DNA of 48,042 nucleotides from a virus, in IMG/VR virus record IMGVR_UViG_3300037294_000371, positions 1-48,042 of that record; one strand, written 5' to 3'. The notes beneath the pieces are model-generated. The model was not told the DNA's origin, did not search any database, and worked only from the letters and a program-made list of their open reading frames with translations. A program made the position numbers and the translations under genes. Numbering within the stretch: position 1 is the first letter of the stretch; every line of letters starts with the position of its first letter. Shown piece by piece: positions 1-48,042 of this stretch.

Positions 1-383
1 TATCGTGTTTTCAAATCTCTAAATTCTTTCCAATCTCCAGATTCTACTAATTGAGACGCTGGTATTTCATCTACATATACATAAGTAGATGCTTCACCAT
101 AAGGTGTGTTAATTTTAATTTTGTCATAAAATGTAGCAGGTCTATCTTGAGAATAACCTTCTAGACCATCTATTCGTGAAGCTTCTAAAGCATCTACTTC
201 ATAGACTTCCATAACTACAGGTGTTGTACCTTCCTGTTTTAATCCTGGATAGCCTCCTAAAGAATATAGAGAATACTCAGGTTCTGTTGTGAAGGTTCCT
301 AAGAATTTAGCATGTGTTAAATAATGATCATTTCCCATGTCTTTTCTAAGTGAGCCATAAACACTAACTAATCTTTTTGTCAT
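1..383 (-). CDS. gamma-glutamylcyclotransferase-like (AIG2/GGCT) protein, partial
   Basis: An open frame starts with ATG at 383 and runs off the left edge of the window, giving about 127 residues without a stop. The N-terminus reads MTKRLVSVYGSLRK, the family's VYGSLR motif that forms the glycine-rich substrate loop. Further on come E-P-E-Y-S-L-Y and L-E-G-Y-S, the latter matching the conserved L-D-x-x-E-G-Y segment that carries an acidic residue. Such enzymes cleave gamma-glutamyl amine or dipeptide substrates to 5-oxoproline; the phage substrate is unknown. The ATG follows an A-rich leader. A divergent second copy lies immediately upstream in the same transcript. Confidence 0.75.
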   Translation of the reverse strand, partial: MTKRLVSVYGSLRKDMGNDHYLTHAKFLGTFTTEPEYSLYSLGGYPGLKQEGTTPVVMEVYEVDALEASRIDGLEGYSQDRPATFYDKIKINTPYGEASTYVYVDEIPASQLVESGDWKEFRDLKTR

Positions 384-394
384 TTTTTTTATAT

Positions 395-997
395 TTAAGT
401 TGTTATATTTTTTTTTGAAAGTATGTCTGTGTAATGTTCACCAAGAGTTGTTTTTTTTTCAGTAATTGTTTGTAAGAAATCAACCCAATCACCATCTTTA
501 ACTAAAACGTCAGACTCAGTAATTGTACCTTCCCAGAAATATATAAAAATTTCACCAAAAGGTGATCCTACACAGTGTCTTGTAAAGTAGTTGGTTTCAG
601 GAAATATGTTACCTTCATCAAATCCATTAAATAAATCTAAAGTTTCTAGAACACTCTGTGTAACTGAAAATACTTCAACTAAAATAGAATGATCACCTTT
701 AACTAAAGCTGAAATCATATCTATATCAATTTTGTACAACGAATATTCAGGTTCTGTGTAATAAGAACCTACAAAAAGAGTATCCATTCCTTTTCTTGAA
801 ATATCTCGGTGTTCAACAGTTGATTTTCTATAGTCACCATAGAAACCTACTAAAAATCTTTTTTCCATGTTATTATTTGTTGGTTGTTTTAATTGTCTTT
901 TTTCTTCTCTTTTTTTAAGTCTGTTTTGTGTTTTGGCTTTCGCCATTTCACTATACTTTTCTTTGTTTTTAGTTTTTGCTCTTTTACTTCTTCCCAT
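395..997 (-). CDS. divergent GGCT-fold protein with basic N-terminal extension
   Basis: The product is about 200 residues from ATG 997 (MGRSKRAK), which lies at the end of the primase gene. The first ~43 residues are strongly basic and low complexity. From the internal Met at 868 (MEKRFLVGFYGDYRK) the sequence resembles the neighbouring gamma-glutamylcyclotransferase-like protein: both share E-P-E-Y-S-L-Y and the same overall length. The motif is degraded: YGSLR has become YGDYR and L-E-G-Y has become F-N-G-F, so the acidic residue is lost. It may be a catalytically dead paralogue. ATG 868 is an equally possible start, since it follows the A-rich leader AACAAATAATAAC. Confidence 0.6.
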   Translation of the reverse strand: MGRSKRAKTKNKEKYSEMAKAKTQNRLKKREEKRQLKQPTNNNMEKRFLVGFYGDYRKSTVEHRDISRKGMDTLFVGSYYTEPEYSLYKIDIDMISALVKGDHSILVEVFSVTQSVLETLDLFNGFDEGNIFPETNYFTRHCVGSPFGEIFIYFWEGTITESDVLVKDGDWVDFLQTITEKKTTLGEHYTDILSKKNITT

Positions 998-998
998 T

Positions 999-2033
999 TT
1001 AAAAAGGTAATAATGTTTCGTATAATAATATTTGTTTTGCTGCATCTTTACCAAAGTTTTTCACTAGATCTGAAGGATCTTTTGACTGATATGTTGTTGG
1101 AATAAAACAATCAACAAGTCCAAAATCTTTAGAAATTTTATCTGCAAACTTTCTTCCCCAGTTAATTTCGGCATCAAAATCATTATCATATAGTAATGAA
1201 ATGTCTTTGAAACGATCTTTCAACTGGTCAAAAACATGTCTTTTTGGTAAAATGTTTTCACATTGTAATGCTACAGAAGGTAATCCTAATAAACTATCAA
1301 TAACCATAACATCTTTTAATGACTTAGTAATTACTAAATCTACTCCTTGTTGTGGAAGTTGTTCCCAACCTTGCCATACAGAACTGTCGTGATTAGTTAT
1401 CCATTTAAACTTTTCATTAAAAGGTTGATATATTTTGTATGTTTCAACTTTGTCTTTAATTTCTATAAAAACATAGGCATGCTTATCTGCAAGATACGGT
1501 GTGTCATTTATAAAAAAGTAATCTATTGCTTCTACTCTATATTTTTCAAGAGTTTTTTTACTTATTTCAAAACTTTCCCAAAATAAAACATCATGTACTT
1601 GCCACTTGCGATTTCTTTTTTGAATCTTGTAACTTACTGACTTTGCAATTAAATCTGTTCTATTTAGTTTAGAAAAACTGTTGTTTAAAAGTTTTGTTTT
1701 TTCCATTTTCTTTAGAACAAAAAATTCTTCTAACTCAAAATCTACACCAATTTTACTCAATGCTTCCCAATAAGTTAAACTAAATTTCATTTGTACAAAC
1801 TTTACAAAGTCTCCACCACCTAATTTAAAGTCGTTAAAACACACTTCATTTCCTTCTCCAATAAAGAAACCAAAGGAAGGAGTTCCTTCATTTCTAAAAG
1901 GAGAAATATTTGGTTTACCACCAATACTAATATCGAAATCAACATATTTTCTGTATATATCAATATCTTGGTAATGTTGTAATATTCCTTTTTTAGAAAT
2001 CATTTCCTTTTCTACATTTAAATCTATTTTCAT
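999..2033 (-). CDS. DnaG-like primase
   Basis: This 344-residue protein has a primase N-domain shape around residues 44-75 (SPFRNEGTPSF, then F-x-D-F, then GGGDFVKF), as in DnaG zinc-binding domains, but the usual zinc cysteines are absent. A TOPRIM-like region follows, with D-L-V-I-T-K-S-L-K-D near residue 232 and L-L-Y-D-N-D-F-D near 281. It should make RNA primers with the DnaB-like helicase encoded at 4728-5834 and the polymerase at 9810-11828. It ends where the GGCT-fold gene begins. The family call is good; activity without the zinc knuckle is inference. Confidence 0.85.
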   Translation of the reverse strand: MKIDLNVEKEMISKKGILQHYQDIDIYRKYVDFDISIGGKPNISPFRNEGTPSFGFFIGEGNEVCFNDFKLGGGDFVKFVQMKFSLTYWEALSKIGVDFELEEFFVLKKMEKTKLLNNSFSKLNRTDLIAKSVSYKIQKRNRKWQVHDVLFWESFEISKKTLEKYRVEAIDYFFINDTPYLADKHAYVFIEIKDKVETYKIYQPFNEKFKWITNHDSSVWQGWEQLPQQGVDLVITKSLKDVMVIDSLLGLPSVALQCENILPKRHVFDQLKDRFKDISLLYDNDFDAEINWGRKFADKISKDFGLVDCFIPTTYQSKDPSDLVKNFGKDAAKQILLYETLLPF

Positions 2034-2074
2034 ATTAAACTTTTCATAATTTATTTAACTTTAGTTAATATTGA

Positions 2075-2166
2075 TGTCGAGACAGGATTCGAACCTGTAC
2101 GAGAATAAACCATTCCTTTTATTTCTCTATCTGTTAATTAGCGTCTACCAATTCCGCCACTCGACA
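2075..2166 (-). tRNA. tRNA-Leu-like element with abnormal anticodon region
   Basis: Read on the minus strand, a perfect 7-bp acceptor stem (TGTCGAG/CTCGACA), a Leu-type D arm (TGGCGGAATTGGTAGACGC) and a perfect T arm (ACAGG-TTCGAAT-CCTGT) are present. The 42 nt between D and T arms are longer than usual and form no standard 5-bp/7-nt anticodon arm. A weak 3-bp CTA/TAG arm would present UAA after a U. A GAGAA/TTCTC helix could be a long variable arm. No CCA is encoded and the discriminator would be U. Leu(UAA) is a guess; a degenerate or mimic tRNA is possible. Confidence 0.6.
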
Positions 2167-2204
2167 ACCATTATAGATTATTTACTAATCTACAATATTA
2201 TAGA

Positions 2205-2774
2205 TTATCCCCAAGGATCATCACTTTTTTTAGCACTATTTCCATCAGAGTCAGGAAGTGGTGCATCTGCAACAGGTCTTTCCATAATATCTGTGGCAGA
2301 ACTTTTTAATCTACTGAATTCTACATTTGTAGGTTCAATAAAATTAAAAGTTCTTAATCCTAAATATTTAGCCAGTTTTTGTTGACCTACATAACCGTAA
2401 GTTACAAACACATTAACTTTTACACCTTCACAGTTGTCTTTAATAATTTTAAATAAACTATTTACAGCTTCACTGTAACTGTTAACTATAGGATACACAA
2501 AATCTGCAGGTAAAACTGCTTTTGCAATTGACTTAATTCTTTGAATTGTTTGTGTCTGACGTTTTTCATCATCTGACTCATCAAAGTAAAAGCCCTGATT
2601 GATAGGTGTACCACCTGAATTATCTGTTACAATTAATTTGTAAGGTGGGTTTTTGTCTGGCTCGTCAGCTTTACGTTTTTCTATGCTAACTAAAACATTT
2701 TCTACTTTTCCAGCAGATCCATTGTTGAATACTGAGATTGCAGTATTATCGTAATCATTTAAATTAAAGCTCAT
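2205..2774 (-). CDS. single-stranded DNA-binding-like protein
   Basis: The product has 189 residues. The C-terminus is acidic and ends S-D-D-P-W-G, resembling the acidic protein-docking tip of SSB proteins. The body is hydrophilic with alternating beta-type segments and no enzyme motif. It sits between the primase and a RecA-like ATPase, where an SSB-like replication protein would be expected. The role is inferred from context and the tail; no OB-fold can be proven from sequence alone. Confidence 0.55.
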   Translation of the reverse strand: MSFNLNDYDNTAISVFNNGSAGKVENVLVSIEKRKADEPDKNPPYKLIVTDNSGGTPINQGFYFDESDDEKRQTQTIQRIKSIAKAVLPADFVYPIVNSYSEAVNSLFKIIKDNCEGVKVNVFVTYGYVGQQKLAKYLGLRTFNFIEPTNVEFSRLKSSATDIMERPVADAPLPDSDGNSAKKSDDPWG

Positions 2775-2845
2775 ATATTATATTTTTATTTATTTGGCGT
2801 GTATGTATTACTTTTTATAGAAGTATAACTATTGTTTATTTATTT

Positions 2846-3607
2846 TTAAATAAAAATTTGTGACCAGTCAATTGTTAGTTTACCAGAATCATCTGATTCA
2901 ATTAATGTGATCTTTTTATTTTTTAAATGCTCACTACGTGAACCACAGATTAAAGAGTCTGAGGGTGTAAAATTAACAACTGTTTTGTTTTCATCTCGAT
3001 ATAAATATCCAATCGCATCTACTTGAGAACATAAGATTGACGCGGATTTACCTATTAAATCAAGACCTCTTTCAGTCATTTCTTTTCCCTCTTTTTCTAC
3101 AAATTTATCTTTTAAATGTCCTAAAATAATTAGTGTTTCAAAACAATTTTCTAATTCTTCTAAAACCATCCATAAAGCTTTTCTAGTGTATTGATAACCT
3201 GCTCCATTTGGGAGTTGAGTAACATCATCACCAATCCAATTACGACCTTGAGCTGTTTGAGTGTACAACTTATTTGCGACTACTAAAACCATATCTTCAA
3301 GTGCTGTAACAGTATCGATTGCACCGTATTTGTAGACATAACTACCTTTTTCTTTGTTTGCTTCTTGTATTTTATTAATTACTTCCTTTAGAATAGAAAT
3401 AGGTGCTTTATCGCTTTCTTTAGCTAATTTTAGAACGTCAATTTTCATTGCTTCTACAAAATTTGCACCTCCTTCTAAGTCTATCAATAAGCAATTTTCT
3501 AAAGAACTTAAAGCTTGCGTTTTTCCAACTTTAGGTTTACTAAATAAAATCAATTTTTTTGGATTAATTCTATCTATCTTTCCTTTTTTACTTGGTAATT
3601 CAATCAT
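2846..3607 (-). CDS. Sak4-like RecA-fold ATPase
   Basis: In this 253-residue protein, a Walker A motif (S-K-P-K-V-G-K-T, residues 23-30) begins soon after the start, followed by L-I-D-L-E-G-G. Later Y-G-A-I-D-T-V-T forms a Walker B-like strand. The length and single RecA core fit the phage Sak4/AAA_24 group, which assists annealing or recombination with SSB. It lies directly beside the SSB-like gene, a common pairing in phage recombination and replication cassettes. Confidence 0.75.
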   Translation of the reverse strand: MIELPSKKGKIDRINPKKLILFSKPKVGKTQALSSLENCLLIDLEGGANFVEAMKIDVLKLAKESDKAPISILKEVINKIQEANKEKGSYVYKYGAIDTVTALEDMVLVVANKLYTQTAQGRNWIGDDVTQLPNGAGYQYTRKALWMVLEELENCFETLIILGHLKDKFVEKEGKEMTERGLDLIGKSASILCSQVDAIGYLYRDENKTVVNFTPSDSLICGSRSEHLKNKKITLIESDDSGKLTIDWSQIFI

Positions 3608-3678
3608 TTTTTATCTTCCGACCTACCATATACCTCTAATTAATTGTTAATAACTAATTTGTATATTTTTGTAAATTT

Positions 3679-4152
3679 TTAAATATTTTTCATTTGTAAA
3701 TCTAATTTAGGAAATAAATCTGCAATATTATAATTTGCAAAACAACCAGACCTTCCATACCGACATAGTGATCTCAAATTTGATTTTCTTATGTTTCCAC
3801 AATAGCCAATGCTAAGATATATTCCACTTTCGTTCTTTTCTTTTTCTACATTTAATAAATGTGTAATTGATTCTTGTATTGTAATTTCTGGAAAATAGTT
3901 TTTTGATAGCTTAAAGAAATCATCAAAACTACGGTACTTATAATCGTTTTGTGTTTCACAATGTACCTGATTTCCTCTGTAAAAGGTACTTTTCTGTTCT
4001 CTTGGTAATATTCCTCTTAATCCAAGTCCAAAGAGATTTCTAAAAATATCATCTAATGAATCAATAGTAACATCTTCTTTAAATTTTATTTTTCTTACTT
4101 TTGAAAAATATATTTCAACATCTTCAACTGTTTTTACATTTCGTTTTATCAT
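3679..4152 (-). CDS. paralogue family member A (HC/YRSF/YCG motifs), unknown function
   Basis: I do not recognise an enzyme in these 157 residues. The protein shares an ordered set of motifs with the products at 5915-6424, 7048-7455 and 11871-12320: a helical start, [L/H]-x-C (H64-C65 here), then Y-R-S-F-D-D at 73-78, a helix ending Y-F-P-E, and Y-C-G-N at 117-120. Its ATG overlaps the stop of the upstream gene (TAATG), implying translational coupling. The C-terminus has extra cysteines. Confidence 0.7.
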   Translation of the reverse strand: MIKRNVKTVEDVEIYFSKVRKIKFKEDVTIDSLDDIFRNLFGLGLRGILPREQKSTFYRGNQVHCETQNDYKYRSFDDFFKLSKNYFPEITIQESITHLLNVEKEKNESGIYLSIGYCGNIRKSNLRSLCRYGRSGCFANYNIADLFPKLDLQMKNI

Positions 4153-4709
4153 TATTTTTTATTAAAGAAATTATGAACTGGTGAGTATTTTTCTTCACTG
4201 AATTTAAAATTTTCTAGTTCTTCTGTTGTTCGTAACTTTAAATCATTCTTTTCATCATTCCTGAGATCATGATTTGTATTGTTTACAGTAAAAGAAACGT
4301 CGTTATAACTTTCTATAAGACTTAACAAAAAATCTTCACTATCTTTTTTATCTGTAAAACTTTTAAGAAATTTAACAGTTAATTTGTGATTTGAGTAACC
4401 TTGTTCAAAAAGAAACCTAAATAAAGTAGTAAAGATTTTTAACATATAAAAATCTTTAAAATTGTTAACTTTAATGTGATCTTCTGTACACCATTCAATA
4501 GTACACTTGAAAATTTTTTCTAACATTAAGATGTATTCTTTTGCATAAGCTAATGTTTCTTTTCTTAAGAAATACTTTAATTCTAAAGCACAATCTTTAC
4601 CAAAATCCTTTTTTTTAATTCCAGAGTAACACATTGAAGACGATTCTAGACAATTTACAGAACCATATTTAAAATAAACATAGTTTCCAGAAAACTTATG
4701 ATCTTTCAT
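4152..4709 (-). CDS. hypothetical protein
   Basis: The 185-residue product has several cysteines in the first 90 residues, a largely helical middle and a charged C-terminus. No motif is recognised. Its stop overlaps the start of the next gene by one base and it lies just downstream of the helicase gene, so it is co-transcribed with replication genes. Confidence 0.65.
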   Translation of the reverse strand: MKDHKFSGNYVYFKYGSVNCLESSSMCYSGIKKKDFGKDCALELKYFLRKETLAYAKEYILMLEKIFKCTIEWCTEDHIKVNNFKDFYMLKIFTTLFRFLFEQGYSNHKLTVKFLKSFTDKKDSEDFLLSLIESYNDVSFTVNNTNHDLRNDEKNDLKLRTTEELENFKFSEEKYSPVHNFFNKK

Positions 4710-4727
4710 TTGCTTTTTTTCTCATTT

Positions 4728-5834
4728 TTATTTGTTTTTTATAAATTTGTATACTTTTTCCATTTTTTCAGTGTTTTTTGAGTCAGGTAATTCTGAAAAA
4801 AAGTTAACTGCGCCATCAAAATATAATGGACAAACATTACCTGCACCACCGTCACGACTGCCCATGATTTCTAAAAATCTAATGTTGTCCTTTAATTGTT
4901 TAATATCGTATCCAAAGTACTCAGGAATTTCATGACGATAGGGACTAAATAAACCAAGCATGACATTTGCATCTCTACCTGTAAGTTTATTATCACCTAG
5001 ACCATCCATTGTGGGTTTAAGACGATTTGCCTTTTTATTTTCAATACCTTCCTGTGCAGAACTCTGCTGTTGTATAACTACAGGTATATAATTAAATCTG
5101 TTTCTAAGTTTAATTAAATAGTCTGAAGATAATACTGAAATACTTTGATGAAGATTCATTTGTTCACCATTTCTTTTTTCTGTTGAAATAAGTGAAATGT
5201 GGTCAATAACAATCATTACATATTCATCAGGATCGTTTGCTTCATAATAGTCCTCAATAGTTGTTGTTTTACCTTTAATTTCGATGTCACGGTAATGTAA
5301 TTTACCATTAGCTAGAGCATATTCTCTAACTAGGTTGTACATACCAAAACCATTTCTAATATCATCTACAAACTCTACAACTTCTTCAATTTTGTCAAAG
5401 TATTCTTTATATTTTGAAAGAATTTGTAAAACTTCTTCTGAAAGAACCTTTTTTGAATTTGTGGATTTTAAATCTGTTGGTGAAATTCTAATTCCTTCTT
5501 TAACATACAGAATATTTGCAAAACAAGATAACATTTTTTCTTCCTTAGACATTTCGAGACTAAAGTAAAAAACTTTCAATCTTATGTTAAGACCATTATC
5601 TAGTATTTGTTGTACTGTATTATAAAGAAATAACCAATCTGTGATTTGTGTTTTACCAACTTTTTGGTTTGCTGAAATTAGGTAATACTTACCTTGTTCT
5701 ATTCCTGGTGAACTGTTTTCAAATCGAGGCAATCCCCACGGAATACAGTTCACTTTACCATCTAATATTCTTTCTCTTTTTTGTTTTATATTACTATAAA
5801 CTCTTGAAAATAAACTATCATTTTCTTTTTTCAT
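4728..5834 (-). CDS. DnaB-like replicative helicase (SF4)
   Basis: This 368-residue single-RecA-domain protein carries Walker A (A-N-Q-K-V-G-K-T, 55-62), F-Y-F-S-L-E-M-S, the H1a-type segment of DnaB/KaiC proteins, Walker B (V-M-I-V-I-D-H-I-S-L-I-S, about 206-217), Q-Q-Q-S-S (motif 3) and G-S-R-D-G-G-A-G near the C-terminus. It lacks the N-terminal primase-binding domain of bacterial DnaB, as phage versions often do. It should unwind DNA at the fork with the DnaG-like primase of the same operon. Confidence 0.87.
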   Translation of the reverse strand: MKKENDSLFSRVYSNIKQKRERILDGKVNCIPWGLPRFENSSPGIEQGKYYLISANQKVGKTQITDWLFLYNTVQQILDNGLNIRLKVFYFSLEMSKEEKMLSCFANILYVKEGIRISPTDLKSTNSKKVLSEEVLQILSKYKEYFDKIEEVVEFVDDIRNGFGMYNLVREYALANGKLHYRDIEIKGKTTTIEDYYEANDPDEYVMIVIDHISLISTEKRNGEQMNLHQSISVLSSDYLIKLRNRFNYIPVVIQQQSSAQEGIENKKANRLKPTMDGLGDNKLTGRDANVMLGLFSPYRHEIPEYFGYDIKQLKDNIRFLEIMGSRDGGAGNVCPLYFDGAVNFFSELPDSKNTEKMEKVYKFIKNK

Positions 5835-5914
5835 TAATTTTATTAGTGTTTACTAATAATCTTTTTGATTTTTGTTTATTTGTATAGTTTTTAATAATTA
5901 TTAAGATTACTAAA

Positions 5915-6424
5915 TTATTTGTTCATCAACTCTAGAATGTTATTCATTGAATAATGTCTATTTCCTTTTTCTTTCATTTTGTTTTCACTTGAAGAATAAC
6001 TTATTACAAAATTTTCGTCAATAGACCAGGAATTATCACTGGAATGCAATACCCAACCATCTGCTTTACCACAAAACAAAAAACCATATCTCATGTTGTG
6101 ATATGCATTGAAACGAGTTTCTGAAATAATTTGTTTTAGATATCCTGCAACATCTTTATCTGTAGCGTCAAAATATGTCTTACAGATGTTTACTATATCA
6201 AAGAAAGAACGCACTTGGCAACTACATTGAAGACTTGAAAATTCCCTTTCGTAATACGTTTTTGGCATACCATAGAAAGAATTATATTTTGTTTTTTTTA
6301 AAAGCATGCTTCTTAAAAATAAATCTAAAGTTGTAAGACGAATACCGTTTGATCTAATATCTAGTTCAGAAAGATATAATTTTTCAAAGGGAATCTCTTT
6401 TTTTTCTAGTTGTACATCATCCAT
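5915..6424 (-). CDS. paralogue family member B (LQC/RSF/FCG motifs), unknown function
   Basis: The 169-residue product has T-L-D-L-F-L-R at 32-38, L-Q-C at 65-67, V-R-S-F-F-D at 71-76, a helix with T-Y-F-D-A-T, and F-L-F-C-G-K at 115-120, in the same order and spacing as members A, C and D. A tryptophan-rich stretch (G-W-V-L-H, S-W-S-I-D) and a C-terminal Y-S-M-N-N-I helix follow. The start overlaps the 3' end of the preceding gene by 19 nt. Function is unknown. Confidence 0.7.
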   Translation of the reverse strand: MDDVQLEKKEIPFEKLYLSELDIRSNGIRLTTLDLFLRSMLLKKTKYNSFYGMPKTYYEREFSSLQCSCQVRSFFDIVNICKTYFDATDKDVAGYLKQIISETRFNAYHNMRYGFLFCGKADGWVLHSSDNSWSIDENFVISYSSSENKMKEKGNRHYSMNNILELMNK

Positions 6425-7008
6425 AACTTAATATTGTTTTCACTGTTGGGATTAATTACTGTTCTTGATACAACGTCTGAAATTTCATCTAAAGCAGGCA
6501 ATATATCTTCATCGAAATCTACATTTGTTGAAAACAGAGCTATTGCACATTTTTGTTGACTAACTGAATATTTTATTACTTTCTTGAAAATACTTCTTTT
6601 TAGTTCAATACGATCACTATCAACAGTTGGTACTTCTTGTTCAATACTTGAAATTAAATCATTAATTCCCTGAAATTCAATAATACCACAGGAAATAGTT
6701 GATTCTGATGCAGAAAGAAAACACAAGTATAACTCTACAAATTCTCCATTATTATCTGTAAAGGCAGAACCATCTTCTGAAATACTTGCAATTACTTGAG
6801 CTTCTGTTAAAGATATAACTACATTTGACTCTTCTTCTAGGGCAATATTATTCTGAACTTCTTCAAAAAAGTCTTTAGAATATCTAACAAGTTTTAAAGA
6901 ATCATTTTGTAAAAAATAATAATTACCTTCTGTTTTAACTAAATCATATTCTTTATCTAAAGTTATCTTGTAAGGTCCTTCATTAATACATTTAATTTTT
7001 TTGTCCAT
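6406..7008 (-). CDS. hypothetical protein with N-terminal beta-rich domain
   Basis: The first ~50 of 200 residues (K-C-I-N-E-G-P-Y-K-I-T-L-D-K-E-Y-D-L-V) look like a small beta barrel of the SH3/KOW kind common in phage proteins. The rest is acidic with mixed alpha/beta character. No catalytic motif is seen. The gene overlaps paralogue B and belongs to the same transcript. Confidence 0.6.
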   Translation of the reverse strand: MDKKIKCINEGPYKITLDKEYDLVKTEGNYYFLQNDSLKLVRYSKDFFEEVQNNIALEEESNVVISLTEAQVIASISEDGSAFTDNNGEFVELYLCFLSASESTISCGIIEFQGINDLISSIEQEVPTVDSDRIELKRSIFKKVIKYSVSQQKCAIALFSTNVDFDEDILPALDEISDVVSRTVINPNSENNIKLWMMYN

Positions 7009-7047
7009 TTTTTTTAGTTTTATTGTTTTTTAAATATTTAAAGAAAA

Positions 7048-7455
7048 CTATAATTCTTCATTCATTGTATAGAAATTTTCTAAACTATAGTTATCTACAC
7101 CTTTTTTAGTATAAAAATGCTTTATGCTATAGTCACTGATCCACTGTGCACTTTTGTTTAATGCATATTTTACAACAACTTTGTTTACTTCTGTGCAATA
7201 CACTAAAATAACAGATGAAGACTCCTTCATTATTGTGTGTATGATTTTTACAACAGCTTTTAAGCTAGTATTTTCAAATCTAGATAAAACAATAGAATGC
7301 AATTCAGTAATACTTCTAAATTTACCGTTGTCACACTGTAATTTTGTACATTCTTTATCGTAATAAGATTTATAACTTACACCTCTAAGAAAAAATCTTA
7401 TCAGCTGTGTTCTTGTTCTTGTTTTAGGAACGTCTAATTCTTTAACGTAAATCAT
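7048..7455 (-). CDS. paralogue family member C (LQC/FRS motifs), unknown function
   Basis: This is the shortest member of the four-protein family, at 135 residues. It shows T-Q-L-I-R-F-F-L-R-G at 16-25, Y-Y-D-K-E-C-T-K-L-Q-C at 31-41, K-F-R-S-I at 45-49, the helix with R-F-E-N-T-S, and V-Y-C-T at 85-88 in place of F/Y-C-G. The C-terminal Y-S-L-E-N-F matches Y-S-M-N-N-I of member B. Its start overlaps the end of the upstream gene by 4 nt. Confidence 0.7.
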   Translation of the reverse strand: MIYVKELDVPKTRTRTQLIRFFLRGVSYKSYYDKECTKLQCDNGKFRSITELHSIVLSRFENTSLKAVVKIIHTIMKESSSVILVYCTEVNKVVVKYALNKSAQWISDYSIKHFYTKKGVDNYSLENFYTMNEEL

Positions 7456-7862
7456 TTTTCATTTTTCACTATTTTTATTAATTCTTTAAGACATCTTAGT
7501 TCTGCTTCTTCGTAGATTTCATCTGTTCTGTAAGGGAATATATCTACAATTAATCCTTTACTAATAGTATCAGGGATTGTTCTACCATGTGATATGTAAA
7601 CAGTTTTACCATCACTTAGCGTTTTTGATGTTATAGAAACATTTATATTATACTTTTCTCTAAACCATCTAAAAGCTTGTTGATAAAGAGGTACTGGAAA
7701 TTTCATCCAATTTAATTTTTTTTCAACTTTACAGGTATGGATAACTAATTGATCTTCTTGAAAATTTTTATTAGCAAAACTATATAAAGCTAAACAATAC
7801 TCATCAAATCCTAATTCTTTTAAAGCTAATGCTTCTTCATAAGGAATAAATTCTTTTTCCAT
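7452..7862 (-). CDS. conserved phage hypothetical protein (FIPYEEALALKELGFDE type)
   Basis: The start, E-F-I-P-Y-E-E-A-L-A-L-K-E-L-G-F-D-E, the middle V-P-L-Y-Q-Q-A-F-R-W-F-R-E-K-Y and the end Y-E-E-A-E-L-R-C-L-K-E-L-I correspond, from memory, to a small protein widespread in Bacteroidota phages and mobile elements, with no assigned function. The 136-residue protein is soluble. It is translationally coupled to paralogue C. Confidence 0.75.
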   Translation of the reverse strand: MEKEFIPYEEALALKELGFDEYCLALYSFANKNFQEDQLVIHTCKVEKKLNWMKFPVPLYQQAFRWFREKYNINVSITSKTLSDGKTVYISHGRTIPDTISKGLIVDIFPYRTDEIYEEAELRCLKELIKIVKNEK

Positions 7863-7864
7863 AA

Positions 7865-8116
7865 TTATTTATTTATAATTCTATAAACATTTTCCACTTT
7901 CTCTAATTTGGGAAATTTAGCGTTTAATTGTTTTTTCGCTTTATTCTGTGAATCAATAGTAATCATTAACAAAAATATTGAAAATGTTGCTATAAAAAAT
8001 AACAAAATTAAGTATAAATCCTGTTCTTTATTGTTTGAATTCCATCCTATTTTAAAGTAGCAAATAATTAATAAAATAAACATTGTAAATAGTACTATTG
8101 TTTGTATTGCATTCAT
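7865..8116 (-). CDS. small membrane protein, two transmembrane segments
   Basis: The product has 83 residues. Two hydrophobic helices are visible: an N-terminal one (T-I-V-L-F-T-M-F-I-L-L-I-I) and a second around residues 31-53 (L-I-L-L-F-F-I-A-T-F-S-I-F). A basic, asparagine-rich cytosolic tail follows. No family is recognised. Confidence 0.6.
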   Translation of the reverse strand: MNAIQTIVLFTMFILLIICYFKIGWNSNNKEQDLYLILLFFIATFSIFLLMITIDSQNKAKKQLNAKFPKLEKVENVYRIINK

Positions 8117-8123
8117 TTTTTAT

Positions 8124-8729
8124 TTATTTAAGTGTTGTTGTCCAGTCTTCACTTGAAAAAGAAGATTCATCTATAAAGTTAGATAGTCTACTAGTTTCGT
8201 GTTTACCATCTTTTTTATATATAAAGTAATCAGCCTGCTGAAGATATTGGTAATTATCTAACGAATCAATGTATACTTTCGCAGCGTTTAAAACATCGTC
8301 TTTTGAATAAGAAGGATTGCTAAAAAACCATCTAGAAAGTTTATCATAACAACTGTCATGACTACCCATACTACCAATTTTTAATCCTTTCCATAAACTA
8401 CGATATTCTTCCGTAAATCCAGACAAACCATTTTTAACTTCTCTTGTAGATTTCTTAACAACCTTTTTTTCTTTTGTTGTATTTAAACCTTCTATTTCTA
8501 AATAATCTATTAATAAATTACCTTTTTCTCTAATAATTAATATTTCTTCATTGTTTTCTAATATTATTTTTATAAAGTTTTTATTTTGTAATTCTTTTTT
8601 AACACTATCTACAACTGAATAACCTACAAGAGGATACTTAATTGTAAGTAATGTCAGAAACTCAACTAATGAAATATTAGAATTATCTAGAAAATTAAAA
8701 TCTAAAATTAATGCTAATTTGTTTTTCAC
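8124..8729 (-). CDS. phage protein with C-terminal RSLWKGLKIGSMGS-type domain
   Basis: The first ~80 of 201 residues look like a winged-helix fold (L-V-E-F-L-T-L-L-T-I then beta strands). A lysine-rich linker leads to a C-terminal domain with S-L-W-K-G-L-K-I-G-S-M-G-S, R-W-F, A-A-K-V-Y-I-D-S-L-D-N-Y and A-D-Y-F-I-Y-K. I recall this C-terminal arrangement as common in Bacteroidota phages without known function. DNA binding or helicase loading is only a guess from the winged-helix impression and the replication context. Confidence 0.65.
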   Translation of the reverse strand: MKNKLALILDFNFLDNSNISLVEFLTLLTIKYPLVGYSVVDSVKKELQNKNFIKIILENNEEILIIREKGNLLIDYLEIEGLNTTKEKKVVKKSTREVKNGLSGFTEEYRSLWKGLKIGSMGSHDSCYDKLSRWFFSNPSYSKDDVLNAAKVYIDSLDNYQYLQQADYFIYKKDGKHETSRLSNFIDESSFSSEDWTTTLK

Positions 8730-8749
8730 TTGTTTTTAGTTTACTAAAA

Positions 8750-9040
8750 TTATTTTTCTTTAGTTATAATAATACTACTTGGTGTAAGATTTCTAATACC
8801 ATTTGTAGTGTTGTACACCTGTATTGTATTATTGGTTTTTTCAATAATTTTTGAAGGTGTAAGTTCTTTGATACCATTTGTTGTATTGTATACATTTGTG
8901 GTATTGCCATTTGTTTGTATTACTTGTGACGGTGTTAAACTTCTAATACCGTTTTCTGTTTTATAAACTTCTGTTGTTTTTTGCTGAGCATTCACGTTAC
9001 AAAACGTAAATAGTACAATCAATAATAATATTTTCTTCAT
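8750..9040 (-). CDS. exported protein with three internal repeats
   Basis: The preferred start is ATG 9040 (MKKILLLIVLF), giving 96 residues with a classical signal peptide ending near N-V-N-A-Q. The mature part is three copies of a ~25-residue unit of the form V-Y-x-T-x-N-G-I-R-x-L-T-P-S-x-I-I. The start at 9070 would put charged residues ahead of the signal peptide and overlap the 29-residue ORF at 9042-9131, so it is less likely. A secreted repeat protein inside a replication operon is unusual; a periplasmic or surface role is inferred. Confidence 0.65.
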   Translation of the reverse strand: MKKILLLIVLFTFCNVNAQQKTTEVYKTENGIRSLTPSQVIQTNGNTTNVYNTTNGIKELTPSKIIEKTNNTIQVYNTTNGIRNLTPSSIIITKEK

Positions 9041-9041
9041 T

Positions 9042-9131
9042 TTATTTTCTTTTACGAAGAAACCACGCAATGGCGATTATCAATAACAAGTAACCAAATA
9101 CCATGTCAAAGCCATAAATTGTTTCTTCCAT
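9042..9131 (-). CDS. 29-residue single-pass membrane peptide
   Basis: The frame reads MEETIYGFDMVFG, then a hydrophobic helix (Y-L-L-L-I-I-A-I-A-W-F-L), then R-K-R-K. The ATG shares its A with the stop of the upstream zinc-ribbon gene (TAATG), and the TAA ends one base before the start of the exported repeat protein. This tight coupling on both sides supports a real tiny gene. Function unknown. Confidence 0.5.
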   Translation of the reverse strand: MEETIYGFDMVFGYLLLIIAIAWFLRKRK

Positions 9132-9322
9132 TATAATTCATTTTCAAATTCAAAATCATCTTCATTCATTGAAAAAAGATAATCACTTTCTAGTTCACTT
9201 GTAACAACTCCTTCAGCTTTACATAAAGTACAGTTTTGATACTCAAAACCTTTTTTACCATTTGCTTTAGGTTGCATAATTTCTTTAGCACCTAAACATT
9301 TTGGACATCTTTTATTTTTCAT
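9131..9322 (-). CDS. small zinc-ribbon protein (DnaJ-type knuckle)
   Basis: Two CxxC pairs (C-P-K-C-L-G-A near residue 6 and C-T-L-C near 31) form a single zinc knuckle like one repeat of the DnaJ cysteine-rich domain. The C-terminus of the 63-residue protein is strongly acidic. No J-domain is present. A zinc-binding adaptor role is inferred. Confidence 0.6.
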   Translation of the reverse strand: MKNKRCPKCLGAKEIMQPKANGKKGFEYQNCTLCKAEGVVTSELESDYLFSMNEDDFEFENEL

Positions 9323-9324
9323 AT

Positions 9325-9537
9325 TTAATAGTTTTTACAATATTTTATTTTATCTGATTCCAACTTCCAATTTTCATTGTCAATTTCTAAATAATCCATT
9401 ATCTGATGAATTGTTACATCCATGTCTAAATCTTTTTGAATTTGTTCTGAAATTAATATAGGATTAGTAATATTGTGTTCTTCCATAACTAAATCTATTG
9501 CAAAAACATATTCTGGTTGATTAATTGTCATTTCCAA
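9325..9537 (-). CDS. small hypothetical protein, predicted helical
   Basis: The product is a 70-residue acidic protein with segments suggestive of a small helix-turn-helix (N-P-I-L-I-S-E-Q-I-Q-K-D-L-D-M-D-V-T-I-H-Q-I split over two helices). The start overlaps the preceding gene by 17 nt. No family recognised. Confidence 0.5.
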   Translation of the reverse strand: MEMTINQPEYVFAIDLVMEEHNITNPILISEQIQKDLDMDVTIHQIMDYLEIDNENWKLESDKIKYCKNY

Positions 9538-9787
9538 TTATTTTATCAATTCTGTAAACTGAATTCAATGTCTCAAACGTGTTTTCATCAATAATTCTAG
9601 TTACTGGTGATGTTGATATACCTCCAAGATGTGGTTTACTATAATGAATAGGTAGTAAATTAAATCTTTCTCCTATTATTGGTTGTTTAGTAAAAATACC
9701 CTCATAGTGATCTTCTAAATCTCCATATCCTGTTTTACCATGAACAGGTTTATCAACAGATCCTAATTTTTTAATTTTGTACTTCAT
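9521..9787 (-). CDS. small hypothetical protein, beta-rich
   Basis: The 88-residue product contains Y-E-G-I-F-T-K-Q-P-I-I-G-E-R-F-N and T-R-I-I-D-E-N-T-F-E-T-L-N-S-V-Y, a pattern of short beta strands as in small barrel proteins of phages. It sits directly downstream of DNA polymerase. Function unknown. Confidence 0.55.
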   Translation of the reverse strand: MKYKIKKLGSVDKPVHGKTGYGDLEDHYEGIFTKQPIIGERFNLLPIHYSKPHLGGISTSPVTRIIDENTFETLNSVYRIDKIIGNDN

Positions 9788-9809
9788 AACTATTTAAGTT
9801 TATTAATTA

Positions 9810-11828
9810 TTAAAATAATTTTAATTGATTAAAGTTATTTATCTCATCAATTATTCTCTGTGTTTTACTAATGTAGTAAGAATAATTAACGTTGTATTCA
9901 TTAAAAGGTTTCTCTTCATAGTTATTAAACAATATGACACCTTCACCTACATTTACATGCATCATTGTAGCATCTCCATAAATTAAAAGATCAATACTTT
10001 TTATTAATTGCTCTTCACTTAAGGGTTTCCAATTGGGGTAATCTTCTCTATTGTGTTTAGAAATTAATTCATTTGTTAATCTATCTCGATCTGTTTCAGA
10101 ATAAACTTTTGATTTCTTTTGTTTAAACAAGTATAAACCTTTTTTACTAAAATAATATCTATTCAATTGTTGTTGAACCTTTCCACTATGAAATACAGCA
10201 AAATCTTTACCTATTTTATTAGATTTACAATAATCATAGATATGTAGTTTGTATTTTTCAGGATTACTAATAAACTCACTTGGTGAAATATTATTAATAT
10301 AATAGTTGTGTAAAGCTTTTGATATTACTAACTCGTCTGTTGAATCACCTAAAGGAATTTCTTTCTGACCTTTTTCATTAAAATCTAATTTAAAGAAACC
10401 TTTACGTTTGACATCACCAGATTTAGTTTTACATATATAGTTATTTACATTTTTATATATGATTTTATCGTAATGTTCATGTTCTAAATCTAATTGAAAT
10501 TTATTACAAACCATATTGAGAATATCTTTATACTGTTGAATTTGATGTTTTGGAACAATTACTTCAATACCGTCAGTATTTGCTGAAACAACTTGCCAGT
10601 TATTAATTAAACACGATTCAATACATTTAGTAAGAATCAATTGACCAATTAGTCTCATTCGCATTGCACCTTCAGGAAAGTATAACCAACCATGTTCCAT
10701 ATCCAGTAAACCTGATGTTGAATTAAGAATTAACTTAAAGAATGTGTCTTTTTGTTTTTCTTTTGCTTTTTTAGCAATAATTCTTTCATCTTTTACTTGA
10801 ATATATTTGTTTAGAACTTCAGGAAATCTAATACATTTATAATTTATTATTAAATTAGGATATAAAGAAGCTACATCAGAAGTTAAAACATCATAATCAT
10901 CATTACTTTGATATTGTTCATTTTCATTTATAGAATGTAAACCACCAACACCATAGGTTAATCGTATAGAAGTGTTATTGTAGTTAACTAACAGTTCTCT
11001 ACTGAATTTATCTTTTGACTTTAATATGTCATTCCACAATTCTTTAAATATAGGAAGTTTAAATTCAGGATCAAAACCTTTTAACACATCGTTAAGATAC
11101 ATGTCACCTTTTTCAAATCTTTGATTTCTTACATAAAAAGGTTTTTTATGTGTAATTCTACAATAATCTAAAAGTAGTGCTTCAGAAGCAATCTTAGTCG
11201 CATCCATAGACCAACAGTCAATATCATACTCTTTAACAATGTTTGCACGAAGTTTGATGTCATCCTGCATTTTAATAGTAAGTAATTCAAGAATACCTAA
11301 ATCATGTGTGTAATTATAATAACGTAATTTTGGTAACTGATCTATTGTTAAGACAGAGTCGTGTCTATAAGGTAATTCTTGAACAACAGGATAACCTAGT
11401 TGAATACCTAAAGACTTTAAACTGATTTTTTTAGATATTCTTAACATCTTAGACCAATACGCAAACAAATCAATGTCAATCCACTTTGTCTTTAAATACT
11501 TAACTTTTTTAATTTCGTCATCTTGATAATTTTCACCATAAATTATTTTATCTGAAAAATATTTCAAACTTGAAGTTACATTTGCCCAATTTAAATCTCG
11601 ATATTTGCTGTAATTTAACAACAAATATTTAATAACTTGATTGTCGTAATGTATACCATTAAAACTGATTAAAAAACCTTCATAATTTAAAAACCAATTG
11701 TAAATTTCTTTTAATTCATTTTTTTCTTCACTAATTTCGTAAAAAACAATTTCTTTTGTGTCAAAGTTTTTAATTCCAACACAAAAAAAGTTGTGAAAAC
11801 ATTCAATATCATATAATTCTTTTTTCAT
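9810..11828 (-). CDS. family B DNA polymerase with 3'-5' exonuclease
   Basis: The 672-residue protein has exonuclease motifs D7-x-E9, F-N-G-I-H-Y-D (N57, D62) and Y-N-Y-T-H-D (about 172-177). Polymerase motif A is S-D-V-A-S-L-Y-P (D319). Motif B is K366-L-I-L-N-S-T-S-G. Motif C is A-N-T-D-G (N418-T-D420), where the usual first aspartate is asparagine. K-R-K-G-F-F-K follows. The order and spacing match family B enzymes; it is shorter than cellular ones. It should replicate the phage genome with the primase and helicase of this arm. Confidence 0.9.
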   Translation of the reverse strand: MKKELYDIECFHNFFCVGIKNFDTKEIVFYEISEEKNELKEIYNWFLNYEGFLISFNGIHYDNQVIKYLLLNYSKYRDLNWANVTSSLKYFSDKIIYGENYQDDEIKKVKYLKTKWIDIDLFAYWSKMLRISKKISLKSLGIQLGYPVVQELPYRHDSVLTIDQLPKLRYYNYTHDLGILELLTIKMQDDIKLRANIVKEYDIDCWSMDATKIASEALLLDYCRITHKKPFYVRNQRFEKGDMYLNDVLKGFDPEFKLPIFKELWNDILKSKDKFSRELLVNYNNTSIRLTYGVGGLHSINENEQYQSNDDYDVLTSDVASLYPNLIINYKCIRFPEVLNKYIQVKDERIIAKKAKEKQKDTFFKLILNSTSGLLDMEHGWLYFPEGAMRMRLIGQLILTKCIESCLINNWQVVSANTDGIEVIVPKHQIQQYKDILNMVCNKFQLDLEHEHYDKIIYKNVNNYICKTKSGDVKRKGFFKLDFNEKGQKEIPLGDSTDELVISKALHNYYINNISPSEFISNPEKYKLHIYDYCKSNKIGKDFAVFHSGKVQQQLNRYYFSKKGLYLFKQKKSKVYSETDRDRLTNELISKHNREDYPNWKPLSEEQLIKSIDLLIYGDATMMHVNVGEGVILFNNYEEKPFNEYNVNYSYYISKTQRIIDEINNFNQLKLF

Positions 11829-11870
11829 TTAATTGTTTTAGATGAGTCATATCTTTAAAACAAACAAGAA

Positions 11871-12320
11871 TTAATTAACTGTCTGAAGATCGTTAATTTT
11901 TTTACTATTTTTTTCCTTAACCATTTTAAACAAAGTAAACCATGAATATTCTGAATCACCTTTTTGTGCACTTACATCATTTGAAGTATGATTATGGTAA
12001 AGCATTACACTTTTTGAAATATTACCACAAAACATTGTATACAGATCTTTTAAAACACCAGTTTCTATACATCTGGGTTTTAAATCAATTAGTTCATTCA
12101 TTAATTCAACAACTGTTGTTCCAGGGTAATAAGTTGTAATGATTTCAAACACGTCGTCAAAAGATCTATATCTTCCTTCTTCACATTGTAACTCAAGAAA
12201 ACCTGAATCTGTATACGAAGAAAGACTTGTTAGATATCCTTTTCTAAATGTAGAAGAAAAAAAAAGTGTTAAAAATTGCTTTATTGTTTCCTGTTTTTTG
12301 ATTTTTACATATAATGCCAT
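11871..12320 (-). CDS. paralogue family member D (LQC/YRSF/FCG motifs), unknown function
   Basis: The 149-residue product has Q-F-L-T-L-F-F-S at 15-22, L-Q-C at 44-46, R-Y-R-S-F-D-D at 50-56, a helix with Y-Y-P-G-T-T, and M-F-C-G-N at 96-100, then a Y-S-W-F segment. It aligns by motif order with members A, B and C. The 5' end touches the upstream gene stop at 12320. It lies upstream of DNA polymerase in the same transcript. Confidence 0.7.
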   Translation of the reverse strand: MALYVKIKKQETIKQFLTLFFSSTFRKGYLTSLSSYTDSGFLELQCEEGRYRSFDDVFEIITTYYPGTTVVELMNELIDLKPRCIETGVLKDLYTMFCGNISKSVMLYHNHTSNDVSAQKGDSEYSWFTLFKMVKEKNSKKINDLQTVN

Positions 12321-13117
12321 TATTTGTTAATTTTAGTTTTTACTAATTGTTTTAGAGATTCTGTAATAGTTTTACAATTGGAATTGTTAATATTTAAACA
12401 ATTTTTAACAATATCATTTAAACTTAAACAAGGTTTGTTCATTAATATATATTCTTCAGCTTTTTCTTTAGTAAAAAAAGTTAAAAGTTTACAATCCCTA
12501 TAATAGCTACTGGCTGTTTGTTCACAAATATTGGTTTTATTTTTATCATTAAATGGTGTTACTAAAACATAAAATTTATCTTCTTCAAAAATACCAACAC
12601 CATCTTCTGTCGTAAATAATGGTTTTTTGGAAATATATATAGTGAAATTATTTCTTTTATCTAAATCATGACATAGTACACCTCCTAAAGTATCACAATA
12701 AAATCTTAATTGTTCATGTGAAATGTAAAGTTCTGTAATAGTACCATATTCTTTATTGTCATTATCTAATTGAATTTTATCCCCAATAGTAAATACTTCA
12801 CCATCTGATAATCTTTTAATTGAATGAATTTTTAATTGAGATAAGCAGTAATTATATTCATTATATTTTAATTCATAATGAAAATACCTACCATCTTTTT
12901 GTAATTTATATATTTTATTATTTACATTAATAAAACTTAATATCTCATAATCTTTTTCAACAATTTTTTCCCAAAATTCTGGATGTTGCTCTGGTTTAAA
13001 CCAAAGACTCATCCAAGAATGAGATTTATTTGATTGCAGTGACTCTTTTTCTATAGAAATATATCCCATTTTGGGACTGTTTTCAAACGGTAGTTTTTTT
13101 ATAAGTTTGTATTTCAT
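12320..13117 (-). CDS. multi-domain phage hypothetical protein
   Basis: Several small beta domains are suggested in the 265 residues: P-E-F-W-E-K-I-V-E-K-D-Y-E-I-L-S-F-I near residue 46, then G-E-V-F-T-I-G-D-K-I, then G-T-I-T-E-L-Y-I. The C-terminal segment (F-F-T-K-E-K-A-E-E-Y-I and P-C-L-S-L-N-D-I-V) is a recurring ending in proteins of Bacteroidota phages, from memory. The ATG overlaps the TGA of the 25-residue ORF upstream. Related in style to 13193-13975. Function unknown. Confidence 0.65.
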   Translation of the reverse strand: MKYKLIKKLPFENSPKMGYISIEKESLQSNKSHSWMSLWFKPEQHPEFWEKIVEKDYEILSFINVNNKIYKLQKDGRYFHYELKYNEYNYCLSQLKIHSIKRLSDGEVFTIGDKIQLDNDNKEYGTITELYISHEQLRFYCDTLGGVLCHDLDKRNNFTIYISKKPLFTTEDGVGIFEEDKFYVLVTPFNDKNKTNICEQTASSYYRDCKLLTFFTKEKAEEYILMNKPCLSLNDIVKNCLNINNSNCKTITESLKQLVKTKINK

Positions 13118-13191
13118 GATGCTACAGTTTCATTATTAAACCATCTGCCGTCTAACTCCATTTCTTCTAAGTAATCTATTTCATTTTCCAT
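13114..13191 (-). CDS. 25-residue acidic micro-ORF
   Basis: The frame MENEIDYLEEMELDGRWF plus a short tail ends in ATGA, overlapping the start of the 12320-13117 gene, which is the usual sign of translational coupling. It begins two bases from the stop of the gene at 13193-13975. Too short for family assignment. Confidence 0.4.
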   Translation of the reverse strand: MENEIDYLEEMELDGRWFNNETVAS

Positions 13192-13192
13192 G

Positions 13193-13975
13193 TTATTTAA
13201 TTATTTCAGCCCATTCATTACTATCCTCGCTATATACACAACCATAAAAATTATTTTGACTACCTGATTCTATAGTATCAAAAACAATGTTACTACAATT
13301 TTGAGTATTGTGATTTTTTACTGTAAAAATTTCAAAAGATGCTGCTGATTTGAATTTAGTCCCAACAGGATATAATCTTTTAGCTTTTTCTAGTAAAGAT
13401 TCTTCTTCAACTACTTTAGTTTCAATATAATGTTCAATTTTATCAATGCCAATACCGTAAAGTATATGTAATTCTGTAATAGCACAAACGTTACTTAAAT
13501 CATTTGTATATCTAAATGCTAGTATTCTAAATTTAATACCTCTATTAATACCATTAAAAGGCGTTACTGAGTCACCAACATGAAATTGATTACCTTCATT
13601 GTTCTGAACTTCAAGAATTACTGTTTTGTCATAGATTGTTTTACGATCACCTACTTTTATTACCTTGAACCAAGGTAATGGTTTAATTTCTTTAGTTTTT
13701 TTTACAAATGATTTCATAGCTTCACTATATTCTACATATTTATCTAATTTAATACAAGTTTCCAGCCAATGTTTTTTTTCAGCTTTAGCTTTTCTAAAAA
13801 CATAAGAATCTTTATTAAAATTACCATATTTAAACAGTTTTTTAAAACTTCCATTTTGATACACATTAAAACAGTTTTCAATGTCCTTTTCTAATTTAAA
13901 TATATAAACAAGAGAGTTACTTTCTATAGTGTAAATTTCATTTTCAATTAAATCTTTTTTTTGTATAATTTTCAT
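13193..13975 (-). CDS. multi-domain phage hypothetical protein
   Basis: The 260-residue product has a beta-rich start (E-N-E-I-Y-T-I-E-S-N-S-L-V-Y-I-F), then Q-F-H-V-G-D-S-V-T-P-F and A-I-T-E-L-H-I, echoing G-D-K-I and T-I-T-E-L-Y-I of the 12320-13117 product. The C-terminus contains L-Y-P-V-G-T-K-F and V-Y-S-E-D-S-N-E-W-A-E-I-I, a pattern I recall from hypothetical proteins of Bacteroidota phages. Possibly a distant paralogue of its downstream neighbour. Confidence 0.6.
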   Translation of the reverse strand: MKIIQKKDLIENEIYTIESNSLVYIFKLEKDIENCFNVYQNGSFKKLFKYGNFNKDSYVFRKAKAEKKHWLETCIKLDKYVEYSEAMKSFVKKTKEIKPLPWFKVIKVGDRKTIYDKTVILEVQNNEGNQFHVGDSVTPFNGINRGIKFRILAFRYTNDLSNVCAITELHILYGIGIDKIEHYIETKVVEEESLLEKAKRLYPVGTKFKSAASFEIFTVKNHNTQNCSNIVFDTIESGSQNNFYGCVYSEDSNEWAEIIK

Positions 13976-14027
13976 AATTTTTATTAATTAGTTATTGTTT
14001 TTTTTATTCATAATATAGTTTTTAAAA

Positions 14028-14082
14028 AAATATGAGTTACTAACGCCGTCTCTAAGAGTTTACATTGTTTTCACTCATATTT
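14028..14082 (-). ncRNA. stem-loop with 10-bp closing helix, downstream of tRNA-Glu
   Basis: AAATATGAGT (14028-14037) and ACTCATATTT (14073-14082) pair perfectly over 10 bp around a 35-nt interior that contains a CTCT/AGAG repeat. On the minus strand a run of seven U follows the 3' arm, so it can serve as a terminator or 3' processing signal after the tRNA. The large interior loop is atypical for a simple terminator. Confidence 0.5.
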
Positions 14083-14134
14083 AAACTAACTAAAACCATC
14101 CGCAGATGTAACTAAAATTATGAAATTTAGTTTG

Positions 14135-14206
14135 TAGTCTTAGAGAGAATCGAACTCTCGTTAGTTGGTCGAAAACCAACTGTCCTAACCACTAGACGAT
14201 AAGACC
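14135..14206 (-). tRNA. tRNA-Glu (UUC)
   Basis: On the minus strand: acceptor GGTCTTA/TAAGACT (first pair G-U), D arm GTCTAGTGGTTAGGAC, anticodon arm GTTGG-TTTTCGA-CCAAC with anticodon TTC after U33, and T arm GAGAG-TTCGATT-CTCTC. Discriminator is A and no CCA is encoded. GAA codons are abundant in the phage genes, so it may supplement host decoding. Confidence 0.93.
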
Positions 14207-14216
14207 CATAACAAGT

Positions 14217-14447
14217 TCACAACCAACGAGGTGGTTTTTCTGAAATTGCTGGCAGTTTAAATTTAATATAATACATCCAAACCACTATAGATGGTAATAT
14301 AGTTATACTGAAAAATAAATTAAGTCTTACATCTTCCCATGACCAAATGTTTTCATATCCAGTGCTAGAAATTACTAATTTTTTGTTTAAATAATAACAA
14401 ATAATTACAATTGCTAAATATATTAGTATTCCGATAAATGTTTCCAT
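14217..14447 (-). CDS. small membrane protein, two transmembrane segments
   Basis: The 76-residue product has an N-terminal helix (I-G-I-L-I-Y-L-A-I-V-I-I-C-Y-Y) and a second around residues 46-62 (L-F-F-S-I-T-I-L-P-S-I-V-V-W). It ends P-P-R-W-L. It is just upstream of tRNA-Glu. Function unknown. Confidence 0.55.
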   Translation of the reverse strand: METFIGILIYLAIVIICYYLNKKLVISSTGYENIWSWEDVRLNLFFSITILPSIVVWMYYIKFKLPAISEKPPRWL

Positions 14448-14458
14448 AATTTTTAGTT

Positions 14459-14548
14459 TTAGTTATTTTTTAATGCATTTTGAAGATCAATTTTGTTAAA
14501 TAAATGAACAAACACAATTTCACCGTTAGAGAACAATAATTTTATCAT
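14459..14548 (-). CDS. 29-residue hypothetical peptide
   Basis: The ATG at 14548 starts MIKLLFSNGEIVFVHLFNK and a short tail follows before TAA. It lies between two genes with normal spacing and follows an A-rich leader containing AACTAAAAATC. The predicted product is a short beta hairpin plus helix. Low information content. Confidence 0.35.
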   Translation of the reverse strand: MIKLLFSNGEIVFVHLFNKIDLQNALKNN

Positions 14549-14562
14549 TTTGTTTTTGATTT

Positions 14563-14817
14563 TTAGTTTTTATTCAACGATAACCATTTTTTAAATTCAT
14601 CAAAACAGTTCAATGATATTAAATGTGCGTTATCAATGTAAGGTTTATTAGAACCTTTGTAATTTTTAGAATTAGATTTAGCAAAATGTTTTTTCCATTC
14701 ACTTGTTTCTGCAAATCTTAAGAACAAGACATTTAAATCTTTTTCTCTTATTTCTAAATGTTTTGATATATAGTTTTTTACACCATATAAAGATCGTAAT
14801 TTATCTACAATACTCAT
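14563..14817 (-). CDS. small hypothetical protein
   Basis: The product is an 84-residue basic, helical protein (V-D-K-L-R-S-L-Y-G-V then W-K-K-H-F and F-D-E-F-K-K-W-L). No motif is recognised. Immediately upstream lies a gene-free structured region. Confidence 0.5.
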   Translation of the reverse strand: MSIVDKLRSLYGVKNYISKHLEIREKDLNVLFLRFAETSEWKKHFAKSNSKNYKGSNKPYIDNAHLISLNCFDEFKKWLSLNKN

Positions 14818-14850
14818 AACATACAGTTTTTAATTATTTAGGTTTAAAGG

Positions 14851-14925
14851 AGTAAACTTAATTACTCCTCAACCTGTTTTTACATATACCGTCCATTTGA
14901 TTAAGCTACGGTAAAAGAGCTGACG
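14851..14925 (-). ncRNA. gene-free stretch with two stem-loops
   Basis: Two hairpins are visible: GGAGTAA/TTACTCC (14851-14870, 6-nt loop) and, in minus sense, TACCGT/ACGGTA around a 15-nt loop (roughly 14885-14912). They lie between the tRNA-like element at 14930 and the gene at 14563-14817. They could be RNA processing or termination signals. Confidence 0.35.
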
Positions 14926-14929
14926 AAAA

Positions 14930-14997
14930 GATGAAGACAGGATTCAAACCTGTGTTTCTACTGGTTGTAGAGTTCTTAAACGCTAGAGGACATCATC
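14930..14997 (-). tRNA. tRNA-like element with non-canonical anticodon arm
   Basis: In minus sense: acceptor GATGATG/CTTCATC (6 of 7 pairs), a weak D arm TCT/AGA, and a perfect T arm ACAGG-TTTGAAT-CCTGT. The middle arm is either TCTAC/GTAGA with a 5-nt loop or a 4-bp stem with loop CAACCAG, which lacks U33. No amino acid identity can be assigned. A degenerate tRNA or a tRNA mimic is possible. Confidence 0.45.
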
Positions 14998-15000
14998 TTT

Positions 15001-15070
15001 AAAATATTTTCAGTGGAAAACTTATTATCTGAAATTTCTTCGAGAGCTTTTGCTCAAGTCCCAATATTTT
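15001..15070 (-). ncRNA. small three-way-junction RNA
   Basis: AAAATATT (15001-15008) pairs with AATATTTT (15063-15070). Inside lie TTTCAG/CTGAAA (15008-15013 with 15029-15034) and GAGC-TTTT-GCTC (15044-15055). No ORF is present. It directly follows, in sequence, the tRNA-like element at 14930-14997, so both may be processed from one transcript. The remaining bases up to 15195 show no gene. Confidence 0.4.
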
Positions 15071-15195
15071 ATTCTAAACAATAAATCTAATTTACTATAC
15101 ATTTCTGATTAAATTTATTGGTTAATAACTGTCTTTAATTTAGTTTTTTAAATTCTTTATATAAATAATCAACTGAATGATTTAACTGCGTTGTA

Positions 15196-15525
15196 TCATA
15201 ATGTTTTGCTTAATTCATTAAACATTTTCATTCCAATATGTTTTGTTTCAATCTTTTTGATTTTAACAGGGATAGTCCAAGTCGCAGACTTATCATTAAA
15301 TCTAAAGTTGTTTAAAACAAAATTCCAGTACAATTGCCAAAGATAGGTAAAATGTGGTTTAGTTAAATAACCATTTTTGTTGTACTTGTTTTTAATACTA
15401 CTAAATTCGTTTTGTTGCACAAGACGTAATTGTTTAAATATTCCTACTGATTCAACAGCTTTTAACATTGACGTAACCTTAATTCCTTGGTATCCTTCTT
15501 TTTGTAATTTTGTAATTGTTGTCAT
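15196..15525 (-). CDS. hypothetical protein
   Basis: The 109-residue product starts T-T-I-T-K-L-Q-K-E-G-Y-Q-G-I-K-V and later has a tryptophan-containing middle (Y-L-W-Q-L-Y-W). It is basic overall. The start overlaps the 3' end of the upstream membrane-protein gene by about 47 nt; a later Met (residue 20) is possible. Function unknown. Confidence 0.5.
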   Translation of the reverse strand: MTTITKLQKEGYQGIKVTSMLKAVESVGIFKQLRLVQQNEFSSIKNKYNKNGYLTKPHFTYLWQLYWNFVLNNFRFNDKSATWTIPVKIKKIETKHIGMKMFNELSKTL

Positions 15526-15775
15526 AATTTTTGTCGTTATTTATCACACTATTAATGTGACTAGTTAGATAGAGTTTATTTTTTTCATGAATTAGTGATG
15601 GACGCTCTGCATTTTCTATACAGAATCCATCACTTTTGTTATTAGAAACATTCATGTCATTAATTAAACTAAGGTTATTAGGTTTTACCTTTTTTTTAGT
15701 ATTGGTTGATAATGAAACAAACAATACAATAAGTAAGAAACAAATGATTCCACTTATAAGTATTATCGATTCCAC
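15479..15775 (-). CDS. single-pass membrane protein, hydrophilic tail
   Basis: In this 98-residue protein, an N-terminal hydrophobic helix (I-I-L-I-S-G-I-I-C-F-L-L-I-V-L-F-V) is followed by an asparagine/lysine-rich tail. The start abuts the stop of 15775-16164. The last third overlaps the next gene, so the C-terminus may be only tolerated coding. Confidence 0.45.
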   Translation of the reverse strand: MESIILISGIICFLLIVLFVSLSTNTKKKVKPNNLSLINDMNVSNNKSDGFCIENAERPSLIHEKNKLYLTSHINSVINNDKNYDNNYKITKRRIPRN

Positions 15776-16164
15776 TAGCTTGCAATAGCTATAGATACAT
15801 TGTATCTGATTTTCATTTTAGTGTTTTTAAACTTGTCAACAACCATTGCTTGAAATTGTGATTTCTGGTTTTTAAAAGCACCATTGTTTTCTTTTCTAAA
15901 ATCTTTGTAATCTTTTTTAGCATTGTACTTTTCAATTTTACTAAATTCAGATACGTTTTCAACTTTTTCAGGGCTTTCAATAGACTCTAAACTAAAGCTA
16001 GTTGCTTTTTTGTCGTAAGCTGTAGTTTCAAAAAGATTGTTTAGTTGATTTACAGATACTCTACGACCTTTTGAGTCAAACAAACATTCTTTGTTGATTG
16101 GTTGTAAAATTCTAGTACCGTCTTCAAAATTGTAAGTTACTGTTGTAATTTCTTGATTATTCAT
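15775..16164 (-). CDS. hypothetical protein
   Basis: The 129-residue product has a beta-rich N-terminus (E-I-T-T-V-T-Y-N-F-E-D-G-T-R-I-L), a charged middle and a basic C-terminus (F-K-N-T-K-M-K-I-R-Y). No recognised motif. Confidence 0.55.
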   Translation of the reverse strand: MNNQEITTVTYNFEDGTRILQPINKECLFDSKGRRVSVNQLNNLFETTAYDKKATSFSLESIESPEKVENVSEFSKIEKYNAKKDYKDFRKENNGAFKNQKSQFQAMVVDKFKNTKMKIRYNVSIAIAS

Positions 16165-16190
16165 AATTTTAATGTTTAATTTAGTTAATT

Positions 16191-16448
16191 TTATTGATTG
16201 TCTGGATTCATTGCACGATAATTAGCAATTAAATACTTTTGTACTCTTTTAGAAGCTTTTGAATTGTTGTTTAACATCGCTTCATGCGCAGATTTTAAAT
16301 CTAATTTAACATAATTCAAATGTCTATGCAATTCTCGATTTATTGAATAAGGTTTATTTGACCATTCTTTTCCATTTTCAGATATATACATTCCTTGTAC
16401 TTCAACCATATCTGAACCGTCTTTTGTTGTTCCTGTATAAAATGGCAT
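16191..16448 (-). CDS. small basic hypothetical protein
   Basis: The 85-residue product has a beta-hairpin start (F-Y-T-G-T-T-K-D-G-S-D-M-V-E-V) leading to a helical basic C-terminus ending A-N-Y-R-A-M-N-P-D-N-Q. Nucleic-acid binding is possible from charge alone but not shown. Confidence 0.5.
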   Translation of the reverse strand: MPFYTGTTKDGSDMVEVQGMYISENGKEWSNKPYSINRELHRHLNYVKLDLKSAHEAMLNNNSKASKRVQKYLIANYRAMNPDNQ

Positions 16449-16468
16449 AATTTTAAGTTTTTATTTTG

Positions 16469-16966
16469 TTATAACATGTATTGTATTTTAAATCCTGCAT
16501 TTTGTCGGTATCCTGGATCACCTCCTGTAAATTTAAAGTCTTCCCTGTAATCATTAGATAATCTAATACCTATGTTAAATTTTGTTGATGGTATATTCCA
16601 TAGTATATTTAGTTCTTGACCAAACAAGGGATAAATAATATCTGCTCGTTTAATAAATCCACCACGTATTCCTATTGTATATCTCATTTGTTTAAAATAA
16701 CCACTAGTAAAGCTTAAACCTACACCACCTGCTAAATCAATATAACCACCTTCTAATGCTGGAAGTATTTGTGAAGCAACTTTTACATAACCAAAGTTTT
16801 CTTCATATTCAAATTCAAATATTAAATTTGGTGATCTTCTTTCTAATGTTGGTTTAGGTTCAAGTGTAACAGAAACGTTAGTTCCTGAAGTTTCACTAAA
16901 TCTAAATCTTTGTGCATATACTGATATATTAATCAATAACAATGCAATTAATAATTTTGTTTTCAT
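16469..16966 (-). CDS. phage-encoded outer-membrane beta-barrel-like protein
   Basis: This 165-residue protein has a signal peptide (M-K-T-K-L-L-I-A-L-L-L-I-N-I-S-V-Y-A-Q). The mature part alternates hydrophobic and polar residues in short strands (F-E-F-E-Y, V-G-L-S-F-T-S-G-Y, F-N-I-G-I-R-L-S), and it ends K-I-Q-Y-M-L, near the usual C-terminal aromatic signature of barrel proteins. This suggests delivery to the host outer membrane. Blocking superinfection by masking a receptor is a reasonable inference; a lysis role is an alternative. Confidence 0.6.
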   Translation of the reverse strand: MKTKLLIALLLINISVYAQRFRFSETSGTNVSVTLEPKPTLERRSPNLIFEFEYEENFGYVKVASQILPALEGGYIDLAGGVGLSFTSGYFKQMRYTIGIRGGFIKRADIIYPLFGQELNILWNIPSTKFNIGIRLSNDYREDFKFTGGDPGYRQNAGFKIQYML

Positions 16967-17024
16967 TTTTGTTTATTTTTGATTAATTTTGTTTTGGATG
17001 TAATAAAAGATAATTAAAAAAATA

Positions 17025-17118
17025 AACACATTATAAGATTTACTCAAGATATAATCGATTGGCTATATCTTTTTCAAAGATGTATTAAATTGTTTAAAAT
17101 TTAAACTCATAATGTGTT
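17025..17118 (-). ncRNA. compact three-way-junction RNA element
   Basis: AACACATTAT (17025-17034) pairs over 10 bp with ATAATGTGTT (17109-17118). Inside are AAGATATA/TATATCTT (17046-17053 with 17064-17071, 8 bp) and GTTTAAA/TTTAAAC (17092-17098 with 17100-17106, near-palindromic). No ORF. It sits between the outer-membrane-like gene and the larger structured region, so minus-sense is likeliest. The strand is inferred. Confidence 0.5.
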
Positions 17119-17149
17119 TTTAAAATATTGTATATATTTAAAGAACGTT

Positions 17150-17190
17150 ACATTTATTATATATCAAATATATAAAATTATAATAAATGT
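17150..17190 (-). repeat. long AT-rich inverted repeat
   Basis: ACATTTATTATA (17150-17161) and TATAATAAATGT (17179-17190) form a perfect 12-bp stem around a 17-nt loop containing ATAT motifs. It separates the small RNA element at 17025-17118 from the large structured region. In plus sense it is followed by TTTTGATTGTTTG; in minus sense there is no U-run, so terminator function is uncertain. Confidence 0.5.
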
Positions 17191-17208
17191 TTTGATTGTT
17201 TGTTTAGC

Positions 17209-17720
17209 ACCCACAGCATTATCAGGAATCTGAGTTATCAGTTACAGCCCTTGATAATCTGTTTGGGTCACGTAGTAGGACATCTATTTACTACTACTTG
17301 CTGAGAACTCATTTGTGTTGAGACTTGCTCATTACCGAACCATCTTTCATCACTTTCTCAAGGCGACAACACATCTAACATTACTGCTAGTATCTTTATG
17401 TAAGTAGTTTTATTCCTATTTAAACTACCAAATCTTCTTCATCGACTTAGTCGAGTTTCAAACTCAATTTACTTACAAAGGCTTTAATGTTTAACCTGTT
17501 TTTACTGTTTGTTATCATTCTACAACAGCACACTACAGTTTTATATCGAGTGTGTACAACTATTTTACGGTTGATTTTATGTAGAACTAGCTTCTATTTA
17601 TTTTAGGCATTTCCGCTTTACCTTCTTTTAAAGTGTTTTGTCTCACTATTCCAAAAACTCTTTGCCCAAATTTCAGTGAGGTAAGTTCTTTCGTTGACAC
17701 ATTGCAATGTGGAAAGATTT
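17209..17720 (-). ncRNA. large multi-domain structured RNA, candidate novel or GOLLD/ROOL-like
   Basis: This is a ~500-nt gene-free stretch, visibly richer in G and C than its flanks, with many nested helices. They include TTATCA/TGATAA (17235-17257) and GTAGTAG/CTACTAC (17272-17297). A branched domain is closed by GTAAG/CTTAC (17400-17476) and contains TAGTTT/AAACTA and TCGAC/GTCGA or GAGTT/AACTC. A three-way junction is closed by TCTACA/TGTAGA (17519-17585) with CACACT/AGTGTG and CAAC/GTTG inside. Further helices are CTCACT/AGTGAG (17642-17680) and TCTTTC/GAAAGA over CACAT/ATGTG (17687-17717). Minus sense is inferred from neighbouring genes. GOLLD and ROOL RNAs of phages are known to lie near tRNAs and have similar size; homology is untested. 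Confidence 0.6.
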
Positions 17721-17853
17721 TAGACTTACATTTACAACAAACACAACTGCTGATACAGTCTATAATATTTGTAAAAACTACATTAACTATCTAATATGTT
17801 ATAGAATAGAAAATATTATTGTTTGTCTTCAATCAAAGAGTTTAATTATATTG

Positions 17854-18057
17854 TTAATTTCTTTTTCTCGAACCTACCACAATACAGTAGATAAGATTAA
17901 TGTTTGCAAGTACTCCAATTAATGGAAAACTTGGCAGTTCCTTAGGTCCAAAGTTAAGACCTAATACAAATGTAAATACCACCAACATTAGTGATATAAT
18001 AAACCAGGTTTCCCAGACAGTTTGTTTGCTGTCTGAGTAAGTTTTAGTTGCTTTCAT
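17854..18057 (-). CDS. small membrane protein, two transmembrane segments
   Basis: The 67-residue product has helices W-F-I-I-S-L-M-L-V-V-F-T-F-V-L and F-P-L-I-G-V-L-A-N-I-N-L-I-Y-C-I-V-V, ending S-R-K-R-N. The ATG follows the leader AACTAAAACAAAAAATT. Its stop is about 130 nt upstream of the large structured RNA. Confidence 0.55.
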   Translation of the reverse strand: MKATKTYSDSKQTVWETWFIISLMLVVFTFVLGLNFGPKELPSFPLIGVLANINLIYCIVVGSRKRN

Positions 18058-18068
18058 AATTTTTTGTT

Positions 18069-18239
18069 TTAGTTGTTATTTTTTCCGTAATTATATACTT
18101 TCGATACTAATAAACTGAAAAATAGAGATGTAGATATATTATATATCCAGTCAATACTATCACTTAGTTTACAATCAATAATTGTATACATACTCATGTA
18201 AAAAAGAAACAACCATACAATTGTTTTAAATTCTTTCAC
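18069..18239 (-). CDS. 56-residue membrane protein, GTG start
   Basis: The frame GTG-AAA-GAA gives MKEFKTIVWLFLFYMSMYTII and continues to a second hydrophobic segment (S-T-S-L-F-F-S-L-L-V-S-K-V-Y-N-Y) before TAA at 18069. GTG at 18239 follows the leader AACTAAAACAAACAATATT, which is also found in front of the ATG at 18550; this decides the start. Function unknown. Confidence 0.5.
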   Translation of the reverse strand: MKEFKTIVWLFLFYMSMYTIIDCKLSDSIDWIYNISTSLFFSLLVSKVYNYGKNNN

Positions 18240-18280
18240 AATATTGTTTGTTTTAGTTAATATTCATTTCCAATTAATTT

Positions 18281-18550
18281 CTAATCATTATTATAAGAAT
18301 TATGATTAGAAATTAATTTATTTACTTCATTATTACTTGTAATTAGAATATTTTCTCTAATTTCAGCAGTAATTTCAAATGGACTATTGATTGAGCTTTG
18401 TTCAATTGAATCCACATACAGCTGATCTACTTTAGCTACTGCTAATTCGTAGTTATCGTACACATTGATCAAAACCTCATGTCTATGTGACATGTAATGT
18501 TCTGGAGCATCATTATCTATTGTGATTGAATAAACACTATATAATTTCAT
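18281..18550 (-). CDS. small hypothetical protein
   Basis: The 89-residue product is acidic, starting K-L-Y-S-V-Y-S-I-T-I-D-N-D-A-P-E-H. It is of mixed alpha/beta character with an Asn-rich tail. The leader AACTAAAACAAACAATATT precedes the ATG. No family recognised. Confidence 0.5.
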   Translation of the reverse strand: MKLYSVYSITIDNDAPEHYMSHRHEVLINVYDNYELAVAKVDQLYVDSIEQSSINSPFEITAEIRENILITSNNEVNKLISNHNSYNND

Positions 18551-18735
18551 AATATTGTTTGTTTTAGTTGTTAGTTAGTTTATTAATATACTCTTAACTA
18601 TTATTGAGTATACACATCATTTAGATAGAACCAAATACTTAGGACATAACCTTTAGTATTAACAAAGGGCTGATGAGTTAAAATTATATGTAGATAGTGG
18701 TTAAAATGTAACCATTATTTGTAGATTGTTGGTGA
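18551..18735 (-). other. gene-free stretch with three hairpins
   Basis: Visible inverted repeats are TATACTC/GAGTATA (18587-18612), AATACT with inner AGG/CCT and AGTATT (18634-18660), and TGGTTA/TAACCA (18698-18714). No ORF above 25 residues and no promoter box is evident. It may be a structured 3' untranslated or non-coding RNA region. Confidence 0.35.
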
Positions 18736-18819
18736 TTATGTATTAAAATTTGTATAATCGTCGTTGTTAATGACAGCAATTATTACAATAAATACAGAAA
18801 CTATAATGATATAAATCAT
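18736..18819 (-). CDS. 27-residue hydrophobic peptide
   Basis: The frame M-I-Y-I-I-I-V-S-V-F-I-V-I-I-A-V-I then N-N-D-D-Y ends in TAA. It is essentially one transmembrane helix. It resembles in size the 36-residue peptide at 18963-19073. Could be chance, but hydrophobic micro-ORFs recur in this arm. Confidence 0.3.
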   Translation of the reverse strand: MIYIIIVSVFIVIIAVINNDDYTNFNT

Positions 18820-18879
18820 GTGAATTGTTATTAAATGTTAGTGTAAAAGCTATAGATTATTAACAGTGTGTATTAGTTT

Positions 18880-18951
18880 AGTCAGCGATAAAGTGTGATA
18901 TTGTGGGATTGAGGTTATACAAGCCTTAACAAACCCAGTCATACCGCGACT
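18880..18951 (-). ncRNA. structured RNA element
   Basis: AGTC-A-GCG (18880-18887, one bulged A) pairs with CGCGACT (18945-18951). Inside lie TGGG/CCCA (18904-18907 with 18934-18937) and GTTA/TAAC (18914-18930). A further ACAG/CTGT pair overlaps the 3' end of the neighbouring micro-ORF. No ORF; strand is inferred from the arm's direction. Confidence 0.35.
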
Positions 18952-18962
18952 TAACAGAGGTT

Positions 18963-19073
18963 CTACTGTGTTTTATCTTTATAATAATCACGTATTACAG
19001 AGATTACAATCGCAACAACCACAATGAATCCACCTACTATTGTATTTATTAAAGTGTCTTGAATTAAGTCCAT
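18963..19073 (-). CDS. 36-residue single-pass membrane peptide
   Basis: ATG at 19073 starts M-D-L-I-Q-D-T-L-I-N-T, followed by a helix (I-V-G-G-F-I-V-V-V-A-I-V-I-S-V-I) and R-D-Y-Y-K-D-K-T-Q before TAG. The acidic N-terminus, helix and basic tail are like a real small membrane protein. Context: between two structured RNA elements. Confidence 0.45.
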   Translation of the reverse strand: MDLIQDTLINTIVGGFIVVVAIVISVIRDYYKDKTQ

Positions 19074-19118
19074 AATATTGGTGATTTATTAATGTATATA
19101 TATTAAGGTATAAAATAT

Positions 19119-19205
19119 ACCACCTAAATGAATAATTTGAGAGAGACAAAGTAGTTAGTCAATTCAAATTAAAACACATTTACGAAGTTAGTGTTATTAG
19201 GTGGT
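19119..19205 (-). ncRNA. three-way-junction RNA element
   Basis: ACCACCTAA (19119-19127) pairs perfectly with TTAGGTGGT (19197-19205). Inside are AATTTG/CAAATT (19134-19139 with 19165-19170) and AACAC/GTGTT (19173-19177 with 19191-19195). An adjacent hairpin GGTATA/TATACC ends at the closing helix. A candidate minus promoter lies 5' at 19248-19279. No ORF. Confidence 0.45.
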
Positions 19206-19247
19206 CTATTTATAATGTGATCTATTGAGTCTATTTATACTGGGATA

Positions 19248-19279
19248 CAAAAGTAACTTCCAGAGTCTAGTGTGTAAAA
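19248..19279 (-). promoter_or_regulatory. candidate promoter, -7 box TACTTTTG
   Basis: In minus sense TACTTTTG (19248-19255) matches the Bacteroidota -7 consensus TAnnTTTG. The hexamer 18 nt upstream is TTTTAC, a poor -33 box. It lies directly after a UUCG terminator and in front of the RNA element at 19119-19205 and the micro-ORFs downstream. Confidence 0.35.
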
Positions 19280-19303
19280 AAAATAAACCCTCCGAAGAAG
19301 GTT
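19274..19303 (-). terminator. Rho-independent terminator with UUCG loop
   Basis: Minus sense: AACCTTC-TTCG-GAGGGTT forms 7 bp (one U-G pair possible only in minus RNA) capped by a UUCG tetraloop and followed by TTTATTTTTTTT. It ends the 19312-19602 transcript. Confidence 0.8.
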
Positions 19304-19311
19304 ATATATTT

Positions 19312-19602
19312 TTATACTTCTGCATCAACAGTTGGGTATAAACCGTTATTTACATTACTAAATATAAATAATGGCACTACTGCTTTAACAATAGAACGAT
19401 AACTTTGATTTTCGCTAAATATATCTCCATCATCTCCAAGAGATGAATATGAAAATTTAACAGGTACATTGTCAATCAACACAATTCCTTGAAATTGATT
19501 TAAATGCCTAATTTTTTTGTGTATAAACGAAGAAGTGTTAAAGGCAGTCATACCAGAACATTCTTCATTAATATTGTCGCAAAGTAATATTTCAATTTTC
19601 AT
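19312..19602 (-). CDS. hypothetical protein
   Basis: The 96-residue product starts M-K-I-E-I-L-L-C-D-N-I-N-E-E-C; the body is mixed beta and the C-terminus is hydrophobic then acidic. It is framed by stem-loop terminators on both sides (19274-19303 and 19628-19652). No promoter is evident in the short leader, so readthrough or processing is likely. Confidence 0.55.
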   Translation of the reverse strand: MKIEILLCDNINEECSGMTAFNTSSFIHKKIRHLNQFQGIVLIDNVPVKFSYSSLGDDGDIFSENQSYRSIVKAVVPLFIFSNVNNGLYPTVDAEV

Positions 19603-19627
19603 AATATGTAGTTTTAGTTGTTTAATT

Positions 19628-19652
19628 GTTAAAGAAAGCTTCCAAAGAGGCT
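19628..19652 (-). terminator. stem-loop terminator (UUUG loop)
   Basis: Minus sense: AGCCTC-TTTG-GAAGCT (6 bp with one wobble) then TTCTTT. Its sequence is closely related to the UUCG hairpins at 19274-19303 and 19740-19763. It forms the 3' boundary of the small four-way RNA. Confidence 0.65.
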
Positions 19653-19742
19653 ATAAAAAACAATACAGTTCTCAAGGTTTGCTGTCCTTTTGTATGTATT
19701 ACCGTTTAAAACGGGGTTACCCTATAAATAGGAGTATTGTTT
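19653..19742 (-). ncRNA. small four-way-junction RNA between two terminators
   Basis: A 9-bp closing helix AAACAATAC/GTATTGTTT (19658-19666 with 19734-19742) encloses three hairpins: AAGG/CCTT (19674-19689), CCGTT-TAA-AACGG (19702-19714) and CCTA-TAAA-TAGG (19721-19732). That gives a cloverleaf without tRNA sequence features. Terminator-like stem-loops flank both ends, so the RNA is probably released by termination or processing. No ORF. Confidence 0.6.
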
Positions 19743-19763
19743 AATAAAGCCTCCGAAGAGGCT
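19740..19763 (-). terminator. Rho-independent terminator with UUCG loop
   Basis: Minus sense: AGCCTC-TTCG-GAGGCT, perfect 6 bp, followed by TTATTAA. It lies just after the stop of the gene at 19772. The U-run is short, so it may be leaky, allowing transcription of the small RNA that follows. Confidence 0.7.
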
Positions 19764-19771
19764 ATTTAGGT

Positions 19772-20104
19772 TTATGCGTCTGCTTCAACGTCATCTTCAA
19801 CGTCTACTTCAACAGTTTCACGCTTAAGTTTACCTGCACCAAGTTCTTTACGCATTTGCATAAATTCCAATGGTGATACCTTAGTGATAACAGTTGTTTG
19901 CACGTTATCAGGATACTCTGGATCTGTGTGGTTATCACATAGATAAAGAGTATTTTCTTCAAAGTTTCCACGTTTAAACATAGTACCATTGATAATAGAC
20001 CCTTTAGCAACACCTGCAACGATGTCACCGATGAATGGCATGTGATCATTGTGATCTGCTTTGAAAGTGTCTGAAGACGCTTGTGTGAATTTAGCTATGA
20101 ACAT
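19772..20104 (-). CDS. early acidic-tailed hypothetical protein
   Basis: This is the first gene of the leftward arm. From ATG 20104 (M-F-I-A-K-F-T-Q-A-S-S) it encodes 110 residues. A beta-rich body (F-I-G-D-I-V-A-G-V-A-K-G-S) leads to a very acidic C-terminus (V-E-V-D-V-E-D-D-V-E-A-D-A) like those of SSB-type or DNA-mimic proteins. A GTG at 20137 would add 11 residues, but it lies in a hairpin, so ATG 20104 is preferred. Base composition is richer in G and C than its neighbours, suggesting high expression. Confidence 0.65.
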   Translation of the reverse strand: MFIAKFTQASSDTFKADHNDHMPFIGDIVAGVAKGSIINGTMFKRGNFEENTLYLCDNHTDPEYPDNVQTTVITKVSPLEFMQMRKELGAGKLKRETVEVDVEDDVEADA

Positions 20105-20254
20105 AATACGATATTTTATGAATTGTGGTCGAGTCACGACATCAACAATTCTGGTTATGACAAATACTCTGACGAGTACCTCCCAAAATTTGAAAAGAGT
20201 GGGGTGAGTTTTAGGTTATAAAGCGCTTTCAGTCAATATAAAATTTCAAAAATA
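20105..20254 (-). promoter_or_regulatory. candidate leftward promoter and structured leader
   Basis: In minus sense TATTTTTG (20247-20254) fits the -7 box. The sequence 18 nt upstream (TGGTAA) is a weak -33. The ~130-nt leader holds hairpins TACTC/GAGTA (20165-20178) and GTCG/CGAC (20128-20140) before the first leftward gene. The promoter would be back-to-back with the rightward promoter at 20285. Confidence 0.4.
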
Positions 20255-20284
20255 AAAAAAAAATAAAAAAAATTACCACTTTTG

Positions 20285-20316
20285 TTAGGATATGTGGAAT
20301 TAATTTTGTATCTTGC
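20285..20316 (+). promoter_or_regulatory. promoter, TTAGGA-N18-TATCTTGC
   Basis: TTAGGA (20285-20290), 18 nt, then TATCTTGC (20309-20316). The -7 box departs from TAnnTTTG at the last two positions. The same TTAGGA box and spacing are seen at 20740, 21119 and 46421. It would transcribe the broken HNH gene. Confidence 0.6.
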
Positions 20317-20330
20317 ATAAAATTAAAATT

Positions 20331-20694
20331 ATGGATAATTGGTATATTAATAATAAAGAACGACAAAACAAAAAGTCTGTAGAATACATGAAGTTAAAAA
20401 GACAAACTGATCCTTTATACAAAATGAAATGTAACTTAAGAAGAAGAATTAGAAATCTAAAGTTAACAGATAAACCTTCAACTTTAGATATATTATAAAA
20501 CAATATTTGATCATATTGCAAGTAAGTTTTCAAACACAATGAGTTGGGATAACTATGGACAATGGCATATAGATCATATAACACCGTTGTCAAGTGGGAA
20601 AACTGATATTGATAAAATAAAACTAAGTCATTATACTAATTTACAACCTTTGTGGGCTAAAGATAATTTAAGTAAAGGTTGTAGTATTACATAA
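20331..20694 (+). pseudogene. HNH homing-type endonuclease, frameshifted
   Basis: The first half (M-D-N-W-Y-I-N-N-K-E-R then basic helices) stops at 20498. A +1 shift near 20488-20495 restores a second half with M-S-W-D-N-Y-G-Q-W-H-I-D-H-I-T-P-L, T-N-L-Q-P-L-W-A-K-D-N-L, the hallmark HNH core with both histidines. Intact relatives, from memory, carry an L-G-C-type segment at the break, so a small deletion is the simplest explanation; programmed frameshifting is less likely. Free-standing HNH genes are mobile and often decay. Confidence 0.75.
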
Positions 20695-20739
20695 AAGCTA
20701 TTAATAATCTACTTAAAACTAAAAATAAACCATAAATAA

Positions 20740-20771
20740 TTAGGAATTCTTAATTAAATGTTGTATCTTTG
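20740..20771 (+). promoter_or_regulatory. strong promoter, TTAGGA-N18-TATCTTTG
   Basis: TTAGGA (20740-20745) and perfect TATCTTTG (20764-20771) with 18 nt between. No ORF follows for 400 nt; the transcript is the non-coding RNA ending at 21090. Confidence 0.8.
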
Positions 20772-20777
20772 TAGTAT

Positions 20778-21090
20778 TAAAATATAATAGCAACTAGTTT
20801 AGGATACAGTTGTCTTAATTAATAGTGGACACGGCACTAACGTTTAGTTTTAAGAGGATGGGTTTTGCGAGGTATGACAACTTCTGTAACACTGGCTAGC
20901 CAAGAGGTCATGATTTATCTAAAATCGTGGAAACCTCGCTGTATCTAATAGTTAAATAACTTATTAAATCTATATTAGTTTATAGGTAAGAGGTAAGTCA
21001 TATAGTGTCCTGTTATTCATTTGCATTAGTGGTGCACTTTAAAATAATCTTGAATTTAGACTTATACATACTTGTATAGGTCTTTTTTTT
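20778..21090 (+). ncRNA. stand-alone structured non-coding RNA (~315 nt)
   Basis: It is bounded by its own promoter (20740-20771) and an 11-bp terminator with U8 (21058-21090); no start codon leads to a plausible ORF. Helices: GATACAG/CTGTATC (20803-20809 with 20939-20945) closes a domain containing GCGAGGT/ACCTCGC (20867-20873 with 20933-20939). Within that is CATGATTT-ATCTA-AAATCGTG (20909-20929, 8 bp with one wobble). AGTG/CACT and CTATA/TATAG hairpins are also possible. TGGCTAGCCA is a palindrome. It matches no RNA class I can recognise; it is not a tmRNA or RNase P by visible motifs. Confidence 0.75.
21058..21090 (+). terminator. Rho-independent terminator
   Basis: AGACTTATACA-TACT-TGTATAGGTCT forms 11 bp (one G-U) and is followed by eight T. 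It separates the non-coding RNA gene from the operon promoter at 21119. Confidence 0.92.
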
Positions 21091-21118
21091 GCTTTATTTT
21101 AAAATAAATTACTTTTTA

Positions 21119-21150
21119 TTAGGATATGTCAAATATATGTTGTACCTTTG
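21119..21150 (+). promoter_or_regulatory. promoter, TTAGGA-N18-TACCTTTG
   Basis: TTAGGA (21119-21124) and TACCTTTG (21143-21150) separated by 18 nt. It drives the long rightward operon starting at 21183. Confidence 0.82.
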
Positions 21151-21182
21151 TATAAGAAATAAAGTAAATGAAAAACATATAA

Positions 21183-21368
21183 ATGAAACAACCTAAATTT
21201 AACATAGGAGATAGAGTATATCATAATACTCCTGATTCAGAAGAAGGTCTTATAATGGATATATTGTATTCGTTAAGATATAGAGAATATGTTTACACTA
21301 TAGTTGTTGGGTTTGAACATAATTATGAATGTTTAGAAGATGAACTAACAGACGAAAAAGTATTTTAA
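21183..21368 (+). CDS. small SH3/KOW-like hypothetical protein
   Basis: The start of this 61-residue protein, F-N-I-G-D-R-V-Y-H-N-T, followed by alternating strands (Y-V-Y-T-I-V-V-G-F) and an acidic tail, is typical of small beta-barrel proteins that bind nucleic acid or regulate translation. First gene of the rightward operon, 30 nt after the promoter. Confidence 0.6.
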   Translation: MKQPKFNIGDRVYHNTPDSEEGLIMDILYSLRYREYVYTIVVGFEHNYECLEDELTDEKVF

Positions 21369-21369
21369 T

Positions 21370-21516
21370 ATGAATGAAGAAGAAAGAATATATTACAATG
21401 ATGAATGGAATGCTAAAGATTTAAAGTTTCCAAAAGTTACTAAAGAAATAAGAAATGATGAATTTTATAATAAGTACTGTAACAAAAAAATAGATGATAA
21501 TAGACATACAAAATAA
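21370..21516 (+). CDS. 48-residue hypothetical protein
   Basis: The frame MNEEERIYYNDEWNAKDLKF continues to N-R-H-T-K and TAA. It begins two bases after the preceding stop and overlaps the next gene by 23 nt. Acidic first half, mixed second half. Function unknown. Confidence 0.55.
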   Translation: MNEEERIYYNDEWNAKDLKFPKVTKEIRNDEFYNKYCNKKIDDNRHTK

Positions 21517-21772
21517 ACACGACGAAATAGAACAAGAAATTATAGATAACCAAAAAAGTATATTTAGTCTTTATAACTACTATACAAAGAAATGGAAAGG
21601 TGATAGACTAAATGATATTAACGTAGGTCTATTTTTAAATGATTCACAACAACCTACAGTACAAATCTTTGTTAGAAATAAAACAGGTTATATTAAATCA
21701 CATGTTATATTTAATAAAGTAGGGGATTCAATAATAGACACTAACATTATAAATTATAAACTTAATGATTAA
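21494..21772 (+). CDS. hypothetical protein
   Basis: The 92-residue product has an acidic helical start and a beta-rich second half (P-T-V-Q-I-F-V-R-N-K, S-H-V-I-F-N-K-V). The 3' end overlaps the next start by 8 nt. No family recognised. Confidence 0.55.
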   Translation: MIIDIQNKHDEIEQEIIDNQKSIFSLYNYYTKKWKGDRLNDINVGLFLNDSQQPTVQIFVRNKTGYIKSHVIFNKVGDSIIDTNIINYKLND

Positions 21773-21971
21773 AGCTGAATCTAAAGAACAAGATAGAATT
21801 AACAGTATTAAAAAAGCAAGTGAGCATCTTGATCAAAAATCAATCAATCCTAAAGAATTAGAATATTGGAGAAACATATTTCCAACTAAAACAGATAAAG
21901 AATTAGAAGTTTACAGAGTAAAGTGGAGTAATGAAAATCCTAAATATTTAAAGTTTAAAAATATAAAATAA
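21765..21971 (+). CDS. small charged hypothetical protein
   Basis: The 68-residue product is highly charged and helical, with E-Y-W-R-N-I-F-P-T-K-T-D-K-E-L in the middle. Start overlaps the previous gene and stop overlaps the next ATG (TAATG). Confidence 0.55.
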   Translation: MIKAESKEQDRINSIKKASEHLDQKSINPKELEYWRNIFPTKTDKELEVYRVKWSNENPKYLKFKNIK

Positions 21972-22222
21972 TGTCAACATATACAAAAAACGGAGCAAGA
22001 CAAGTTAAACTCCAACAGAAAGTAAAAATTAAAAAACAAGTAAAAGAATTTTATACTAGAGTAGAACAGATAAACGAAATTTCAAAATATTTAGTTACAT
22101 TAGAAGATAAAGTAACTGAAGACAACATTGATGCTATTGTTTCTGAATTAATAGGTAGAGAATTAGATAGTCTTGAAAAAACAATGATATTAAGTAAATT
22201 AAACAGTTTAAATGAAACATAA
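21971..22222 (+). CDS. small helical hypothetical protein
   Basis: The 83-residue product has a basic N-terminal third (R-Q-V-K-L-Q-Q-K-V-K-I-K-K-Q), then an acidic helical region. Overlaps both neighbours, in line with translational coupling. Confidence 0.55.
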   Translation: MSTYTKNGARQVKLQQKVKIKKQVKEFYTRVEQINEISKYLVTLEDKVTEDNIDAIVSELIGRELDSLEKTMILSKLNSLNET

Positions 22223-22496
22223 GATAACGCTCAGCAATATTTATAATTATCTAGAGGGAAATTCTCAACTAATACTAGAAAATCTAAATATACAACCTCA
22301 ACATTTAAAAGAACAAATCGCATACAGAAGATTAATATGTAAAGATGACTGTATGAAGACAGGGAAATGTATTAAATGTGGTTGTGAATTTTATGGTAGA
22401 ACTTCTACTAAAGAAAGCTGTAACAGTGATAGATTTGGAGAACTTGTTAATAAAACAGAATGGGATAAATTTAAAGAAATAAATAAAATTGAATAA
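22212..22496 (+). CDS. cysteine-rich small protein
   Basis: Cysteines occur as C-K-D-D-C, G-K-C-I-K-C-G-C and E-S-C in the second half of the 94 residues, followed by W-D-K-F. This spacing resembles small metal-binding proteins of phages in Bacteroidota, possibly an iron-sulfur or zinc site. Partner and role unknown. Confidence 0.6.
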   Translation: MKHKITLSNIYNYLEGNSQLILENLNIQPQHLKEQIAYRRLICKDDCMKTGKCIKCGCEFYGRTSTKESCNSDRFGELVNKTEWDKFKEINKIE

Positions 22497-22689
22497 TACA
22501 TATACAACAATAGAAAAAGATTTAAAAGTTGCTTTAGATCAAGTAGATAATTTTAAAACTAAAATGGAATTGTTTTCAAGTAAATATCCTAGTTTTAAAT
22601 ATAATGTAGTAATAAATAAAAAAGATGAAGACTGGATTACAGAATTAAACATATATAACAATGAAGAAAAACAAACTCAAACATCTTAA
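22489..22689 (+). CDS. small hypothetical protein, TTG start
   Basis: TTG at 22489 is the only start in frame near the upstream stop and gives 66 residues (M-N-N-T-Y-T-T-I-E-K-D-L). The helical N-half is followed by beta strands. Overlaps both neighbours. Confidence 0.5.
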   Translation: MNNTYTTIEKDLKVALDQVDNFKTKMELFSSKYPSFKYNVVINKKDEDWITELNIYNNEEKQTQTS

Positions 22690-22975
22690 AAGCTTATACA
22701 AGCATGTAGAGTATTATAATAAACTTGGACCTTTTCCAACATATGATACTTCTTGGGTAAATGATATTAAAAACATAATTAAAGAAATGGAACAAGACAA
22801 TAAAAAAGACTACGATGCAGAACCAGTTGTAGCATGTAAATACTGTAAAAGTTTACACATTATTACAGATGAAGATGTAAATAATGTATGTATGAGATGT
22901 GGGTCAGTTAATGAAATTAAAGAATTTGAAAATATTTATAAATATAATGACTTTGTAAATGACAAAAATACCTAA
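22661..22975 (+). CDS. zinc-ribbon protein
   Basis: In this 104-residue protein, the basic helical N-terminus precedes a C-terminal four-cysteine ribbon: C-K-Y-C-K-S-L-H-I-I-T-D then V-C-M-R-C-G-S, in the style of TFIIB/TFIIS ribbons. Such ribbons bind nucleic acid or protein partners; a transcription role is only a possibility. Confidence 0.6.
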   Translation: MKKNKLKHLKSLYKHVEYYNKLGPFPTYDTSWVNDIKNIIKEMEQDNKKDYDAEPVVACKYCKSLHIITDEDVNNVCMRCGSVNEIKEFENIYKYNDFVNDKNT

Positions 22976-23618
22976 TACAGAAAAAAGAGGATTGAGAACA
23001 GAGCCCAAATTAAATGTAGATTTAAACGAAGAGCAAAAAGAGTTTGTTGAGTTGTTTTATCAATATGACGTAAACTTTCTTTTAGGAGACTTTGGTTCAG
23101 GTAAATCTTTAGCTGCTGTACACACTGCAATTAAAGCTTTTAGAAAAAAGCAATTTGATAACATATGGATTACAAGACCTATGATAAAAAATAGTTTAGC
23201 TGCTTTACCTGGAACATTAGAAGAGAAAATGGCACCATATACATATCCTATAATTCAAAACTTAGAAGTATGTCAAGGTAAACCAACAACTGAAAAGATG
23301 TTAAAAGATGGTTTAATTAAAGTAATGCCTATTGAAGTGGCTAAAGGAATTACATTTATTAAATCTGTAGTTATTGTTGATGAATTTCAAGATATGAAAT
23401 ACGGTGACTTTAGAACAATACTTACCAGATTAGGTAAAGACAGTAAAATGATTTTTTGTGGTTCACTAGAACAAGTAGATAAACAAATTAACAAGAACAG
23501 TTGTATTTACAAAATACTAAAACTAAAAGATAGTAATTTAGTAGGCTACAAAACATTAAAATCTAATCACAGAAATTCAGTGCTAGTAGACATTATTAAA
23601 TATTTAGAAGATGAGTAG
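22959..23618 (+). CDS. phoH: PhoH-like ATPase
   Basis: The 219-residue protein has Walker A (G-D-F-G-S-G-K-S, 43-50), I-T-R-P then Walker B (V-V-I-V-D-E-F-Q-D-M), C-G-S-L-E-Q-V-D (sensor motif) and a C-terminal S-N-H-R-N-S. The length and motif order fit the compact PhoH form, common in marine and gut phages. The biochemical role in phages is unsettled (RNA metabolism or helicase-like). Confidence 0.85.
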   Translation: MTKIPNTEKRGLRTEPKLNVDLNEEQKEFVELFYQYDVNFLLGDFGSGKSLAAVHTAIKAFRKKQFDNIWITRPMIKNSLAALPGTLEEKMAPYTYPIIQNLEVCQGKPTTEKMLKDGLIKVMPIEVAKGITFIKSVVIVDEFQDMKYGDFRTILTRLGKDSKMIFCGSLEQVDKQINKNSCIYKILKLKDSNLVGYKTLKSNHRNSVLVDIIKYLEDE

Positions 23619-23775
23619 TATAAGAAATATTAAAATTATCATGGATATGTTTAGAGATTGGGATAACGATTGGAAAAGTTTTGATTTAGGTTTTAGTAAA
23701 AAACCAATCAGTGCTCAAAAATTTATGGCATTAATTTCTAAACATTATAAAGTAAAAAGTAAAAAAAATGAATAA
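23611..23775 (+). CDS. 54-residue hypothetical protein
   Basis: ATG 23611 overlaps the phoH stop. The frame (M-S-S-I-R-N-I-K-I-I-M-D-M-F-R-D-W-D) continues to K-K-N-E and TAA, overlapping the next start by 8 nt. A short protein with tryptophans and a basic tail. Function unknown. Confidence 0.55.
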   Translation: MSSIRNIKIIMDMFRDWDNDWKSFDLGFSKKPISAQKFMALISKHYKVKSKKNE

Positions 23776-24151
23776 TATAAAAAGTGCTACACTAAATGTT
23801 AAACTAAAGAATTTCTTTTTTAGGTATGTTGAATTTCTAAAACCCTTTCACAACTTAACAAATCAAGAACAAAAAGTAGTAGCTTTATTTTTATATTATC
23901 ACTATAAGTTAGGTAAAGAAATAACAAATAATAAAGTACTATGGAAAGAAGTCTTTGATTACGACACAAGAAGATTGATTATTGAAGAAGTAGGAATGCA
24001 GGATAGTGTGTTACAAAATATATTAACTTCTCTTAGAAAAAAGAAAGTAATTATTGACAAACAGATATCTAAAAATTATATTCCCGATTTATTGGATGAT
24101 CCTAAGTCTTTTGTTATAACTTTCAACTTCAATATTAATTATGAACAATAA
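23768..24151 (+). CDS. winged-helix-like hypothetical protein
   Basis: In this 127-residue protein, N-L-T-N-Q-E-Q-K-V-V-A-L-F, then Q-D-S-V-L-Q-N-I-L-T-S-L-R-K-K-K-V-I and a beta wing (I-P-D-L) suggest a MarR-like winged helix. It may be a phage DNA-binding or regulatory protein. It lies upstream of the chaperonin and packaging genes. Confidence 0.55.
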   Translation: MNNIKSATLNVKLKNFFFRYVEFLKPFHNLTNQEQKVVALFLYYHYKLGKEITNNKVLWKEVFDYDTRRLIIEEVGMQDSVLQNILTSLRKKKVIIDKQISKNYIPDLLDDPKSFVITFNFNINYEQ

Positions 24152-24449
24152 AATAGAAGATTTTAAGGTAAAAAGAATAATACATACAATAGGGTTAAAC
24201 AACAATTTAACTGACGAACAAGTTAAAGAAATAATTGAATCTCAATTTAGATTTACTTATCAAGAAATAAAAAAGTTAAAATTAGAAGGATTATCTGATG
24301 AAGAAATGGATAATTTAAAAACAACGTTTTATTACAAATATATAGGTAAGCTATATACAGATAATAAAATAATAAAAGGTCATGAAAATAGACTTAATTA
24401 CTTAAACAATCAAATTAGAAAAAAGAATGGAAGAAAAGAAGAATCTTAG
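24141..24449 (+). CDS. hypothetical helical protein
   Basis: The 102-residue product is charged and nearly all helical (L-T-D-E-Q-V-K-E-I-I-E-S-Q-F). Basic C-terminal tail overlaps the start of the GroES-like gene by 23 nt. No motif recognised. Confidence 0.55.
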   Translation: MNNKIEDFKVKRIIHTIGLNNNLTDEQVKEIIESQFRFTYQEIKKLKLEGLSDEEMDNLKTTFYYKYIGKLYTDNKIIKGHENRLNYLNNQIRKKNGRKEES

Positions 24450-24825
24450 TAGAGAAGAAATTTTAGAAATTATAAAAGTGTTTTCAGAAAAGCCAATGTT
24501 TGGCAAAGTGATTATCACGTTAAATTCAGAATATGATGAAGACAAAGATGAAGATGCTTTAAATTTTTCTAACAATGTTATGTCTGAATTTCAATATGTC
24601 ATTGCTGTTGGGGAAAACGTAAAACAAATTGAACCAGGAGACTTAGTTAGAGTAGATATTGAAAAAATGACAACTAAAGAAATAAATCCAAACAATTCGC
24701 ATGAAATGTTATCAAGTATTAAACTATCTCCTATTGTTTATGGAGATTATGTTTTTGCAATACTTGAAGACCGATTAATATTAACAAAATTTACTAACAC
24801 ACAAACACTACAGACAAATGAATAA
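24427..24825 (+). CDS. GroES-like co-chaperonin
   Basis: The 132-residue product contains G-K-V-I-I-T-L-N-S-E-Y-D-E-D, then F-Q-Y-V-I-A-V-G-E-N-V-K-Q-I-E-P-G-D-L-V and V-Y-G-D-Y-V-F-A-I-L-E, the strand pattern of GroES (replacing V-G-x-V-L-A-V-G and P-G-D-x-V). The mobile-loop region is acidic and unusual. It is two genes upstream of the GroEL-like gene, so a dedicated phage chaperonin pair for capsid or tail folding is inferred. Confidence 0.7.
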   Translation: MEEKKNLSREEILEIIKVFSEKPMFGKVIITLNSEYDEDKDEDALNFSNNVMSEFQYVIAVGENVKQIEPGDLVRVDIEKMTTKEINPNNSHEMLSSIKLSPIVYGDYVFAILEDRLILTKFTNTQTLQTNE

Positions 24826-25135
24826 ATTATACTCACAAATCACGTCACTAATTATTGTAACTGCTTTAGCTATTTCTTTTGCTTTTGGAATTGTTGATCT
24901 AGCAACTGTTGTTTCTGCATCTACTGCAATTCTAGGTATTATCTATGGTTTATATAAACAGTATGAAACAGACGCTATTGCTGCATCATTAGAAAGTAAA
25001 GAACTAGAAAATCTAGAACTAAAGTTTGAAATAGAAAATATTAATAGTTCAAAAACACCTTTAACATTTACTACAACGGATTCTGTTTTAGACAAAGTAA
25101 AGCGTACAAAGAAAGTACAAAAACCTAAACAATAA
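24818..25135 (+). CDS. membrane protein with coiled-coil tail
   Basis: The 105-residue product has two N-terminal hydrophobic helices (S-L-I-I-V-T-A-L-A-I-S-F-A-F-G and V-S-A-S-T-A-I-L-G-I-I-Y-G-L-Y), then an acidic coiled coil and a basic end. Holin-like topology, but its location between chaperonin and terminase genes makes that uncertain. Confidence 0.55.
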   Translation: MNKLYSQITSLIIVTALAISFAFGIVDLATVVSASTAILGIIYGLYKQYETDAIAASLESKELENLELKFEIENINSSKTPLTFTTTDSVLDKVKRTKKVQKPKQ

Positions 25136-25701
25136 TGAATGGTTTTATATTAAAAGATGGAGTTCTCAGCGTTGAAGATCAATGCTGGGGACTTTCTCCA
25201 TTTAAAAAAATACTGAAAAGAGATAAAACTCGTAACAAAGATATGTCTTTAAAAGAGATGTTATTTGTGTATTATTATGCAGATATTAAATCAGATTATT
25301 TAATTATACCTGATTTAAAAGAAAGAACTAAAGAAATAATAAATGATGTTGAGTTACCTAATGATTGGAAAATAGATAATGTTATGGAAGAAGCTATTAT
25401 TTTTTATGAAAATAGAAGTTTAACTGTCATTGGTAAACTATACAGAGATGCATTAACTTCTGTACATGAGATGAGTGAATATCTAAAAAAGACAGGAGAA
25501 CTGTTAAATGAACGTACTGCTAATGGTGGAACTGTTACAACACTGTCTATGATTGCAGGAACTCAAGAAAAATTACCAAAGATTATGCAGAATTTAAAGA
25601 TTGCAGAAAAAGAAGTGCTAAAAGAAAAAAGCGAACTAGAAGGAAAGATGAAGGGTAAACAAACCTTTGGAATGTTTGAAGAAGGATTAAATATTGATTA
25701 A
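25135..25701 (+). CDS. putative small terminase subunit or packaging accessory
   Basis: The start of this 188-residue protein, M-N-G-F-I-L-K-D-G-V-L-S-V, and F-K-K-I-L-K-R-D-K-T are followed by a helical body and a C-terminal coiled coil (E-K-E-V-L-K-E-K-S-E-L-E-G-K). A protein of this shape precedes the terminase in related Bacteroidota phages, from memory. The small-terminase assignment is positional. Confidence 0.5.
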   Translation: MNGFILKDGVLSVEDQCWGLSPFKKILKRDKTRNKDMSLKEMLFVYYYADIKSDYLIIPDLKERTKEIINDVELPNDWKIDNVMEEAIIFYENRSLTVIGKLYRDALTSVHEMSEYLKKTGELLNERTANGGTVTTLSMIAGTQEKLPKIMQNLKIAEKEVLKEKSELEGKMKGKQTFGMFEEGLNID

Positions 25702-25702
25702 T

Positions 25703-27211
25703 ATGGAAGAAATATATTTTAATAAAGAAGGTAGAGATAAACTAATAGAAGGTGTTAATAAACTCAATCGAGCAGTGTCTTCTACTATGGGTCCAAATGG
25801 CAAAAATGTCATTATACCTGATAGAAAAACAGGAGAATATAGAGTCACTAAAGATGGGGTATCTGTAGCTAGAGAAATTTTTTTTAAAGATTCATTAGAA
25901 AACATTGGTGCACAATTAGCTAAACAAGCAGCTGAAAAAACTGTAGAAGATGCAGGTGATGGAACAACTACAGCTACTGTACTAACTACTGCTTTTGTTA
26001 ATAACCTTTGTTCTTTTGAATTTAAGGATATCAATACAGCTTTTAATGAAATAATACCCAAAGTTATAGAACAATTAAAACTGAACTCAAGAAAACTAGA
26101 ACACAAAGATATTACACACGTAGCAAGTATTTCAGCTAATAATGATTTACAAATTGGAGAATTTATACAGAATGCTTTTAATCATTCAGATATTGTAAAG
26201 ATAGAAGAGAGTTCTAATACAGAAGATGTATTAGATACACTACCTGGAATATTACTTCCTGTGAGTTACTTTTCTAAACATTTTATTAACAACCCCTCTA
26301 AAGGAAGTTGTGAACTTACAAATGTCAATACATTAATTATAGATGGAAAGTTAGAGAAATTAGAAAACTTTAGATCAATACTAGAATTGACGCAACAACC
26401 TAATAATTCACTATTAATTATTGTAGAAGATATACACGAACAAGCATTGAGAAAACTTGAAACTTTTGTTTTATCTCAACAATTACCAATATGTGTTATT
26501 AAATCACCAGGTTTTTCTAGACATCGTAAAGATTTACTAGAAGACCTTTCAATCTTTACAGGTAGTACATTAATTACAGATTTAACCAAAAGTTATAACA
26601 CAAACATTCTTGGTAAACTACAATCTTGTAAGATATCTAAAAACAGTAGTATCTTAGTTAAAAAAGAAGATATTGATGTATCTGAAAAATTAAATGTTTT
26701 AAAAATATTATTTAAAGATAAAGACCTTACTAGTTATGATAAAGATTTAATTAAACAAAGAATTGAATATTTAAAAGGTAAAGTATCAATTATTAAAGTT
26801 GGTGGTAAAACAGAAACTGAAATGAAAGAAAGATATGACCGTTACGATGATGCAGTTAAAGCAGTAGCTTGTGCACTAGAGGAAGGTATTGTAGAAGGTG
26901 GTGGTATTGCTTTATTTAAAGTTCAATCTAAATGGTTAAACAATGAAAACAAAACAAATACGTCAAATTCAAATGAAGACATAAATAAATGTGTTTACAG
27001 ATGTTTACTTGAACCTGCTATTAAAATCTTAGAAAACAAAGTCAATACTACATATTCACTTACTTTTGATTTAGGAATAAGTATGTTTAAAGAAAATATT
27101 ATAGACCCACTTAAAGTTACAAGATGTGCATTATTGAATGCAGTAGCTGTAGCTAAAACAATCTTAAGCACAGAAGCAATTGTGTTAAACCAAAACGAAT
27201 GGATGAAATAG
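25703..27211 (+). CDS. divergent GroEL-like chaperonin
   Basis: ATG 25703 gives 502 residues (a TTG at 25694 would add three). The ATP-binding signature is complete: G-P-N-G-K-N-V (30-36), T-K-D-G-V-S (49-54), D-G-T-T-T-A-T (86-92), Y-D-R-Y-D-D-A-V near 387 and E-G-G-G-I-A-L. The apical region is strongly divergent and the usual glycine/methionine C-terminal tail is missing. With the GroES-like gene it probably folds phage structural proteins. Its end overlaps the terminase start. Confidence 0.88.
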   Translation: MEEIYFNKEGRDKLIEGVNKLNRAVSSTMGPNGKNVIIPDRKTGEYRVTKDGVSVAREIFFKDSLENIGAQLAKQAAEKTVEDAGDGTTTATVLTTAFVNNLCSFEFKDINTAFNEIIPKVIEQLKLNSRKLEHKDITHVASISANNDLQIGEFIQNAFNHSDIVKIEESSNTEDVLDTLPGILLPVSYFSKHFINNPSKGSCELTNVNTLIIDGKLEKLENFRSILELTQQPNNSLLIIVEDIHEQALRKLETFVLSQQLPICVIKSPGFSRHRKDLLEDLSIFTGSTLITDLTKSYNTNILGKLQSCKISKNSSILVKKEDIDVSEKLNVLKILFKDKDLTSYDKDLIKQRIEYLKGKVSIIKVGGKTETEMKERYDRYDDAVKAVACALEEGIVEGGGIALFKVQSKWLNNENKTNTSNSNEDINKCVYRCLLEPAIKILENKVNTTYSLTFDLGISMFKENIIDPLKVTRCALLNAVAVAKTILSTEAIVLNQNEWMK

Positions 27212-29463
27212 AAAACTTATATAAAATGAATTCTTATCAGACACCCTTAACTGAGGAGCTGAAAAAGAATCTACATCGAGAAGTTTGGTCTGAATTAGTA
27301 GACATGATTAACTCTATTACTTTTATTAAAAATTTAATAGCTGTTGAAAATGTTCGAAGTTATGCCAGAGATCAAGTTAAATCTGTAGATTATAATGATG
27401 GTAGGATTGAAGTTAGTTTAACAAATCCTCACATACTTAATGATATGGATTTCTTTAGAGAAAGAGCTCTTTTCTTTGAGAAACATAAAAAATACACACA
27501 CCTTACACCTAATCCAAATCCTAAATCAGATTATGGTTTATTTTGGAAAGAAGAACTTCGTAAATGGAAATATGGTTTAGTTAGACCTAGTGATGGCGAA
27601 TGGATTCCTGGAGAATTATATTTCTATTGGAACTATTCACCAATATGGTTGGTAGAAGAAGCAGGTACACAATCTGATGGAGCAAAATCTCAAGGAGAAC
27701 GTTTATACAAATTTGCAAAACCTTGGTTAGGTGACTATCTGTTTCACCATTATGTAGAGCAAGCTAAACGTAGAGGTAAACATGGTAAAATGCTTAAATG
27801 TAGAGGTGTTGGTGCAAGTTTTAAAGCTGCATCATGGAGTCCTCGTAATATGTATATATATCCAGGATCAGGTAATCCTAACTTTCACCTAGCATCAGAT
27901 AAAGGTTTCTTGTCTGGAGATAAAGGAATCTGGGGTAAAATTGTAGATTGTTTAGATTGGATTGCTGAAAATACACCTCTTCCTAGAATGAGAACTGTAG
28001 ATAGAGCAGGTAGTACATTAGAAATACAATTAGGATTTAAGGATGAATATGGTACTCGTTTAGGTTTATTATCTTCAGTACATGGTATATCATTGAAAGA
28101 TAATCCCGATAAAGCAAGGGGTATTCGTGGACCACTAATACATTATGAAGAAGACGGTCTTTTCAACAACTTAGAAAAAGCATGGAATGTAAATAGAAAA
28201 GCTGTTGAAGATGGTAATACAACATTTGGTTTCATGATTGCCATGGGAACAGGTGGTGTTGAAGGTGGTTCATTTGAAGGTTCAGAAAAATTGTTTTACA
28301 GTCCTGGAGCATATAATGTATATGGTATACCTAATGTTTTTGACAGAAATGCAAATGGTGAACAGCTATGTGGTTTCTTTTGGGGAGCATATATGAATCG
28401 TAAGAATTGTTATGATGAAAAAGTTGGTGAACCTGACATTATTAAAGCACTGATAGAAATTCTAAACGATAGACATCTTGTTAAATATAGTTCAATAGAT
28501 CCTTCTACAATTACTCAAAAGAAAGCAGAAGAATGCGTTACACCTCAAGATGCAGTTATGCGTACAGAAGGAACAGTGTTTCCTGTATCAGATTTAAAAG
28601 ATTATCTTGAAACAATAATGGTTAGAAAAGAATCTTTTTTAGCAGAACATTTTGTTAGTGAACTTGTAAGAACTGGTGAAGGTAAAGTAGAATGGAGATT
28701 AGCTAAAGATAGATTTCCATTACGTAGTTACGATAAAGATGAAGCAAACAGACAAGGTTGTTTAGAAATTTTTGAAATGCCTAAAACAAATGCAAACGGT
28801 GAAATTCCTTATGGTAGATATATATTTGGAATTGACCCTATTGATGCAGATACAGGACCTTCTTTATTTAGTATTATTGGTCTAGACACCTTTACAGACA
28901 GAATTATTTGTGAATATACAGGTAGACCAAAATTAGCAGAAGAAGCGTATGAGATTGCATTAAGAACAATTGAGTTTTATAATGGTCAAGCAAACTATGA
29001 AAAAAACTTAAAAGGTCTATTTAGTTACTTTGACAAAAAAAATGCATTACACCGACTATGTGATACACCACAAATATTAAAAGACATGCAATTAGCAAAA
29101 GGTGGTGGTTATGGTAATAATTCAAAAGGTACTACTGCGAATAAAGAAGTAAACAAATGGGGTAGAAAATTACATGCTGATTGGATGAACACTCCTGTTT
29201 TAGGTGATGACACTGGAAAACTACGTTTGCACACAATACGAGGTCTTGCACATATTGACGAATGTATTAGGTGGAATTCAGATGGTAACTTTGATAGAGT
29301 GTCTGCCGCGGGAATGTTATTTATATTAAGAGAAGATGTTTATAGAATTACAAAATCTGCTATGGATAATCAAAACACGGCTTCTACAAACTTGAGTAAT
29401 GATACTTTCTTTAACAAGAACTACAACTCTAAAAAAGCTATTAAAAATCAACACATATTGTAA
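27199..29463 (+). CDS. terL: terminase large subunit (crAss-like TerL)
   Basis: In this 754-residue protein, an adapted Walker A (K-C-R-G-V-G-A-S-F-K-A, 200-210) and Walker B (G-P-L-I-H-Y-E-E-D, about 311-319) form the packaging ATPase. The nuclease domain has F-G-I-D-P-I-D-A-D-T-G near residue 544. The long size and the V-G-A-S-F-K form fit crAss-like terminases. It starts inside the chaperonin gene (13-nt overlap) and ends before a promoter. Confidence 0.9.
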   Translation: MDEIENLYKMNSYQTPLTEELKKNLHREVWSELVDMINSITFIKNLIAVENVRSYARDQVKSVDYNDGRIEVSLTNPHILNDMDFFRERALFFEKHKKYTHLTPNPNPKSDYGLFWKEELRKWKYGLVRPSDGEWIPGELYFYWNYSPIWLVEEAGTQSDGAKSQGERLYKFAKPWLGDYLFHHYVEQAKRRGKHGKMLKCRGVGASFKAASWSPRNMYIYPGSGNPNFHLASDKGFLSGDKGIWGKIVDCLDWIAENTPLPRMRTVDRAGSTLEIQLGFKDEYGTRLGLLSSVHGISLKDNPDKARGIRGPLIHYEEDGLFNNLEKAWNVNRKAVEDGNTTFGFMIAMGTGGVEGGSFEGSEKLFYSPGAYNVYGIPNVFDRNANGEQLCGFFWGAYMNRKNCYDEKVGEPDIIKALIEILNDRHLVKYSSIDPSTITQKKAEECVTPQDAVMRTEGTVFPVSDLKDYLETIMVRKESFLAEHFVSELVRTGEGKVEWRLAKDRFPLRSYDKDEANRQGCLEIFEMPKTNANGEIPYGRYIFGIDPIDADTGPSLFSIIGLDTFTDRIICEYTGRPKLAEEAYEIALRTIEFYNGQANYEKNLKGLFSYFDKKNALHRLCDTPQILKDMQLAKGGGYGNNSKGTTANKEVNKWGRKLHADWMNTPVLGDDTGKLRLHTIRGLAHIDECIRWNSDGNFDRVSAAGMLFILREDVYRITKSAMDNQNTASTNLSNDTFFNKNYNSKKAIKNQHIL

Positions 29464-29479
29464 GATAAAAGAAAAATCA

Positions 29480-29511
29480 CTTTGATTATTACTTTTTATT
29501 TTGTATATTGC
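29480..29511 (+). promoter_or_regulatory. promoter, CTTTGA-N18-TATATTGC
   Basis: CTTTGA (29480-29485), 18 nt, TATATTGC (29504-29511). Spacing equals the other phage promoters; the -7 box is imperfect. It lies in the 70-nt gap before the portal gene. Confidence 0.6.
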
Positions 29512-29533
29512 AAAGTTAATAAAAAAAAACTAG

Positions 29534-31948
29534 ATGAACACGAAAATAAACACAATACCATTACCTCGTCAAAGACTTCCTTATTCTCAAAAAAATAAAG
29601 AATGGCGAAAAGATAATGTTGATTATTCTGATACACATTCGTATTACCATAATGAAGGAGTTCGTAAAGACTTAAAAAATAAAATCATAAATTTAAACCT
29701 ATATAATGGTATCTTAGATCAAGAAGATTTGTTAAAAGTAACAAACCCAAATCATTTAGATGCTTCATATGTTTATGATGAAATACCACACAATCCTATA
29801 ATTGTTCCTAAAATTGATTTATTAGTTGGTGAAGAAATTAAAAGAAGATTTGATTACTCAGTAATTGTAACTAATTCTGATGCAATTTCTTCAAAAGAAG
29901 AAGACAAAAAAAGAATACTTTTTGAAAAATTAACTTCAATAATTCAATCAAATTCAGATGAAGAACAAATAAAATTAAAGATGTCAGAACTTGACAAGTA
30001 CATGAAATACACTTGGCAAGATCTTCGAGAGAAAATGGCTAATCAAATTTTAAAACATTATTATCAAGAACTTAATTTTGCAGAAAAATTTAATAAAGGA
30101 TTTAAAGATGCTTTAATTATGGCTGAAGAGATATATCTTTTAGATATAGATCACGGAGAACCTACAATGGAAAAACTAAATCCATTAAAAGTTAGAGCTG
30201 TAAGAAATGGTAATTCAGACAAAATTGAAGACTCTTCTTTAATTATTATTGAAGATCACAAGTCACCAAACTACCTTATAGATAAATACTATGATGAGTT
30301 AAAACCTGAAGAAATTGATTATCTTACAGAATACACAACAAGTGGAAAAGGTAATTATTCAGATGACCATAATAATCACACATTACTAAGAGATGGTCAG
30401 GAAGGACTCTTTGCTAGAAAAGATACATACAATACTTTATTTGGTATTGCAGAACTAAATGGTCATACTTTTAATTCAAACTATACAGACGATCAAGGTA
30501 ACATAAGAGAATTTATTGTTAGATGGAAATCATTACGTAAAGTTAAGAAAATTCAGTACTATGATGAATATGGTGAAACACAGTTTAGATTTGAATCTGA
30601 AGAATACAAAACAAACAAGACCTTAGGTGAAGAAGAAACTGCTTTTTGGATTAATGAATCCTGGGAAGGAGTTAAGTTAGGTAAAGATATTTATCTTAAA
30701 ATGAGACCTAGACAAGTTCAATACGTAAAAGCAAACAATCCTTCAAGAGGACATTTGGGAATAATTGGTCAAATATATAACACAAACCAAGGAAAAGCTG
30801 TATCTCTGGTAGATAGAACTAAAAATTTCCAGTACATGTATGATGCAATGTTTGACAGATTAAACAAAGCAATTGCTACAAATTATGGTAAAATATTAAA
30901 ACTAGATTTAGCAATGGTTCCTGCAAACTGGGAAATTGAAAAATGGATGCATTTTGCTGTAGTAAATAAGATTGCAGTAGTAGATTCATTTAAAGAAGGA
31001 CAACACGGAGCAGCAACAGGTAAATTATCTGGAAATCTTCAGAATCAAGGAGGTTCTGTAATGGACATGGAAACAGGTGCATATATACAACAACATATTC
31101 AGTTACTTGAGTTCATTAAAATAGAACTTGGTGAAATTGCAGGAGTTTCAAGACAACGTGAAGGTCAAGTTGCAAATAGAGAAACCGTTGGTGGTGTAGA
31201 ACGTTCTGTAAATCAGAGTTCACACATTACTGAATATTGGTTTATGTTACATGAATCATGTAAGATAAGAGTGTTAGAAGCTTTTCTTGAAACAGCTAAA
31301 GTTGCATTAAGAGATACTGAAAACAAAAAAGTTCAATATATATTAGATGATCAAACAATTGAGATTCTTAATATGGAAGGTGAAACATTTTCAGAATCTG
31401 ATTATGGAATTCTTGTTACAAACACACCTAAAACAATGGAACTTGAAAATGCAATAAAACAATATGCACAAGCATTTATGCAGAATGGTGGATCAATGTC
31501 AACTATTATGGATATTTACTTTAGTCCTTCATTGATGGATATGCGACGTAAGTTGGAAAATGCTGAAGAAGAAATTTCTAAAAGAAATGCTCAACAAGGT
31601 GAAGCACAAAACAAAATTGCAAAAGAAACACTTGATTATACAAAAGAACTAGAAAAGCAAAAACTAGAATTAGAAGATACCAAAAATCAGAGAGATAATG
31701 ATACTCGAAGATATGTTGCAGATATGAATGACAATTTTAGAAATTCAGGATTTCAAGATAATAACGATGATGGTGTAAATGATTATTTAGATATAAATAA
31801 ATTTAATTTAGATGTTGAAACAAAAAAGAATGAATATCTAGTTAAAATTAAAGCACTAGACAACGACATGAAAAAACATAAAGATGAAATGGAATCTAGA
31901 AAAGTAGATCAGTCAATTGCAAAGATCAATAAAAAGAAAACTACGTAA
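29534..31948 (+). CDS. portal protein (crAss-like)
   Basis: The 804-residue product directly follows TerL. It has helix-rich N and C thirds, an E-I-K-R-R-F-D-Y-S-V core start and S-R-Q-R-E-G-Q-V-A-N-R-E-T-V-G-G-V, which resembles the portal's conserved core of this phage group. A long charged coiled-coil C-terminus (E-L-E-K-Q-K-L-E-L-E-D) would line the portal crown. Assigned by position, size and style. Confidence 0.85.
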   Translation: MNTKINTIPLPRQRLPYSQKNKEWRKDNVDYSDTHSYYHNEGVRKDLKNKIINLNLYNGILDQEDLLKVTNPNHLDASYVYDEIPHNPIIVPKIDLLVGEEIKRRFDYSVIVTNSDAISSKEEDKKRILFEKLTSIIQSNSDEEQIKLKMSELDKYMKYTWQDLREKMANQILKHYYQELNFAEKFNKGFKDALIMAEEIYLLDIDHGEPTMEKLNPLKVRAVRNGNSDKIEDSSLIIIEDHKSPNYLIDKYYDELKPEEIDYLTEYTTSGKGNYSDDHNNHTLLRDGQEGLFARKDTYNTLFGIAELNGHTFNSNYTDDQGNIREFIVRWKSLRKVKKIQYYDEYGETQFRFESEEYKTNKTLGEEETAFWINESWEGVKLGKDIYLKMRPRQVQYVKANNPSRGHLGIIGQIYNTNQGKAVSLVDRTKNFQYMYDAMFDRLNKAIATNYGKILKLDLAMVPANWEIEKWMHFAVVNKIAVVDSFKEGQHGAATGKLSGNLQNQGGSVMDMETGAYIQQHIQLLEFIKIELGEIAGVSRQREGQVANRETVGGVERSVNQSSHITEYWFMLHESCKIRVLEAFLETAKVALRDTENKKVQYILDDQTIEILNMEGETFSESDYGILVTNTPKTMELENAIKQYAQAFMQNGGSMSTIMDIYFSPSLMDMRRKLENAEEEISKRNAQQGEAQNKIAKETLDYTKELEKQKLELEDTKNQRDNDTRRYVADMNDNFRNSGFQDNNDDGVNDYLDINKFNLDVETKKNEYLVKIKALDNDMKKHKDEMESRKVDQSIAKINKKKTT

Positions 31949-31993
31949 AAGCTATTAAAGACCTTTCAAATATTAAAAATATATTAATTAATA

Positions 31994-32025
31994 TTTGGAA
32001 TTTCTTTATTTTTACGTTATATTTG
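31994..32025 (+). promoter_or_regulatory. promoter, TTTGGA-N18-TATATTTG
   Basis: TTTGGA (31994-31999) and TATATTTG (32018-32025), 18 nt apart, a near-consensus Bacteroidota promoter in front of the scaffold-like and capsid genes. Confidence 0.75.
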
Positions 32026-32056
32026 TAAACTTGAAGAACCACATAACAAAATTAAA

Positions 32057-33127
32057 ATGGAAGATGATAATTTAACAATGGGTATTTTTGAAAAAGGTAT
32101 GGAATTAAATCTAAATACTTTTGAAAATTTTGACGATACCACAGATGATGATGAATTAATTACAGATGAACCTGTAATAGAAAAAGATAACCAAGTCGAG
32201 GACGATAGTTCAGAGGAAGTAGACAAGGAAGATGTTGAAAATGAGGGTGATGATGAAGGTGGTGAATCTTCTTCCAACTTATATTCTTCTTTAGCCACTG
32301 TTGTTTACGAACAAGGTCTATTGCCCTCATTGAACATTGCAGAAACACCAATTAAATCTGTTGAAGATTTGGTAAATGCATTTAAAAAAGAACAAGAGTC
32401 ACAAGCACTAAAGCTTAATGAAGATTTTATTAACAATATTGATGTTAACAAAATTGCAGAAAGTAAAAGAGCTATACAAGACTTAAGTAATATAACTGAG
32501 GATTCACTACGTGATGATTTACAGTTAGCAAAAAGTATAATTAAAAGAGATTTAGAAAATCAAGGTTTAGATGCAAATAAAACATCTAGAATGCTAAAAA
32601 GATTAATTGATTTAGGTGATGACGCTCTTATAGAAGATTCACTAGAAAGTCTTGAAAGTTTAAAAGAATTTGAAAATCGTCAGATTGATATTGAAAAAAC
32701 AAATTATACTAAAAGAATTGAACAAGAAAAAGTTGAACAACAAAATCTAGAAAATAGTTTAAGAGAAACAATATATGATTCTAAAGAATTAATTAAAGGT
32801 TTAAAATTAACTAAATCAATTCAAGATAAAGTTTATAAAAATATAACAGAAGTAATTGGTAAATCTCCTGAAGGTGAGTTTGAAAACAAATTCATGAAAG
32901 ACAGAAGAGAAAATCCACTTGAATTTGAAACTCGCATGCATATGTTTTATGAGTTGACAAATGGATTTAAAGATTTTACTAAGTTATCACGTCCTGCAAC
33001 ATCAAACGCTGTAAGAGATTTAGAAAAGATTGCAAGACAACAAAAAACCATTGATAATGGAACTCCTTTCTATATGCAAGATTCTAACAGCTACGATAAC
33101 ACAAGTGGACATGTTTTAAACATGTAA
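32057..33127 (+). CDS. scaffold-like acidic protein
   Basis: The 356-residue product has a very acidic N-terminal ~90 residues (runs of D and E), then long amphipathic helices with coiled-coil character, then a basic C-terminus. Position between portal and major capsid genes is where head scaffolds lie. No protease motif is visible. Confidence 0.65.
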   Translation: MEDDNLTMGIFEKGMELNLNTFENFDDTTDDDELITDEPVIEKDNQVEDDSSEEVDKEDVENEGDDEGGESSSNLYSSLATVVYEQGLLPSLNIAETPIKSVEDLVNAFKKEQESQALKLNEDFINNIDVNKIAESKRAIQDLSNITEDSLRDDLQLAKSIIKRDLENQGLDANKTSRMLKRLIDLGDDALIEDSLESLESLKEFENRQIDIEKTNYTKRIEQEKVEQQNLENSLRETIYDSKELIKGLKLTKSIQDKVYKNITEVIGKSPEGEFENKFMKDRRENPLEFETRMHMFYELTNGFKDFTKLSRPATSNAVRDLEKIARQQKTIDNGTPFYMQDSNSYDNTSGHVLNM

Positions 33128-33128
33128 T

Positions 33129-33188
33129 AATCATTTACTATTTAGTAAACAATTATAAAATGATTTTGTAGTTACAGAAATCATTTTT
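33129..33188 (+). promoter_or_regulatory. alternative stem-loops upstream of capsid gene
   Basis: AAATGATTT (33158-33166) can pair with the downstream AAATCATTT (33178-33186, followed by T2) or with the upstream AATCATTT (33129-33136). TTTACT/AGTAAA (33134-33149) also competes. The downstream hairpin resembles a weak terminator; mutually exclusive folding suggests attenuation or mRNA end protection before the most expressed gene. Inference only. Confidence 0.35.
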
Positions 33189-33220
33189 AATATAACCGTA
33201 ACAAACTAAAAATAATATAT

Positions 33221-34732
33221 ATGTCAATAGGAAAATGGGTCATGACTAAAGGTCAGGCTTGGAGTGGTATCACTCTAAAAAATCACATTTCGCAATTGTT
33301 TGGTCAATCACCTCAATTGATTTCACCATTAACAACTGTTTTATTACAAAATTCTGGAATGAAAAATTTAGATACAACTCTATCTTTGTTTCCTGAAAAA
33401 GTACTTAACACTGCAGATGATTTTGTATGGAAAGTAGTTGGTAGTGACGAACGAAATATTCCTCTTGTTGAAGCTAGATATAATGGAGCTGTTGTAGATG
33501 TTAACACTGTAGGTGTTGGTGAAGCTAGAGCAACATTTGAATTAGTATTCGCTGAGAAATGGTTTACAAAAATGCACTTGATTGCAGGTCACAGACCAGA
33601 TGTTTACCAAATGAGAATTTTAGAAGACCCTTATGAAGATGGTCAAAATTATGTTTACACATGTGAAGTATTTGGTGGTCAAGAATCTTTAGCTGGTATT
33701 CCAGGTGATGAATTTTTACCAGGAAACAAATTCTCTATTGAAGGTGCTCCTGTTGAAGACGAATTGTCTATTCAAGGTGCAGGTATGGGATTCACTTCTC
33801 CATACTTAATGAGAAACTCTCTTACTTCAATCCGTATGGAACATAAAGTTTCTGGAGCAATGATTGACTGTAAAATTCAACCTGTATATTTTGCAGGAAT
33901 TGAAACAAGAGATCCTAACACTGGAAAAGTTCATAGTTCTACAACTTGGATGCAAGAAGTTTACTGGCAGTTTGAAAAGCAGTTATCTAGAATTAAATCT
34001 AGAACTATCATGTTTGGTAAAACAAACCGTGATGAAAATGGTCGTTTCTTAAATAAAGGTAATGCAAATGTTGAAATTAAGGCTGGTTCTGGAATCAGAG
34101 AACAAATGGAGGTTTCTAACACAACTACTTATAACCGATTTTCTATTCGTTTATTAGAAGATTTATTATCTGAATTATCAGAAGGTAAATTAGATTTTGA
34201 CCAAAGAAAATTCATGTTACGTACAGGTGAAAGAGGTGCTGCACAATTCCACAGAGCTGTAGCTGAAGTTGCTTCAGGATGGGCTGCGTTAGGATTTGAT
34301 AACACAAATCAGAATTCACTAAAGCAAGTACAATCTAAGTTTCACGATAATGCATTTTCTGCAGGATTTCAGTTTACTGAATATAGAGCACCTAACAACA
34401 TTCACGTAATGTTAGAAGTAGATCCAATGTATGATGATAAAGTAAGAAACAAAGTATTACACCCAGACGGTGGTGTAGCTGAGTCTTACCGATATGACAT
34501 TCTTTACATTGGTTCAATGGAAGAGCCTAATATCCAGAAAGTAAAAGTTAAAGGTTCTGATGAATTACGTGGTTACCAAGCAGGTATTCGTAATCCTTTT
34601 ACAGGACGTAGAGGTGGTGAAATGCAAACAATGGAAGATTCTGCAACTATGACTGCACTTGTTGAAGGTGTTGGTTCATTAGTAAAAGATCCTTCTAGAA
34701 CTGCAACATTGAAACCAGCAATCATAGATTAA
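33221..34732 (+). CDS. major capsid protein (crAss-like)
   Basis: The 503-residue product starts M-S-I-G-K-W-V-M-T-K-G-Q-A-W and has a compact HK97-type size; G-A-A-Q-F-H-R-A and P-N-N-I-H-V-M-L-E are typical late-strand segments. Codon use differs from neighbours (more GGT, GCT and CGT), as expected for very high expression. It has its own terminator (34754) and lies right after the scaffold-like gene. Confidence 0.85.
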   Translation: MSIGKWVMTKGQAWSGITLKNHISQLFGQSPQLISPLTTVLLQNSGMKNLDTTLSLFPEKVLNTADDFVWKVVGSDERNIPLVEARYNGAVVDVNTVGVGEARATFELVFAEKWFTKMHLIAGHRPDVYQMRILEDPYEDGQNYVYTCEVFGGQESLAGIPGDEFLPGNKFSIEGAPVEDELSIQGAGMGFTSPYLMRNSLTSIRMEHKVSGAMIDCKIQPVYFAGIETRDPNTGKVHSSTTWMQEVYWQFEKQLSRIKSRTIMFGKTNRDENGRFLNKGNANVEIKAGSGIREQMEVSNTTTYNRFSIRLLEDLLSELSEGKLDFDQRKFMLRTGERGAAQFHRAVAEVASGWAALGFDNTNQNSLKQVQSKFHDNAFSAGFQFTEYRAPNNIHVMLEVDPMYDDKVRNKVLHPDGGVAESYRYDILYIGSMEEPNIQKVKVKGSDELRGYQAGIRNPFTGRRGGEMQTMEDSATMTALVEGVGSLVKDPSRTATLKPAIID

Positions 34733-34753
34733 GCTTAAAATTAATAATAACAT

Positions 34754-34784
34754 AAGAGGGAATTAAACACTCCCTCTTTTTTTT
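34754..34784 (+). terminator. Rho-independent terminator after capsid gene
   Basis: AAGAGGGA/TCCCTCTT (8 bp, 9-nt loop) followed by a T-run of eight or more. Sits 20 nt after the capsid stop codon. Confidence 0.92.
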
Positions 34785-34820
34785 AAAATCTTTCGGAAGA
34801 AGAAATAAAACTAAAGAAGA

Positions 34821-35681
34821 ATGGAAAAATCAAAAAGTACTTTTACACTACCTGATGAAGTAGTTATAGTAAAATTTATATCAAGACGTAGAGGAATGGC
34901 AGCTAATGTTGATTCTAATCACGTAATTTCAGGAGGAATGTTGTCTAATTCTGTAAAGAAATTTTCAGCACCATTACAACGAAATGGTTCAATTAAAAAT
35001 GTTTTAACAAAAGAAGAAAAAGAACATCTTGAAGAGTTGACAAGTCTAGATCTTTCTATATATAATACAAATTTCTGGAGAGACTTCAGAGTTACATTAC
35101 ATAAAGAAGATGCAAGTAATCGTTTTAACTTAAATAATGCAATAGATTATATCTCAGTTAAAATATTAGAAAGCTATTCTAAAGAAGATATTGCACTTAG
35201 TTGGGCAGATAGAAATAAAAATCAAACATATCAGTTTGCAATTACTCGTGAACATGAAGAAATGATGGAATCTAAAGGAAAATATGATTCTAAAAAAGAA
35301 GCATTTAAATTGTACGGTAAAATTGAAGATGACAAACAAAAATTAATAGGTATTCTTAAATTACTTACTAATAAACCAATATCTAAAGATTCTAAGTTAG
35401 AATGGATACAAAATAAAGTTGAAGAATATATCGATAACACACCTGCACAATTTGTTAATGTTGTTAACGATAAATCTTTTTATACTAAAATGTTAATTAA
35501 CGACGGTATTGACAAAGGTGTTATTATAAAAAATAGCAACAAGTATTCAACAGCTGATGGTTTAGAATTATGTAAAGTAGGAGAAATTGCAACATTTGAT
35601 AATGCAGTTACTTTTTTAAATGATGTTAAGAATCAGGAAATTTTTACTTTAATAGAAGCCAAAATTAACAAAATTAAATAA
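34821..35681 (+). CDS. structural protein downstream of capsid, probable auxiliary head protein
   Basis: In this 286-residue protein, a first domain (P-D-E-V-V-I-V-K-F-I-S-R-R-R-G-M-A-A-N) has beta character, and long helices and a C-terminal alpha/beta part follow. It is conserved in position after the capsid gene in related phages, from memory. Exact head role is unknown. Confidence 0.55.
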   Translation: MEKSKSTFTLPDEVVIVKFISRRRGMAANVDSNHVISGGMLSNSVKKFSAPLQRNGSIKNVLTKEEKEHLEELTSLDLSIYNTNFWRDFRVTLHKEDASNRFNLNNAIDYISVKILESYSKEDIALSWADRNKNQTYQFAITREHEEMMESKGKYDSKKEAFKLYGKIEDDKQKLIGILKLLTNKPISKDSKLEWIQNKVEEYIDNTPAQFVNVVNDKSFYTKMLINDGIDKGVIIKNSNKYSTADGLELCKVGEIATFDNAVTFLNDVKNQEIFTLIEAKINKIK

Positions 35682-35683
35682 AT

Positions 35684-36421
35684 ATGACTACTCAGGAATT
35701 TAATAATAAATTTGATATTTACTATAATAATATTGCAGGGCAATCTAATCCTAGTTTAGATGTATATGAAAAATCAGTATATTTAACTAAAGCACAATTA
35801 GAAATAGTTAAAAATTATTATGACCCTGATAGTAATAGAAAAAAAAGAGGATTTGAAGGATCTGAAAAAAGAAGAAATGATTTAAAACAACTGGTAAAAG
35901 ATTATAAGGTTTCAAGTCCTCAACAAAACAGTAATGGAATAAATACTATGTCAAGATTTTATGTAGTACCTTCTGAATTGTTTTTGATTGTAAATGAAAA
36001 ATTAAAGGTTATTTCTAATGATTGTGATAACAACAGAATTATAAACGTTACACCATTTACACATGATGAATACAATAGTCAAATAAATAATCCTTTTAAA
36101 AATCCAGATTCCAATAGTGCATGGAGATTAAATATTTCCAACATTAATAATAACAAAGTTGTAGAAATACTTTCTGTATATTCTAGTGTAGAATATCAGT
36201 TAAGATATATCAAGTATCCAAAACCAATTATTTTGGGAAATTTGTCTGTAATTTATCCTTCAGAAAATTTAACAATTGACAATATTTCAACAACAACACA
36301 GTGTGAACTCGATGAATCAATACATGAAGAAATACTGGACAGAGCTGTCGAGTTAGCACTAAATGATTATCAACCTCAACAACTAGCATCTAAAATTCAA
36401 ATTGACGCTAGGAATGAATAA
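35684..36421 (+). CDS. head-tail connector / ring-type structural protein
   Basis: In this 245-residue protein, F-N-N-K-F-D-I-Y-Y-N-N-I, L-T-K-A-Q-L-E-I-V-K-N-Y-Y and the C-terminal A-V-E-L-A-L-N-D-Y match a family recurring in crAss-like and other Bacteroidota phages near head completion genes. The fold should be a helical adaptor domain with a beta insertion. It starts three bases after the preceding stop. Confidence 0.65.
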   Translation: MTTQEFNNKFDIYYNNIAGQSNPSLDVYEKSVYLTKAQLEIVKNYYDPDSNRKKRGFEGSEKRRNDLKQLVKDYKVSSPQQNSNGINTMSRFYVVPSELFLIVNEKLKVISNDCDNNRIINVTPFTHDEYNSQINNPFKNPDSNSAWRLNISNINNNKVVEILSVYSSVEYQLRYIKYPKPIILGNLSVIYPSENLTIDNISTTTQCELDESIHEEILDRAVELALNDYQPQQLASKIQIDARNE

Positions 36422-36481
36422 AGAAAATTCAAGTATTTTGAATTAATTAAATTAAGTATTAATAAATAAACAAATCAAATT

Positions 36482-37489
36482 ATGTTTGGACCAAATCAGG
36501 TAGGCGAACTTATGGTAGGTAATGCATCAGCAAGTCAAACGACTGTACCTACTTTTAGAGCATCCGCTACAGATAAACAATTAAAAGTTCTTTCTAAAGA
36601 TGGAACAGTTGCTACATTAGGTAAACCTTTTTATGTACTTCAAAAAGCAACAGGTATTCCTGGTGGTATTGAATTCTCAGATAAAATTGACCCTCGATCT
36701 ATCGACAGAATAACCGTTAAAGCTTATGCTCCTGAAATTTTTGGAGCTGTAAAAGTAGATGGTTTTGCTACGGCAGGCGCTATTGCACCAAAGAGAACTT
36801 ACGAAGTTGAAATTCGTGTAGAAAATCAATTGTCTGTAGAAAATTTTGAAATTCTTCAAGGTTACTATGTTACAGGTGAAGTTATTGGTTCTGATACTGC
36901 CACTACAGTTAGAGATGGCTTATTGTTATCATTAAACAAAAACCTTAAGCGAAGAGGTGACAAAGAATTTACTGCTGTTGCAGATGGTACAGGAATTTTA
37001 ATTACTGAAAAAGAACAAATAAACGTACCAGGTCGTATTGATGGACGTAAACAATATTTTACAGTTAGAGGTAAAATTTTTGAAAACGTATCAACAAATG
37101 GTGCAGGTTCTAATCTTGGATTCTTAATAGCAACTCAAGTGGTTGTTCCTTTTCCAGGTAATGGTACAGGTAAGTATGCTACAAATTACGAATACTTTGT
37201 TAAAGGTATGAAATATGATGCAAACAGAGAATTTGGATATCCTGCAAATTTTGCAGATGTAACACCATATTATGCTTCTAAAGCAGGAATATATAATGTT
37301 GTTCAAATCAAATACTTTGCAACTCGTACAGAAACTTCTGTTGAAAGACAATATAAAGTTTTAACAATTATTGTAGAAAAAGGAACTAATACTTTAGCAA
37401 ACAACGCTTCGACAAACTCTATTCTTGCAGACATTAGAACTGCAGTTGGAACTTTAGCTGTAGTACCTGCTGATTTACCAGTAGTATAA
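36482..37489 (+). CDS. putative tail tube or head decoration protein
   Basis: The 335-residue product is beta-rich, with repeated strand patterns (R-T-Y-E-V-E-I-R-V-E, G-T-G-I-L-I-T-E-K-E) and Gly/Thr/Ala-rich loops. Codon use is similar to the capsid gene and a strong terminator follows, suggesting an abundant structural protein, such as a decoration or fibre protein. Identity unproven. Confidence 0.5.
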   Translation: MFGPNQVGELMVGNASASQTTVPTFRASATDKQLKVLSKDGTVATLGKPFYVLQKATGIPGGIEFSDKIDPRSIDRITVKAYAPEIFGAVKVDGFATAGAIAPKRTYEVEIRVENQLSVENFEILQGYYVTGEVIGSDTATTVRDGLLLSLNKNLKRRGDKEFTAVADGTGILITEKEQINVPGRIDGRKQYFTVRGKIFENVSTNGAGSNLGFLIATQVVVPFPGNGTGKYATNYEYFVKGMKYDANREFGYPANFADVTPYYASKAGIYNVVQIKYFATRTETSVERQYKVLTIIVEKGTNTLANNASTNSILADIRTAVGTLAVVPADLPVV

Positions 37490-37508
37490 TCAACAAATAA
37501 ATTAACCT

Positions 37509-37547
37509 AAAAGGAGTTAAGTGATATTCGCTCAACTCCTTTTTTTT
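37509..37547 (+). terminator. Rho-independent terminator
   Basis: AAAAGGAGTT/AACTCCTTTT (10 bp) with an inner AGTG/CGCT helix, ending in T8. Directly after the abundant structural gene. Confidence 0.92.
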
Positions 37548-37560
37548 ATCTTAAAACTAA

Positions 37561-38145
37561 ATGTCAATAATAATAAATAACTTTTCAATAATAAATGACG
37601 GACAATCTTTAGCTATAGATGTTGAAACAAATGTAGGGTTTAATATTTCACATATTAATTTATGGAAAATGGATAACTTTAAAGATTATTCTTTAGCTTA
37701 TAGTTTAGATTACAAACTAGAAGGAATAAATAACAAAGAAGTTTTTATAGTAACAAATGCTGAATTTGGGGTTAACGAATTTACAGATTTATATTTTATA
37801 GAAATAAACAGTACTTATGAAGAAGAACTAGATGTTGAATGTAGTTCTTGTCAAATTCCAGGATTAGGAATAACTTATAATCTAGGTAATTACTATCAAT
37901 GTTTGCTTTCTTACTTTTTAGAATCCAATATTGGTAATTGTACTGATTGTGGTAATGACTCAAGTATAAAGATAATAAACACAATTAATCTTTTGCTTGA
38001 CATGGTTGAAAATGCAATTGAAATTGGTTATTATACACAAGCAATATTGATGATAAAGAAATTAAAAAAACTTTGTTTAATTAAAAACTGTAAAGGTTGT
38101 AAACCAATTAGCTGTAACTCTTGTAACAAATTTAAACAATACTAA
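37561..38145 (+). CDS. putative structural protein, cysteine-rich C-terminus
   Basis: The first 90 of 194 residues are beta-rich (I-I-I-N-N-F-S-I-I-N-D-G); the C-terminal half has C-S-S-C, C-T-D-C and C-K-G-C-K-P-I-S-C-N-S-C. Likely a baseplate or tail module component. No closer assignment. Confidence 0.5.
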   Translation: MSIIINNFSIINDGQSLAIDVETNVGFNISHINLWKMDNFKDYSLAYSLDYKLEGINNKEVFIVTNAEFGVNEFTDLYFIEINSTYEEELDVECSSCQIPGLGITYNLGNYYQCLLSYFLESNIGNCTDCGNDSSIKIINTINLLLDMVENAIEIGYYTQAILMIKKLKKLCLIKNCKGCKPISCNSCNKFKQY

Positions 38146-38146
38146 A

Positions 38147-38803
38147 ATGTTAGACATAAATAATAAAGTACATATATCTGTAATTATTAAATCTCTTGAA
38201 AACATTTATAATTATTCAAAAATATACGGTGTATTAAATCCTGAAGATTTAAATTACTTAAACATTATTTACAAACTATTAAATTCCTGTCATCTTGATT
38301 TAACAATTGAACAAATACAAAAGTTAACTGGTATATACGAAAATATAAAAAATGTTTCTAAATTTATATGTCCTGAATTAATTTATCCAAAACATATTCA
38401 AACTAAAACTAAGTTTGTTCAAGCAGAATCTAAAGATTGTAATGAATTTACAGTATCAAACAAAATATTTTATTGGGAAGATACAAGACTTGGGGGTTTG
38501 TTTACAATATCAACACTTAGTGAAGAAATAGTAATTCAAAATTACTTTGTCAATAAATTATACAAAACTAAAGAATTATTTAACACAGGAGTAAATATTA
38601 ACTATTTATTAAATGGTAAAAGAATTTATGCTGTCTCTGAAAGTAATACATTAAATTATCAAGTATTTGATGTTTCAAATAATTTAAATTTAACTTCATT
38701 CTTTGACTTTCAAATAATTCCACAATTAAATATGACATTAATAATGTCTAATAAAGATTATGCTCCTGAGCAAGTAACAATACGAATTAAAAAAATAAAT
38801 TAA
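38147..38803 (+). CDS. hypothetical tail-module protein
   Basis: The 218-residue product is of mixed composition with a helical N-terminal half and beta-rich C-terminal half (T-L-I-M-S-N-K-D-Y-A-P). Starts two bases after the preceding gene and abuts the next. Confidence 0.5.
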   Translation: MLDINNKVHISVIIKSLENIYNYSKIYGVLNPEDLNYLNIIYKLLNSCHLDLTIEQIQKLTGIYENIKNVSKFICPELIYPKHIQTKTKFVQAESKDCNEFTVSNKIFYWEDTRLGGLFTISTLSEEIVIQNYFVNKLYKTKELFNTGVNINYLLNGKRIYAVSESNTLNYQVFDVSNNLNLTSFFDFQIIPQLNMTLIMSNKDYAPEQVTIRIKKIN

Positions 38804-39193
38804 ATGATACAATGTAATGAAATTACTCAAAAAGTAAATGAACTTCTTATTGCTTTTTCAAATTGTAAAAAGATAAACAATGATGATTTAATAACTCTTG
38901 TTGAATTAGTTGCCGCAGTTAACACCTGTGCAAATGGAGGACCTAGTTACAACAATGAAATTACAGAATTGTACGAACCTATTGTTGAACAAACGGTTAC
39001 TTATTTTCCAAATTCTTTTCATAGTTATTCTATAATGGTGTTAGAAGGCGGGATTAAACAAACTATAAATTTATCAGAAATAACATATCCAACAAAAACT
39101 GTTTTAAATACTGAATTTACAAACCTAAATCAAACAACAATTACATTTAAAATTGTAGCAGGAAGTAAAGTTGTTGTTAAATATTTAATATAA
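38804..39193 (+). CDS. hypothetical tail-module protein
   Basis: The 129-residue product is short, with N-terminal helices and a C-terminal beta half (T-V-T-Y-F-P-N-S-F-H-S, K-V-V-V-K-Y-L-I), in the style of small baseplate proteins. Function inferred from context only. Confidence 0.45.
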   Translation: MIQCNEITQKVNELLIAFSNCKKINNDDLITLVELVAAVNTCANGGPSYNNEITELYEPIVEQTVTYFPNSFHSYSIMVLEGGIKQTINLSEITYPTKTVLNTEFTNLNQTTITFKIVAGSKVVVKYLI

Positions 39194-39203
39194 AAGAATT
39201 AAA

Positions 39204-40205
39204 ATGGCAAAAATAAATAATGTATTAAATGTATCTCAATCTAGTTTAAATCAAGATAATACAGAACTTTTTAAACTTGTAGGTATTATAGGAAATGTTG
39301 GTAACGTTTCAAGAAATGCTGTTTTAAACAAAATTAACAACGTTCCTGGTTATACAATCACAGAAATACAATCTCTTTGGTTTAGAGTTCAATATGCAAA
39401 TATTGTAGGTGGTTTTAAAATTTTAAGTTCTACTGAACTTTACAAAATAGCAAATAAAGGTAAAGGTGTATATGGTCTTGGTGGTATTCAATTTGAAAGT
39501 ACAGATATTGAAATTGTATCTTCAAATGAAATTTCAGTAACAGATTATTTAATAAATCCTTTAGTTCAGCAAATTGAGATTTCTGATTTAGAAGGTTTAA
39601 CAATTTCGGAATATGTAAATGCGTTTGTTCCAACTTATATCATTCAATCTCAAGAAATTGCACCTATTTTATTTATAACTCCTGAAGGAAGTTATCTGTT
39701 TCTTAATATAGGAGGCATTTATGGATTGACTGCATCACAAACAACAGAAAGTGATTTTCAATTAATACCTAATTTTTCAAATCCAAATCAAAACAATATT
39801 AATAGATATATTGAAGTAACTCTTAGTGAAATAGGAATTGAAGACTTTAATGATGAATTAATTACACAACAAGCGTTATATGATTATGTTCTTGAAAATC
39901 CTATTGATATTCAAGATATTGAATTATACAAATGGAAAATCACAGAAAATCCAGCACCTGATTTATTGGGATTTGGAATTTACTTAACTCCGTTAAATGA
40001 TGTTTGTGATTATGCTTCACCTATTACAGTAATAATTACAACTTTATATCACAATGGTGTAGAACTTTACCCTGTTGTTGGTGACTCTATATTTGAAGAT
40101 CCAGCAGGTACAATACTTGCAAATCTTAACGCACCATATAGATTACAAAGTGGAACAAACAAACAGATATCTGCAGGTAAAATAGTACCAGGATTTTGTC
40201 TTTAA
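39204..40205 (+). CDS. hypothetical tail or appendage protein
   Basis: The 333-residue product is beta-rich with acidic segments (I-E-I-S-D-L-E-G-L). It lies directly upstream of the fibre gene. It may be a fibre adaptor. No recognised domain. Confidence 0.5.
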   Translation: MAKINNVLNVSQSSLNQDNTELFKLVGIIGNVGNVSRNAVLNKINNVPGYTITEIQSLWFRVQYANIVGGFKILSSTELYKIANKGKGVYGLGGIQFESTDIEIVSSNEISVTDYLINPLVQQIEISDLEGLTISEYVNAFVPTYIIQSQEIAPILFITPEGSYLFLNIGGIYGLTASQTTESDFQLIPNFSNPNQNNINRYIEVTLSEIGIEDFNDELITQQALYDYVLENPIDIQDIELYKWKITENPAPDLLGFGIYLTPLNDVCDYASPITVIITTLYHNGVELYPVVGDSIFEDPAGTILANLNAPYRLQSGTNKQISAGKIVPGFCL

Positions 40206-40216
40206 AAAAAACAAAT

Positions 40217-42298
40217 ATGAAATATCAAATATGGGAACTTAAAGATTTCCAAAAGGGAAATACAAATGAAACAACTAAAGAAAATTTTGTATTACTTGTA
40301 AACGAAACTAAACCCGATATTGAACTTCCTACACTTCAAAGCGTTCTAGACAATAATCACGACTTAATTGATGGAATAAACTCTCAAGGTAATAACGCTG
40401 GGCTTGGTAACACTGGATACGATATAAATGCATTTGGTTATCGCGCAGCAAAAGATAATTCAGGAGACGATGTAAATGCATTAGGTGATAGTTCAGCAAT
40501 AAATAATTCAGGGAGTAGAGTAAACGCAATAGGTAGTAGTTCTTCTAATAACAACACAGGTGATAGAGTCAATGCATTAGGTGGTAATTCTGCCAGTAAC
40601 AACACAGGGGATAATATAAATGCAATAGGTAATTATTCAGCATTTAATAACTCAGGAAATAATGTAAATGCTTTAGGTAACGCTTCAGCGCAAAATAACA
40701 CTTTTAACAACGTTAATCTATTTGGTGATAATACACAAGCAGATGAAGATGGTCAAACAGTATTTGCTAAAACATTTGAAATTTTTGCAAGATTATCTAC
40801 TTCGCTTTTAACAGCCACAAGAAAATACATATTGCCAAATGAAAGTGGAACAATTGCTTTACAGTCTTATGTAGATGCACAAACAGGTACACCCACACTT
40901 CAAGAGGTAACAAGTCAAGGAAATACAACGACAGATAGCATAAATTTTGGTGGTACAGGAATTAACAGTGACTCTAACACAAATGTAGGAGCAGGCTTAG
41001 TATCTGGTATTACTTACATTGGTGGTGTACAGAAAACATTTAGTTTAAGTGGACAACAACTTACATTAGGTACTAGCCAACTTTCAACAAATGTAGGAGT
41101 TGGGACAGTAAGAGTAATTGATAACACAGATTCTAGCACACAGATAACTACTAATGGTCTAATATTAAGAGAAACAGGAAGGTCAGGAAAAATTCATGCA
41201 CCCAATACTGGAGCTGCTACTTTTCAAAACGATTATTATTTACCATCTGCTACTAGTTACCCAGCCGTAAGAACTCTTGCAACAGAAAATTACGTAGACG
41301 CAAAACTAAACCCAACACTAAACGTTTTACCGAAAAAAGGAGCGAATGACTTTGTAGATAGTGCTATAAGTGAGGATGCTAATGCTATAATTTTAAACAA
41401 AACAGCAGACATAAAAGGTAGTTTATTCGTAAATACGGGTGGCGGTTTTAACTCTTCGTTAACCATAAGTAATAATGCCTCACTTGGAAGTTATACTGCT
41501 TTAAATTATTTAAACTCAATCGGTCAGTTTTTCCAAACGGGCATGTATAATTCGGGAGGTGCTTTTTTCTTTATGGTAGAAAGTAAACCCATTGATTTTT
41601 TTACAGATAGCACGTTAAGATTATCAATTGAAGCGGGTGGCGCGGTTAAAATATCTACTCTTTTAAAACTAGGTCAATTTACAACAGCAACTGAACCCGC
41701 TTATGTTAAAGGAGCTTCATTTTTCAACACGACTTTAAACAAGTCAAAGATTGGCGGAGAAACAATATACGAGACGCAAATAACAGGAACGGGTACTATT
41801 GGTAAAATTCAAAAAACTAATGCAGAGGGCGTAATTGGAGATAGTTTAATAAGCGAGAATGGCACAAACTTAATTATTGGGAATCCTTCTTTAAGTCATT
41901 TTCTTTTTACTAATATTGGTGATATTTCTTCTAAATTCGATAACAGCACAAGAGTTCAATTTACACAAAATCATGCAGATAGTTTTGGTGCTGGTTACGG
42001 AGCAAATGGTAATGGCGGTTTTAGAATTGGTGGCGATGCTGCATTTTCTTACATAACTGCTTCGGGAACAGATTTGCTACTTCAAGCGATTCAAGGTAGA
42101 GTTGGAATACGCACAATAACACCAACAGAAGCATTAGACGTAAACGGCAGTATCAAACTTTCAAACTTATTAAAACTAGGTCAATTTACAACCGCGACCG
42201 AGCCAGCCTACGTTAAAGGAGCATCTTTTTTCAACACGACTTTAAATAAAATGCGAATTGGTGGTGCGACAGCATACGAAACAGTAACAAGTTCATAA
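40217..42298 (+). CDS. tail fibre / adhesin with 16-residue repeats
   Basis: ATG 40217 gives 693 residues; an in-frame start at 40196 is less likely because it overlaps the upstream gene. Near residues 60-175 there are about seven 16-residue repeats of the form N-N-T-G-D-R-V-N-A-L-G-G-N-S-A-S, as in beta-helical adhesins. The C-terminal part contains A-Y-V-K-G-A-S-F-F-N-T-T-L-N-K twice, followed by I-G-G. This is a receptor-binding fibre shape. From about 41.3 kb the base composition shifts toward G and C, hinting that the C-terminal half was exchanged. Confidence 0.7.
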   Translation: MKYQIWELKDFQKGNTNETTKENFVLLVNETKPDIELPTLQSVLDNNHDLIDGINSQGNNAGLGNTGYDINAFGYRAAKDNSGDDVNALGDSSAINNSGSRVNAIGSSSSNNNTGDRVNALGGNSASNNTGDNINAIGNYSAFNNSGNNVNALGNASAQNNTFNNVNLFGDNTQADEDGQTVFAKTFEIFARLSTSLLTATRKYILPNESGTIALQSYVDAQTGTPTLQEVTSQGNTTTDSINFGGTGINSDSNTNVGAGLVSGITYIGGVQKTFSLSGQQLTLGTSQLSTNVGVGTVRVIDNTDSSTQITTNGLILRETGRSGKIHAPNTGAATFQNDYYLPSATSYPAVRTLATENYVDAKLNPTLNVLPKKGANDFVDSAISEDANAIILNKTADIKGSLFVNTGGGFNSSLTISNNASLGSYTALNYLNSIGQFFQTGMYNSGGAFFFMVESKPIDFFTDSTLRLSIEAGGAVKISTLLKLGQFTTATEPAYVKGASFFNTTLNKSKIGGETIYETQITGTGTIGKIQKTNAEGVIGDSLISENGTNLIIGNPSLSHFLFTNIGDISSKFDNSTRVQFTQNHADSFGAGYGANGNGGFRIGGDAAFSYITASGTDLLLQAIQGRVGIRTITPTEALDVNGSIKLSNLLKLGQFTTATEPAYVKGASFFNTTLNKMRIGGATAYETVTSS
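40399..40736 (+). repeat. degenerate 48-bp tandem coding repeat
   Basis: About seven imperfect copies of a 48-bp unit encode the fibre protein's 16-residue repeats (N-x-[ST]-G-x-x-[VI]-N-A-[LIF]-G). Such arrays change copy number by slippage, altering fibre length. Confidence 0.6.
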
Positions 42299-42320
42299 TT
42301 AACAAATAAATAATAATAAA

Positions 42321-42611
42321 ATGGCAGTATTTACAGAAGAAAGAACACCGAATGAATTTTTGGTAAGATGGAATAACGAGGGAGTAATTCAAGGCGCACA
42401 CATTGGGTGGTTAGATACCGTATTGAAAGATGGCGTAGTACTAAGCCAAACAGAAACTAATGTAGAGAGCGTAGCAATGGGATTGCGAGAAGGTTTTCCT
42501 TTAACCGATATACTAACACAGTTACAATTAGATTGCGTCTTAGAGCGTGAAACTTTGCTTTTAGAAATACAAACTTTAAAAGCAGAAATTACAGAGTTAA
42601 AAACACCGTAG
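42321..42611 (+). CDS. small fibre-associated or chaperone-like protein
   Basis: The 96-residue product starts M-A-V-F-T-E-E-R-T-P-N-E-F-L-V-R-W and ends with a coiled coil (L-L-L-E-I-Q-T-L-K-A-E-I). Composition resembles the 3' end of the fibre gene, so it likely moved with it. A fibre chaperone role is possible. Confidence 0.5.
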   Translation: MAVFTEERTPNEFLVRWNNEGVIQGAHIGWLDTVLKDGVVLSQTETNVESVAMGLREGFPLTDILTQLQLDCVLERETLLLEIQTLKAEITELKTP

Positions 42612-42710
42612 AAATAACTTACAGTAACCCACAATAACCAATAATCAATTATTAGAAAAACCAGAAATAATTTACAAAAGTAGTTAAATTGTTTTTTAAT
42701 AAATAACAAA

Positions 42711-42947
42711 ATGAGTGAAATAATTATAAACGAAAACATAAATAACGTAATTGTATCAATAAACGAATTAAACGAAGATGTTAATGTTTTAATTAACGAA
42801 ACTTTTGAAACCTTTGTTATACAAATTGAAGAAAAAGGACAAAAGGGAGATTCTACTTACGAAATTGCATTATTAAATGGATTTGTTGGTACAGAGTTAC
42901 AGTGGTTAGAAAGTTTAAAAGACTTAGACGGAGGAATAATATATTAA
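42711..42947 (+). CDS. small tail-module protein
   Basis: In this 78-residue protein, I-I-I-N-E-N-I-N-N-V and E-E-K-G-Q-K-G-D-S-T-Y-E-I-A-L-L-N-G-F-V-G-T resemble the short collagen-like and E-W-L-x-S-L-K-linker start of phage fibre proteins. It precedes two related fibre-type genes. Confidence 0.5.
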   Translation: MSEIIINENINNVIVSINELNEDVNVLINETFETFVIQIEEKGQKGDSTYEIALLNGFVGTELQWLESLKDLDGGIIY

Positions 42948-42959
42948 ATAAAAAAAACA

Positions 42960-43400
42960 ATGGCAAATCAGATTTTATTAAAAAGAAAAGCAACAACAGG
43001 TGCTCCTTCTCTAGCACAGTTAACTGTTGGTGAAATGTGTTTAGTTATCCCAGATAACGCAATTTATTGGAAAAAAGACAGTGGTACTATTGTAGGTCCA
43101 ATAATAGTTGGTGGTATTGGAAACATGTCTAAATCTATTTATGACACTAATGACAATGGAATAGTAGATACATCTACAAATGCTTTAGCGCTGGGGGGTA
43201 TTGTGGCATCTTCTTATGCATTACAATCCTACGTAACTGCTCAAATTAATGCTCTAGTAAATGGTGCTAGTACAACGTTAGACACACTTCAAGAATTAGC
43301 TGCAGCTTTAGGTAATGATGCTAACTTTTCAGCAACTATTACAAATTTAATTGGTACTAAATTAGATGCTAATTCTGTTATTGATGGTGGTACAATATAA
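42960..43400 (+). CDS. tail fibre-type protein
   Basis: The N-terminus of this 146-residue protein, I-L-L-K-R-K-A-T-T-G-A-P-S-L-A-Q-L-T-V-G-E, and T-L-D-T-L-Q-E-L-A-A-A-L-G-N-D-A-N-F are typical phage tail-fibre segments, also seen in other phages of Bacteroidota. Probably part of the host-recognition apparatus. Confidence 0.65.
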   Translation: MANQILLKRKATTGAPSLAQLTVGEMCLVIPDNAIYWKKDSGTIVGPIIVGGIGNMSKSIYDTNDNGIVDTSTNALALGGIVASSYALQSYVTAQINALVNGASTTLDTLQELAAALGNDANFSATITNLIGTKLDANSVIDGGTI

Positions 43401-43410
43401 AAAGTAAATA

Positions 43411-44154
43411 ATGGCAAACATAATTAAATTAAAAAATAAAACAACTACAGGTACTATTGTTGAAAATTTAGAAGATAGAGAAATGTTAGTTAATAATGTA
43501 GATTCAAAAGCTTTTGTACGAATTAATGAAACATTAAAAGAATTTTTATTTGATGAAGATTTAAGAGGTGGTGCTTTAAGTACAAAAGAAAGAATAAACA
43601 CAATTTCTAATTTTGCTAGTCCAAATGCAGGAGGTGTAATTTCAGGTCAATTTTATGATAACTCATTTCATGGTGGAGCATCAGGAACTTTAGCAAGTAG
43701 AGCTAATGGATTTGATTTAGCACCCTATTACACAAGTACTCCTATAACTATTGATACAATTGGCTGTTCTGTTTCTACTGGATTGGCTAGTTCATTATTT
43801 AAAATAGTTATTTATAGTTCTAGTATAAACGGTTTTCCTGAAAATTTGTTATATGAAAGTGGCGATTTATCAAGTGCAGCTGCTGGTTTTTTTGGAGCTA
43901 CATTAAATTTTACATTTCAAAGTGGTACACAATATTATTTAGGAGTACGAACGTCAAGCACTTCTACTTTAAGAACAATACCTATCACAAGTGCTGTAAA
44001 TATGGGATTACTTTCAAGCAGTGCCACAAGTTATACAACAATTTTAAGAAGAACAATTACTTATGCAACTGCAGCTCCTGCTATATGGAATTTTGTAAAT
44101 GCAGATAGAATAGCAAATATAACACCGCCATCAATAAGATTTAGAGCAGTTTAA
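43411..44154 (+). CDS. tail fibre-type protein, second copy of the A-N-I-I-K-L start
   Basis: The opening of this 247-residue protein, M-A-N-I-I-K-L-K-N-K-T-T-T-G, parallels M-A-N-Q-I-L-L-K-R-K-A-T-T-G of the preceding gene. The rest is Ser/Thr/Gly-rich and beta-structured, ending S-I-R-F-R-A-V. Likely another appendage protein, possibly a jelly-roll tip. Confidence 0.6.
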   Translation: MANIIKLKNKTTTGTIVENLEDREMLVNNVDSKAFVRINETLKEFLFDEDLRGGALSTKERINTISNFASPNAGGVISGQFYDNSFHGGASGTLASRANGFDLAPYYTSTPITIDTIGCSVSTGLASSLFKIVIYSSSINGFPENLLYESGDLSSAAAGFFGATLNFTFQSGTQYYLGVRTSSTSTLRTIPITSAVNMGLLSSSATSYTTILRRTITYATAAPAIWNFVNADRIANITPPSIRFRAV

Positions 44155-44203
44155 AAACCTAAAATAAAAAATATTATTTAAAAAAAAACATAGTTAATAA
44201 ATC

Positions 44204-44629
44204 ATGATAGATCCAAATATTGGAGCAGACCTTTTTAAAGAAGTTTTAAAGGTGGATCCAAAAAACAGGTCTTGGGCAATAAATGTAATTGTAATATGTA
44301 TGGCTATTGCTATATGTATTACAGTCTTTTTTGTATTCCAAGCTCAAAAAAGTCAAGCAATACAAGATAAACTAAAAGCAGAGTCTAAATTAGAAACGTT
44401 ACAATTACTTTACGTAGATGAAGGAAAAGAATGTCCTGGATTAATTCAAAATGCTGTTGAAAAAAGAGATCTTTATTGGACTTTAAAGTTAGATAACCTA
44501 CAGAACAAATATCTCAAGAAATTTGAAGATGAACACAGAGAATCTATTTTAAAATTTAAATATTTAAATGAAGAAACTAAAAAAGTTAAAAAAAGAACTG
44601 AACAATTAAATAAAAAAATAACAGAATGA
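44204..44629 (+). CDS. single-pass membrane protein with long coiled coil, spanin-like
   Basis: In this 141-residue protein, one helix (V-I-V-I-C-M-A-I-A-I-C-I-T-V-F-F-V-F) near residue 26 is followed by a charged coiled coil to the end. Located just before the endolysin gene, so an inner-membrane spanin or holin-associated protein is inferred. Confidence 0.6.
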   Translation: MIDPNIGADLFKEVLKVDPKNRSWAINVIVICMAIAICITVFFVFQAQKSQAIQDKLKAESKLETLQLLYVDEGKECPGLIQNAVEKRDLYWTLKLDNLQNKYLKKFEDEHRESILKFKYLNEETKKVKKRTEQLNKKITE

Positions 44630-44862
44630 AAAAACTAAAAATGTTTCCTTTTCTATTTATTTTTGTATTTATGACTTCTGGTAAAACAACACACAGTAAA
44701 AAAGTTGTACATGAAGAAGAAAAACCTAAATATGAAAAAGAATTAATTGAAATAAATAAAAACTTATACATTTCAAACAAAAATCTAGATCATATTTCAG
44801 ATGTTATCAAAAATAATGATACATTAAAACAAATAAAAACAAGACTTAAAAAAAGTAAATAA
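44626..44862 (+). CDS. exported small protein, possible outer spanin
   Basis: The 78-residue product has a signal-like start (M-K-K-L-K-M-F-P-F-L-F-I-F-V-F-M-T-S-G) followed by a charged helical tail. No lipobox cysteine is visible. Overlaps its neighbour by 4 nt and abuts the endolysin start. Confidence 0.5.
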   Translation: MKKLKMFPFLFIFVFMTSGKTTHSKKVVHEEEKPKYEKELIEINKNLYISNKNLDHISDVIKNNDTLKQIKTRLKKSK

Positions 44863-45374
44863 TGGCACTAGATATATTAACTGTAGAACGAATTAAAACA
44901 ATGCATCCTGACGAAAGAAAAGAACTTTTGGAAGACTATGCTTATGTAAACGAGAAACTTCTTGGAAAAGGCGTTAGATTGCGTTTTGCATACACATATC
45001 GAACTCCTGCAGAACAAGATCAAATTTTTAAACAAAGACCTAAAGTAACAAACGCAAAAGGTTGGCAAAGTATTCATAATTATGGATTAGCTTTTGACAT
45101 TGTTTTATTGTACGATTTAGACAACAATGGTACTTTTGAAACAGCATCTTGGGATATGAAAAAAGATTTTGATAATGACAAAGTTGCTGACTGGATGGAA
45201 GTTACTAATTATTTTAAATCTAAAGGTTGGGAATGGGGTGGTGATTGGAAAAATTTCAAAGATGCACCTCATTTTCAGAAAGTAAAAGGTTTAACATGGC
45301 AAGCATTAAAAGAAAAAGTAGATAAAGGAATTGTCATAAAAGATTGCAATAAAATTACTTATCCAAAGATTTAA
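44862..45374 (+). CDS. endolysin, L-alanyl-D-glutamate peptidase (M15)
   Basis: The 170-residue product contains S70-I-H72-N-Y-G-L-A-F-D79 (the S-x-H-x-x-G-x-x-x-D zinc site) and D-A-P-H137-F, the third ligand, as in M15C peptidases. It cleaves the peptide stem of peptidoglycan at lysis. The W-G-G-D-W motif lies in between. There is no signal peptide, so a holin is needed for release. Confidence 0.88.
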   Translation: MALDILTVERIKTMHPDERKELLEDYAYVNEKLLGKGVRLRFAYTYRTPAEQDQIFKQRPKVTNAKGWQSIHNYGLAFDIVLLYDLDNNGTFETASWDMKKDFDNDKVADWMEVTNYFKSKGWEWGGDWKNFKDAPHFQKVKGLTWQALKEKVDKGIVIKDCNKITYPKI

Positions 45375-45377
45375 CTT

Positions 45378-45698
45378 ATGAATAAATACAATCAATATAA
45401 AAAAGGAGATACATGGAAAGGTAGAAAAATTACTTTTCCATTTAACCTCACAGGTGTTTCAGTTTTATGTCAATTTAAACCAGATATAACATCTGATTAT
45501 TCAACATTTGTTTTTAAAACAGAAGATAACACAATTTTAATACCTTTACCTTTAACTGGTGAAATGTTTTTTAAACCAAGAATAATGAATTATCCTGTAG
45601 GTATGTATTACTATGACGTTCAATTAACTTTTCCAAATGGAGATGTTGTTAGTTACATTCCTGACACACTTACAATATTACAAGATATTACAACATAA
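45378..45698 (+). CDS. small beta-sandwich phage protein
   Basis: In this 106-residue protein, K-G-D-T-W-K-G-R-K-I-T-F-P-F and P-V-G-M-Y-Y-Y-D-V-Q-L-T-F-P-N-G form the BppU-like pattern seen in upper baseplate or appendage proteins. Likely structural. Confidence 0.55.
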   Translation: MNKYNQYKKGDTWKGRKITFPFNLTGVSVLCQFKPDITSDYSTFVFKTEDNTILIPLPLTGEMFFKPRIMNYPVGMYYYDVQLTFPNGDVVSYIPDTLTILQDITT

Positions 45699-45780
45699 AT
45701 ATTTAACAATTTAAAAAAAAAACAATAACCGAATATTAAGAAACGCGAAATCTCTTATAATTCTATAAATTAGTAATAAG

Positions 45781-46383
45781 ATGATAAACATAAATAAAGT
45801 ATACATTTCAATAGGAATTATTTTAATAATTATTTCTTTTTTTATTGGAAGATTTACAGTAGGTACAATTGATACTAAAATAAAAGTTACAGTTCCTGAA
45901 GTAAAAAATACTTCTGAATTAATTATAAATCCAGAGCCAGTCAAAAACAAAATTAAAGATAGTATTGTTTACAAAGACTCAGTTATTTATCACACAAAAT
46001 TTAATAAAGCATTAGCACAAGATTTTATAAATACAACATCTGACATTGAAAAGTTAAACAAGTTTATCAGTGCTGTTGAATTAAATGAATATGAAATCCC
46101 TTATGATGATGAATTTTTATCTACAAAAAGTTATATAAAAACAGAAGGTAAGGTTATTTCTTTTAGACAAGATTATGTAATAAAAGAACGTAAAATAGGC
46201 TTAGATGTAAAAGTTCCTGCAAAAGTTAACTTTTTAATTGGCTCTAGTGTAGAAAACACAATTAAGTTAGATGAATTTAACATAAAAGTTTTAGGCGGAA
46301 TACAACGTAAAAATGGAGATATAATATTGGGTGGTTACGGTTTAAATAAAACAATTGAAGTTGGTTATTTATTTAAATTGTAA
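45781..46383 (+). CDS. single-pass membrane protein (DUF6808-like in style)
   Basis: In this 200-residue protein, the N-terminal helix (I-S-I-G-I-I-L-I-I-I-S-F-F-I-G-R-F) is followed by a periplasmic beta-rich part. In related phages such proteins lie near lysis and tail genes. The ending G-G-Y-G-L-N-K is typical, from memory. Function unknown. Confidence 0.5.
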   Translation: MININKVYISIGIILIIISFFIGRFTVGTIDTKIKVTVPEVKNTSELIINPEPVKNKIKDSIVYKDSVIYHTKFNKALAQDFINTTSDIEKLNKFISAVELNEYEIPYDDEFLSTKSYIKTEGKVISFRQDYVIKERKIGLDVKVPAKVNFLIGSSVENTIKLDEFNIKVLGGIQRKNGDIILGGYGLNKTIEVGYLFKL

Positions 46384-46420
46384 AAATATCTAAAATAATT
46401 ATAAAATAAACCCCAAAAAA

Positions 46421-46452
46421 TTAGGAATTCTGATTTATTTGTATTACCTTTG
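46421..46452 (+). promoter_or_regulatory. promoter, TTAGGA-N18-TACCTTTG
   Basis: TTAGGA (46421-46426) and TACCTTTG (46445-46452), 18 nt apart; extended identity AATTAGGAATTCT with the promoter at 20740. It drives the exonuclease gene 27 nt downstream. Confidence 0.82.
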
Positions 46453-46478
46453 TATTATATTAATCTATACATAATAAC

Positions 46479-47414
46479 ATGAATAAAGAAGAAATTAAAT
46501 CATTTTTAAGGAATAAAAACGGTTATTTAAAAGAAGGTGGTAAAAGATTAAGAAAAGTTTTGTTAAACAAAGGCTTTACAACAACAATTAGTCAATGTAA
46601 AGACGCAATTAGAGAAGTAAATGCTGAAGTTAAAAAAACAACAACTACGTTTCAAAACAATGAAGGAAAGATTCTTATTTATGATTTAGAAACTTCTCCA
46701 AATCAAGGTTGGTTTTGGAGAGCAGGTTATAAACAAAATATTATGCCTAATCAAATAACTAAAGAAAGAGCAATTATTTGTGTTTCTTATAAATGGTTAG
46801 GTGAAGATACAGTTTACAACTTAACTTGGGATAAAAACCAGTGTGATAAATTTTTAATTGAACAATTTGTCGAAGTTTTAAATGAATCAGATATGATTGT
46901 TGCTCACAACGGAGATCGTTTTGATATAAAGTGGTTTAAGACAAGAGCATTGTTTCATAGAATACCTACATTACCAAATTACAAACAATTCGATACTCTA
47001 AAAGTTGCTAAATCTAAACTTTATTTAAATTCTAATAGATTGGACTATATTGCTAAATTTTTAGGGTTTGAAGGTAAGATACAAACTACTCCTGATTTAT
47101 GGAATCAGGTTGTTTCTGTAAACAATAGAGAAGCATTAAAAGACATGCTAGATTACTGTGATGAAGATGTAAGACAGCTAGAAAAAGTTTATAACGAACT
47201 TAAGTATTTAGACAATCCTAGAATTCACGCAGGGGTATTAAATGGTACAGTTAAACAAACGTCACCTGTTACAGGAAGCGTAAATATTAAACAAGTTAAA
47301 TTAGTAACTACAAACTCTGGTACAGTTAAACACATTATGATTGATTTAGATACTGGTAGACATTTTGAAATGTCAAACACAAATTACTTAAAATATTTAG
47401 AAATAAACAAATAA
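46479..47414 (+). CDS. DEDD-type 3'-5' exonuclease (RNase H-like)
   Basis: In this 311-residue protein, Y-D69-L-E71-T-S-P, A-H-N-G-D-R-F-D149, F-D-T-L-K and Y226-C-D-E-D230 make up the DEDDy active site. The first ~50 residues look like a helical DNA-binding region (Y-L-K-E-G-G-K-R-L-R-K-V-L-L). A C-terminal ~50-residue beta region follows. It lies alone between a strong promoter and terminator amid structural genes and shares the early-type promoter, so early expression for DNA or RNA processing is likely. Confidence 0.85.
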   Translation: MNKEEIKSFLRNKNGYLKEGGKRLRKVLLNKGFTTTISQCKDAIREVNAEVKKTTTTFQNNEGKILIYDLETSPNQGWFWRAGYKQNIMPNQITKERAIICVSYKWLGEDTVYNLTWDKNQCDKFLIEQFVEVLNESDMIVAHNGDRFDIKWFKTRALFHRIPTLPNYKQFDTLKVAKSKLYLNSNRLDYIAKFLGFEGKIQTTPDLWNQVVSVNNREALKDMLDYCDEDVRQLEKVYNELKYLDNPRIHAGVLNGTVKQTSPVTGSVNIKQVKLVTTNSGTVKHIMIDLDTGRHFEMSNTNYLKYLEINK

Positions 47415-47418
47415 ACTC

Positions 47419-47450
47419 AAAGCCTTCAAGAAATTGAGGGCTTTTTTTTT
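47419..47450 (+). terminator. Rho-independent terminator with GAAA loop
   Basis: AAAGCCTTCAA-GAAA-TTGAGGGCTTT, 11 bp with one G-U, a GNRA tetraloop and T10 tail. It closes the exonuclease transcription unit. Confidence 0.93.
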
Positions 47451-47469
47451 GTTATAAACAATTTAATAT

Positions 47470-48042
47470 ATGAGCACAATTGCACAAATAACCTATGGTG
47501 TCAGAGAAGGTATAAAAGAATATACAGATGACTCAAACATTTCAGATAGATATATTTTATATTTATTTGGTATTAAGCGAAGTAAATATTTAAGAAATGA
47601 TTTAAACAATTTACAAAAAACAATTGACAATTCTATTTTACAGACATTGTGTTTAGAACTTGAAGAAATTTCTATTAACCAATGTAATATTGAATATGAC
47701 TGTGGAACAATAATGAGAACAAAACAAAAAGTACCAAAACCTCTAGAATTACATCTAAAGTCTGCAATAACAAACGTTAAACCTACAAACAGAACAGCAG
47801 TACCATTTAATTATGTAAATAAAGAAAGAGCAATATGGAGTAAACACTCGTCTTTTGGACAAGCAATATATGCTTTTTTAGATGATGATCAATATGTTTA
47901 TCTAGTAAGTGAATCTAAAAGTGTAAAATTAATTGAGTGTGTAAGTGTTTCAGGAATTTTTGAAGACCCTTTAGAACTTAGACAATATAAAAACTGTTGT
48001 GGTTGTGAAATACCTAAGGTATGTTTTAATGACTTAACTACA
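47470..48042 (+). CDS. structural connector-type protein, partial
   Basis: ATG 47470 starts M-S-T-I-A-Q-I-T-Y-G-V-R-E-G-I-K-E-Y-T-D-D and runs 191 residues to the window edge. P-L-E-L-H-L-K-S-A, then A-I-W-S-K-H-S-S-F-G-Q-A-I-Y-A-F-L and V-Y-L-V-S-E-S are, from memory, features of crAss-group connector or tail-stabilisation proteins. The C-terminus is missing. Confidence 0.55.
   Translation, partial: MSTIAQITYGVREGIKEYTDDSNISDRYILYLFGIKRSKYLRNDLNNLQKTIDNSILQTLCLELEEISINQCNIEYDCGTIMRTKQKVPKPLELHLKSAITNVKPTNRTAVPFNYVNKERAIWSKHSSFGQAIYAFLDDDQYVYLVSESKSVKLIECVSVSGIFEDPLELRQYKNCCGCEIPKVCFNDLTT

Follow-up and report, generated by a model that had tools for sequence, protein, structure and literature searches.

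An intergenic gene for a structured, pseudoknotted RNA lies at the junction of the two divergent arms of a crAss-like phage genome, bounded by its own promoter and terminator, in a slot whose RNA is exchanged for an unrelated one in near-identical phages. The sequence analysed (the window, 48,042 nt in all; IMG/VR record IMGVR_UViG_3300037294_000371) encodes a primase, a DnaB-like helicase and a DNA polymerase on the leftward arm, and a PhoH-like ATPase, GroEL, TerL, the portal and the major capsid protein (MCP) on the rightward arm. Among named phages, Cellulophaga phi14:2 (Crassvirales, Steigviridae) has the most similar MCP (61.5%). In animal guts, the Crassvirales belong to the most abundant phages. 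The locus occupies positions 20740-21090 of the + strand and consists of a promoter, a ~310-nt RNA and a terminator, with approximately 290 nt between the promoter and the terminator that contain no conserved open reading frame (ORF). A sequence-only reading had proposed a stand-alone non-coding RNA gene of no known family, and homologues, covariation and lax Rfam searches agree with that proposal. The reading that we favour, and consider probable, is that of a stand-alone gene in an exchangeable slot, whose pseudoknotted RNA binds a protein and in this way acts in trans, at middle or late times.

Genomic setting and transcription signals

20331-20694 (+): decayed HNH endonuclease ORF, intact in the sibling contig L126 (3510-3884)
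20740-20745 (+): −33 element of the RNA promoter, TTAGGA
20764-20771 (+): −7 element of the RNA promoter, TATCTTTG, following TTAGGA after an N18 spacer
20788-20952 (+): conserved RNA core of type A, ~165 nt
20953-21057 (+): 3′ part of the predicted transcript, poorly conserved (alignment A1)
21058-21090 (+): intrinsic terminator, with an 11-pair stem (21058-21083) and T8 (21083-21090)
21119-21150 (+): separate promoter of the rightward operon, TTAGGA (21119-21124), N18 and TACCTTTG (21143-21150); the first ORF is at 21183

The promoter TTAGGA-N18-TATCTTTG is as the sequence-only reading described it. By its sequence it fits the housekeeping (sigma-ABfr) promoter type of the Bacteroidota, with the pattern TAnnTTTG at −7 and TTTG at −33 (PMC7366714), and the transcription start is predicted at ~20777-20779. 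Homologues have TTAGGA or TTTGGA at −33, and of 22 homologous copies, 20 carry TAnnTTTG at 20-26 nt upstream of the core, the exceptions being L185, which has TATATTTA, and L055, in which a tRNA gene (2190-2265, read by eye) lies between the upstream promoter and the RNA. Proximity to the promoter is thus not required, and in L055 tRNA processing may release the RNA.

The predicted 11-bp terminator with U8 is present as well. Terminator-like sites number 6 in 6 kb, compared with 1.1 in shuffles, and a stem followed by a T-run stands behind the RNA in about 20 of the 22 copies (16 by a strict script, with the longer-loop stems of L144, L055, L068 and L193 added by eye), its place being conserved and its sequence not. 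No such terminator was detected behind the RNA in L139 and L188. The RNA had also been placed at the start of the rightward arm, directly before the operon promoter. The second promoter is indeed there, and most homologues have a second −7 box about 306-353 nt past the core start; the decayed HNH ORF, itself rightward, comes earlier, so that the RNA is not strictly the first rightward unit.

A second conserved non-coding element is found at the same junction (window 20174-20250; 2380-2470 in L045, which is phi14:2), and also in L051, L070, L099, L104, L112, L113, L119 and L122. It is composed of a short inverted repeat, GGGnTAnnCCC, followed by AAAnTTnnAAAAGAGTGGGGGTGATG and A/T tracts, is conserved out to phi14:2 regardless of the RNA type, and might serve as an origin, as a leftward leader or as a region of early promoters. 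Farther along the window, positions 17180-17780 comprise ~600 nt without long ORFs and with a GC content above that of the surroundings, stretches of which are alike in phi14:2 and several relatives; 17157-17626 is absent from the sibling L126. The + strand of this region folds with a z-score of −2.7 (20 shuffles), and it could be a further structured RNA or a leader. In the structural operon, the phage GroEL chaperonin gene (25694-27211) lies immediately 5′ of TerL, as it does in phi14:2.

The RNA family and its fold

Sequence patterns and the covariance models R1 and R2 located the ~165-nt core in over 20 further IMG/VR contigs, and an exact 21-mer of the core retrieved 7 IMG/VR contigs. Model R1 scores 197 bits in the window and down to 40 bits in homologues, which occupy the same position in their genomes. 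The first covariance model, composed of PB, PD, PC and PF without PX and PA, detected the A2 subtype weakly; with R2 (PX, PA, PB and PF) the score of L143 rose from 55 to 117 bits, L143 itself being in the training set. Wherever the neighbours could be read, the RNA lies at this divergent junction in genomes of Crassvirales type and adjoins counterparts of the window's rightward genes, even at 30-45% protein identity (tblastn with window proteins). In the distant relative L188 (MCP 27% identical), the direct neighbours are unmatched by window proteins and the likeness is limited to the divergent setting. Each type A record searched has exactly one copy of the RNA.

The lengths of the core vary modulo 3, stop codons occur in nearly all frames of most copies, and no ORF is common to the core copies; the core is therefore non-coding, and the conserved peptide that the earlier reading had set against its own proposal is not encoded there. 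Searches of INPHARED with the RNA (blastn) gave chance matches only, a core pattern search of 297 Bacteroidota genomes gave 0 matches, and the corresponding junction of phi14:2, with a gap of 358 nt, contains no type A RNA. The 19 core-pattern matches in GTDB genome contigs were all rejected as chance, judged by their flanking sequence. A small metallopeptidase-like ORF with an HExxH-type motif (EVTHLVNY or ECLHCTNY) lies just upstream of the RNA in L138, L068, L129 and L188.

The core adopts a fold proven by covariation, in which a long helix encloses a variable domain and is knotted by GCGAGGU/ACCUCGC. Its elements in the window are as follows.

20794-20799 and 20894-20899 (+): helix PX, CTAGTT / GGCTAG; 96.3% of cells paired
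20805-20812 (+): 5′ strand of helix PA/PA2, UACAG-UUG, with the partners CAA (20878-20880) and CUGUA (20884-20888)
20814-20854 (+): PB domain, of varying size among copies, closed by CUUAA (20814-20818) and UUAAG (20850-20854)
20867-20873 and 20933-20939 (+): pseudoknot helix PC, GCGAGGU / ACCUCGC; 98.4% paired
20878-20888 (+): 3′ strand of helix PA2/PA, with a CUU bulge between CAA and CUGUA
20909-20929 (+): hairpin PF, of variable length; double changes in 7 of 8 pairs, 77.5% paired

For PX, PA, PA2, PB, PC and PF together, 91.8% of the cells of the 18-copy alignment A8 are paired, compared with 73.4% after column shuffling (0/500); the double-change cells number 120 against 48 in shuffles (0/500), and the covariation score is 0.533 against 0.221. 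Sliding the partners by 1-3 columns lowers the pairing in A8 to 39-51%. This alignment was fitted to a model with PB, PC and PF and without PX or PA, so the evidence for PX and PA is not circular, and the double changes in PC are also seen in raw MAFFT alignments. PX carries double changes (AU to UA, GC to AU) in 7 of the 18 copies and occurs as CUAGUU/GGCUAG, CUUAUU/GGUAAG and CUUAUA/UAUAAG. The 5′ strand of PA/PA2 reads UACAG, UAUUG, UGUAG, UAUGG, UACUG or GGUUG, each with a matching partner (read directly for UACAG/CUGUA, UAUUG/CAAUA, UGUAG/CUACA and UAUGG/CCAUA). The closing pairs of PB are 94% paired with double changes in 5 of 5, and PC occurs as GCGAGGU/ACCUCGC, GAGAGGU/ACCUCUC, GAAGGU/ACCUUC and AAGGGU/ACCCUU. 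PC crosses PX/PA, which makes the core a pseudoknot. The short junctions GGGUUUU, AYGA, CUU, CCAAG and GGAAA are invariant, and no conserved unpaired stretch of 8 nt or more was seen in the core (alignments A3 and A8, by eye). Single-sequence folding is moderately better than that of shuffles (z-score of −2.56).

The three helices singled out from the sequence alone fared unequally: GCGAGGT/ACCTCGC covaries and CATGATTT/AAATCGTG forms a genuine hairpin that varies among copies, whereas GATACAG/CTGTATC lacks covariation support. The latter was rejected as an outer helix, with bases that overlap PA and covariation not above shuffles; it may form transiently.

An exchangeable RNA slot

From 21046 onward, over 7 kb, the sibling L126/L046 and the window share 98.8% identity (99.3% for TerL), and between the shared promoter and terminator the sibling has 858 nt, as against ~260 nt in the window. 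A near-identical phage thus keeps the promoter and the terminator and swaps in an unrelated RNA: the insert comprises ~260 nt unrelated to the window RNA (type B) and a 180-residue ORF with MUG113/T5orf172 (GIY-YIG-type) domains.

L126 3966-4821: type B cassette with the MUG113/T5orf172 ORF, in the same promoter-terminator slot

Type B with this ORF (at ~+310) is also present in L128, L102/L101, L129 and L058; L070 has a divergent type B without it, and the ORF accompanies type B in 5 of the 6 contigs first surveyed. L196 is a further type B contig. The single-sequence fold of type B has a z-score of −1.6, and a candidate pseudoknot, GAUUUAAC/GUUAAAUC crossing AGUG/CACU, was picked out by eye. 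Type A, which has several subtypes, is accompanied by no fixed ORF. In whole-record searches the two types are mutually exclusive, type B genomes having no type A elsewhere. A TerL tree (25 rows, a quick tree with SH-aLRT support only) shows at least 6 switches of RNA type and at least 10 of subtype.

In many copies homing-type nucleases lie beside the RNA, on one side or on both, and may drive the exchange; they comprise HNH upstream in the window (decayed) and in L144 (HNH Pfam scores slightly below the curated cut-off), Endonuclease VII downstream in L135 and L132, and GIY-YIG elsewhere. By inspection only, a candidate type C was noted in L080 (2250-2580) and a short candidate type D in L074 (~3880-4000), L077 (~3225-3340) and L086 (~4015-4130), all at the junction with the same kind of promoter upstream. 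The slot probably carries further RNA types besides A and B.

The signals around the slot bear on whether the RNA is instead a cis-acting leader, the main alternative, the nascent RNA altering RNA polymerase (compare HK022 put) or downstream translation and the rightward arm being expressed past the terminator, which we consider unlikely. The RNA is on the same strand as the rightward operon and always directly before it, and L139 and L188, where an ORF comes next with no intervening terminator, leave room for such a leader. In most copies, however, a strong terminator and a complete second promoter separate the RNA from the operon, so that operon transcripts need not include the RNA, and an essential cis element would hardly be expected to give way to a wholly different RNA in siblings, unless type B is equivalent. 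HK022 put RNA is ~70 nt long, acts in cis on RNA polymerase, and is not followed by a terminator of its own and a second promoter. Like put, the RNA described here is structured and opens a phage transcription unit; unlike put, it is larger and has its own terminator and a second promoter downstream.

It is improbable that types A and B are selfish RNAs or homing-ribozyme remnants, with ribozyme-like cores mobilised by HNH, Endonuclease VII or GIY-YIG genes in the manner of group I introns. Nuclease ORFs do cluster around the slot, among them the MUG113/T5orf172 ORF behind type B in five of those six contigs, the RNA is exchanged on the TerL tree, and the helix order PX/PA-PB-PC-PA/PX-PF-PC is that of a group I core (P3-P4-6-P7-P3-P8-P7). 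This shared order is topology alone and is not diagnostic. Neither the group I intron model nor the P7 consensus was matched (E ≤ 10 for the window, E ≤ 5 for L143); moreover, the RNA is intergenic and interrupts no gene, its promoter and terminator are kept, there is one copy per genome at one place, and type A lacks a fixed ORF. A conserved DNA element (an origin or packaging site), with a symmetry that only resembles RNA structure, would suit the divergent junction and the neighbouring element at 20174-20250, but is very improbable: the compensatory changes obey RNA pairing, including G-U pairs and the pseudoknot, a promoter and a terminator flank the core, and sibling genomes lack the core altogether.

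Relation to known RNAs and proposed function

Rfam searches at gathering and lax thresholds with the window, subtype A2, type B and type C gave nothing credible, the lax searches covering 4227 families at E ≤ 10 for the window and E ≤ 5 for subtype L143. No match to 6S RNA was found at either lax threshold, and the covariation supports a pseudoknot that carries two side domains rather than a long hairpin with a large central open bubble, which speaks against the 6S-like mimic once suggested. Theta ribozymes are HDV-like, pseudoknotted RNAs of gut phages (PMC10879173). The resemblance lies in a pseudoknotted RNA of Bacteroidota phages and in the L055 copy, which directly follows a tRNA gene; however, PB precedes the 5′ strand of PC, the core is much larger, and a tRNA neighbour is usually absent. 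An HDV-like or theta ribozyme was rejected, as the nested double pseudoknot P1-P2-P3-P1′-P4-P2′ was not found and lax Rfam searches gave no HDV-family match. GOLLD and ROOL are described (PMC12286853) as large, highly structured non-coding RNAs, often phage-encoded and of unclear function. The present RNA is likewise structured, non-coding and phage-borne, but its core is ~165 nt rather than several hundred, its fold is different, it has no Rfam match, and it lies at the start of a structural operon.

Further candidates were set aside. For a tmRNA or tRNA-like RNA, ARAGORN and Rfam detect, within the window, only a tRNA-Leu and a tRNA-Glu, both at other places. The phage crAss001 carries a TROVE gene; as for a Y RNA with a Ro/TROVE partner, PF05731 is absent from 21 records, a control genome being matched. 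The 7-mers common to the RNA and 16S rRNA were judged chance. No RNA of this kind was found in the open-licence literature searched.

In the stand-alone gene that we favour, host RNA polymerase would make a ~310-nt transcript that runs from ~20778 to ~21088. The 5′ half of this transcript would form the pseudoknot, with PX-PA around the variable PB and with PC tying the loop interior to the strand past PF, and the 3′ half would consist of the variable tail and the terminator. The RNA itself would be the product, a trans-acting molecule of middle or late times that works by attaching to a host or phage protein. Protein binding in trans seems most likely because a three-dimensional scaffold and short invariant junctions are conserved without a long conserved unpaired stretch; the lack of a conserved unpaired stretch of 8 nt argues against a fixed antisense target. 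In phi14:2 and crAss001, a virion RNA polymerase reads the early genes and the host enzyme probably the middle or late ones (PMC10136315, PMC8375218). A host-type promoter before the structural arm thus points, although not decisively, to middle or late rather than pre-early use, and leaves the suggested role as an early regulator doubtful.

A decoy or host-takeover role may be envisaged by analogy, and an anti-defence role is compatible with the exchange of the RNA between sibling phages. More tentatively, the clade may keep a dedicated RNA slot with a fixed promoter and terminator, in which unrelated structured RNAs (A and B, perhaps also C and D) replace one another through recombination aided by homing nucleases, each disabling or redirecting a host protein; if so, the slot would be to RNA what the anti-defence islands of phages are to proteins. 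An RNA family proven by covariation, at a fixed regulatory junction and swapped wholesale between near-identical phages, provides a concrete locus, with a covariance model and a helix map that make the fold directly testable, at which to ask whether phages use RNAs as interchangeable tools against their hosts.
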